From the IMG/VR virus record IMGVR_UViG_3300028025_006000, positions 1 through 34,275 of that record: DNA of 34,275 nt; one strand, written 5' to 3'. Positions 1-34,275 of the stretch are shown here, piece after piece. The DNA is from a virus. Positions within the stretch are counted from its first letter, which is position 1. Every line of letters begins with the position of its first letter. The notes beneath the pieces are model-generated. The model searched no databases, was not told the origin of the DNA, and saw only the letters and a program-made list of their open reading frames with translations. A program made the translations under genes and the position numbers.

Positions 1-120
1 ATCGTCAGGTACGCGAACCACGGCAATACTCTCCCAACCCAACTGTCGTGCTGCCTCAAGAGTTCCGTTGCCGGCAACCACCACGTTACCTGCACCAACC
101 ACAATCGGTTTGCGTTGACG
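1..120 (-). other. Inverted fragment of the ParB-like domain of the adjoining methylase gene
   Basis: Read on the minus strand from 120 to 1, this stretch is open for 40 codons. It encodes a typical ParB/Srx-type core with the segments RQRKPIVVG, VVVAGNGTLEAARQLGW and VVRVPDD. In phage ParB-methylase fusions this block belongs just upstream of the TDNRTAELATWDE segment that starts at 115 on the plus strand, so the N-terminal half of the gene is reversed here. The join falls in a 15-base word at 106-120 that codes RFALT on plus and RQRKP on minus. Either this is a chimeric assembly or amplification join, or the segment is invertible. Confidence 0.8.
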
Positions 121-1062
121 GATAACCGTACTGCCGAACTAGCTACTTGGGATGAGCAGATTCTTGCTGTCCAGGTTTTGGAATTGCAGGAGGCAGGTTT
201 TGAAGTTGCCGACTTTGGTTTTGAGGCAATCAAGCCCGACCCTGTGGTTATTGATGACGAAGCCGAGATTCCTGAACCACCTGAGAAAGCGTTTAGCAAA
301 CTAGGTGATGTTTGGCTTTTGGGTGACCACCGCGTTGTTTGTGGTGATTCAACTCACGGCTCAACTTACGAGACGCTGATGAACGGTGAACGTGCAGCGA
401 TGATGTTTACCGATCCACCGTGGAATGTAGCTATTGGCAAAGATTCTAATCCGCGCCACCGCCAGCGTGAAGGTTTGCACAACGACGACTTATCGCCTGA
501 GCAGTTTGCTCACTTCCTAAAAGCGTTTGCCGAAAACGCAATCAAATACATTGACGGCGACGTCTACTGTGTGCTTGGTGCCTCAGAGTGGCCAACCCTT
601 GATACTCAACTCCGCTCGGTGGGTTTCCACTGGTCTGCAACTGTGATTTGGGTGAAAGACCTTTTTGTTTTGGGTCGGTCAAAGTATCACCGTCGCTATG
701 AACCGATTTGGTACGGCTGGAACTCTAAGGGCAAGTCGTCTTTTCAAAACCGTCGCGATCTAGACGATGTTTGGGAAATACCGCGCCCTCGTCGAAGCGA
801 AGAACACCCAACCATGAAACCGGTTGAGTTGATGGCTCGCGCAATTGAGAATTCGTCAAAACCTGGTGACATCGTTCTTGAACCGTTTGGCGGATCGGGT
901 GCAACCTTGTTGGCTGCAGAGTCTAAGGGTCGCGTTTGTTACACAATCGAGTTAGAGCCTCGGTACGTTGATGTTATTTGCCGTCGCTACCAGCAGGCGA
1001 CAGGCACTATCCCAATAAACGCTGCTACCGGTCAACCACATGATTTTGAGAGCGCAGATTAG
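115..1062 (+). CDS. Phage DNA methylase (N4/N6 class) of a ParB-methylase fusion, 5'-partial
   Basis: Adds a methyl group from S-adenosylmethionine to adenine N6 or cytosine N4 of DNA, probably to protect phage DNA from host restriction. The catalytic motif DPPWN is at about residues 100-104, and the AdoMet-binding LEPFGGSGATL motif comes near residue 257, after a TMKP segment. This DPPW-first order is that of beta-class enzymes. The first residues (TDNRTAELATWDEQ) are the tail of a ParB-like domain. The frame has no stop back to the window edge, but the bases before about 103 do not encode the expected ParB sequence on this strand, so the stated start (TTG at 115) is only nominal. The real N-terminus is outside the window or inverted. 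Confidence 0.85.
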   Translation: MTDNRTAELATWDEQILAVQVLELQEAGFEVADFGFEAIKPDPVVIDDEAEIPEPPEKAFSKLGDVWLLGDHRVVCGDSTHGSTYETLMNGERAAMMFTDPPWNVAIGKDSNPRHRQREGLHNDDLSPEQFAHFLKAFAENAIKYIDGDVYCVLGASEWPTLDTQLRSVGFHWSATVIWVKDLFVLGRSKYHRRYEPIWYGWNSKGKSSFQNRRDLDDVWEIPRPRRSEEHPTMKPVELMARAIENSSKPGDIVLEPFGGSGATLLAAESKGRVCYTIELEPRYVDVICRRYQQATGTIPINAATGQPHDFESAD

Positions 1063-1073
1063 GTTGATCTAAA

Positions 1074-1235
1074 TTGCCTACTTTCAAAATCGGTGGATGG
1101 TTGAAACTTGTTTATGGTCAAACCGTAATCAATGGTTACATAACGGCTGCTACCGAAACGCACGTGACGATTGACGGCTTGCCTGCTATACCAATCAAAA
1201 AGTGGAACATAATGATTTACAAGGATTCGAAATGA
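1074..1235 (+). CDS. Small hypothetical protein (53 aa)
   Basis: An uninterrupted TTG-started frame fills the gap between the methylase and the HNH gene. It begins LPTFKIGGWLKLVYGQ and ends KWNIMIYKDSK, and its TGA overlaps the next ATG as ATGA, a common arrangement in this genome and a sign of translational coupling. The product is small, with many hydrophobic and beta-prone residues, and has no motif I recognise. The start is uncertain because the ribosome binding site is weak (aggttga). The tight fit between neighbours is the main support for its being real. Confidence 0.55.
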   Translation: MPTFKIGGWLKLVYGQTVINGYITAATETHVTIDGLPAIPIKKWNIMIYKDSK

Positions 1236-1822
1236 GTGAATGCAGAATACATCGCGGTGAAATGAATATGTACACCTTCCTGCCTGTTGACAAGAACGGT
1301 AAGCACATTCATTACGGTTACCGTTTGTGTAACAACCCCGAGTGCATAAACCGTGAACACATCACGACAAGCATTCGCGTTGCCCGTGCTAAGGGTTTGC
1401 GACCTAAACCGTTGTTCCATTTGCGAAACGACATCACAGGTGAAGAACTAGCTAAGTACGCTAAAAGAATGCCACGTGGTGAAAAGCGTTTGACTATTTG
1501 TAACGTGCCTCACTGCCATCGACCTGTACGGTCACTGTCGCTTTGTGACGGTCACCACATCAAGTACACACGGTGGCGTAAAGAGAACGGCATCGTTGCG
1601 AAGCGTATGAGTTTGGATTACACGCCCCTGCTGGAGATTGCTTTGCCTTTTGTTGGGGTAAACGATTTCAGACCTAAAGACCGGTATTGCCATGTGGATA
1701 ATTGTGAAAGAGAATACCGTGCTAGAGGTTTCTGTAAGAAACACCACAACCAATACTTAAGAGCATTGAAGCAAAGGGAAATAGCTAATGGCTCAAATGG
1801 GCAGACCGCCAAAACCAACTGA
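1232..1822 (+). CDS. HNH-type endonuclease with repeated zinc-binding motifs
   Basis: A 196-residue cysteine/histidine-rich protein. The first part has HIHYGYRLCNNPECINREH, like the HNH_3 nucleases in which a His before a Cys pair and a Cys-x4-Cys block bind the active-site metal. Two later repeats, CNVPHCHRPVRSLSLCDGHH and CHVDNCEREYRARGFCKKHH, share the pattern C-x4-C-x8-9-C-x2-HH and look like tandem zinc fingers. HNH nucleases beside terminase genes often act in DNA packaging or as homing enzymes. I chose ATG 1232 because AAGGA lies six bases upstream; GTG 1202 is a longer alternative. The end overlaps the small terminase gene by 35 bases. Confidence 0.7.
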   Translation: MSECRIHRGEMNMYTFLPVDKNGKHIHYGYRLCNNPECINREHITTSIRVARAKGLRPKPLFHLRNDITGEELAKYAKRMPRGEKRLTICNVPHCHRPVRSLSLCDGHHIKYTRWRKENGIVAKRMSLDYTPLLEIALPFVGVNDFRPKDRYCHVDNCEREYRARGFCKKHHNQYLRALKQREIANGSNGQTAKTN

Positions 1823-2240
1823 ACTAAAACGTTTACAAGGCAATCCTGGTAAAAGGGCTTTGCCTAAAGAAACCGATTTGATTCTGCTACCTGCTGCGGT
1901 GGGTATTCCTGAACCGTCGCGCCCTTTGCTGAAATACGGCAAAGAGTTGTGGGATCGGATTTGGGGCATGGGTAATAGTTGGATTAGCCCGAACACCGAT
2001 GTCGAACTTGTTTTGATGACCGCGGAAATGGTTGATGAGCGTTGGAACTTGCGTGTGAAAGTTATGGGTAGCGATGATGTGAAGTTGCGCCGATCACTGC
2101 GTGAACTTGACAAGATGATTATTAGTAACCTTTCCATGCTGGGCTTCAGCCCCACCGACCGTATGCGGTTAGGTATTGCCGAAGTGAAAAAGCAAACGAA
2201 ACTAGAGGAGCTTCTTGCCAAACAAAACCCAAACAAGTAG
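1788..2240 (+). CDS. terS: Terminase small subunit, P27-like
   Basis: The small terminase recognises phage DNA and regulates the large subunit during packaging. The N-terminus MAQMGRPPKPTELKRLQGN, followed by PGKRALP, is the signature opening of the P27 family seen in many actinophages and Gram-positive siphophages. The 150-residue length is typical. The middle region (YGKELWDRIWGMG) and a late helical part (RRSLRELDKMIISNL) fit the family's mostly helical fold. It overlaps the HNH gene upstream by 35 bases and the large terminase downstream by 26 bases, so the three genes are probably translated together. Confidence 0.85.
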   Translation: MAQMGRPPKPTELKRLQGNPGKRALPKETDLILLPAAVGIPEPSRPLLKYGKELWDRIWGMGNSWISPNTDVELVLMTAEMVDERWNLRVKVMGSDDVKLRRSLRELDKMIISNLSMLGFSPTDRMRLGIAEVKKQTKLEELLAKQNPNK

Positions 2241-3750
2241 TTGGCCACCTAAGTGGGTTACGCCTGTGTCGCCGGAAGCAATAGCTAACGGTGATGGTTG
2301 GCGAGCTGCGTCGTTTGCTGAAATCTTTGGTTCGATTGGTAAAGACGGCATCGCAGGCAAAATGGGTGACCCGTTGGTTATGCGTGAATGGCAGAAGGAG
2401 TTGTTGAACCACATTTTCGCTCGTGACGAGAACGGCGGTTTAGTTGCACAGACTGCTCTGATTGGGATGCCACGCAAGTCGGGCAAGTCGGCGTTGTCGT
2501 CTGCTGCTATCGGTTTGTATTCGCTAATCGCTGAGGGTATTCAGGGTGGGGAAGTGATTGTGGTGGCCGCCGAAAAAGAACAGGCTCGCATTGTTTTCGG
2601 TGAAGCCAAACGCATGATTGAGTCGCAACCCGAACTTCTTTCTATGGTGCAACTGTATAAAGACAGCATTTATGTGCCTGATACTAATTCGGTTATGCGT
2701 GTGGTTTCTGCGGAAGCGTATTCCAAAGAAGGTTTGAACCCTAGCCGTGTGATTATGGATGAGTTACACGCTCATCAGTCGCGCCAAATCTTTGATGTGT
2801 TTTCTTTGGCTATGGGTAACCGAGGCAAGATTGCACAGTTGGTTGCTATCACAACCGCTGGTGTGAAAACTGACAGCACCGGCTCTGAAAGCATTGCTTA
2901 TCAGTTGTATCAATACGGCAAGCGTGTAGCTACGGGTGAAGTCGTGGATCCAACCTTTTTTATGGCTTGGTGGGAAGCAGACCCTGACGGCGACCATCGT
3001 GACCCTGAGCAGTGGCGTAAAGCCAATCCTGGTTTTGACGATATTGTTTCGCGTGAAGATTTTGAGTCGGCGGTTCGACGCACCCCTGAGAACGAGTTCC
3101 GAACTAAACGTTTGAACCAGTGGGTGTCGTCTGCGGTCGCATGGTTGCCTAACGGTGTCTGGGGGCTCTGTACAGACCCTGTGGGGCTTGACCCTGACGC
3201 CGAGTACATTCTTGGTTTTGACGGCTCCTTCAGTGGCGACTCAACCGTTATCGTCGCTTGTACTATTCCCGAAGAAGGGCAAACCCCACACCTCACTTTG
3301 ATTAAGGCTTGGGAGAAACCAGCCGACGCTGACGACAGTTGGCGTGTAAACATTCAAGACGCCGAATACGCTATACAAGATTTCTGTGGCAGGTACAAGG
3401 TACGTGAGGTTGTTTGCGACCCGTTCCGTTGGCAACGCAGCATGGAAGTTTTGCAGGATGCCGGTGTACCAATCGTTGAATACCCTTCTACTTCGGCGCG
3501 ACGCATGGTCACTGCGTGTGCAAAGTTTTATGACGCGGTAGTTGAAAAACGTGTAACCCACGACGGCGATCCGTTACTAGCTAGACACCTGGATAACGCC
3601 ACGGTAAAAAAAGACAATCTTGGTGTACGCATTGTGAAAGAAAACCGAAACAGCAATAAACGCATTGACGCTGCGGTCGCAGCCATAATTGCCTATGACC
3701 GTGCCATTGGTAGGATTGAACAAGTGGTTGTTCCACAGTTCATTATGTGA
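2215..3750 (+). CDS. terL: Terminase large subunit (ATPase and nuclease)
   Basis: The motor that pumps DNA into the prohead and cuts it. It has an N-terminal ATPase with a Walker A-like GMPRKSGKSAL at about residues 84-94 and a Walker B RVIMDEL at about 177-183. The C-terminal RNase H-like nuclease has LGFDGSFSGDSTV (first acidic residue near 334), EVVCDPFRW near 399 and a late DAAVAAIIAYDRA. The length of 511 residues is normal for the Terminase_1 family. The start is TTG at 2215, supported by GAGGAG a few bases upstream and by overlap with the small subunit. Confidence 0.93.
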   Translation: MPNKTQTSSWPPKWVTPVSPEAIANGDGWRAASFAEIFGSIGKDGIAGKMGDPLVMREWQKELLNHIFARDENGGLVAQTALIGMPRKSGKSALSSAAIGLYSLIAEGIQGGEVIVVAAEKEQARIVFGEAKRMIESQPELLSMVQLYKDSIYVPDTNSVMRVVSAEAYSKEGLNPSRVIMDELHAHQSRQIFDVFSLAMGNRGKIAQLVAITTAGVKTDSTGSESIAYQLYQYGKRVATGEVVDPTFFMAWWEADPDGDHRDPEQWRKANPGFDDIVSREDFESAVRRTPENEFRTKRLNQWVSSAVAWLPNGVWGLCTDPVGLDPDAEYILGFDGSFSGDSTVIVACTIPEEGQTPHLTLIKAWEKPADADDSWRVNIQDAEYAIQDFCGRYKVREVVCDPFRWQRSMEVLQDAGVPIVEYPSTSARRMVTACAKFYDAVVEKRVTHDGDPLLARHLDNATVKKDNLGVRIVKENRNSNKRIDAAVAAIIAYDRAIGRIEQVVVPQFIM

Positions 3751-3756
3751 GGTTCG

Positions 3757-3894
3757 ATGCTTGCGACTGTTTTTCAAATTGCTGGTCTTGTGGTTGCTGC
3801 CATTGGGATTACTCTTTTTTATGTGCCTGCAGGTCTTTTAGCTTTCGGTGCAGCCCTTTTCTATGTGGGCTTTGAACTTGAGAGAAGCAAATAA
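3757..3894 (+). CDS. Small membrane protein (45 aa)
   Basis: A short ATG-started gene between terminase and portal. It is dominated by hydrophobic residues: an N-terminal segment (LATVFQIAGLVVAAIGITLF) and a second stretch (PAGLLAFGAALFYVGF), with a charged C-terminus (ELERSK). This suggests a two-helix hairpin in the membrane. Its TAA overlaps the portal ATG (TAATG), which supports co-translation. Small membrane proteins occur at this position in other actinophages, but I cannot assign a function. Confidence 0.7.
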   Translation: MLATVFQIAGLVVAAIGITLFYVPAGLLAFGAALFYVGFELERSK

Positions 3895-5225
3895 TGTTTA
3901 AGTCTGAAAACCGTGCAATAAGTTTTCAAACCGTTTGGGGTAGCGGTGGCGACCTACAAACCATGACGGAATCGGGTGTGCTGGTAAACGGCGACTCAGC
4001 GTTCAACATCACCGCGTTCTTTTCAGCGGTAAGCCTAATCAGCGACACCATTTCTACTTTGCCTGTTGACGCGTTCATCCGCTTTGACGGCGAGCGCAGA
4101 CCGTTCCGACCAAAGCCGGTGTGGATCGACCAACCAGACGTGGACATGACTCGGCAAGCGCACTATGGCCAGTTGGTTACTTCGTTGCTGGTGTTTGGTA
4201 ATTCTTATACACGCGTCTTTCGCGATAACAATGGCGAAATAGTAAACCTTGTCGTGTTGGATCCGAACACTGTGGAAGTTACACGTTCGGCTATCGGCAG
4301 AAAGATTTTCAAAGTTGAAGGCGAGAAGCAACCTTTGACTAGCGACGAGATTGTTCACATCGTTGATTTGGCTATGCCTGGTTCGTTGGTTGGTTTGAGC
4401 CGTGTAGACAAGTTGAAAGAGTCGCTTGGTATCGCTTTCGCGTTGCAGGCGTTCGCTGGCAGGTTCTTCAGTAACGGTTTGTCAGCCGACGTCATCATCG
4501 AAGCCCCACCAAGCATGACCAATAGTCAAGCAAAAGATTTGATTGATGGTTTCAATAACCGTCACCGCGGTTTCCGTAAAGCACACAAAGCAGGTATTTT
4601 GACTGGCGGTGCGGTAGCTAAGAACTTGAGCCTTGACCCTGAGAAGTCGCAGGTACTAGAGTCGCGCCGTTTCGTTGTTGAAGAAATAGCTCGGGCGTTC
4701 AACATCCCTTTGCATATGTTGGGCGTTCCAGGAACCAACACTTACAGCAGTGTCGAACAGAACGGTTTGCAGTTCATTAGCCACACGCTTCGACCAATAC
4801 TTGAAAAGATTGAATGGGCTTATAGTCGCCTCATCCAAACCGACACCGCGTTCATCAAATTCAACTTCAACGCTTTGTTACGTGGCGATCTACAGAGCCG
4901 TGCTACCGCGTACAGCATCCTCACCCAAGCCGGTATCTTCAGCGTCAACCAAGCGTTAGCGTTTGAGGACTTGCCAGCCGTTGAAGGTGGCAACGCACAC
5001 CGTGTACCACTAGCTAACATCGACTTGACTGCTGCTTCGCTGACCGCCGACGAAATGAAGATTGGCATGGCGCAGAAACTTATCAACGCAGGCTTTGACC
5101 CAGCAGGAGTTTTGGCAGCACTTGGTTTGCCTGCTGTCGCTCACACCGGTTTGCCAACTACACAGTTGCAGCCGGTTGCACAGGTGGATCCGAATAACCC
5201 TCAAAGTGTTTATGGAGTGAACTAA
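3894..5225 (+). CDS. Portal protein, HK97 type
   Basis: Forms the dodecameric ring at the capsid vertex through which DNA enters and leaves and to which the tail attaches. The 443-residue protein has the family features: an N-terminal AFFSAVSLISDTISTLP segment, a YGQLVTSLLVFGNSYTRVFRD block, then DEIVHI, a GLSRVDKLKESLGIA helix and LHMLGVPGTNTYSSVEQ. A proline-rich C-terminal tail follows. It sits directly after terminase and before the head genes, the standard order. TAATG coupling to the upstream small gene fixes the start. Confidence 0.93.
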   Translation: MFKSENRAISFQTVWGSGGDLQTMTESGVLVNGDSAFNITAFFSAVSLISDTISTLPVDAFIRFDGERRPFRPKPVWIDQPDVDMTRQAHYGQLVTSLLVFGNSYTRVFRDNNGEIVNLVVLDPNTVEVTRSAIGRKIFKVEGEKQPLTSDEIVHIVDLAMPGSLVGLSRVDKLKESLGIAFALQAFAGRFFSNGLSADVIIEAPPSMTNSQAKDLIDGFNNRHRGFRKAHKAGILTGGAVAKNLSLDPEKSQVLESRRFVVEEIARAFNIPLHMLGVPGTNTYSSVEQNGLQFISHTLRPILEKIEWAYSRLIQTDTAFIKFNFNALLRGDLQSRATAYSILTQAGIFSVNQALAFEDLPAVEGGNAHRVPLANIDLTAASLTADEMKIGMAQKLINAGFDPAGVLAALGLPAVAHTGLPTTQLQPVAQVDPNNPQSVYGVN

Positions 5226-5566
5226 TGATTCAACCTGGTGTTTACAACATTGTCTGTCCGCAGGGCACCACCTATAAAAGAACATTCACTTACTCAATTG
5301 GTGGCACGGCAGTAAACCTGACAGGCTATACCGCTGCCATGCAGGTGCGTTCAAGTTACGACGAAGATGCCGTTATCTCTTTGACATCTGCTTCGGGCAT
5401 TGCTCTTGGTGGAACGGCTGGAACCATCGCTATCACAATCACCAATACTCAAAGTGCTGGGGTAGCAGCTGGACAATACGTTTACGACCTAGAACTGAAC
5501 AGTGGCGGTGAAACCGACCGTCTAGTCGAAGGCACCTTCACTGTAACGCCTGAAGTGACCAGATAA
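5225..5566 (+). CDS. Small beta-rich virion-associated protein, BppU/Ig-like
   Basis: A 113-residue protein with the pattern QGTTYKRTFTYSIGG, VNLTGYTAAMQVRSSY, GTIAITIT, GQYVYDLEL and EGTFTVTPEVTR. This pattern recurs in phage proteins with an Ig-like or BppU N-terminal beta-sandwich fold, usually encoded beside fibres or tail tips. Here it is translationally coupled to the portal (shared base at 5225) and to the collagen-like fibre downstream (shared base at 5566). An adaptor or fibre-base role is plausible but inferred only from position and fold type. Confidence 0.6.
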   Translation: MIQPGVYNIVCPQGTTYKRTFTYSIGGTAVNLTGYTAAMQVRSSYDEDAVISLTSASGIALGGTAGTIAITITNTQSAGVAAGQYVYDLELNSGGETDRLVEGTFTVTPEVTR

Positions 5567-7815
5567 TGTCTGACTCTGTTATTCAAGTTACAGAATCAAA
5601 TACCACGGTTTCCGTGGATGAAACACTAGCTAACGTTGCTGTCACAGAATCAATTGTGAATGTTGATGTCACAGAATCTGTTGTCAATCTAAACGTCACA
5701 GAAACTTTGGCAAACCTGGTTGTAACCGAAACTTTTGTGAACGTTGACGTGACCGAAAGTTCAGCGGTTATAGCCACTGCGGTTTCAGGGCCACAAGGTT
5801 CTAGTTATGAAGTGAACGCCCCAATGCTGTCGGTGGTTCGAAACGCTACCGGTGCCACGCTTACTAAAGGCACTGTTGTTTATACTTCGGGTGCTAACGG
5901 CGACCACGTTCAAGTCACTAAAGCAATAGCGACAGGCGACCTTACATCGGCGCGAACTATGGGTTTTATTTATGCTGACATCCCAAATGGTGAGGATGGC
6001 TATGTAGCTACTTCGGGTTACCTTTTGGGTTTGAACACTAACGGGTTAACTGTTGGATCGATACTTTATCTTTCACCAACAACCGCTGGGGCTTGGACAA
6101 CTACCAAACCCGTTGCGCCTTACCACATGGTTTATTTAGGTGTCGTTACTCGCTCAAATGCCAACAACGGAAGTGTCTATATTCACATCCAAAACGGTTT
6201 TGAACTCGGGGAACTCCACGATGTCAGCGTCACGGATCGCGCCAACGGTTATGTTTTGGCTTGGGATGAAGCCACAAGTCTTTACAAGTTTGTTGCACCA
6301 CAAAGTGGGCCACAGGGTGCTACCGGTGCTCAAGGTATTCAGGGTGAGCAAGGGCCTCAAGGTATTCAGGGAATACAAGGCGAGCAAGGTATTCAAGGCA
6401 TACAAGGTGAAAAAGGCGACAAGGGTGACACAGGCGATACAGGTGCTACAGGTGCCGCTGGTGATAAATACCACACCACTTCAACTACGACTCTAACTAT
6501 TGCCAATTCGGGAACGGTCAACCTTACCACCGCTGATTTGGGTTTGGATTATTCAACAGCACAAACCGTAATCATTGCAGCTAATGGCACGGCGCATATG
6601 CACGGTGAGGTTGTGTCCTATAACCAATCAACAGGTGCTCTATCGGTTGCTCTAAATAATTCCACTGGCTCTGGCACATATTCTTCATGGGAAGTAAACC
6701 TAGATGGTGCGGTTGGTGCTAAAGGTGACAAGGGCGACACTGGTGCAACGGGTGCGACAGGCGCAACAGGCGCACAGGGTATTCAGGGCATTCAGGGTAT
6801 TCAGGGTGTTGCTGGTGCGGATGGCACAAACGGCACAAACGCAACGATCGCTGTTGGTACGACGACTACGGGTGCTGCAGGCACTTCCGCTTCGGTAAAT
6901 AACTCTGGCACATCCACGGCAGCGGTTCTAAACTTCACAATCCCAAAAGGCGACACTGGTGCTACCGGTTCACAAGGTGCTTCAGGTGTCGTCACCGTAG
7001 CTAGCCCCATAACAAACTCTGGTACTTCTAGTGCTGCTCAACTTGGTTTCGACGCAACCGGTTTTGTAAAAACTTCCGACACAGGCACAGTAACAAACAC
7101 CATGCTGGCTGGCTCAATTCAAAACGCCAAACTAGTAAACTCTTCTGTTACTGTAAACGGCTCAAGTATTTCTTTGGGCAACTCGGCAACAGTAACTGCA
7201 AACACCCCAAATACCTTTATTATCACTGGCGACAGTGGTACTACCGAAGGCACAAACAAGTACACCTTCGATGGATCGGCTGGCAAGACACTCAATTTTG
7301 TTTCAGGTACAGGTGTGACGATTGCCGAAACCGCTGGCACATTTACTTTCAATAATGGCGGAGTAACAACCGTAAATGGTTCAAGCGGTGCGGTAACTGT
7401 TCAACCAACAATAACTACTTCGCAAACGGCTCTCACAGCCGATGTCACAATGACTACTGCTAACACACTTTATGCTGGCCCTACAGTTTCTTTGACAGCA
7501 GGTACATGGCTTGTCATGGGTGGTATTACAGTTTCTTCCACTGCTAACAACGCTATGCGTGTAACTACTCGTATCGATAACAGCAGCACTACTGTTTACG
7601 CTTCGGGTGAAGCATCCGTACCTGCAATGGGTGCATCTACGCTTGGTTATGTAAGACAAAGTTTGCAGGCAATAGTCACCCTTGCTTCAACAACAACAGT
7701 GCGCGTTGCTGCATATTCAACACTGGCTTCGTCTGTCATAAAGGCTACACCTGGTGACAACTCAACAAACGCCACCAACACCGCAACAATTATTACAGCG
7801 ATAAGGATTGCTTAA
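5566..7815 (+). CDS. Collagen-like fibre protein with N-terminal VTE repeats
   Basis: A 749-residue fibre. Residues 1 to about 70 hold imperfect ten-residue repeats built on V-T-E-(S/T)-x-x-x-V-x-V, probably a beta-helix or trimeric beta stalk. A folded domain follows (about 75-245). Collagen-type Gly-X-Y repeats occupy about 248-300, with further blocks near 385-420 and 463-475. The C-terminal half is Thr/Ser/Asn/Gly-rich, ends in a compact beta domain and looks like a receptor- or surface-binding tip. It lies between portal and prohead protease rather than with the tail genes, so a head fibre is as likely as a tail fibre. Start and end share bases with both neighbours. Confidence 0.8.
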   Translation: MSDSVIQVTESNTTVSVDETLANVAVTESIVNVDVTESVVNLNVTETLANLVVTETFVNVDVTESSAVIATAVSGPQGSSYEVNAPMLSVVRNATGATLTKGTVVYTSGANGDHVQVTKAIATGDLTSARTMGFIYADIPNGEDGYVATSGYLLGLNTNGLTVGSILYLSPTTAGAWTTTKPVAPYHMVYLGVVTRSNANNGSVYIHIQNGFELGELHDVSVTDRANGYVLAWDEATSLYKFVAPQSGPQGATGAQGIQGEQGPQGIQGIQGEQGIQGIQGEKGDKGDTGDTGATGAAGDKYHTTSTTTLTIANSGTVNLTTADLGLDYSTAQTVIIAANGTAHMHGEVVSYNQSTGALSVALNNSTGSGTYSSWEVNLDGAVGAKGDKGDTGATGATGATGAQGIQGIQGIQGVAGADGTNGTNATIAVGTTTTGAAGTSASVNNSGTSTAAVLNFTIPKGDTGATGSQGASGVVTVASPITNSGTSSAAQLGFDATGFVKTSDTGTVTNTMLAGSIQNAKLVNSSVTVNGSSISLGNSATVTANTPNTFIITGDSGTTEGTNKYTFDGSAGKTLNFVSGTGVTIAETAGTFTFNNGGVTTVNGSSGAVTVQPTITTSQTALTADVTMTTANTLYAGPTVSLTAGTWLVMGGITVSSTANNAMRVTTRIDNSSTTVYASGEASVPAMGASTLGYVRQSLQAIVTLASTTTVRVAAYSTLASSVIKATPGDNSTNATNTATIITAIRIA

Positions 7816-9500
7816 TGCCTTACTACATTTCAAACAAAAACCCTGACTGTGCTGGTTGGGCAGTTGTAAAAGCCGATGGTGAACTTGTCGCTTGCCAAAA
7901 GACTAAACAGGATGCCATTGATAACGCTCTAGCTATTAGTTTGAGTGAAGACGAAGAATACATGGGTGAGTTAGGTAAAGACGATTCTGAGAACCGCGCC
8001 ACCTACACTCCGCCAGCAGGTGTTCGCAACGCAGCCAAGCGCGCTTTAGAGTGGATCGCTGAAGGTAAGGCTGGCTCAGGCTTCACAGATGTTGGTCGAC
8101 GCAGGGCAAGCCAACTAGCTAACGGCGAACCAGTGTCCGATGTGACTATCGCCCGTATGCGTTCATACTTTGCACGGCACGAGGTTGACAAGCAAGCAAC
8201 CGGTTTTAGTAGCGGTGAAGACGGCTACCCGTCACCTGGTCGTGTGGCTTGGGATGCTTGGGGTGGCGACGCAGGACAAACATGGTCTAATACTTTTGCT
8301 GAGAACCGCGCCGCTGGCGACAAGATAATCATTTGCGACATTGACGGGACAATGCTGAACGGATCGAACCGCAACAATAAAGTCTGGGATTACGTTGAAA
8401 GTCTTGAAGGGTTACTGTTCATGGTTACCGGTCGCCCCGAAAGTGACAGGGCGAACACCGTGCAAGACCTTGCAGACGCTGACGTACGGTACAGCCGTCT
8501 AATCATGAACCCTGGTTCTACCGCCGACAGTGTCGACTATAAAAGGGAAACCGCTAAACGGTTACTTGAAAACTATGAAGTAGTCGTAGCTATCGAAAAC
8601 AACCCTGACGCGTTACGCGCCTATCGTTCGCTTGGCATCAACGCAAAGTCGCCAGCCAGCCTGCCAACCGTAAATGAAGACAACGGAAATGAACGTGACG
8701 TGGAAAGCAATAAACTAGATGCAGGAGTATTTATGACTGAGAACAGATCTAAGTGGCTACCGGTTGCTTACGCGTTGATAGCTCGCGTTGAGGGTGGCAC
8801 ACCTGAAATGCGCAACTTGGGTGGGGCGGAACACCGCACCTACACTTTCAGTGACATCGAAGTTCGCGAAGAAGGCGACGGCATGATGTTCACGGGTTAC
8901 GCTGCACGGTTCAACGAACCTTCACACCCGTTGCCTTTCATTGAAGTCATTGCACCTGGTGCGTTCAAACGTTCGTTGCAGTCAAGAAGCGAAATCAAAC
9001 TGTTGTGGAACCATGACGCTGGCGAACCGTTGGCTTCTTTGCGTGGTGGATCATTGCGTCTAAGCGAAGATGAACTTGGTTTGAAAGTTGAAGCGCAACT
9101 AGCTAACACAAACCGTGGGCGCGATACTGCCGAACTTATCCGTTCAAAAGTAATTGACTCAATGAGTTTTGGTTTCAACGTAATCAAAGACTCGTGGTCT
9201 AACGACGGATCGCAACGCACCCTGCAAGATGTTCGCTTGTTTGAAACAAGCATTGTTAGCTTTCCAGCGTACGAGTCGACAGCCGGTTCGCTCCAAGTAC
9301 GTTCTATAAGCGCAGAAGCTTTGGCGGACTCTTTAGCGAAGTTGGAGTCGGGTGAAAATTTAGACGCCGATCAGGCTAACTTGTTGCGTGAGGTTGTTGA
9401 CAAGTTGAGTGGCACCCCAGCGGAAGTTGTTCCGGAAGAACCTGTTGGCGACCTTGCCTTAGCTAAAGCCAAACTGTTTCTTTTGCAGAAAGCGGTTTAG
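7815..9500 (+). CDS. HAD phosphatase-prohead protease fusion protein
   Basis: A 561-residue protein with at least three parts. Residues 1-150 hold a small N-terminal segment plus a TPPAGVRNAAKRALEW...GRRRASQLANG helical region. Residues about 170-290 form a HAD-type domain with DIDGT (175-179) and VTGRPESDR (near 203-211), the layout of phosphatases such as the 3'-phosphatase half of polynucleotide kinase. Residues about 335-510 are a U35-type HK97 prohead protease with GYAARFNEPSHPL, APGAFKRSL, LLWNHD (catalytic His near 400) and SMSFGF (catalytic Ser near 449-451). The protease matures the capsid by cutting scaffold or delta domains. An in-frame ATG at 8733 with AGGAG upstream could yield a protease-only product of 255 residues. 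Confidence 0.85.
   Translation: MPYYISNKNPDCAGWAVVKADGELVACQKTKQDAIDNALAISLSEDEEYMGELGKDDSENRATYTPPAGVRNAAKRALEWIAEGKAGSGFTDVGRRRASQLANGEPVSDVTIARMRSYFARHEVDKQATGFSSGEDGYPSPGRVAWDAWGGDAGQTWSNTFAENRAAGDKIIICDIDGTMLNGSNRNNKVWDYVESLEGLLFMVTGRPESDRANTVQDLADADVRYSRLIMNPGSTADSVDYKRETAKRLLENYEVVVAIENNPDALRAYRSLGINAKSPASLPTVNEDNGNERDVESNKLDAGVFMTENRSKWLPVAYALIARVEGGTPEMRNLGGAEHRTYTFSDIEVREEGDGMMFTGYAARFNEPSHPLPFIEVIAPGAFKRSLQSRSEIKLLWNHDAGEPLASLRGGSLRLSEDELGLKVEAQLANTNRGRDTAELIRSKVIDSMSFGFNVIKDSWSNDGSQRTLQDVRLFETSIVSFPAYESTAGSLQVRSISAEALADSLAKLESGENLDADQANLLREVVDKLSGTPAEVVPEEPVGDLALAKAKLFLLQKAV
8721..8735 (+). promoter_or_regulatory. Internal ribosome binding site and ATG for a protease-only product
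   Basis: gcAGGAGtatttATG lies inside the fusion gene and in its frame (codon 307), exactly between the HAD and protease domains. The spacing and strength match real starts elsewhere in the window. It suggests two products from one gene, as in nested protease/scaffold genes of other phages. Confidence 0.55.
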
Positions 9501-9658
9501 TGTTCACTTCGGAGCAGGCTGCTGTTGCTATTGCTGTTATCCAGGAAGTAGCCAGTGACACTGAGTCGGGTATTGTAAAAGAATTGATTGATGAGATTAA
9601 GAAGTCAGTCAGCCCTGCCAGAGTAGTTAGGGTTGTGACTGCTAAAGAAATACGTTGA
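9500..9658 (+). CDS. Small hypothetical protein (52 aa), head region
   Basis: A GTG-started frame whose first base is the last base of the fusion gene's TAG. The product is helical and charged: it opens FTSEQAAVAIAVIQEV, continues VKELIDEIKKSV and ends VVTAKEIR. A rho-independent terminator begins 13 bases after its stop, so it closes the portal-protease transcription unit. A small accessory or scaffold-related peptide is possible, but nothing in the sequence proves it. Confidence 0.6.
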   Translation: MFTSEQAAVAIAVIQEVASDTESGIVKELIDEIKKSVSPARVVRVVTAKEIR

Positions 9659-9860
9659 GTCGTTTTCTTTACCCCACACGGTTTATCCCTTTCCCGTGTG
9701 GGGTTTCTTTTTGCCGTTTCAAAATTGACCCTGTTTTTGAAATGTAACGAATTACTTTCCGTCAGTTAGACTTTTAGAAGGTTCAGCGTGGGCGCGACCT
9801 ATCAACTGTTCTGAGTGGGCTCGGCAGTTCAATCCCCAACAATCTATTTAGGAGACACCT
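9659..9860. other. Intergenic leader before the major capsid gene
   Basis: A 202-base gap, long for this genome. It holds the terminator at 9671-9712 and then about 140 bases of leader ending in AGGAGA before ATG 9861. A weak promoter-like TTGACC is at about 9726, but no convincing -10 is spaced from it. A separate promoter for the highly expressed capsid gene is expected here but not proven. Confidence 0.4.
9671..9712 (+). terminator. Rho-independent terminator
   Basis: An 11-base perfect stem (ACCCCACACGG at 9671-9681 and CCGTGTGGGGT at 9694-9704) with a 12-base loop, followed by ttctttttg. It separates the protease unit from the major capsid gene. Confidence 0.9.
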
Positions 9861-11012
9861 ATGTCAGAGTTCATCAAGACTCAGGCAGAAGTACGTGCCA
9901 ACCTTATTGCTCAGATGCGTGAAGTTATCGACACCGCTGAAGCAGAGAAGCGTGGACTTACTGCCGAAGACACACAAAAGATTGCTCGCATGGAAGCCGA
10001 CATTGAGGCTCGTGACGAAGCAATCGCAACCGCACAGAAAGTAGCCGAGCGTGAAGCTCGTGCAAGAGAAGCAGGTTCATCATTCGCACAGCCAGAAGTT
10101 CGTGTTGACAACGATGCAGACCTACTTCGCAAGATTGCAATGGGTGAAGTTCGTGGTCACGAGTTCGCTCGTGAAACCCGTGCAGCACTTGTTCCATCAA
10201 GCAACACAGTTGGCACTTCGTTCTACAACCAGGTGTTCCAGATTGCACAGCTTGTTGGCCCGATGCTTCAGACTTCTGAAGTATTTAACACCGCATCTGG
10301 TGAGTCGCTTGTAATCCCAACCGCTACCGCTCTCAGCTCTGCTGGTTCGGTTGCTGCTGGTTCAGCGATCACCGAGTCAAACCCAACTTTCTCAAGCATC
10401 ACTCTTGGTGCTGAAAAGTATGCAGCCCTTGTCGCTATCGCATCGGAACTTGTTGCTGATGCAGGATTCGACATTACTGGTTACATTGCACAGGAACTTG
10501 GTACTTCACTAGGTATTCAGACCAACACCGTACTAACTAACAAGTTGGTTGCTGCTGCTGGTTCTGTTGTTACTGGTGGAACTGGTGTTGCTGGTGTGTT
10601 CACCTACGAAAACCTTATTGACCTTGTTTACGGTATCGCTGATGGCGCTCGTGTTCTACCTGGTCTTGGTTTCCAGATGAGCAAGACCGGTATCGCTGCT
10701 GCTCGTAAGCTCAAGGACTCGTCAGGTCACTACATCTGGCTTGACAACGCTGTGAACGGACAGCCAGCACAGCTGCTTGGTTACTCAGTATTTGAGAATC
10801 CTGCCGTTCCTGCGACTGCGGTTGGTGCAAAGAGCGTATTGTTCGGTCACCTACCATCGTTCAAGGCTCGTGTAGCTGGTGGCGTTCGTATTGACCAGAG
10901 CGCAGACTACGCTTTCAACACCGATGTTGTTACCTATCGTGGCATCATTCGTGTTGATGGTGGTCTAACCCACGCATCACACATAGGTTTTTTCAAGGGT
11001 GGGGCTAGCTAA
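9861..11012 (+). CDS. Major capsid protein, HK97 fold
   Basis: The shell protein. Residues 1 to about 75 are a charged coiled coil (AEAEKRGLTAEDTQKIARME and following), which fits the HK97 delta domain that acts as an internal scaffold and is removed by the prohead protease. The body starts around residue 100. It contains AALVPSSNTVGTSFYNQVFQ, then SGESLVIPTATALSSAG, the alternating beta region ITESNPTFSSITLGAEKYAALVAIA, and a C-terminal GYSVFENPAVP...FGHLPSFKARVAGGVRIDQS...FNTDVVTYRGIIRVDGG block typical of the family. The 383-residue length is usual. The gene stands alone between two strong terminators, which suits a high-dose structural product. Confidence 0.93.
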   Translation: MSEFIKTQAEVRANLIAQMREVIDTAEAEKRGLTAEDTQKIARMEADIEARDEAIATAQKVAEREARAREAGSSFAQPEVRVDNDADLLRKIAMGEVRGHEFARETRAALVPSSNTVGTSFYNQVFQIAQLVGPMLQTSEVFNTASGESLVIPTATALSSAGSVAAGSAITESNPTFSSITLGAEKYAALVAIASELVADAGFDITGYIAQELGTSLGIQTNTVLTNKLVAAAGSVVTGGTGVAGVFTYENLIDLVYGIADGARVLPGLGFQMSKTGIAAARKLKDSSGHYIWLDNAVNGQPAQLLGYSVFENPAVPATAVGAKSVLFGHLPSFKARVAGGVRIDQSADYAFNTDVVTYRGIIRVDGGLTHASHIGFFKGGAS

Positions 11013-11040
11013 TAACTAGCACACGCTTGTAAACCAAGCC

Positions 11041-11082
11041 GAATACCCCGTGAATTGCGTAGAGTTCACGGGGTATTCTTTT
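11041..11082 (+). terminator. Strong rho-independent terminator after the major capsid gene
   Basis: A 14-base perfect stem (GAATACCCCGTGAA at 11041-11054 and TTCACGGGGTATTC at 11065-11078) with a 10-base loop, then tttt. The stop codon of the reverse-strand HNH gene lies inside its right arm (11066), so it may also limit read-through from that side, although the minus-strand tail is not T-rich. Confidence 0.9.
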
Positions 11083-11620
11083 GCCTTTTTTGCCATTCGG
11101 TAATGGTGTAATGCTGTTTGCTTGAATTGCATTTCTTACAAGCGGATACTAGGTTACCTATGGAGTCTGTGCCACCACGGGCTATGGCTATTACATGGTC
11201 AACAGTCAGGTTTTGTTTTGAGCCACAGTAGAAGCATGGAGTTTTTGATAAACGCAATAATTCTTTTTTGCTTATTTGATAAATACCATTTGCTTTGCGT
11301 TTGGCTGTTCTGCGTCTGCTATCGGCAGCTATTTTGATGTGGTTTCTGCGCTTTGAAATTGCTGAGTATTTTTTATGCAATTCAGGATTGTTCTTTTTCC
11401 ATGCACTTGCATATGCAATGCGTTTCTCTTTATTCCGTTCGTAATTGTCTTTTTGTTCTAGTTTGATTTTGTTTGCACAGCGTTTGCGGTATTCGGCTCG
11501 TGCCTGTCTGCGACAGGGTTGACATTGACTGTATAAGCCGTCACCTGTTTTGGAGTGCTTACCAAAGTTTGTGGTGGGTTGAAGTTGCTTGCATCGTGAG
11601 CAAGTCTTAGACTGTTCCAT
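11066..11620 (-). CDS. HNH endonuclease, homing-type, on the reverse strand
   Basis: A 184-residue protein. The N-terminus has a zinc-finger-like pair (CSRCKQ and CQPCRR), followed by a highly basic helical region rich in Lys and Arg (about 45-115). The C-terminus is an HNH nuclease: CFYCGSKQNLTVDHVIAIARGG, then NLVSACKKCNSSKQ. In this fold the two Cys pairs bind structural zinc and DH holds the catalytic metal. It lies against the direction of the structural genes, directly after the capsid terminator, which fits a mobile free-standing homing endonuclease that invaded the gap. AGGA upstream of ATG 11620 supports the start. Confidence 0.85.
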   Translation of the reverse strand: MEQSKTCSRCKQLQPTTNFGKHSKTGDGLYSQCQPCRRQARAEYRKRCANKIKLEQKDNYERNKEKRIAYASAWKKNNPELHKKYSAISKRRNHIKIAADSRRRTAKRKANGIYQISKKELLRLSKTPCFYCGSKQNLTVDHVIAIARGGTDSIGNLVSACKKCNSSKQHYTITEWQKRQKNTP

Positions 11621-11645
11621 ATCGAATCCTATTCATTCGGTCATG

Positions 11646-11680
11646 CCCCTGGTTGTTTCCGCAACGCAGGGGTTTTCTTG
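11646..11680 (+). terminator. Hairpin with T-tract between the reverse HNH and the sugar genes
   Basis: CCCCTGGTTG (11646-11655) pairs with CAAC-g-CAGGGG (11662-11672) with one bulged G, followed by ttttcttg. It sits upstream of both diverging genes, so it may end transcription entering from the left before the glycosyltransferase unit begins. Confidence 0.7.
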
Positions 11681-11710
11681 TAGTATTAGGTTACTACGAA
11701 AGGGAACATC

Positions 11711-12871
11711 ATGGCTATCAGCGTATGGTCTAACTCACCAGGTCAACCGACAGGTTATGGCGAGCAAGCAAAACATTTGATTGATCGGTTGAAGCGTGAC
11801 GGCTTCAATGTGGCTGCTTTGTCTAACTATGGACTTGAGGGTGTTGTTGGGGTTTACGAGTCACCATCGGGTTCTGTGCCTCATTATGCTCGTGGCATGG
11901 ATTTGTATAGTAACGATGTTGTTGGTGTGCATCATAAACACTTCACCAATCAGTTCCCTAAAGAGAAGCACTTGCTGATCACGCTTTATGATGTTTGGGT
12001 TTTGAAAGCTAAAGTGTTTGATGAAATGCCTGTGGCTTCTTGGACTCCGCTTGACCATGTGACTATGCCACCTTTGGTTGAACAGTTTTTGCGGAAACCG
12101 AATGTGAAACCTATTTCGATGTCACCTCATGGTCAACGGCAGATGGATGCTAAGGGCATCAAAAATACTTACATTCCGCATGGCATTGATACGGCTGTGT
12201 TTCAGCCTACTGAAATGATTGGTGTTCATAAGGGTTCAGACTTTTTACAAACCAAAGATCGTTTTGTTGTGGGTATGGTTGCAGCTAATAAGGCTTCGGG
12301 TTTGGTTCACCGTAAAGCGTTTAGTGAGAACTTGTTGGCGTTTAGTTTGTTTCATCAGAAGTACCCTGACTCAATGTTGTATTTGCACACCGATCCAATC
12401 GGCACTCAGGGCGGTTGGAACTTGATGCCGTTGCTAGCTAGTTTGGGTATCAAGTCGGAAGCGGTGACATTCCCAAACCCAATCGACTATAAGTACGGTA
12501 TTGGGCAGAAGGATTTGGCTGGGCTTTATACGGCTATGGATGTGTTGTTGGCTGCTGGTTACGGTGAAGGCTTTGGTATTCCGACGGTGGAAGCGCAGGC
12601 TTGTGGCACGAGGGTGATTGGTTCTAATTGGGCTGCCACCCCTGATTTGTTGTCGGAAGATTGCTGGGTTGTTGACGGGCAGTTGACTTGGGATGCAGGG
12701 CAGAACGCGTTTTGGCAAGTACCACAGGTCACAAGCATTCTTACAGCCCTTGAAGAAGCGTACAAGGCTGGCAAGGGGCGTTCGGGTGCGTCGATACTGT
12801 TCGCTAGACAGTTTGATGTTGAAACGGTGTGGCAAGAAAAGTGGTTGCCGTTCCTGAAGAAGAACGCATGA
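11711..12871 (+). CDS. Glycosyltransferase, GT-B fold, family 4-like
   Basis: A 386-residue enzyme predicted to move a sugar from a nucleotide sugar to an acceptor. The N-terminal half opens VWSNSPGQPTGYGEQAKHLI, the usual glycine-containing loop of GT4 proteins, and continues with IPHGIDTAVFQP, a hallmark just before the second Rossmann domain. The C-terminal half has a YGEGFGIPTVEAQACGTRVI block (about residues 284-303), in which the E-x7-E pair binds the donor nucleotide. It is the first gene of a three-gene sugar unit, with a GAAAGGGAA ribosome-binding sequence shared by other unit-leading genes. The substrate is unknown. Confidence 0.88.
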   Translation: MAISVWSNSPGQPTGYGEQAKHLIDRLKRDGFNVAALSNYGLEGVVGVYESPSGSVPHYARGMDLYSNDVVGVHHKHFTNQFPKEKHLLITLYDVWVLKAKVFDEMPVASWTPLDHVTMPPLVEQFLRKPNVKPISMSPHGQRQMDAKGIKNTYIPHGIDTAVFQPTEMIGVHKGSDFLQTKDRFVVGMVAANKASGLVHRKAFSENLLAFSLFHQKYPDSMLYLHTDPIGTQGGWNLMPLLASLGIKSEAVTFPNPIDYKYGIGQKDLAGLYTAMDVLLAAGYGEGFGIPTVEAQACGTRVIGSNWAATPDLLSEDCWVVDGQLTWDAGQNAFWQVPQVTSILTALEEAYKAGKGRSGASILFARQFDVETVWQEKWLPFLKKNA

Positions 12872-13503
12872 TTCCGGTAGTCGGGTTCGCTACTTACAGC
12901 CGGTTTGATTTGGCGGATCGGTTAGTGAACAGCATTGATTACCCTGTTGAGCATTTGGTTGTGGTGGACAACAGCGGAAAGGGTGCTTACCAGCCACCAG
13001 CCAATCCGTTTGTTTCTAACGTGTGGGTGCTGCCTATACCGTTCGGGTTGGGTTTGGTTGGGGCGTGGAACCTGATTGTGAAGTCAACGCCTTACGCGCC
13101 CTATTGGGTTTTGGTGAATGATGACGCATGGTTTGAACCTGGTGCGCTCGCCGTTGTGGAAAAAGAAGTTGACCCTGACGCTTTGAACTTTCTAATCTGC
13201 AACCCTGAATGGTCTTGTCCTGTTTTCGGTGAAGGCATGATTGACAAGGTTGGTTTGTACGACGAGCGTTTCTATCCTTTGTATTTTGACGACAACGATT
13301 TGGAACGCCGTGTGCGTCTAGCTAACGTTCCAGTGCGCAAAATCAATGCGGTGGTTCATCACGACAACTCGGCAAGTATCAAGCATGAGTTCAACAGTTT
13401 GAGTTTCGCTCGCAACCAGCGTTTATACAACGCCAAGCAGGACACTGATGACCGGTCGTGGGGCTGGACTTTGGAAAGTCGCAGGGCTAACAGGTGGGAT
13501 TAG
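12868..13503 (+). CDS. Glycosyltransferase, family 2-like (GT-A)
   Basis: A 211-residue protein. It begins IPVVGFATYSRFDLADRLV, the first strand and helix of a GT-A fold, then VVVDNSGK, GLGLVGAWNLIV and WVLVNDDAWFEPG. The NDD stands at the place of the usual D-x-D metal-nucleotide site. The later part has VGLYDERFYPLYFDDNDLERR, which resembles the acceptor-site ED/DDxD region of rhamnosyl- and galactosyltransferases. I chose ATG 12868, which overlaps the upstream TGA as ATGA; a GTG at 12829 would give 13 extra residues. It forms a coupled set with the genes on either side. Confidence 0.8.
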   Translation: MIPVVGFATYSRFDLADRLVNSIDYPVEHLVVVDNSGKGAYQPPANPFVSNVWVLPIPFGLGLVGAWNLIVKSTPYAPYWVLVNDDAWFEPGALAVVEKEVDPDALNFLICNPEWSCPVFGEGMIDKVGLYDERFYPLYFDDNDLERRVRLANVPVRKINAVVHHDNSASIKHEFNSLSFARNQRLYNAKQDTDDRSWGWTLESRRANRWD

Positions 13504-13919
13504 TTTACACGGGCGGAACCTTTGACTTGTTCCACAGCGGTCATGTGGCCTTCCTAGAGCGTTGCGCAGCACTAGGTGAAGTAGTTGTCGCTTTGAATAC
13601 TGACGACTTCATTGAAGCGTACAAGGGCAAACCACCGGTGATGACGTATGCGGAACGAGAAAAGGTTTTACTGTCATGCAAATACGTCACCGCGGTAATA
13701 CCCAATCTCGGTGGGGCAGACAGCAAAATAAGTATTGAACTAGCTAAGCCTGACCTGGTGGTTATCGGATCGGATTGGGCGAGGCGCGACTACTACACTC
13801 AAATGGGTTTCACACAGGATTGGTTGGATGAACGTGGGATTGGGTTATGCTACTTACCTTATACTCAAGGCGTTTCTAGTACGGACATTAAAGGGCGTAT
13901 TCAGGGCAGAGTAAAATAG
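13494..13919 (+). CDS. Cytidylyltransferase-like nucleotidyltransferase
   Basis: A 141-residue enzyme of the TagD/RfaE-C type, which activates a sugar or polyol phosphate by joining it to a nucleotide (often CMP). The signature YTGGTFDLFHSGHVAFLE at the N-terminus contains the T/HxGH nucleotide-binding motif. KPDLVVIGSDW follows near the middle, and the GVSSTDIKGRI near the end corresponds to the S-S/T-T-x-I-I/K-x-R-I motif of the family. It starts with GTG overlapping the glycosyltransferase and ends 16 bases before the head-tail connector. It probably makes the activated donor for the two transferases upstream. Confidence 0.85.
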   Translation: MGLVYTGGTFDLFHSGHVAFLERCAALGEVVVALNTDDFIEAYKGKPPVMTYAEREKVLLSCKYVTAVIPNLGGADSKISIELAKPDLVVIGSDWARRDYYTQMGFTQDWLDERGIGLCYLPYTQGVSSTDIKGRIQGRVK

Positions 13920-13935
13920 GTCTAGAGGAGTTGTT

Positions 13936-14544
13936 GTGGCTGTAACTAATTCATACTGCACTTTAGCCGACCTTAAAGCTTCATTACGCATCGTTGATGG
14001 TATTGATGACGCTATTTTGGAGAACGCTATTGAGGCAGCAAGCGACCTGATTACGGGTTACGCTAACCGTTCGTTTCTTTCCAGCGGAACGGCTACACGC
14101 TACTTTGTACCCACCGACTCACAGTTCGTTTACATTGACGATGCGCAATCGGTTAGTCAAGTAAAGTATTCGTCACACGCCGACGGTGTTTATGACGTGA
14201 CAGTAACTAGCTATCAAACCGAACCGTTGAACAGTAGGCAGGATGGTATTGCTTGGCCGATCACTGCTTTGAGGCTCACTGCGGTGAGTGGCATTTACAC
14301 CACGTTCCCAATCGTTGACGACCGCGCCATTGTCGAAGTGACGGGTGTTTGGGGTTGGGCTAGTGTGCCGCGCCCCATCAAGTACGCCACAATAATCCAG
14401 GCTAGCCGGTTGTTCAAACGTAACGACTCCCCTATGGGTGTTATTTCGGCACCCGACTTAGGCTTCATTCGCGTCGGTACAAAGTTGGATCCTGACGTGG
14501 CGCAACTCGTGGAGCCTTACCGTTTGACTAGGTTCTACGCATGA
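13936..14544 (+). CDS. Head-tail connector protein, gp6-like
   Basis: A 202-residue protein that probably forms a ring under the portal. The N-terminus CTLADLKASLRIVDGIDDAI...IEAASDLITGYANRSF matches the opening of gp6-type adaptors in HK97-like phages, where the first helices contact the portal. A central beta-rich insert and a C-terminal helix region (IKYATIIQASRLFKR) follow, as in the family. The start is GTG 13936 with GAGGAG five bases upstream. Its place after the capsid genes and just before the small tail-completion protein supports the call. Confidence 0.75.
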   Translation: MAVTNSYCTLADLKASLRIVDGIDDAILENAIEAASDLITGYANRSFLSSGTATRYFVPTDSQFVYIDDAQSVSQVKYSSHADGVYDVTVTSYQTEPLNSRQDGIAWPITALRLTAVSGIYTTFPIVDDRAIVEVTGVWGWASVPRPIKYATIIQASRLFKRNDSPMGVISAPDLGFIRVGTKLDPDVAQLVEPYRLTRFYA

Positions 14545-14951
14545 CGTTGTCAACTATCCGTGAGGGGCTAGCTAAGAACCTCGGAACGATTGATGGTTTG
14601 CGTTACGCTGGCTCAGGTTTTGTTGCCCCAACAATCAACCCCCCTTATGCTCTGATACAGCCTTCGACCATTGACTACCACAAGGCTTACGCTAACGGCT
14701 TGTCGGAGTATTCGTTTGTGGTGACGATTGTTGTGGGGCAGGTTAGTGAACGTTCGGGACAGGCTTTGCTTGACCAATTCTGCGATACGTCGGGTGCGAA
14801 GAGTATTCGGCAAGCGTTAGAATTAGACAGAACACTAAACGGTTCAGCATATGACTGTACGGTGACTGCGATGCGAAACTACGGGAGCATCGTTATAGGT
14901 GAAAACAATTATTTGGCTGCGGAATTTGATGTCGCTGTCAAATCAAACTAA
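14541..14951 (+). CDS. Head-tail or tail-completion (tail terminator) protein
   Basis: A 136-residue protein translated from an ATGA overlap with the connector gene. It opens LSTIREGLAKNLGTIDGLR and has an alternating alpha/beta pattern (PYALIQPSTIDY, SFVVTIVVGQVSERSGQALLDQF). Small proteins of this size and layout, between the connector and tail tube genes of siphophages, usually close the end of the tail tube. The call rests mainly on gene order and the general sequence pattern, since no single diagnostic motif is visible. Confidence 0.6.
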   Translation: MTLSTIREGLAKNLGTIDGLRYAGSGFVAPTINPPYALIQPSTIDYHKAYANGLSEYSFVVTIVVGQVSERSGQALLDQFCDTSGAKSIRQALELDRTLNGSAYDCTVTAMRNYGSIVIGENNYLAAEFDVAVKSN

Positions 14952-14960
14952 CAAGGAGTA

Positions 14961-15371
14961 ATGATGGCTAAGTTCGTTGCCACAGATTACAAGATTACGC
15001 TCAACGGCACTAACCTAAGTACTTCGTTGACTAGCGTAGATTTGTCGCTTTCAAGTGACGAAGTTGAAACCACAACTTTTGGTACTACTTGGCGAAGCCG
15101 TGTGGGTGGCCTAAAGACCGGTTCGCTTACTTTGAACTTCGACCAGGACTTCGCTGCTGGATCGGTTGACGCAACTCTTTACCCATTGTTCAACACCATC
15201 GGAACCGTTGTTATCACCCCAACTAGCTCTGCGGTTGGTACGGCAAACCCCTCTTACACCTTCGAGGTGCTCTGCAATTCTTATCAACCGTTCGCGTCAA
15301 GCGTGGGCGACCTTGCCACCTTGTCGGTCACTTGGCCAACTAACGGCACGGTCACCAGAGCCACTGCATAA
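14961..15371 (+). CDS. Major tail (tube) protein
   Basis: A beta-rich protein of 136 residues, rich in Thr and Ser, with SSDEVETTTFGTTWRSRVGGLKTG, a pattern common in tail tube subunits where a flexible loop follows the first strands. Tube proteins stack as hexamers to make the tail. An AAGGAG lies just upstream of two consecutive ATG codons (14961 and 14964); either may be used. It sits directly before the frameshifted tail assembly chaperone genes, the invariant position of the major tail protein in siphophages. Confidence 0.82.
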   Translation: MMAKFVATDYKITLNGTNLSTSLTSVDLSLSSDEVETTTFGTTWRSRVGGLKTGSLTLNFDQDFAAGSVDATLYPLFNTIGTVVITPTSSAVGTANPSYTFEVLCNSYQPFASSVGDLATLSVTWPTNGTVTRATA

Positions 15372-15373
15372 CC

Positions 15374-15625
15374 ATGAAAGTCTTTCTACGCATACTGTTC
15401 TTAGATGGCACTGATAAGCAGGTCGTTTGTGGTGCTGCGGAAATAGTCGCTTGGGAGTCACGTTTCGATAAGAGCGTAGCTACTTTGACTAAGGGTTTCA
15501 GGGCTACCGATTTATTGTTCATGGCTTGGCATTTTGAAAAACGAACTAATGCCACTGACCTTGATTTTGAAACCTGGTTGCCGTTGGTTGACCTTGTTGA
15601 GTTGGGTGACTCCGACCCAAAATAG
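15374..15625 (+). CDS. Tail assembly chaperone, upstream frame (gpG-like)
   Basis: An 83-residue protein that equals the short product of the lambda G/GT pair, which holds the tape measure during tail assembly. It is alpha/beta with a charged C-terminus ending DSDPK. The last codons carry the heptamer C CCA AAA just before the TAG stop, so a share of ribosomes should slip back one base and continue into the next frame to give a 136-residue fusion. The location between tail tube and tape measure (with one inserted reverse gene) supports the role. Confidence 0.82.
   Translation: MKVFLRILFLDGTDKQVVCGAAEIVAWESRFDKSVATLTKGFRATDLLFMAWHFEKRTNATDLDFETWLPLVDLVELGDSDPK
15616..15622 (+). promoter_or_regulatory. 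Programmed -1 ribosomal frameshift site CCCAAAA
   Basis: The heptamer C CCA AAA has the X XXY YYZ form in the reading frame of the upstream chaperone and abuts its TAG. After slipping back one base the next codon is ATA at 15622, followed by GTG GGG, and the frame stays open for 53 codons to 15783. A g/c-rich region (ggggctcggtgacgagtc) follows and could form a stimulatory hairpin. Confidence 0.8.
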
Positions 15626-15783
15626 TGGGGCTCGGTGACGAGTCGGCTCACTGGTTTATTGCTTCGCTTGCTTATCAGTACCACATTCCACCAAGCGTTC
15701 TGATGCAGGAGGATCCACGAATGTTGTGGACTTTGCATCGTTATGCTGTTGCTGCAAGTCAAAGAAAAAACCCCACTGCTTAG
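15625..15783 (+). CDS. Tail assembly chaperone, downstream frame (gpT-like extension)
   Basis: An open frame in the -1 phase relative to the upstream chaperone. It encodes VGLGDESAHWFIASLAYQYH and then IPPSVLMQEDPRMLWTLHRYAV. The pattern of a Pro-Ser-x-hydrophobic segment followed by a Trp/Leu-rich helix is what tail chaperone extensions look like in HK97- and actinophage-type siphoviruses. It lacks its own good ribosome binding site and is most likely made only as a fusion via the CCCAAAA site. A GTG at 15625 is the nominal start. Its last codons form the left arm of a terminator. Confidence 0.8.
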   Translation: MGLGDESAHWFIASLAYQYHIPPSVLMQEDPRMLWTLHRYAVAASQRKNPTA

Positions 15784-15800
15784 GTGGGGTTCTTCTTTTG
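15761..15800. terminator. Bidirectional terminator between convergent genes
   Basis: AACCCCAC (15769-15776) pairs with GTGGGGTT (15784-15791), seven-base loop. The plus strand continues cttctttt. On the minus strand the stem is followed by TTTTTTCTTT (complement of 15761-15770). It therefore serves both the tail chaperone and the reverse gene that ends at 15808. Confidence 0.88.
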
Positions 15801-15807
15801 CGTGTGA

Positions 15808-16362
15808 CTATTTTGTTTTGTGTTCACCTGTGCAACCACAGCGACCACAGGCTTGGTTGCCATAGTAGTTTCGCAATGCGTTAGGCACTTGCGAGTAAAC
15901 CTGTTCAACCCAAATGTATTTTTCTTGCTGTCGTTGAGTCATTGATTCAAGTGCGAAGTTGCTGTTCCATAGAACTGTGTTGCAGGCGACATCTATGAGT
16001 TCTTGCACTTGCTCTGGGGTGAAGCGTGAGTTTTCGCAAATCCATGCGAACTCGGTCTGGTCTTCGATTGCGTTGAAAGCCAAACGAACAACTAATGATT
16101 GGAAATAGAAGTTGTTTGTTGGGATGATGTTCTGTTCGATTAGAACTAGTGCTGCTTCGTATTCTGGGATTTCACCTAGGTGGTCAATCAGATTGATGTC
16201 TAGTGGTAGTTCCCATAGTGCTTTTTCGTAGATTGCTTGTTCACCTTTGACAAGATTTTCAGCTATGCCGGCTACTAGAGCCTTGTAAGCGTCTTGTGAC
16301 GCTTCGGGTGATTCGTTTACTGTGACAAGCCCATCAAGGCTTGAGTCGGTGTTTGTAAGCAT
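15808..16362 (-). CDS. Unknown reverse-strand protein inserted in the tail module
   Basis: A 184-residue acidic, mostly helical protein (LVAGIAENLVKGEQAIYEKALW, FYFQSLVVRLAFNAI, FTPEQVQELIDVACN). It ends in a Cys cluster, CGRCGCTGEHKTK, that could bind a metal. I do not recognise a family. The start at 16362 is supported by GAAAGGGAA upstream on the minus strand; upstream codons in frame are unlikely. It runs against the tail genes, splits the chaperone from the tape measure region, and has its own promoter-like TATAAG and a terminator. That is the layout of a moron, an added gene with independent expression. Confidence 0.75.
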   Translation of the reverse strand: MLTNTDSSLDGLVTVNESPEASQDAYKALVAGIAENLVKGEQAIYEKALWELPLDINLIDHLGEIPEYEAALVLIEQNIIPTNNFYFQSLVVRLAFNAIEDQTEFAWICENSRFTPEQVQELIDVACNTVLWNSNFALESMTQRQQEKYIWVEQVYSQVPNALRNYYGNQACGRCGCTGEHKTK

Positions 16363-16381
16363 TTGATTTCCCTTTCTTCTG

Positions 16382-16387
16382 CTTATA
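16382..16387 (-). promoter_or_regulatory. Candidate -10 element for the reverse-strand gene
   Basis: TATAAG on the minus strand (in GGTATAAGC), about 20 bases before ATG 16362, with GAAAGGGAAATC between them. No strong -35 is seen at the proper spacing. The same GTATAAG word occurs in the promoter candidate at 22888-22915. Confidence 0.4.
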
Positions 16388-16458
16388 CCGAGTTTGCCAC
16401 AATACAGGCAGATTGTGAAGCACCTTAAGCCACATTTTTCAAAAGATAGAATAGTAGA

Positions 16459-17106
16459 GTGTTCAAGTTTCAGATACCCAAATTCACTGGTTCTCTTTCG
16501 GGGCGTGGTGTTGGTGCAACTTCGGTTTCTGTTACTAACGTTCGCGAAATGCAACGTCGACTAAAGGCGTTGGATCCAGCGTTGCGTCGGCAACTTTTAC
16601 GTGAGGCTAAAGAACCAGCCAAACCTATTCAACGTGCGGTGCGTTCTGCTATTGAAGCGGTGACCCCAATCAGTGGTTTACAGACCGGTCGTTTGAATTG
16701 GTACAACTCACTTGACCGTAAAGGCAAGTCACACAAACCAGGTGAGGTTGCCATTCAGTTCCGAACTAAAACTTCGGGTTATTCAAAAGTCACTTCTTTG
16801 GTTCGGGTGCGTGTGCAATCCCCAGCGGTGACGATGGTAGCTACTGCAGGCTCTAGCAACCGTTACATTGACGCAGGGTATAAGGGCTCTGGTTACACTA
16901 AGGAGTACCCGTACAAGGGCGGTATGCGTCGACACAAGGTCAATGGGCAGGGTCGCGTGATGATAGAGAAAATGGCGAGCCGTATGCAACGTGACAAGAC
17001 GGCTATCGCTTGGCCTGCTGCGGTGAGAATGTTGCCTGAAGCGAAAGCAAAGGTTGATGCGACTTTGAGTAAGTTTGCCAAAATGGTAAACGTGAAAGGT
17101 ATCTAA
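16459..17106 (+). CDS. Probable minor tail or tail-associated protein before the tape measure
   Basis: A 215-residue basic protein (many Arg and Lys). It starts at GTG 16459 and ends on a TAATG overlap with the tape measure gene. It contains NVREMQRRLKALDPALRRQLLREAK, a helix pattern shared with gp10-like/HK97 tail-completion proteins, followed by PISGLQTGRLNWYNS and beta-rich segments. Proteins of this size and charge near the tape measure gene often help tail or neck assembly, but I cannot name a family with confidence. The reverse gene immediately upstream separates it from the chaperone pair. Confidence 0.6.
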   Translation: MFKFQIPKFTGSLSGRGVGATSVSVTNVREMQRRLKALDPALRRQLLREAKEPAKPIQRAVRSAIEAVTPISGLQTGRLNWYNSLDRKGKSHKPGEVAIQFRTKTSGYSKVTSLVRVRVQSPAVTMVATAGSSNRYIDAGYKGSGYTKEYPYKGGMRRHKVNGQGRVMIEKMASRMQRDKTAIAWPAAVRMLPEAKAKVDATLSKFAKMVNVKGI

Positions 17107-18512
17107 TGGCTGGTGGACTTAATCTGCCTATTACGACCATGTTCAACGACAAGGGTCTAAAACAGGCACAGATGGCGTTTGGCAAGTTCGGTGGTGCTAT
17201 AAAAGGTATTTTAGGTGCAGCAGGTTTGTCGCTTGGTGTTGGGGCGTTAGTCAAGGGTATAAACGATTTGACTAAGGCTGCCGTTGAAGACCAAAAGTCT
17301 CAGGCGTTGCTAGCTAATCAGTTGAAGAATACTGTGCAGGCTTCGGATGCGGTTACGGCTTCAGTTGAAGACCAAATAACAAAAATGAGTTTAGTTTCCA
17401 GCGTTGCCGACGACAAGATTCGACCAGCGTATGCTTCACTAATCCGGTCGACTCGTTCTGTGAAGGATGCAACCAGGCTAACCACTTTGGCTTTAGACAT
17501 CAGTGCTGCGACCGGTAAGGATTTGACAGCGGTTTCAATTGCGTTGGGTAAGGCATATAACGGATCCACAACTGCTCTAAGCAAACTCGGCATCAAGGTA
17601 AAAGACACTAAACGCCCGTTTGATGAACTTGAGAAGGCTTTTGCTGGGTCTGCTGAAACGGCTGCAAAGAATGATCCGTACCAGCGTCTGGCAGTTATTT
17701 TTGATGAGTTGAAAGAAACCATTGGTAAGGTTTTTATTCCTGCTTTGAACAGCATTGCTGATTGGTTTACTAACAACTTTGATGGCATAAAAACGTTTTT
17801 TGACGATGCTTTCAAATCTAAAGCGTTCGGTGATTTGGCGGATGTTGGTAAACGACTTTATGACGAAATCCTTGTGCCTTTGGGTAAGTGGTTTATGTCG
17901 AAGGATGTCCAGGAAGCCATTTCAGAGGTGGCTATTGGTATTGCTGTTTTTGCTCAGGGTGCATTGGATATAGCTAGTTCGGGTTTTGGTCAGTTCATTA
18001 AAACTATTACAGGTGATGTGATTGTCTCTGGTATGAAAAGCCTTGCTCAAGCCTTCACCCAAATTGGTGACGCGTTGAGAATTATCAGTGGTAAGTCGGC
18101 TATTTTTGAAATCTTGACCGGTGCGCCTACTGCGGTTTTACCTTCAACTCAAAAGAACGCTCAAGCAGATTTGAAATCGTTGCTGGGCGTGACCGCTGGG
18201 CTTAACGCTTCAAACCCAATCTTGTCTTACATTTTGCGTTTCATTCAAGGCAAACTCCCAGCGTATGCCAGCGGTGGCATTGTTCCGGCAACGCCTGGTG
18301 GACAACTTTCTCTTTTGGGTGAGGGTGGACAAGCGGAAGCGGTTATTCCGTTGGATCGACTAGACGCCATGATGCGCCCAGCCAGCACAGGCGGTGCCGT
18401 GTACCAGATTACTGTGAACGCTGGGGTTGGCGACAAGGCCGCTATAGGTAAAGCCGTTGTTGACGCTGTGAAGGCGTATGAGCGACAGTCGGGTGCAGGT
18501 TGGCGACAGTAA
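17106..18512 (+). CDS. Tape measure protein (short)
   Basis: Sets tail length and helps DNA ejection. It has 468 residues, short for the family, which implies a short tail. The N-terminal half is helical (FGKFGGAIKGILGAAGLSLG; then a VEDQKSQALLANQLK coiled region; and SIALGKAYNGSTTALSKLGI, a typical tape measure element). Hydrophobic helices follow (ISEVAIGIAVFAQGALDIA). The C-terminus has ASGGIVPATPGGQLSLLGEG and AEAVIPLDR, the common end motif in actinophage tape measure proteins. It overlaps the minor tail gene by 13 bases. Confidence 0.9.
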   Translation: MAGGLNLPITTMFNDKGLKQAQMAFGKFGGAIKGILGAAGLSLGVGALVKGINDLTKAAVEDQKSQALLANQLKNTVQASDAVTASVEDQITKMSLVSSVADDKIRPAYASLIRSTRSVKDATRLTTLALDISAATGKDLTAVSIALGKAYNGSTTALSKLGIKVKDTKRPFDELEKAFAGSAETAAKNDPYQRLAVIFDELKETIGKVFIPALNSIADWFTNNFDGIKTFFDDAFKSKAFGDLADVGKRLYDEILVPLGKWFMSKDVQEAISEVAIGIAVFAQGALDIASSGFGQFIKTITGDVIVSGMKSLAQAFTQIGDALRIISGKSAIFEILTGAPTAVLPSTQKNAQADLKSLLGVTAGLNASNPILSYILRFIQGKLPAYASGGIVPATPGGQLSLLGEGGQAEAVIPLDRLDAMMRPASTGGAVYQITVNAGVGDKAAIGKAVVDAVKAYERQSGAGWRQ

Positions 18513-19615
18513 ACACTAAGGTTCTGTTTGGTTTCAATAAGGACAGCAACGGCAACTACATTTTCAACGACATTTCAGCATATGTAATGAACGTCACTTT
18601 TGGGCGCGGCAAGTCTGACCAATTTCAAACTTACGACGCTGGGCAATGCACAGTTACCTTGCAGAACCGTAACCGCGTCTTTGACCCTGCCGATAACAGT
18701 GGATCACCTTACCAATCGCAAATCAAACCGGCTGGCTGGTTACAAGTCTTTGTGAACGATGTTCAAAAGTTTGACGGCGGCATTGAAGATTGGAACTTTA
18801 GCTACGACCTAAATGGCGACTCTATTGCCACGGTCACCGCGTTTGACGGGTTGGCAAAACTGAACAAGGTTTCTCTAGCTAACTATGTTGTTACGCAGGA
18901 GTTATCGTCTGCACGTGTGTCGTCTGTTTTGAACTTGCCTGACGTTTCTTGGCCTGTTGCTAAACGCAACATTTCAACAGGTGGGGTGCAGGTTGTTGGT
19001 GGCACGGTTGACGGCACGGATGCATTGTCATATTTGCAGCAGGTTGAAGCCAGCGAGCATGGGCGTTTGTTTGTTGACGGGTCAGGCAACCTAACTTTCA
19101 AATCTATTTATGACGGTTTCTATGAGAGCCGTTTTACCGAGTACCGTTACAACTTGTGCCTCAATCCTGGTTTTGAAACAAACACTAACAGTTGGTCTGG
19201 TTCGGTTACTCGTTCGACCGCACAGTTTGCTTATGGATCCGCCAGCGGTTCTGTGACTTCGGGTAGCGCGGTTAGCATCGCCTTTGATGGTGAAGCAAAT
19301 ACCACTTACGCTTTGAGTTTGTATGTTTACGCTTTGAGTGCAGGCACGGTTACGCTTGAAGGTTTGGGTGGCACAGCGAATACGGTGGAGGCTTCAACGG
19401 CGGTTGCTGTGCCTGCTACGACGTGGACAAGAGCTAGTTTGCTTTACCTTTCGGGTCAGGACAGTCACGCCTTCCGTGTAACGCCAAACGTGGGTGCATT
19501 CATTGACGGTGTTCTTATCGAACCGTCTGATACTTTGGGTGACTATTTTGATGGCACTATCAAACCATCAAATACGGACACCACCACTTACACTTCTAGT
19601 TGGGCGACGGCGTAA
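18500..19615 (+). CDS. Minor tail protein with C-terminal carbohydrate-binding-like domain
   Basis: A 371-residue protein. The N-terminal 220 residues (KVLFGFNKDS...FNDISAYVMNVTFGRG, then TVTLQNRNRVFDP and GGIEDWNF) match the conserved start of tail proteins that follow the tape measure in many actinophages and form the tail tip. Residues about 225-365 are a jelly-roll-like module (NLCLNPGFETNTNSWSGSVTRS, SLYVYALSAGTVTLEG, GDYFDGTIKPS), like phage carbohydrate-binding domains. The start TTG 18500 lies inside the tape measure gene. The stop overlaps the next start (TAATG), and the remainder of what is usually a single protein continues in that gene. Confidence 0.78.
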   Translation: MATVNTKVLFGFNKDSNGNYIFNDISAYVMNVTFGRGKSDQFQTYDAGQCTVTLQNRNRVFDPADNSGSPYQSQIKPAGWLQVFVNDVQKFDGGIEDWNFSYDLNGDSIATVTAFDGLAKLNKVSLANYVVTQELSSARVSSVLNLPDVSWPVAKRNISTGGVQVVGGTVDGTDALSYLQQVEASEHGRLFVDGSGNLTFKSIYDGFYESRFTEYRYNLCLNPGFETNTNSWSGSVTRSTAQFAYGSASGSVTSGSAVSIAFDGEANTTYALSLYVYALSAGTVTLEGLGGTANTVEASTAVAVPATTWTRASLLYLSGQDSHAFRVTPNVGAFIDGVLIEPSDTLGDYFDGTIKPSNTDTTTYTSSWATA

Positions 19616-21012
19616 TGGCGACTTTCAGTAATACTTCACGCACCAGTTACAACTTCAATGGTTTCAATCCGCCATACAAGATTGGTAACGCTTTTACCTT
19701 CCCAACAATCACTGGTCGCGACGCACCAGGACAGACGGGTTCAGCAGCGCAACCGTGTCTAATCTATTCGGTGAGTATTGATGTTCAAGGTTCAAATACC
19801 AGCACCGCTTCAACACAGTTTGGCGTTTGGAATAGCAACGGATCCAGTGGCTACTACTCAAATGTTTTCAATCTCAGTTCAACGTCTGGAACGAATGCAT
19901 CATCCACAACTGCAAGTTTGACTTCGCCTAAACCTGTTTTCGGAAATACCGGTTACAAGGTTGGTTTCACTAAACGAAACACACAAACTTTTACTTGGGA
20001 TGTTGACGACTCTAAGTCGGGAAACATTTATGAAGACAACGCTGGTACGACAGGCAACTTTGACGATGACGCCGTTTCGCGTTCTAGCTCTTCACTTGTT
20101 TTCAAAATAAACTATTACACGCTACCTATTGCACCAACCGCTATCGTGCCATCTAAAGGCATTGGCGGAGTTCTAATATCCTGGACAGCCCCAACCGATA
20201 ACGGTGGCACAGCAATAACAGGGTATCGAATTGACCGTAGCCCCGATGGTTCCACGTGGACAAACATTGTCGCCAACACTTCGTCAGTAGCTACAAGTTA
20301 CACGGACACCACAGCAGTTGGTGGATCAACGTATTACTACCGTGTGGCAGCACACAACTTGGTTTCAACTACGCACGGCGGATCATACTCAGGGCCATAC
20401 TCAACGGCGAGCGCAGCCTTCCTGTACACGACAGCAACAGCAAATAATGCCACTTCGGTTTTGGTTGCTAACGTTTTCAATCCAAACATTACGCCACTCA
20501 CTTTTGCTGACGACGGTTCGGGTTTGCCGTTCAACGGTATTGAGGTTGCTTACGGTTCGGAGCAGTTGTTCAACTATGTGACCGCCGAAGGCACCACCAC
20601 TGAAACCGCTGAAGCAACAGAATCGCAAACGCTTTACGGTGTGCGTTCGTTCGGGGTGACCGGTTTGTTGACTACTACACCAGGTGACACCTTGCAGGTA
20701 GCTAACGAAATCTTGTGGGCTTCATACAACCCACAGGTGCGTATTGCTTCGTTGACAGTTGTGACCAACAACTTATCCGACACAGAGTTGACTACTTTGT
20801 TGGGTGTCGATCTAGACACTTTGGTTCAGGTTAAGTTCACGCCGAATAGCGTGGGTGACCAATTTGTGCGTGTGGGTCGTGTGATAGGGGTTGCTTGGGA
20901 AGTTACACTTGATAGTGCAAGCGTTACTTTTCAATTTCAAGCTGCTGAGAATCAGGTTTTTACTTTGGATAGTGAACAGTTTGGCATTTTAGATAAGGAC
21001 ATTTTGGGCTAA
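19615..21012 (+). CDS. Minor tail/receptor-binding protein with fibronectin type III domain
   Basis: A 465-residue protein. Residues 1 to about 170 form a Ser/Thr/Asn-rich beta domain, probably surface-binding. Residues about 175-270 are a fibronectin type III domain (PTAIVPSKGIGGVLISWTAP, GYRIDRSPDGSTWTNI, YYYRVAAHN). Residues about 280-465 (FNGIEVAYGSEQLFN, GVRSFGVTGLLTT, LVQVKFTPNSVGDQF) look like the C-terminal part of a minor tail protein. ATG 19615 with a TAATG overlap is preferred over TTG 19600. The arrangement suggests one ancestral tail-tip gene broken by insertion of host-recognition modules. Confidence 0.72.
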   Translation: MATFSNTSRTSYNFNGFNPPYKIGNAFTFPTITGRDAPGQTGSAAQPCLIYSVSIDVQGSNTSTASTQFGVWNSNGSSGYYSNVFNLSSTSGTNASSTTASLTSPKPVFGNTGYKVGFTKRNTQTFTWDVDDSKSGNIYEDNAGTTGNFDDDAVSRSSSSLVFKINYYTLPIAPTAIVPSKGIGGVLISWTAPTDNGGTAITGYRIDRSPDGSTWTNIVANTSSVATSYTDTTAVGGSTYYYRVAAHNLVSTTHGGSYSGPYSTASAAFLYTTATANNATSVLVANVFNPNITPLTFADDGSGLPFNGIEVAYGSEQLFNYVTAEGTTTETAEATESQTLYGVRSFGVTGLLTTTPGDTLQVANEILWASYNPQVRIASLTVVTNNLSDTELTTLLGVDLDTLVQVKFTPNSVGDQFVRVGRVIGVAWEVTLDSASVTFQFQAAENQVFTLDSEQFGILDKDILG

Positions 21013-21500
21013 TGAGTTACAAATCTTTTCAAGCTTTGACTAAGTTGTCGGCTGCCGATGTGAACGATTATTTGATGGAACAATCGGTTATGTCGTTTAG
21101 CACGATTGCTGCTGGTACGACAGCGGTTGGTACTGCTTTGGCTACGGGCATGACTTTCTATGATGAAGCAAATAAACAGTTGGCTATGTATGATGGCACT
21201 ATTTTTAGGGCTTTGCCTTACGCTGTTCAGGCTGGAACTGTTTCAGTTACTTTATCCTCATCCTCTACTGGTAACACTACTGTGAACTTTACGGCTGGTC
21301 GTTTCACGCAAGCACCTTTAGTTTTTACGACTGTCAATGGTATTCCTAGCGGTTCATCAAAAGTTGTTGCCCGTGCCGCATCTGCAAGCACCGCAAGTTT
21401 TGTCTGCTATCTATACACGGGTGACACAACTACTACTTCGTCAACTGTTGGTGTCAACTGGTTGGCTGTGCAAATCACCGCAGGAGCAGCATCAGGATAA
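21012..21500 (+). CDS. Putative tail-tip/receptor-binding protein
   Basis: A 162-residue protein linked by TAATG overlaps at both ends. The N-terminus (SYKSFQALTKLSAADVNDYLMEQSVMSF) is common in small phage tail proteins that attach a distal domain to the virion. The C-terminal 80 residues (TVSVTLSSSSTGNTTVNFT, PLVFTTVNGIPSGSSKVVARA, NWLAVQITAG) look like an H-type lectin-like beta sandwich. Binding to host surface sugars is an inference from that pattern and from being last in the tail operon. Confidence 0.65.
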   Translation: MSYKSFQALTKLSAADVNDYLMEQSVMSFSTIAAGTTAVGTALATGMTFYDEANKQLAMYDGTIFRALPYAVQAGTVSVTLSSSSTGNTTVNFTAGRFTQAPLVFTTVNGIPSGSSKVVARAASASTASFVCYLYTGDTTTTSSTVGVNWLAVQITAGAASG

Positions 21501-21619
21501 TGATTACCGTATGTCACACAGAGGGTTGCCCGAACGAAAACATTGAAATTGTTAATGATCCGTGCGACACAGTTATTTGTGGCCCATGCGGTATTGAAAT
21601 AACTGACAAACGCAACTGA
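21500..21619 (+). CDS. Small Cys-rich protein (39 aa), probable zinc ribbon
   Basis: Starts on the TAATG overlap with the tail-tip gene. The 39 residues include VCHTEGCPNENIEI, then DPCDTVICGPCGIEITDKR. The C-x4-C and C-x2-C pairs can bind one zinc ion. The size and pattern resemble small rubredoxin-like or zinc-ribbon proteins that phages carry near their lysis genes, but I cannot give a role. Confidence 0.7.
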   Translation: MITVCHTEGCPNENIEIVNDPCDTVICGPCGIEITDKRN

Positions 21620-21657
21620 TAAACTTGTAACATCTACGCACAGATAGAAAGAAAATT

Positions 21658-21873
21658 ATGTCTGAGCCTAGACCTACCAACACCGGCTTGCTCATCCAAA
21701 TCGTTCAGGACATCGCTGAAATCAAAGCGACGGTAAAGAACTATGCGGATTTGGAGTTGCGTGTTCGCGACCTTGAAAAAGCGCGTTGGTCGACCGCTTG
21801 GGTTACAGGTATTCTTTCGGCTGCTATTTCATCTGGGATAGTAGCTATCATTTTGAAATCGTTAGGTGCATGA
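21658..21873 (+). CDS. Membrane protein with coiled coil, holin-like candidate
   Basis: A 71-residue protein. Residues 10-42 form a charged coiled coil (QDIAEIKATVKNYADLELRV), and residues about 46-68 form one membrane helix (TAWVTGILSAAISSGIVAII) with a short positively charged tail. Such proteins (hemolysin XhlA-like or type III holin-like) lie next to endolysins and help open the membrane. It is followed by the M23 peptidase with a four-base overlap. AGAAAGAAAA upstream of the ATG is a weak ribosome-binding sequence. Confidence 0.65.
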   Translation: MSEPRPTNTGLLIQIVQDIAEIKATVKNYADLELRVRDLEKARWSTAWVTGILSAAISSGIVAIILKSLGA

Positions 21874-22298
21874 TGGCGTGGCGACACCCTTTGGATAAGT
21901 TCCGTATTACAAGCAAGTTCAGGGCTATTGACCCTGCTCACCCGAAGCCACCTGGTCATTTGGGAACTGATTATGCTGCACCTGCTGGCACACCGTTGAA
22001 GGCTATAAACAACGGCACGGTTGTTTTGAATGAGTGGTCTGAGGGCATGGGTTGGGTTTTGACCATTCACACGGATCGCAAGAACTTTTGGGGTTACGCA
22101 CATATGCATAAACAGTCGCCTTTGGCGGTTGGCACGGTTGTCAAAGAAGGTGACGTGGTTGGCAAGGTTGGAAACACCGGTAAATACTCTGCTGGTGCGC
22201 ACTTGCATTTTGTTCTATCGAACAGCCCTAAAGCCCCTTATGGTTTGGGCAAACTTGCTGACGCTTACGAGTTCATTCAGAAGAGGTTAGGTAAATGA
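21870..22298 (+). CDS. M23-type peptidoglycan endopeptidase (endolysin)
   Basis: Cuts cross-bridges in the peptidoglycan to release progeny, or opens the wall at entry. The 142-residue protein has the M23 zinc motifs: H-x3-D (GHLGTDYAAPAGTPL, His 30 and Asp 34) and HLH (AGAHLHFVLS, near residues 111-113). GWVLTIHT and YAHMHKQS lie between them. It is a single catalytic domain with no visible wall-binding domain or signal peptide, so it needs a holin for release. It lies between two small membrane proteins, a standard lysis cassette. ATG 21870 (or 21873) overlaps the upstream stop. Confidence 0.9.
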   Translation: MMAWRHPLDKFRITSKFRAIDPAHPKPPGHLGTDYAAPAGTPLKAINNGTVVLNEWSEGMGWVLTIHTDRKNFWGYAHMHKQSPLAVGTVVKEGDVVGKVGNTGKYSAGAHLHFVLSNSPKAPYGLGKLADAYEFIQKRLGK

Positions 22299-22564
22299 CT
22301 TTCAAGAACCCTAAAACTAGACGCCGTCTATTTCGTATCGTTGCCATCTGTTTGGGTGTTGGTTTGTCAGCACCGTCGGCTGGTTCGGCTATCGGCCTAG
22401 ACTTTTTTACGTCGGCACTCTTCGGAGCGTTGATGGTTTTGATTGGTTTGGTTTCCGCTTTGCTAATCACGTTCGGTGTTAAAGACGGTGTTTCGGATGC
22501 CGAGTTTGATAAGACTTTGCGTGAAGCAGCGGAGCAAGCTTCTAAGGCTTCTAAAAAAGATTAG
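22295..22564 (+). CDS. Holin-like membrane protein
   Basis: An 89-residue protein with a basic N-terminus (FKNPKTRRRLFR), two hydrophobic helices (IVAICLGVGLSAPSAGSAIG and ALFGALMVLIGLVSALLITF) and a charged, lysine-rich C-terminus ending in SKASKKD. This layout fits class II holins that make membrane holes for endolysin release. It overlaps the endolysin by four bases and closes the rightward late transcription unit; a terminator follows 15 bases downstream. Confidence 0.75.
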   Translation: MTFKNPKTRRRLFRIVAICLGVGLSAPSAGSAIGLDFFTSALFGALMVLIGLVSALLITFGVKDGVSDAEFDKTLREAAEQASKASKKD

Positions 22565-22579
22565 ACTAAAACTAACGAG

Positions 22580-22617
22580 ACCCCCAGAGCCACTACGCAG
22601 GCTTTTGGGGGTTTCTT
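22580..22617 (+). terminator. Rho-independent terminator at the end of the lysis cassette
   Basis: ACCCCCAGAGCC (22580-22591) pairs with GGCTTTTGGGGGT (about 22600-22612) with one imperfection, followed by ttctta. The stop codon of the reverse WhiB gene (22593) lies inside the loop, so the hairpin separates the convergent units. Confidence 0.85.
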
Positions 22618-22877
22618 AGTATTTGCTCACGTTCGATTGGTGTCGTGCCACCCCAAATGCCGTGCGTTTCTTTCGCAGCCAAAGCGTACGTTAGGCAGTC
22701 ATAAACAAGCGGACACTTTGAACACAGTTCTTTAGCTATTGGTTCGTTCCATTTGCGCAACTCAATGTTGATGCTTTCGTCAGTATCAAAAAGATGACCA
22801 TTACCGGTGCAAGGTATTGTTTGCTCGCTGGCTTCTCTAATCAAATCTTCATAAAGATGTAAAACTTTTTTATTCAC
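22593..22877 (-). CDS. WhiB-family iron-sulfur transcription regulator
   Basis: A 94-residue protein of the actinobacterial WhiB family, which binds a [4Fe-4S] cluster through four Cys and interacts with the housekeeping sigma factor. The Cys residues are at 23, 52, 55 and 61 (C-x28-C-x2-C-x5-C), in IPCTGNG and LCSKCPLVYDCLTYAL. The GIWGG motif is at 74-78, followed by a short basic tail. I chose GTG 22877 because AAAGGGAA precedes it and the family alignment starts nearby; longer in-frame starts run into the divergent promoter. Phage WhiB proteins such as WhiBTM4 can repress host whiB genes and alter septation or superinfection, a known precedent. Confidence 0.93.
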   Translation of the reverse strand: MNKKVLHLYEDLIREASEQTIPCTGNGHLFDTDESINIELRKWNEPIAKELCSKCPLVYDCLTYALAAKETHGIWGGTTPIEREQILRNPQKPA

Positions 22878-22887
22878 GTTGTTCCCT

Positions 22888-22915
22888 TTGTCGGTGGTAA
22901 TCATTACTGTATAAG
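22888..22915 (+). promoter_or_regulatory. Promoter with a dyad between -35 and -10, start of the replication region
   Basis: TTGTCG (22888-22893), 16 bases, then TATAAG (22910-22915). An 11-base dyad GTAAT-C-ATTAC (22897-22907) lies between the boxes, a likely operator. It sits in the 65-base gap between divergent genes (WhiB left, exonuclease right), so one regulator could control both. Confidence 0.6.
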
Positions 22916-22942
22916 TAAGTTCAAAGAAAGGGAACGATTTAG

Positions 22943-23803
22943 ATGGCAAAGTTTCTAGGTAGTTTTACACCTGCGGATGCGGAGTGGCACGAGTTACGAT
23001 CCGAACCAGGTGTGGTGACCGGTACGTTAGCTGGGACTATTTGTGGTTGGAACCCGTGGGAGTCTGCGTTCACGGCTTGGGCTAAGGCGACAGGCAAGAT
23101 TTCGGATGAGCGTAAACAGTCGTTGCCGATGCGTTTGGGGCAGTTGCTGGAGCCTGTTGTGAAGCAGGTTTGGTTGGAGCAGAACCCACAGTTCAGTATT
23201 GATGAAGCCGGTACTTATGCTCATGACGATTATGAGTGGGCGCGAGCTAACCCTGACGGTTTGCTAACTTACCCTGACGGCTCTAAGGGCATTCTTGAAA
23301 TCAAGACGGGTCGTGCGTTTGATGAGGTGCCGCCGAACTATCGGGCGCAGGTGCTTTGGTATATGTTCGTCATGGGTTTGCGCAAAGGGAAACTAGTGGG
23401 CTTGTTCTTTGGTTCCGATTTGCGTGAGTGGGACATCGAGTTTGACGAGTACGAGTTTGAAGCCATGTTTGGTCGCATCCAGGATTGGCGCAAAAGCGTT
23501 TTGACCGAGGTTGCACCCGATTGGGATGGTTCCGCTTCAACGTATGAAACGGTTCGCGTTCTGAACCCTGAGTTGGATCCTGACGAGTGGGTGGAGTTGA
23601 GCGACTTGGGTGTTGGGCTAGCTAACGCTCAAGCGAAGTTTGATGAGTGTGAGAAAGAACTAAACACTTTCAAGTCGGCTACCCTTGACCAGATGGGTTC
23701 GGCTAAGTTTGGTTATGTTGAAGTTTCTGGGGAACGCCTTGTGGTTGCTCAGAGAAGTCTGAGGGCAGGCAAACCTGTTCTCACTGTTAAGAAAGGGAAA
23801 TAA
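22943..23803 (+). CDS. YqaJ/lambda-exonuclease-type 5'-3' nuclease
   Basis: A 286-residue nuclease of the YqaJ family, which degrades one strand of double-stranded DNA for recombination with the partner annealing protein. The PD-(D/E)XK core is visible: PMRLGQLLEPVVKQ near residues 61-75, RANPDGLLTYPDG near 101 (catalytic Asp 105), and LEIKTGRA near 118 (E-x-K). It also has SEPGVVTGTLAGTICG at the N-terminus, a substrate-binding region, and a coiled C-terminal part. The annealing protein lies two genes downstream. First gene of the early operon, with GAAAGGGAA upstream of ATG. Confidence 0.88.
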   Translation: MAKFLGSFTPADAEWHELRSEPGVVTGTLAGTICGWNPWESAFTAWAKATGKISDERKQSLPMRLGQLLEPVVKQVWLEQNPQFSIDEAGTYAHDDYEWARANPDGLLTYPDGSKGILEIKTGRAFDEVPPNYRAQVLWYMFVMGLRKGKLVGLFFGSDLREWDIEFDEYEFEAMFGRIQDWRKSVLTEVAPDWDGSASTYETVRVLNPELDPDEWVELSDLGVGLANAQAKFDECEKELNTFKSATLDQMGSAKFGYVEVSGERLVVAQRSLRAGKPVLTVKKGK

Positions 23804-24006
23804 TGTCGGAGTTCGAAAAGCAACTGAATGAGTTGCGTGTAACTGAAAAGATTGCGAGGGCAGCCATGTTTGATAATGTTCAGGCTTTGGATGCTCGTGT
23901 CGCACAGTTGGAGTCGCAGTTGAAGTTGATGGCTGATGCTTGGGACACTCAAATGAAGTTGAACGACAGCGTCTACAAGGCTCTATTGGCTTTGGGGGAA
24001 AAATAA
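23803..24006 (+). CDS. Small coiled-coil protein (67 aa)
   Basis: A helical, charged protein (KQLNELRVTEKIARAAMFDN; ALDARVAQLESQLKLMADAW) that should form a coiled coil. It starts on a TAATG overlap with the exonuclease and ends on a TAATG overlap with the annealing protein, so it is part of a tightly coupled recombination set. It may be an accessory factor or a structural linker, but no family is recognised. Confidence 0.65.
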   Translation: MSEFEKQLNELRVTEKIARAAMFDNVQALDARVAQLESQLKLMADAWDTQMKLNDSVYKALLALGEK

Positions 24007-24548
24007 TGGCTCAGTTCAATTTGGAAGATTATGAAACCGTTGAAGACCGGTTGCGTCGCTTTTGGGCTTTGCCTGAGCACAGCGATGCACGGATCATGAC
24101 GTTCAACCGTTCAACCGAAGGTGATCGGTCTAAGGGTGTTTGGGTTGTGGAGGCTCGCATTTATTTGTCGGCTTCAGACCAGGCAGCAGACTTGCCGAAG
24201 GCTACCGGTTGGGCTTTTGAAGTTGATGGCGGTAAAGGGCCAAATGCTACTTCGGCTCTTGAGAACTGTGAGACGAGTTCGATTGGCAGGTGTCTAGCTA
24301 ACATGAACTTCTCGGGTAACAAACGTGCCAGCCGTGAAGAAATGAGTAAGGTTGCTGCTGGTGAAAAGTTTGACCCTAAAAAGGATTTACCTAATTGGGC
24401 TAAACGCAATTGGGTGAACGAAGCAGACAACTTGCACTTCGCGAAGGACAAGAAGGGTTTGCAGGCTTTGTACCTTGATGCTAAGTCGGCTAACGCCCCC
24501 GAAGATGTGCTGGCTAAGATTGTTGAATATGGACAATCGCTCGCTTAA
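24006..24548 (+). CDS. Probable single-strand annealing protein (Erf-like)
   Basis: A 180-residue protein with the central motif GPNATSALENCETSSIGRCLANMNF. A similar NxTSALE-x-AETSAIGRALANMG segment marks the Erf-like/annealing group common in phages. The N-terminal part (YETVEDRLRRFWALPEHSDA, WVVEARIYLSASDQAADLPK) is alpha/beta. Annealing proteins pair complementary strands exposed by the exonuclease. It lies two genes after the YqaJ-type exonuclease, as expected for such pairs. ATG 24006 is preferred over longer starts because of the TAATG overlap. The family is inferred from this motif alone. Confidence 0.6.
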   Translation: MAQFNLEDYETVEDRLRRFWALPEHSDARIMTFNRSTEGDRSKGVWVVEARIYLSASDQAADLPKATGWAFEVDGGKGPNATSALENCETSSIGRCLANMNFSGNKRASREEMSKVAAGEKFDPKKDLPNWAKRNWVNEADNLHFAKDKKGLQALYLDAKSANAPEDVLAKIVEYGQSLA

Positions 24549-24732
24549 CATTTTGTGGGCTTCCATCCTGGAATTGGATGAGTTGGTTGCTGAGTGTTGG
24601 AAGAATAACAAACCAATTTCGGCAACCAACTTTATGAAAACTTTTGACGAAAGGGTTGAACGTTATGGAAGGCTTGTTGACTCCCGATCTGGTGATTCGG
24701 GAACTGCAACGGATTCAAGCGGAGAGCAGTAA
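24529..24732 (+). CDS. Small hypothetical protein (67 aa)
   Basis: Starts inside the end of the annealing gene at ATG 24529, 20 bases before its stop. The N-terminal two thirds is helical (SLNILWASILELDELVAECW, then NFMKTFDERVERYGRLV). The C-terminus is a Ser/Thr/Gly-rich disordered tail (SRSGDSGTATDSSGEQ). The tail overlaps the next gene in another frame over 68 bases (24665-24732). It has no recognised motif. Confidence 0.55.
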   Translation: MDNRSLNILWASILELDELVAECWKNNKPISATNFMKTFDERVERYGRLVDSRSGDSGTATDSSGEQ

Positions 24733-25000
24733 AGCGCCGCAGGCTATTTATGACGCTTTTGTGGCTGTGGTCGAAGCGGAACGTTTGCTGAAACACAAAT
24801 GGAACACAACCTATTTGGCAACGCAGGGTACTGCTGCGGATCGTAAAGCGATTGCCGATTTGGCTTGTGAAGAACTTGAAGATGCTCACGGTTTGGCTAG
24901 GGCGAACTTGGAACGTGTGAGGGCTAAGGCTCGGCAGTTGTCGGAGGCTGGTGGCTTGACGCAGACTATTGGTCGTCAGGTTGAGTTAGCTATGCGATGA
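24665..25000 (+). CDS. Small helical hypothetical protein (111 aa)
   Basis: An alpha-helical protein (TPDLVIRELQRIQAESSKAP, YDAFVAVVEAERLLKHKW, DLACEELEDAHGLARANLER). ATG 24665 is favoured because GAAAGGG lies upstream; it overlaps the previous gene in another frame by 68 bases and the next one by four (ATGA). Small helical proteins of this kind occur beside recombination genes of actinophages, but I cannot assign a function. Confidence 0.65.
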   Translation: MEGLLTPDLVIRELQRIQAESSKAPQAIYDAFVAVVEAERLLKHKWNTTYLATQGTAADRKAIADLACEELEDAHGLARANLERVRAKARQLSEAGGLTQTIGRQVELAMR

Positions 25001-25125
25001 GTTTCTGGGATGTGTTTATTAGCTTTTGGCTAATCATTGGTTCATTTGTTGTTTTGAAGATCCTGTTTACTATTTTGAATAGCATTGTGGAATGGTATGA
25101 CGAACGGCCATGGGGTAAAAAATGA
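24997..25125 (+). CDS. Small membrane protein (42 aa)
   Basis: ATGA-coupled to both neighbours. It opens SFWDVFISFWLIIGSFVVLK and continues ILFTILNSIVEW, one or two hydrophobic helices, before a charged end (YDERPWGKK). It is probably an inner-membrane peptide. Small membrane proteins in early phage regions often modify the host, but this one has no recognised relative. Confidence 0.65.
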   Translation: MSFWDVFISFWLIIGSFVVLKILFTILNSIVEWYDERPWGKK

Positions 25126-25457
25126 CTCCTAAACAATTTGCGTTGTTTTTAGCTCGTGACCAGCGTTGTTATCATTGCGGTTCTGACACCAACCTAATAC
25201 CGCAGCACAGAATCAATCGTGGGATGGGTGGTTCTAAAGCCCGTGGTCGACCTAGTAACGTTATTTCGTTTTGCGCCTTGTTCAATGGTTTGATTGAGTC
25301 GGATGCGAACGCTGCAGACCTGGCTCGCCGTCGCGGATGGAAATTGAACAGTTGGGACTCAACAACTGAAACGCCTGTGTTCGATTCTTTATCGGGCAAA
25401 TGGTTCATTCTTGACGACGCTTATGGTAGAACAGACGTAACTTCTTATTGGGAGTAA
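25122..25457 (+). CDS. HNH-like zinc-binding protein (111 aa)
   Basis: The N-terminal half has RCYHCGSDTNLIPQHRINRGMGG, which matches the start of HNH/McrA-like folds (Cys pair, then a His-containing segment). The second Cys pair and the usual N-x8-H are not obvious: only one further Cys follows (SFCALFNG). It may be a shortened HNH domain or a DNA-binding zinc protein. The tail contains an aromatic region (NSWDSTTETPVFDSLSGKW). ATG 25122 overlaps the upstream stop as ATGA. Confidence 0.6.
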   Translation: MTPKQFALFLARDQRCYHCGSDTNLIPQHRINRGMGGSKARGRPSNVISFCALFNGLIESDANAADLARRRGWKLNSWDSTTETPVFDSLSGKWFILDDAYGRTDVTSYWE

Positions 25458-25471
25458 AGGGTAAAGGGAAT

Positions 25472-25714
25472 ATGGATCCACACTTTAATGATTTGATGCA
25501 ACGCCTAGAAGCGGAACGGCACGACTTGTCTTACCGCACTCAGGTTCAACCTGAAGCACCGGTGCGTGTGGTTGAGGTTATAAAAACTAAACGCAGTAAG
25601 GAGCGTGAGGCGAAAATGTTTCACGCTGGTCGATACGCTTCGGGGGCAAGGGATCCGATTGCGGTTGCAGCGCACGAGTGGTTGCAGAAGGACTTAGCTA
25701 ATGAAAATCGGTAG
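25472..25714 (+). CDS. Small hypothetical protein (80 aa)
   Basis: Begins MDPHFNDLMQRLEAERHDLS, with a helical middle and VVEVIKTKRSKEREAKMF, and ends ARDPIAVAAHEWLQKDLANE. TAAAGGGAAT precedes ATG 25472, the same ribosome-binding word seen at other genes. It overlaps the methylase start by 14 bases. The charged helical sequence has no recognised motif. Confidence 0.6.
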   Translation: MDPHFNDLMQRLEAERHDLSYRTQVQPEAPVRVVEVIKTKRSKEREAKMFHAGRYASGARDPIAVAAHEWLQKDLANENR

Positions 25715-26255
25715 TTTGTTTAGTGGTTATGGCGGTTTGGATTTGGCGGTTACTGCTGTGACGGGTGCTGAGGTGGCTTGGCATTGTGAGTGGGATGATG
25801 CGCCCAGCAAGATTCTTGAAAAGAACTTTCCAGGGATTCCAAACTATCGGGATGTGACAACAGTTGATTTTTCGCAGGTTGAACCTGTGGACATTTTGAC
25901 GGGGGGTTTCCCTTGTCAGGATTTATCTTTGGCTGGCAAACGTGCTGGTTTGAAAGAGGGAACGCGCAGTGGGCTTTGGTCGGAGTTCGCTCGTGCTATT
26001 GAAACTATTAGACCAAGATTGGTGATTATTGAAAATGTCAGAGGCATTCTTAGCGCAACAGCCCACAGCGATTTGGAACCCTGCCCGTGGTGCATGGGAG
26101 ATTCCGACGGGCAACCTGTTCTGCGAGCACTTGGAGCTGTTCTCGGTGACTTGGCCAGCCTCGGGTATGATGCGCGATGGACAGGTTTACGAGCTGCCGA
26201 CGCTGGAGCACCGCATAACAGGTTCAGAGTCTTTATTGTTGCCTATCGACGTTGA
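25701..26255 (+). CDS. DNA cytosine-5 methyltransferase, catalytic N-terminal part
   Basis: Encodes motifs I-VIII of a C5 methylase: GSLFSGYGGLDLAV (AdoMet binding, motif I), GGFPCQDLSLAGKR (motif IV, catalytic Cys in PCQ), IIENVRG (motif VI) and HNRFRVFIVA (motif VIII-like, QRRER-type). It ends at 26255, before the target-recognition region and motifs IX-X, which lie in the overlapping frame of the next gene (26035-27171). Both frames encode plausible family sequence across about 220 bases. The enzyme is either a two-part methylase or needs a frameshift for a fused product. Confidence 0.85.
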   Translation: MKIGSLFSGYGGLDLAVTAVTGAEVAWHCEWDDAPSKILEKNFPGIPNYRDVTTVDFSQVEPVDILTGGFPCQDLSLAGKRAGLKEGTRSGLWSEFARAIETIRPRLVIIENVRGILSATAHSDLEPCPWCMGDSDGQPVLRALGAVLGDLASLGYDARWTGLRAADAGAPHNRFRVFIVAYRR

Positions 26256-27171
26256 TTCAATGATGCGCACACCTTCGGTTACCGATTCGACCGGTGGGGC
26301 TATAAGCGAAACGCAGGCGCGTGAGCGTGGGCGCATGGTCAAGGTAGCCGATCAGGTTGCTGAACTTGCGTTTGAAAATGGTTTGCCTGTTTCGCCTGCG
26401 ATAGCAGATTCTTTGTTGCCGACTCCTTCGGTGGCGCATCTTCGAAACCATGACGAAGACATTGATGGTTATTTGCAGAGGCGACAGGATTTCCGTGACG
26501 GTAAAACTTTGGGAATGCCTGGTGCTTCGCTTGGTGTTGCGGTGCGGTTAGAAATGCTGCCAACGCCAAACACTATGGAACACCGTGAAATCAAAACCCC
26601 TGAGCAGATTGCGGAGTTGAAAGAGAAGTCACCTGGTGGCTACCGTAACCTGCGTGAAACGGTTATCAACGAGTTGTTCCCTACACCAACCACTCGGGAT
26701 TACAAAGACGGATCCGCCGAGCATGAACGTGATGGTGTGGTGCAAACCGACACCGTAGCTAGAGCCATTTTCAATAGTGGCGAAGTCACTTTGCTCGGAA
26801 CTCCACGAACATCGTCTGCTAACGCCCCAACGGAAAGACAAATGGTTGCTGGCGCACCGAAGTCACGTTTGGAAGACCAAGCCGTGGGTGCCGCCGACGG
26901 AAGAATCAATTGGGGGAAGTTTGAACCAGCGATACGTCGTTGGGAACAGGTCATTGGTCGACCAGCACCCGAACCAACCAACCCAGACGGCAAAGAAGGT
27001 TCTCACAGGCTTTCTGCACGGTTTACAGAGTGGATGATGGGTGTGCCTGACGGTTGGATTACCGATGCCGGTTTGAGCCGTAACGAAGCGTTGAAGGCTT
27101 GTGGTAATGGTGTTGTGCCTCAGCAGGCTGAGTTGGCGTTGCGTATTTTGTTGGAAGGGATTGAGTTATGA
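26035..27171 (+). CDS. Cytosine methylase target-recognition/C-terminal part, overlapping frame
   Basis: In the +1 frame relative to the catalytic part. Its C-terminus, RFTEWMMGVPDGWIT and GNGVVPQQAELAL, is the classical motif IX-X region of phage C5 methylases. Its N-terminus (FSVTWPASGMMRDGQVYELPT) and repeated LLPTPS-type segments resemble the variable target-recognition region. The ATG at 26035 falls inside the codons for the ENV motif and has no clear ribosome binding site, so independent translation is uncertain. A +1 frameshift or a split two-subunit enzyme are the main explanations. Confidence 0.7.
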   Translation: MSEAFLAQQPTAIWNPARGAWEIPTGNLFCEHLELFSVTWPASGMMRDGQVYELPTLEHRITGSESLLLPIDVDSMMRTPSVTDSTGGAISETQARERGRMVKVADQVAELAFENGLPVSPAIADSLLPTPSVAHLRNHDEDIDGYLQRRQDFRDGKTLGMPGASLGVAVRLEMLPTPNTMEHREIKTPEQIAELKEKSPGGYRNLRETVINELFPTPTTRDYKDGSAEHERDGVVQTDTVARAIFNSGEVTLLGTPRTSSANAPTERQMVAGAPKSRLEDQAVGAADGRINWGKFEPAIRRWEQVIGRPAPEPTNPDGKEGSHRLSARFTEWMMGVPDGWITDAGLSRNEALKACGNGVVPQQAELALRILLEGIEL

Positions 27172-27893
27172 GTATTGAGGCTGTGTCGCTGGTTCTAAAC
27201 CATTCAAAGGCTCACGGTAGGGCGAAACTTGTGTTGATTGGGATAGCTAACCACATGGGTGATCAAGGGTCATGGCCCAGCATTGAAACCTTGTCTAAGT
27301 ACGCTAACGCTTCCGAGCGTTCTATCAAACGTGACATCCAGGAACTAGTCGAACTCGGTGAGCTAGTGGTTCAGTATCAGGCAGCACCAATCAACTCTCA
27401 ATACAAAACGAACCTGTATTGGATCACTATTTCAGGGGTGACAGATTTGGTATCAGGGGTGACAACTCAGGTAAGCAGGGGTGACAGTTCAGGTAAATCA
27501 GGGGTGACACGTGTTGGCACACAAACCATCATTAAAACCATTAAAGAATTAGAGAGAGCAACACAAATAAAAACCGATTACAAACCAACCGAAGAAATGG
27601 TTGCTTGGGCCACCGGTTTGAAACCAGGAATTGATGTGGAAGCCGTCACCGCTGTGTTCATCGATTATTGGTTGGGTGTTGGTAAGCCGATGAAAGATTG
27701 GGATGCGACGTGGCGTAATTGGATTCGTCGCGAAAAGGTTGAGAAGGACTCTAGGCGAGCCGTAGAAGCGTCAAAATCAGCAACAAGGGAGTTACTTGCC
27801 GAGAGCGCAGAGTGGGCTAAGAGAGCCGCTGAGAACCCACCAGAGGTTTGTGAGCACGGTCGCATAAAAGTGGTTTGCCGGAAGTGTGGCTAA
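27168..27893 (+). CDS. Replication initiator-like winged-helix protein, lambda-O analogue
   Basis: A 241-residue protein. Residues about 1-85 form a winged-helix DNA-binding domain (VSLVLNHSKAHGRAKLVLIG, WPSIETLSKYANASERSIKR, IQELVELGELVV), which is usual in phage replisome organizers. Residues about 90-115 are a repeated SGVT-containing linker encoded by the iterons. The C-terminal part has DWDATWRNWIRREK, a frequent phage replication motif, and ends with C-x-H and CRKCG, a possible zinc site. By analogy to lambda O, it would bind its own gene at the iterons to start replication. It is preceded by the methylase with an ATGA overlap. Confidence 0.78.
   Translation: MSIEAVSLVLNHSKAHGRAKLVLIGIANHMGDQGSWPSIETLSKYANASERSIKRDIQELVELGELVVQYQAAPINSQYKTNLYWITISGVTDLVSGVTTQVSRGDSSGKSGVTRVGTQTIIKTIKELERATQIKTDYKPTEEMVAWATGLKPGIDVEAVTAVFIDYWLGVGKPMKDWDATWRNWIRREKVEKDSRRAVEASKSATRELLAESAEWAKRAAENPPEVCEHGRIKVVCRKCG
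27433..27509 (+). repeat. Four iterons inside the initiator gene
   Basis: CAGGGGTGACA occurs at 27433-27443, 27454-27464, 27476-27486 and 27499-27509, all on the plus strand. The starts are 21, 22 and 23 bases apart, about two helical turns each. Such evenly spaced direct repeats within an initiator gene are the hallmark of a phage replication origin (lambda O has four iterons). Confidence 0.85.
27433..27595. other. Candidate replication origin
   Basis: The four iterons are followed at about 27515-27590 by a tract rich in A and T (such as aaaccatcattaaaaccattaaag and acacaaataaaaaccgatt). This is the place of the unwinding element in lambda-type origins. No equally ordered repeats were seen elsewhere in the window. 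Confidence 0.6.
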
Positions 27894-28170
27894 ACTTGGT
27901 TCCGTGGATGATAACCAAGTGGCTTGCGCTCGCTGTGGTTTCGCATGGGTTGTTCCCCCACCGAAGCGTGGTCGAAAAGACTTGTTGTGTGCTTCTTGCC
28001 GATCCAAACCGGCAGTGGTCATTAGCTACGGGAAGAACCGTTGCCAACCGTGGCAGGGCGAGTTTGCGGAAGATGAAATAACACCAATGTTTCAAGGGAA
28101 ACCCCATATGCCTGGTGTGCGGTTGTGCGGTCACGCGGATTGCTGCAACCCCAATCATGTGACACAATAG
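27886..28170 (+). CDS. Zinc-binding hypothetical protein (94 aa)
   Basis: A GTG-started gene overlapping the initiator end by eight bases. Two Cys pairs near the start (ACARCGFAWVVPPPKRG and LLCASCRSKPAV) should bind zinc as a ribbon. The C-terminus has RLCGHADCCNPNHV, a further Cys/His cluster similar to the ends of HNH proteins. It may be a DNA- or RNA-binding accessory protein, but no catalytic residues are evident. Confidence 0.65.
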   Translation: MAKLGSVDDNQVACARCGFAWVVPPPKRGRKDLLCASCRSKPAVVISYGKNRCQPWQGEFAEDEITPMFQGKPHMPGVRLCGHADCCNPNHVTQ

Positions 28171-28173
28171 TTT

Positions 28174-28187
28174 TAGGTGAAAACCTA
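28174..28187 (+). other. Short hairpin with GAAA loop in the leader
   Basis: TAGGT-GAAA-ACCTA, a five-base stem capped by a GNRA-type tetraloop, lies seven bases before GAAAGGGAA in the leader of the following gene. It may modulate translation or stabilise the mRNA. Confidence 0.45.
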
Positions 28188-28207
28188 TTCATTGAAAGGG
28201 AAGCGTC

Positions 28208-28477
28208 ATGGCTTTTATTAGTATCAAAAAGGGTATCGTCGGCAAGTCACTGAACGGCAAGGGCTTCATTGTCATTGACCGGTTCACTAAGCGCGACGGT
28301 GAAATCGTAGACACCGAATACGCGGTGTGGACAGAACTCACTTTCGCTGAGGGTTCGGTTGTAAACGTGTCGGGTGGTTACTCGGACAAGATTGACGACT
28401 ACTCGGACACCCCAAAGGTTAGCCGTTCGATCCGTGGTTACAAGATTGAACTAGCTACGGACGACGCCCCGTTCTAA
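28208..28477 (+). CDS. Small beta-rich protein with SSB-like acidic C-terminal tip
   Basis: An 89-residue protein with strand-forming segments (GKGFIVIDRFTKRD, DTEYAVWTELTFAEG, SVVNVSGGYSDK) that could form an OB-like fold. It ends TDDAPF. Bacterial single-stranded DNA-binding proteins end in the acidic peptide DDDIPF, which binds partner proteins; DDAPF is a close match. The GAAAGGGAA signal precedes the ATG. It starts a unit with a RusA-type resolvase, which also suggests a replication role. No standard SSB core motif is certain. Confidence 0.55.
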   Translation: MAFISIKKGIVGKSLNGKGFIVIDRFTKRDGEIVDTEYAVWTELTFAEGSVVNVSGGYSDKIDDYSDTPKVSRSIRGYKIELATDDAPF

Positions 28478-28632
28478 TGAACAAGTGGAACGCTGTCGGT
28501 TTTCTTTTGACCACCGCGTTGGTGCTGGTTTTCTTTTCGGCAGCAACAGATAATTTGCCTATGCAGATTGTTGGTTTCTTCTTCGCTGGTTTGAACGCAG
28601 TGATTGCGGTTGCTGGTGCAGTCCGCCGTTAA
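28477..28632 (+). CDS. Small membrane protein (51 aa)
   Basis: TAATG-coupled to the SSB-like gene. Two hydrophobic segments (AVGFLLTTALVLVFFSAAT and IVGFFFAGLNAVIAVAGAV) are separated by a short polar loop, with Arg-Arg at the end. It should span the membrane twice. The resolvase gene starts inside it. No function can be assigned. Confidence 0.7.
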   Translation: MNKWNAVGFLLTTALVLVFFSAATDNLPMQIVGFFFAGLNAVIAVAGAVRR

Positions 28633-29038
28633 CTTCTTCGTTCAGGGAACGCCAGCCCCACAGGGCTCAAAAATACCGATCACACGTGCAGGTAAAACTG
28701 TTCTCATTGAAGCCAGCAAGGGTTTCAAGGATTGGCGTGACGCGGTGGTGTTGGCGGCCAGCCACGCAAAAAATAACCACTTCGTTTATTTCGACGAACC
28801 AGTTGCGGTGGTAATGATTTTCGTTCTAGCTAAACCGCCGACAACAAAATACGTCACCCATCCTGGTGGGACACCAGATCTAGACAAGTTGTGTCGAAAC
28901 ACTGGTGACGGCTTGCAGGCGAGCACCCTTTTGAAGAACGATAGTTTGATTGTTTCTTTGTCGGCGGTGAAGCGTTGGGCGGTTGGTGACGAGCGAACGG
29001 GTTGTTATGTCACGATTGAGAAGGTTACGGTTTTATAA
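28616..29038 (+). CDS. rusA: RusA-type Holliday junction resolvase
   Basis: Cuts four-way DNA junctions during recombination and before packaging. The protein has the family's N-terminal FVQGTPAPQGSKIPI and the catalytic region TPDLDKLCRNTGDGL, which carries the Asp cluster, followed by LLKNDSLIVSLSAVKR, the dimer and catalytic segment. About 140 residues is the normal length. GTG 28616 is chosen; TTG 28604 would add four residues. It overlaps the membrane protein gene by 17 bases. Confidence 0.88.
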   Translation: MQSAVNFFVQGTPAPQGSKIPITRAGKTVLIEASKGFKDWRDAVVLAASHAKNNHFVYFDEPVAVVMIFVLAKPPTTKYVTHPGGTPDLDKLCRNTGDGLQASTLLKNDSLIVSLSAVKRWAVGDERTGCYVTIEKVTVL

Positions 29039-29115
29039 CGCCACCTGTTTTGGTTGTTCCCATTTGGCGCGATCCACGGTAAATTGGTGTCATGCCGATA
29101 GAAAGGGAAATTCAA

Positions 29116-29316
29116 ATGGCTACCAAACACATTGAGTATTTCAAAACGAAGTCAATGGCTACACGTGAAATCAATCGTCGATTCAATGCCGGTGACCCTA
29201 CACTTTGGGTTCTCGCTTGGGAATACCAAAAGGGATGGTTCCTAGTGAACTTCTATGCAGTCAATGCTGATGAGTACGTTGCCGACATAAACTTCTTCAT
29301 CAAGGCTGGTGCCTAA
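29116..29316 (+). CDS. Small hypothetical protein (66 aa), paralogue 1 of 3
   Basis: GAAAGGGAA lies just upstream of ATG 29116. The sequence runs IEYFKTKSMATREINRRFN, then TLWVLAWEYQKGWFLVNFY. The layout (helix, then a Trp, about eight residues, then GWFLV) recurs in the two following genes, so the three look like tandem copies that have diverged. The fold would be a small helix-plus-strands unit. No function is known to me. Confidence 0.65.
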   Translation: MATKHIEYFKTKSMATREINRRFNAGDPTLWVLAWEYQKGWFLVNFYAVNADEYVADINFFIKAGA

Positions 29317-29486
29317 TGAGCACTTCAGAAATCAAAATGGTTTACAGCGTTATGAATTACAAAACCGAAGCCGAAGCACTAGCTATGGCGAAGGCGATGA
29401 ACGCAGCAAACAAAGCGAACGGTTGGCCAACTACTTGGGCTCCTGTTCAGCGTTACGGTGGCTGGTCAGTAGGTCGCCCCGAATGA
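29316..29486 (+). CDS. Small hypothetical protein (56 aa), paralogue 2 of 3
   Basis: Starts on TAATG from the upstream copy. It reads VYSVMNYKTEAEALAMAKAM, then WPTTWAPVQRYGGWSVGRPE. The Trp, spaced from a GGW-S-V strand, matches the position of GWFLV in the neighbours. It is the most diverged and shortest of the three. Its stop overlaps the next ATG (ATGA). Confidence 0.6.
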   Translation: MSTSEIKMVYSVMNYKTEAEALAMAKAMNAANKANGWPTTWAPVQRYGGWSVGRPE

Positions 29487-29698
29487 AAAACACCAGACCA
29501 AACAACTTCGAGTTCGCTTACTATAAACGCATAAGTGATGCTGAACATCGCATCCAAGAACTTCGTGCATCAGGTGACGACACCGATTGGGCGATTGCGT
29601 ACGGCGTGAACAAGGGCTGGTTTCTTGTTTACATTCCGAAAATTAAAGTAGATGAGTCTTTACCGGATGCGGTTCAAATGGTTGGGGTTGAGAACTAA
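29483..29698 (+). CDS. Small hypothetical protein (71 aa), paralogue 3 of 3
   Basis: Begins MKNTRPNNFEFAYYKRISDA, continues EHRIQELRASGDDTDWAIAY and has GVNKGWFLVYIP, then an acidic end. Near-identical placement of D-x-x-W-x-(I/L)-A-(Y/W) and KGWFLV with the first copy supports common origin. ATG 29483 overlaps the upstream stop as ATGA; longer starts in this frame are unlikely because they run over the second copy. Confidence 0.6.
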   Translation: MKNTRPNNFEFAYYKRISDAEHRIQELRASGDDTDWAIAYGVNKGWFLVYIPKIKVDESLPDAVQMVGVEN

Positions 29699-30003
29699 TG
29701 CCTAAAGCAAGACTCACCGATCCACAAACATCACACGAGGCAGCGGAGTCGGTTAAGAACCTAACCCAAACCCAAATGGGCATTCTAAACATTCTGTCTA
29801 CCGTGCCTCACCCGTTGAGCGACGAAGAAATCATTGAGCAATACCAAACCAAAGTGCGTCTGGGCGTTTTACAACGCGCTTCGGTGTCCGGTATTCGTTC
29901 GCGACGCCACGAGTTAGAAGTGTTGGGGCGTGTGGCACTCAAAGGTTTCGGTCGCACCTGGTCAGGTCGTCGATGCGCACTCTGGGGGCTAGCTAATGAC
30001 TAA
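29698..30003 (+). CDS. Winged-helix DNA-binding protein (101 aa)
   Basis: The pattern LTDPQTSHEAAESVKNLTQT, then MGILNILSTVPHPLSDEEII, then SVSGIRSRRHELEVLGRV and GFGRTWSGRRCALWGL is that of small phage winged-helix proteins in which SGIRSRRHEL forms the recognition helix. It probably binds DNA as a regulator or replication accessory. ATG 29698 overlaps the previous TAA. The next gene begins inside its last codons. Confidence 0.72.
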   Translation: MPKARLTDPQTSHEAAESVKNLTQTQMGILNILSTVPHPLSDEEIIEQYQTKVRLGVLQRASVSGIRSRRHELEVLGRVALKGFGRTWSGRRCALWGLAND

Positions 30004-30157
30004 CCTTGAAATCATCTTCTTTGTGTTCTTCCTCATGATTGGGTTGCCGCTTCTAGCCGAGTTCTTGTTTTCACTCGGAACAATTTTCTTCTTCGTTTTC
30101 GTTGCCACAACCGCTTGGTTGCTGGTACGCGTTTGGAAAGGTGCAACAAATGATTGA
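29996..30157 (+). CDS. Small membrane protein (53 aa)
   Basis: Highly hydrophobic. NLEIIFFVFFLMIGLPLLAE is followed by FLFSLGTIFFFVFVATTAWL and then a short basic end (VRVWKGATND). Two membrane helices are expected. It starts within the last eight bases of the winged-helix gene and overlaps the next gene by eight bases, a crowded arrangement typical of this region. Confidence 0.65.
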   Translation: MTNLEIIFFVFFLMIGLPLLAEFLFSLGTIFFFVFVATTAWLLVRVWKGATND

Positions 30158-30386
30158 CCCACACGGCGAACCGATAAGGGAACGCTACCGTCGCGACGGT
30201 GAGAAGCGAGCAATACAGAAACTGTTGTCGCTGCTAAACGAATGCGCATTCCGCTTTGACGACAAACCAGGTCGCTGGTTTCTAGACTTTGACGAACTAG
30301 TCGATGTCTTGAGCGAGCACGGCACACTCGTTGAGAACGCAGACGGCGAACTGCTACTAATACACGTCAACCCGAAGGGGCTGTAA
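30150..30386 (+). CDS. Small hypothetical protein (78 aa)
   Basis: Begins MIDPHGEPIRERYRRDGEKR, followed by a helix (AIQKLLSLLNECAF) and FDDKPGRWFLDFDELVDVLS. The ending (GELLLIHVNPKGL) forms strands. ATG 30150 is inside the previous gene's end. No motif is recognised. The charged helical pattern is shared by several neighbours in this early region. Confidence 0.6.
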   Translation: MIDPHGEPIRERYRRDGEKRAIQKLLSLLNECAFRFDDKPGRWFLDFDELVDVLSEHGTLVENADGELLLIHVNPKGL

Positions 30387-30572
30387 ATGTACGACCACGA
30401 GTCTTTTGTTATCGGCGTTCAAGTAGCTAAGGAGCAGGAACGGATCCTGAAACTTGTTGAAAGCCGTATCTGTTTTGATAACAAAGCTGATGGCATTTGT
30501 GAGCATGGTTACTGTTATGCGTTGACTGAGTTGCGAGCTGCTATCAAGGGTGTGGAGTTGCGTGATGAGTGA
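30387..30572 (+). CDS. Small hypothetical protein (61 aa)
   Basis: Follows the previous TAA immediately. It opens DHESFVIGVQVAKEQERILK and continues LVESRICFDNKADGICEHGY. A phage-wide pattern of (A)xxQERI(L/I)KL appears here and in the next gene (QQAERERIIKLL) and at 33510-33713 (RRQEQERILKAL). The three may share a helical module. Cys and His in the second half could bind metal. Confidence 0.6.
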   Translation: MYDHESFVIGVQVAKEQERILKLVESRICFDNKADGICEHGYCYALTELRAAIKGVELRDE

Positions 30573-30927
30573 AATTACGGCGGAAAATGTTTTGGCACTT
30601 ATTAGAGCAGAATGGGATAAGCCATCACGATTTGTTGAGATGAAATACACGCATCAACATATGCATTGGGCTATTGCAGCTGGTCAGCAAGCAGAGCGTG
30701 AACGCATTATCAAACTGCTAATCGGATTGATTGAAACCAGACCTAGTGATTGGGAAGCACCTTTCAAGGGTTATTCAATGGAACACATTATCGCTCTTAT
30801 CAAGGGAGAGAACGCTACCGAACGCACAGCTTCTACGCTACCAAACGCACAAAAAGGAGAAAAGCCAAACGAGAACCCTTGGAAGGGCTGCCCTGGTTGC
30901 CCTGAGTGCGAAGGAGAGAACAAATGA
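30565..30927 (+). CDS. Hypothetical protein (120 aa) with C-terminal Cys motif
   Basis: Starts at ATG 30565, eight bases inside the previous gene. It begins SEITAENVLALIRAEWDKPS, contains AAGQQAERERIIKLLIGLIE, a helix pattern also seen in the neighbour, and ends NPWKGCPGCPECEGENK. The C-x2-C-x2-C end could bind metal. It is helical and charged overall. No function is recognised. Confidence 0.6.
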   Translation: MSEITAENVLALIRAEWDKPSRFVEMKYTHQHMHWAIAAGQQAERERIIKLLIGLIETRPSDWEAPFKGYSMEHIIALIKGENATERTASTLPNAQKGEKPNENPWKGCPGCPECEGENK

Positions 30928-31121
30928 GTCATAAAGGTTTTGAATGGCGTTTATGCCTAGAACACTTACCTAAACCTAGATGGTATAGGGAACAACAAGT
31001 TGTGGCCTGCCCACAATGTAACAAACTTTTCGTTTGCCACCGTGGCTATGTTGATTTCGGTTGGGTTCCCTATTTTGACCCTAAATGGGATGCGTACATA
31101 AAAGAAATGAAAAACAAGTGA
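30924..31121 (+). CDS. Small zinc-ribbon protein (65 aa)
   Basis: ATG 30924 overlaps the upstream stop as ATGA. Aromatic residues and the pair VACPQCNKLFVCHRGYVDF suggest a small zinc-binding fold. The ending (VPYFDPKWDAYIKEMKNK) is charged. Similar tiny zinc proteins occur in actinophages without known role. Confidence 0.6.
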   Translation: MSHKGFEWRLCLEHLPKPRWYREQQVVACPQCNKLFVCHRGYVDFGWVPYFDPKWDAYIKEMKNK

Positions 31122-31306
31122 GCCGCCGAGCTAAACACCGTAAACCAACACCAATCACTGCGTACCCGTTGAAGTGGACTTTTGCCCAATACCGGAACCG
31201 TAAAGCGTTACGTGAAGCCGACGCACGGATCCGTAAAGCGAAACGCAAAGCAAAGCGTGAAGCGTTTTGGTTCGACCTGAAAGAATGGTTTTTACAAGAT
31301 GACTAA
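31118..31306 (+). CDS. Small highly basic protein (62 aa)
   Basis: GTG 31118 overlaps the upstream TGA. It is rich in Arg and Lys (SRRAKHRKPTPITAYPLKWT, then a run RIRKAKRKAKREAFW). Such composition suggests binding to DNA, RNA or membrane. The C-terminus (FDLKEWFLQDD) is acidic and aromatic. No family is recognised. Confidence 0.6.
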   Translation: MSRRAKHRKPTPITAYPLKWTFAQYRNRKALREADARIRKAKRKAKREAFWFDLKEWFLQDD

Positions 31307-31481
31307 CACAACCGCAGCACTGAACCTGCTCAAAGACGACAGCCTGGTTTGGTCAGATGACTTTGAAACCATCCGACCAGACCTTGTTGCCGTTTTGGAA
31401 GCGTACCTGCGAGGCGACAAACGCCAAGTGTTCTTTGAGTTACGTGAACTCGTAGAAAGGCTCACAAATGGGGTTGCTTGA
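31299..31481 (+). CDS. Small acidic helical protein (60 aa)
   Basis: Begins TNTTAALNLLKDDSLVWSDD and contains ETIRPDLVAVLEAYLRGDKR and VFFELRELVERLTNG, all helical. It overlaps the basic protein before it by eight bases and the HTH-like gene after it by 14. An acidic helical protein next to a very basic one could mean a partner pair, but that is a guess. Confidence 0.55.
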   Translation: MTNTTAALNLLKDDSLVWSDDFETIRPDLVAVLEAYLRGDKRQVFFELRELVERLTNGVA

Positions 31482-31713
31482 CGATTTGAACGACAGCAAC
31501 AAACTAGCTAAAAAAAATAGTATGCGATGTGCCATGTGCGAAATACTTTCCAGACTAACCGCCGACGAGCAGAAGGCTCTAAACGAGGCTCTAGCTAACC
31601 CTGATGCGTCTAAAGCAAACATTGCCCGTATCCTTACAAGTAATGGTTACAAAGTCTCACAGTCGTCTGTGACGCGCCATGCCCGAAGGGAATGTCTTGG
31701 CCTTAGCAGATGA
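31468..31713 (+). CDS. Small helix-turn-helix protein (81 aa)
   Basis: Has MRCAMCEILSRLTADEQKAL (a Cys pair and a helix), then ASKANIARILTSNGYKVSQS and SVTRHARREC. The segment IARILTSNGYKVSQSSVTRH reads as a helix-turn-helix, like those of small phage regulators or terminase-linked proteins. It overlaps the phosphoesterase gene by 35 bases. Confidence 0.65.
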   Translation: MGLLDDLNDSNKLAKKNSMRCAMCEILSRLTADEQKALNEALANPDASKANIARILTSNGYKVSQSSVTRHARRECLGLSR

Positions 31714-32851
31714 CCTGCTCCAAGTTGGATCGAAACCTGCACCGGCTGGTTGGCGACCAAGCGTTGAGTTTGATGAACTAGCAGGTGTTGGGGAAGCAAC
31801 CACGCAAGGGCTGGTGAGCGAACCAAACTTTGATGAGTTTCTGCGTACCGCAGGTTATGACCCTGAAGTGTATGAAGTGGTGGGGAACACTGTTCGCACA
31901 TCAAAATGGCAGCAACGCGAAGGTGGCGACTGGCTAACGTCATACCGGTTCACGTTTCGCATAAAAAACGCTGTCGTGGATTTGCCTTTGCTGTATTCGC
32001 AGGCTCGCAAACAGGTGAAGCCAGCGAAACCGCTGACAAGTAAAAAAGCCTTAGTTGTTTTATGGTCAGACTTGCAGGTGGGTAAAGTAGACGTTCACGG
32101 TGGAACGGCAGACCTGGTGGCGCGGTGCGAGGTGATGCGTGATCGGTTGAAAGCCGTGGTGAAACGTGAGAAACCAGACACCGTAGTATTTGCCGACTTG
32201 GGTGACACCGTTGAAAACTTTGGTAACGCTGCTAACCTGCAACAACTCCGAACGAATGACTTGAGCATTATGCAACAGGTCGATGTAGCTATAACGGAGG
32301 CGTGGCTAACCCTAGAAATGCTTTATAGCGTCGTACCGAACGTCGTGGTGGCGAGCGTTGGATCGAACCACTGCCAGTGGCGTGTGTCAAAACAAGCGGT
32401 GGGCAGACCAGGTGTTGACGATTGGGGCATTTTCATTTTGCACCAGATACGCAGGCTGGCCACTGTAAAAGAATACGGTTGGCGTTTCGTCGTACCAGCA
32501 GCAGAAGATGAAAGCGTCACGTTGGAAGTACACGGACACAAGATTGCGTTAGCTCACGGTCACCAAGCGAACAGACCCGAAGGCGTTGTGGGTTGGTGGC
32601 GCGGTCAACAGTTCGGTAGCCAACCAGCAGCACACGCAGACATTCTTTGCACAGGTCACTTCCACCATTTGCGTGTACAAGAGTGTGGCGCAAAACCTGA
32701 TGGGGGTTCACGGTTTTGGGTGCAGGCAGCAACCCTTGATAACGGATCGGGCTGGTTCCGTCGCACGTCAGGCGAGTCTGCTGTTCCTGGTTTGGTATGT
32801 TTCGTCTTGGAACAGGGTGTTGATTTCACGGGAAGCGTTTTGAAGTTATAA
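31679..32851 (+). CDS. Calcineurin-like metallophosphoesterase
   Basis: A 390-residue enzyme. After an N-terminal region of about 120 residues, the metallophosphatase motifs follow in order: LWSDLQVGK (D-x-Q in place of D-x-H, near residue 130), VVFADLGDTVEN (G-D near 174), VGSNHCQWR (N-H near 225), ALAHGHQ near 290 and CTGHFHHLR (G-H-x-H near 326-330). It should bind two metal ions and cleave phosphate esters. Such enzymes lie in many actinophage early regions with unknown substrate. It ends just before the structured RNA region. Confidence 0.85.
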   Translation: MPEGNVLALADDLLQVGSKPAPAGWRPSVEFDELAGVGEATTQGLVSEPNFDEFLRTAGYDPEVYEVVGNTVRTSKWQQREGGDWLTSYRFTFRIKNAVVDLPLLYSQARKQVKPAKPLTSKKALVVLWSDLQVGKVDVHGGTADLVARCEVMRDRLKAVVKREKPDTVVFADLGDTVENFGNAANLQQLRTNDLSIMQQVDVAITEAWLTLEMLYSVVPNVVVASVGSNHCQWRVSKQAVGRPGVDDWGIFILHQIRRLATVKEYGWRFVVPAAEDESVTLEVHGHKIALAHGHQANRPEGVVGWWRGQQFGSQPAAHADILCTGHFHHLRVQECGAKPDGGSRFWVQAATLDNGSGWFRRTSGESAVPGLVCFVLEQGVDFTGSVLKL

Positions 32852-32879
32852 GATAAGTTTGTGCTGCTTGGTTGGGTCG

Positions 32880-32947
32880 GTCAGTCGAACGAAGAAATTC
32901 GTTAGTGTACCGCCGGTGGCAAGCCAACGATAACTGACGAGGTTGGC
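32880..32947 (+). ncRNA. Predicted pseudoknot in the 5' part of the structured RNA
   Basis: GTCAGT (32880-32885) pairs with ACTGAC (32933-32938), while GCCAAC (32923-32928) pairs with GTTGGC (32942-32947). The ACTGAC strand lies in the loop of the second stem, giving a crossed pairing. Inside the first span a perfect hairpin AACGAA-GAAA-TTCGTT (32888-32903) is nested. Confidence 0.5.
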
Positions 32948-32988
32948 AAGGTGGTTTGGCTCTCCACGTAAACGAAACGAGCCACTAA

Positions 32989-33056
32989 GGGGTTGTGTGG
33001 TAACCGTAAGCACTACGGGTGAAGCCGCGTCAAACGGTGCAAATCCGACAACCCCA
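32989..33056 (+). ncRNA. tRNA-like cloverleaf unit 1 (degenerate)
   Basis: GGGGTTGT (32989-32996) pairs with ACAACCCC (33048-33055), an eight-base acceptor-like stem followed by A. Inside lie a three-base D-like stem (GTG...CAC), a short middle hairpin (CGG-GTGAAG-CCG) and a T-like arm (CGG-TGCAAAT-CCG) whose loop keeps the T54/A58 pattern. The stems are too short and the middle loop too small for a normal tRNA, and no anticodon can be assigned. Confidence 0.5.
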
Positions 33057-33059
33057 CTA

Positions 33060-33117
33060 TACGGACTGTCAATCCGTAGAGAGCCGTAAAAGGCTTGCCT
33101 GAATTGTAATGGTTCAG
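33060..33117 (+). ncRNA. Three consecutive hairpins between the tRNA-like units
   Basis: TACGGA-CTGTCAA-TCCGTA (33060-33078), AGCC-GTAAAA-GGCT (33082-33095) and CTGAA-TTGTAATGG-TTCAG (33099-33117). The first looks like a tRNA-Asp anticodon arm (GTC), but no matching acceptor stem surrounds it. They fill the space between the two tRNA-like units. Confidence 0.5.
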
Positions 33118-33123
33118 TGCTAA

Positions 33124-33203
33124 GGGGTTGCTATGGCTTCGTCAACGCTCCAAAACCGCTAGTCGGAAAGCGTTGCACTCGGGTTCGATTCCCGACAACT
33201 CCA
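33124..33203 (+). ncRNA. tRNA-like unit 2, tmRNA-end-like, with alanine identity
   Basis: GGGGTTG (33124-33130) pairs with CAACTCC (33196-33202), with a G3-U70 wobble and A as discriminator base, the identity set for alanyl-tRNA synthetase. The T-arm TCGGG-TTCGATT-CCCGA (33179-33195) is perfect. The D/anticodon arms are replaced by GGCTTCGTC (like the GGATTCGAC of tmRNA) and one long hairpin CAACGC...GCGTTG (33143-33148 with 33170-33175). No CCA is encoded, and there is no tag reading frame as in tmRNA. Confidence 0.6.
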
Positions 33204-33287
33204 CGGGGTAACCTCGGTAGATGAGTGTAAGAATACGGTCGCGCCGGATGACGCTGTGGCGGTCGCCCCACCTTGAAAGGGTCACAA

Positions 33288-33550
33288 TGCATGAAGCGTG
33301 GAGTTACCTACTAGCTACGCTCGGCATGACACAAATCTGGTTGACAGGCAAACGCATCAGAGCCGGTTGGATCGTCGGTGTAGCCACCTCAGTGTGTTGG
33401 GTAGCGTTCGCAACGGTTACCAAACAATATGGTTTTATTATCTCGGCAGCCTTTTTTGCCACACTCCACATTCGCAACTGGTTCGCATGGAAACCACAGA
33501 AAGAAACAAATGACGCTCACAACCAAAGACCTAGTCAACTCGAACTGTAA
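33288..33550 (+). CDS. Membrane protein (87 aa)
   Basis: ATG 33288 follows GAAAGGGTC. Hydrophobic segments SYLLATLGMTQIWL, WIVGVATSVCWVAFATV and GFIISAAFFATLHI suggest three membrane helices, with a charged C-terminal tail that starts KPQKETNDAHN. Start 33221 is rejected because it lies within the non-coding region and lacks a binding site. The pattern resembles small phage membrane proteins annotated as nicotinamide transporter-like, but that is weak. Confidence 0.65.
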
Positions 33551-33713
33551 GTGTGGGCAAGTAAACAAAGCCGTTATACCCCAAGTGAAAGCCGTTGAGT
33601 CTGCTCGCCGTCAGGAACAAGAAAGAATACTGAAAGCGTTAGCCGACTTCCAAAACCCTGCATGGCGTAAACACTACCTAGAACCTATTACCCGAATAGT
33701 GTTAGGCGACTAA
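33510..33713 (+). CDS. Small hypothetical protein (67 aa)
   Basis: ATG 33510 lies inside the membrane protein gene. It contains VNSNCKCGQVNKAVIPQVKA and ARRQEQERILKALADFQN. The QERILKAL segment resembles parts of the proteins at 30387 and 30565 (QERILKLV, ERERIIKLL), suggesting a reused helical module. Its TAA overlaps the following ATG. Confidence 0.6.
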   Translation: MTLTTKDLVNSNCKCGQVNKAVIPQVKAVESARRQEQERILKALADFQNPAWRKHYLEPITRIVLGD

Positions 33714-33889
33714 TGCCCGTCTACACATACAAATGCCCACAATGCAACAAAAGCATTGACGTACGCACCGACCTAGACAAAGCCGACCTGCCCCAACACT
33801 GTCCCAAATGCAAAATAGCTATGCGCAAACAGCAAGGCTTCGGTGGTGTCACGTTCAAAGGCACCGGCTTCTACACCACAGACAAATGA
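33713..33889 (+). CDS. FmdB-like zinc ribbon protein (58 aa)
   Basis: Begins MPVYTYKCPQCNKSIDVRTD, then PQHCPKCKIAMRKQQGFGGV, and ends TFKGTGFYTTDK. The two Cys pairs and the FKGTGFYxTD ending match the FmdB zinc ribbon family of small regulatory-type proteins common in bacteria and phages. TAATG couples it to the upstream gene. Its precise role in phages is unknown. Confidence 0.82.
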   Translation: MPVYTYKCPQCNKSIDVRTDLDKADLPQHCPKCKIAMRKQQGFGGVTFKGTGFYTTDK

Positions 33890-34209
33890 AATTCAAACGC
33901 CCCTGCCTAACCTGCGGTCAACTCGGACAACCAGGTGAAAGCTACTGTCCCCCCCATACCCTCCTAATCAAACAACAGGGCGAACAAAGACGCAACGCAG
34001 TAAAGAAAGCAACAGGCCAATACAGGGGCGACTACCAACGACGCGCCAAACACGTCAGAGCAACAGCAACCATCTGTCACCTATGTGGTAAAGGGTACGA
34101 CCCCACCGACCCGTGGCAAGCCGATCACGTCACACCAGCAGACCCCAACTCACAACTGCTACCAGCACACGCCAGCTGCAACCAATCAAGAGGCAACAAA
34201 CCCATCTAA
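33886..34209 (+). CDS. HNH endonuclease (107 aa)
   Basis: ATG 33886 overlaps the upstream TGA (ATGA). The N-terminus has RPCLTCGQLGQPGESYCPPH (zinc-finger-like), then a basic helix. The C-terminal HNH core is ATICHLCGKGYDPTDPWQAD followed by HVTPADPNSQLLPAHASCNQ and SRGNKP, with catalytic DH and a second zinc site. Phages commonly place such a nuclease near the terminase, where it helps packaging; on a circular map this gene would lie a few genes before the small terminase. Confidence 0.85.
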   Translation: MKFKRPCLTCGQLGQPGESYCPPHTLLIKQQGEQRRNAVKKATGQYRGDYQRRAKHVRATATICHLCGKGYDPTDPWQADHVTPADPNSQLLPAHASCNQSRGNKPI

Positions 34210-34275
34210 CCCCACCCGAAAACAGGGGGAGCGGGTCAAAACTTTGAGAACCAACCATCAGGTTTTGCGCCACAC
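34210..34275. other. Right edge non-coding stretch with an inverted 21-base copy
   Basis: After the HNH stop there are C- and G-rich runs (ccccacccg, cagggggagcggg) that could form a weak hairpin. The last 21 bases (34255-34275) are an exact reverse complement of 32683-32703 inside the phosphoesterase gene. No gene is seen. A packaging site or an assembly join are both possible. Confidence 0.5.

Follow-up and report, generated by a model that had tools for sequence, protein, structure and literature searches.

A message-less tmRNA in a viral contig, its phage relatives and a probable role as a decoy in host ribosome rescue

AlaRS, EF-Tu and SmpB recognise tmRNA by way of its G3·U70 acceptor stem, D-loop, T-arm and P2. 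The acceptor with G3·U70, the D-loop, P2 and the T-arm are common to the canonical one-piece tmRNA (RF00023) and to the compact RNA described here, which in contrast lacks the message domain and the pseudoknots, approximately 290 positions in all. It is encoded in an IMG/VR viral contig of 34,275 nucleotides, analysed in full and referred to below as the window. A single phage, DS6A, has been reported to carry a tmRNA consisting of the tRNA-like domain only (TLD-only; Mao et al. 2009, cited in both PMC4131195 and PMC11915505), and, according to the same two sources, tmRNA in E. coli is strongly inhibited by a molecule similar to this RNA, perhaps through titration of SmpB; the inhibition is reported in PMC4131195 to occur whether or not the molecule can be charged. 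As far as the description of DS6A, a Mycobacterium phage, in these sources goes, its TLD-only ssrA and the window RNA are alike in being phage-borne, in containing little beyond the tRNA-like domain and in having no tag frame, although the window phage is of a different type, probably an actinophage and a relative of Pontimonas phage phiPsal1. A tag reading frame is likewise absent from the mitochondrial tmRNAs of jakobids and oomycetes and from the plastid tmRNAs of Mallomonadaceae (approximately 65 bp); unlike the window RNA, however, these are organellar, the mitochondrial genes are usually permuted, and they have been proposed to aid rescue. The TLD-only kind is already known, from one phage and some organelles. 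New with respect to the papers found are the number of viral relatives and their rarity in genomes, the covariation of the inner hairpin, the invariance of G3·U70 and the presence of a copy in a phage–host pair in culture.

The non-coding gap and its compact tmRNA

The largest non-coding gap of the window (32852–33287, 436 bases, no strand assigned) is flanked by a phosphoesterase/exonuclease gene (31679–32851, plus strand, PHROG 284) and, downstream of the RNA gene, by a gene for a PnuC-like short membrane protein (33288–33550, plus strand). The reading frame of the latter opens at 33221, but as its PHROG match starts at residue 24 the start is probably at 33288. An earlier reading of the sequence alone had singled out this gap as non-coding, which was borne out, and had described nearly all spaces in the genome as shorter than 100 bases, which applies roughly, although further gaps of 95–380 nt are present. 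Separately, a stretch of 378 nt without a plus-strand gene (22565–22942) is mostly covered by a minus-strand open reading frame of 118 aa and returned no Rfam match.

The density of stems across the gap had been taken to exceed chance. Folding of a 439-nt stretch as a single RNA gave z = -1.16, with 16 of 100 shuffles equally or more stable, and the argument from stem density therefore fails for the entire locus, even if the sub-regions 33060–33125 (z = -3.3, 0 of 200 shuffles) and 32986–33062 (z = -2.35, 3 of 200 shuffles) fold more stably. One large ornate RNA was thus rejected, since the fold of the whole locus is ordinary and no Rfam family except tmRNA was matched. GOLLD, ROOL and other large phage RNAs, which resemble this locus in being phage non-coding RNAs sometimes located near tRNAs, differ in that the gap has no single large conserved fold and gave no GOLLD or ROOL covariance-model match even at E up to 5. 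Nothing was found in support of a crossed (pseudoknot) pairing. What stands of the proposed structured RNA locus is a covarying RNA gene inside the gap. A BLAST search of the locus against isolate phages produced no real match, and the region contains no sigma-70-like promoter, a consensus that tells little for actinobacterial phages.

That RNA gene lies on the plus strand at 33124–33203. RF00023 matches 33124–33206 at 53.3 bits (gathering threshold 47), the sole gathering-level Rfam match in the whole window, so that the locus does belong to a known class; the sequence-only reading had found none to fit, while naming tmRNA among the candidates. The alignment runs from model position 1 to 374 with nearly all of the middle absent. 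The 80-nt gene has an acceptor stem GGGGUUG/CAACUCC with G3·U70, a stemless D-loop (CUAUGGCUUCGU), a 7-bp P2 (CAACGCU/AGCGUUG) and a T-arm (UCGGG-UUCGAUU-CCCGA), and ends with discriminator A followed by CGG, the CCA not being encoded. Between the strands of P2, approximately 20 nt with a small 3-bp inner hairpin (CCG-CUAGU-CGG) replace the tag frame and pseudoknots; neither a tag reading frame nor a pseudoknot domain is present in 33124–33203, nor is there room for one. No second tmRNA piece was found in the contig, and a permuted, two-piece tmRNA (RF04321) was rejected, as the 5' and 3' parts follow each other in this order on one RNA and the model scored 12.4 against 47 bits. ARAGORN reports 33124–33203 as neither tRNA nor tmRNA, and neither ARAGORN nor RF00005 recognises a cloverleaf with an anticodon arm. 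BLAST of the 80-nt gene against isolate phages returned nothing but fragments of ordinary tmRNAs and tRNAs, mostly their T-arms. Judged from its sequence, with a score of 81.5 bits against a model built for the family and the covariation described below, the gene almost certainly specifies a tmRNA of which the tRNA-like domain alone is left.

Two tRNA-like units had been proposed in the gap, of which 33124–33203 is genuine, whereas the other, 32989–33056 (plus strand), was matched by no tRNA or tmRNA model. In the latter, an acceptor-like 8-bp stem (GGGGUUGU/ACAACCCC) closes 68 nt and is followed by a CACUA end; it carries G3-C70 and a non-canonical T-loop, and the family model scores it weakly (9.2 bits, E 0.08). 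Given this score and the failure of ARAGORN to find any tRNA, the interpretation as two tRNAs was rejected. The stretch occupies the position at which contig L003 has its compact tmRNA, and may be a second tRNA-like unit that has decayed or diverged. A 42-nt element of two hairpins (33078–33119, plus strand; GAGCC-GUAAAA-GGCUU and CUGAA-UUGUAAUGG-UUCAG), which immediately precedes the tmRNA, is shared with L003 at 86% identity (score 54, shuffle maximum 29), where it is located just downstream of the compact tmRNA. The second hairpin differs between the two by two compensatory pairs (CUGAA/UUCAG vs CUUAG/CUGAG) around a constant loop UUGUAAUGG. No further copy was found in IMG/VR, and a candidate in L108 was rejected as a chance match. 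Adjoining the element is a 6-bp hairpin (UACGGA-CUGUCAA-UCCGUA, 33060–33078, plus strand), and in L003 the corresponding place relative to the element is taken by another 6-bp hairpin, unlike it in sequence. A likeness of the hairpin at 32950–32985 to L016 is not claimed, being borderline (equalled by 0 of 300 shuffles under one scoring scheme and by 2–3 of 300 under another), and a pattern scan for this hairpin identified, beyond L016, only chance matches in coding DNA. Outside these features, the gap comprises approximately 220 nt.

Viral relatives and covariation

A strict pattern of the compact form was scanned over IMG/VR and 84,980 prokaryotic species genomes, and matched 22 IMG/VR contigs as against a single contig among the genomes, the latter belonging to a metagenome-assembled genome labelled archaeon. 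With a looser pattern, the compact form was detected in at least 80 IMG/VR contigs. Among the matches listed, 64 distinct compact sequences of 74–92 nt were obtained, the window and the one genome match included. Together with the phiPsal1 copy, 64 of 65 compact forms reach at least 60 bits against the family model (the exception, L073, scores 43 bits), while isolate-phage records with full or permuted tmRNAs attain at most approximately 35 bits, Alone3 apart. CCA is encoded in 20 of the 65, and ARAGORN misses most of the genes. In Streptomyces phage Alone3 (OR725492.1, approximately 18155–18231; L109, 465–541), an unannotated RNA with G3·U70 lies in a tRNA array and scores 46 bits; it is probably a compact tmRNA, possibly decayed.

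The search pattern itself prescribed GGGG, the D- and T-loop motifs and a size limit, so that conservation of the two loop motifs is not independent evidence, and only the free positions count. Covariation across related phage contigs, suggested as a check by the earlier reading, proved strong: in an alignment fitted to the covariance model, which also includes two low-scoring tRNA-like matches that are not compact tmRNAs (L065 and L095), it amounted to 0.657, compared with 0.123 in shuffles and at most 0.09 with partners slid. Pairing is maintained in 95.8% of cells of this alignment, and changes on both sides are seen in 18 of 22 pairs, including all seven pairs of P2 and all three of the inner hairpin. 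A structure-blind MAFFT alignment of only the 64 sequences gave a covariation of 0.601 (0.120 in shuffles). Besides P2 and the inner hairpin, acceptor pairs 5 and 6 and the outer pairs of the T-stem covary, which indicates that the RNA, and with it the new inner hairpin, is under selection. Furthermore, G3·U70 is present in all 65 distinct sequences (phiPsal1 counted) even though position 70 was free in the pattern, and the neighbouring acceptor pairs 5 and 6 vary freely among the compact forms. The invariance of G3·U70 at an unconstrained position beside variable pairs implies selection for alanylation.

Pontimonas phage phiPsal1 (MG835450.1; L107), the nearest relative in culture, has the terminase most similar to that of the window (54.6% over 98%), and the exonucleases of the two are 53% identical. 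Its unannotated compact tmRNA (5569–5647, 54.6 bits), detected via Rfam and not via the pattern, is located between gene 008 and the major capsid gene, just upstream of the latter; it has G3·U70 and G4·U69, and a U-A pair replaces the usual G-C beside the T-loop. This kinship points to a likely host of the Pontimonas kind, i.e. an actinobacterium, for the window phage. With Pontimonas salivibrio CL-TW6 and phiPsal1, a phage and host in culture are available for testing the idea of a viral hold on ribosome rescue. In the window itself, a segment of approximately 20 nt in front of the major capsid gene (9778–9799, AGGTTCAGCGTGGGCGCGACC) resembles the corresponding phiPsal1 sequence, beside its compact tmRNA.

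Proposed function and rival explanations

All elements recognised by AlaRS, EF-Tu and SmpB are kept in the compact tmRNA, while the parts for tagging and release are missing. Host RNase P and 3' nucleases would excise the RNA from a polycistronic transcript, after which it would receive CCA and be charged with alanine; Ala-RNA·SmpB·EF-Tu might then enter stalled ribosomes, or the RNA might simply occupy SmpB. Lacking a resume codon, it would neither tag nor release the nascent chain, and would thus act as a competitive inhibitor of host trans-translation during infection. The retained recognition parts, the loss of the tag and the precedent of inhibition by a TLD-only RNA make inhibition of trans-translation the likeliest role, and the occurrence in dozens of viral contigs and almost no bacterial genomes probably reflects a viral decoy that blocks host ribosome rescue. 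On this analysis, the most likely role of the compact tmRNA is to mislead SmpB, EF-Tu and stalled ribosomes as an alanylated decoy. We consider it probable that the window RNA is a TLD-only tmRNA which becomes alanylated and competitively inhibits host trans-translation during infection, and an inhibitory role toward trans-translation as such is favoured to about the same degree. Counting against it, some phages carry full tmRNAs, and opposition to trans-translation is therefore not universal among phages. A pure SmpB sponge would not need charging; with the published inhibition being irrespective of charging, the invariance of G3·U70 suggests a role for charging in addition to SmpB titration.

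Charging would also be of use to a tag-less helper, whose alanylated domain would enter stalled ribosomes with SmpB and leave a factor of the ArfA/ArfB or RQC type to free the chain, a mode of action supposed for tag-less mitochondrial tmRNAs, so that ribosomes keep cycling. The persistence of these mitochondrial tmRNAs alongside SmpB (PMC11915505) agrees with such a helper. We nevertheless regard this explanation as unlikely: the single molecule of the TLD-only kind reported as tested, in the accounts cited above, inhibits tmRNA, and a phage release factor was not seen nearby in the window. Alternatively, the RNA could divert a host defence nuclease or a sensor of tRNA- or tmRNA-like elements, such as a tRNA-cleaving toxin or the SmpB-like domains found in CoCoNuT systems. 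SmpB-like domains do occur in predicted RNA-targeting defence systems (PMC11090510), and ARAGORN calls phage tRNA or tmRNA genes within 2 kb at 21 of 82 loci; the compact form, however, offers no anticodon to anticodon nucleases, and diversion of a defence system appears decidedly improbable.

Since the message part is gone and CCA is encoded in so few members, the RNA might be what is left of a full tmRNA acquired from a host, in decay and without function; yet decay is hard to reconcile with strong covariation, an invariant G3·U70 and a common inner motif over 65 diverged sequences, and covariation already contradicts it for the family as a whole, which leaves it very improbable for the window. 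It is scarcely credible that the gene is a copy of host ssrA serving an integrase as attP. Host ssrA is a common attB (PMC11915505, PMC10865867), but its 3' part would suffice for this purpose, whereas compensatory changes preserve the 5' acceptor strand as well as P2 and the inner hairpin; additionally, an integrase is absent among the 30 window proteins scanned, and the phiPsal1 copy departs from the usual G-C beside the T-loop.

The inhibition or takeover of ribosome rescue may be a common viral strategy, given at least 80 viral contigs with the compact form and the near absence of the strict pattern from 84,980 genomes. The broader proposition, that message-less, alanine-chargeable tmRNAs constitute a widespread, virus-specific family, all but missing from cellular genomes, which shuts down or rewires host rescue in many unrelated phages, and for which charging and the inner hairpin are needed beyond SmpB titration, is in our judgement evenly balanced.

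Gene neighbourhoods of the compact tmRNAs

The exonuclease family is encoded directly upstream on the same strand in eight loci (the window, L003, L025, L068, L092, L019, L079 and L098), which by appearance represent about five phage groups; shared descent may explain the link. In phiPsal1 and L024, an exonuclease gene is present and the compact tmRNA is located elsewhere. In L013, L018, L023, L060 and L075, a Pistol ribozyme on the same strand precedes the compact tmRNA by approximately 105–230 nt, and in L014 a hammerhead II ribozyme lies approximately 1.8 kb upstream. Contig L065 carries, approximately 500 nt from a compact tmRNA, a 68-nt tRNA-like RNA (4049–4116) that ARAGORN misses; it has G3·U70, a short D-arm and an anticodon-like loop in which UGC occurs, and is perhaps a truncated tRNA-Ala. 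Elsewhere in the window, the head maturation protease (7815–9500) is apparently a fusion protein that includes a polynucleotide-kinase-like segment (PHROG 415, residues 162–280).
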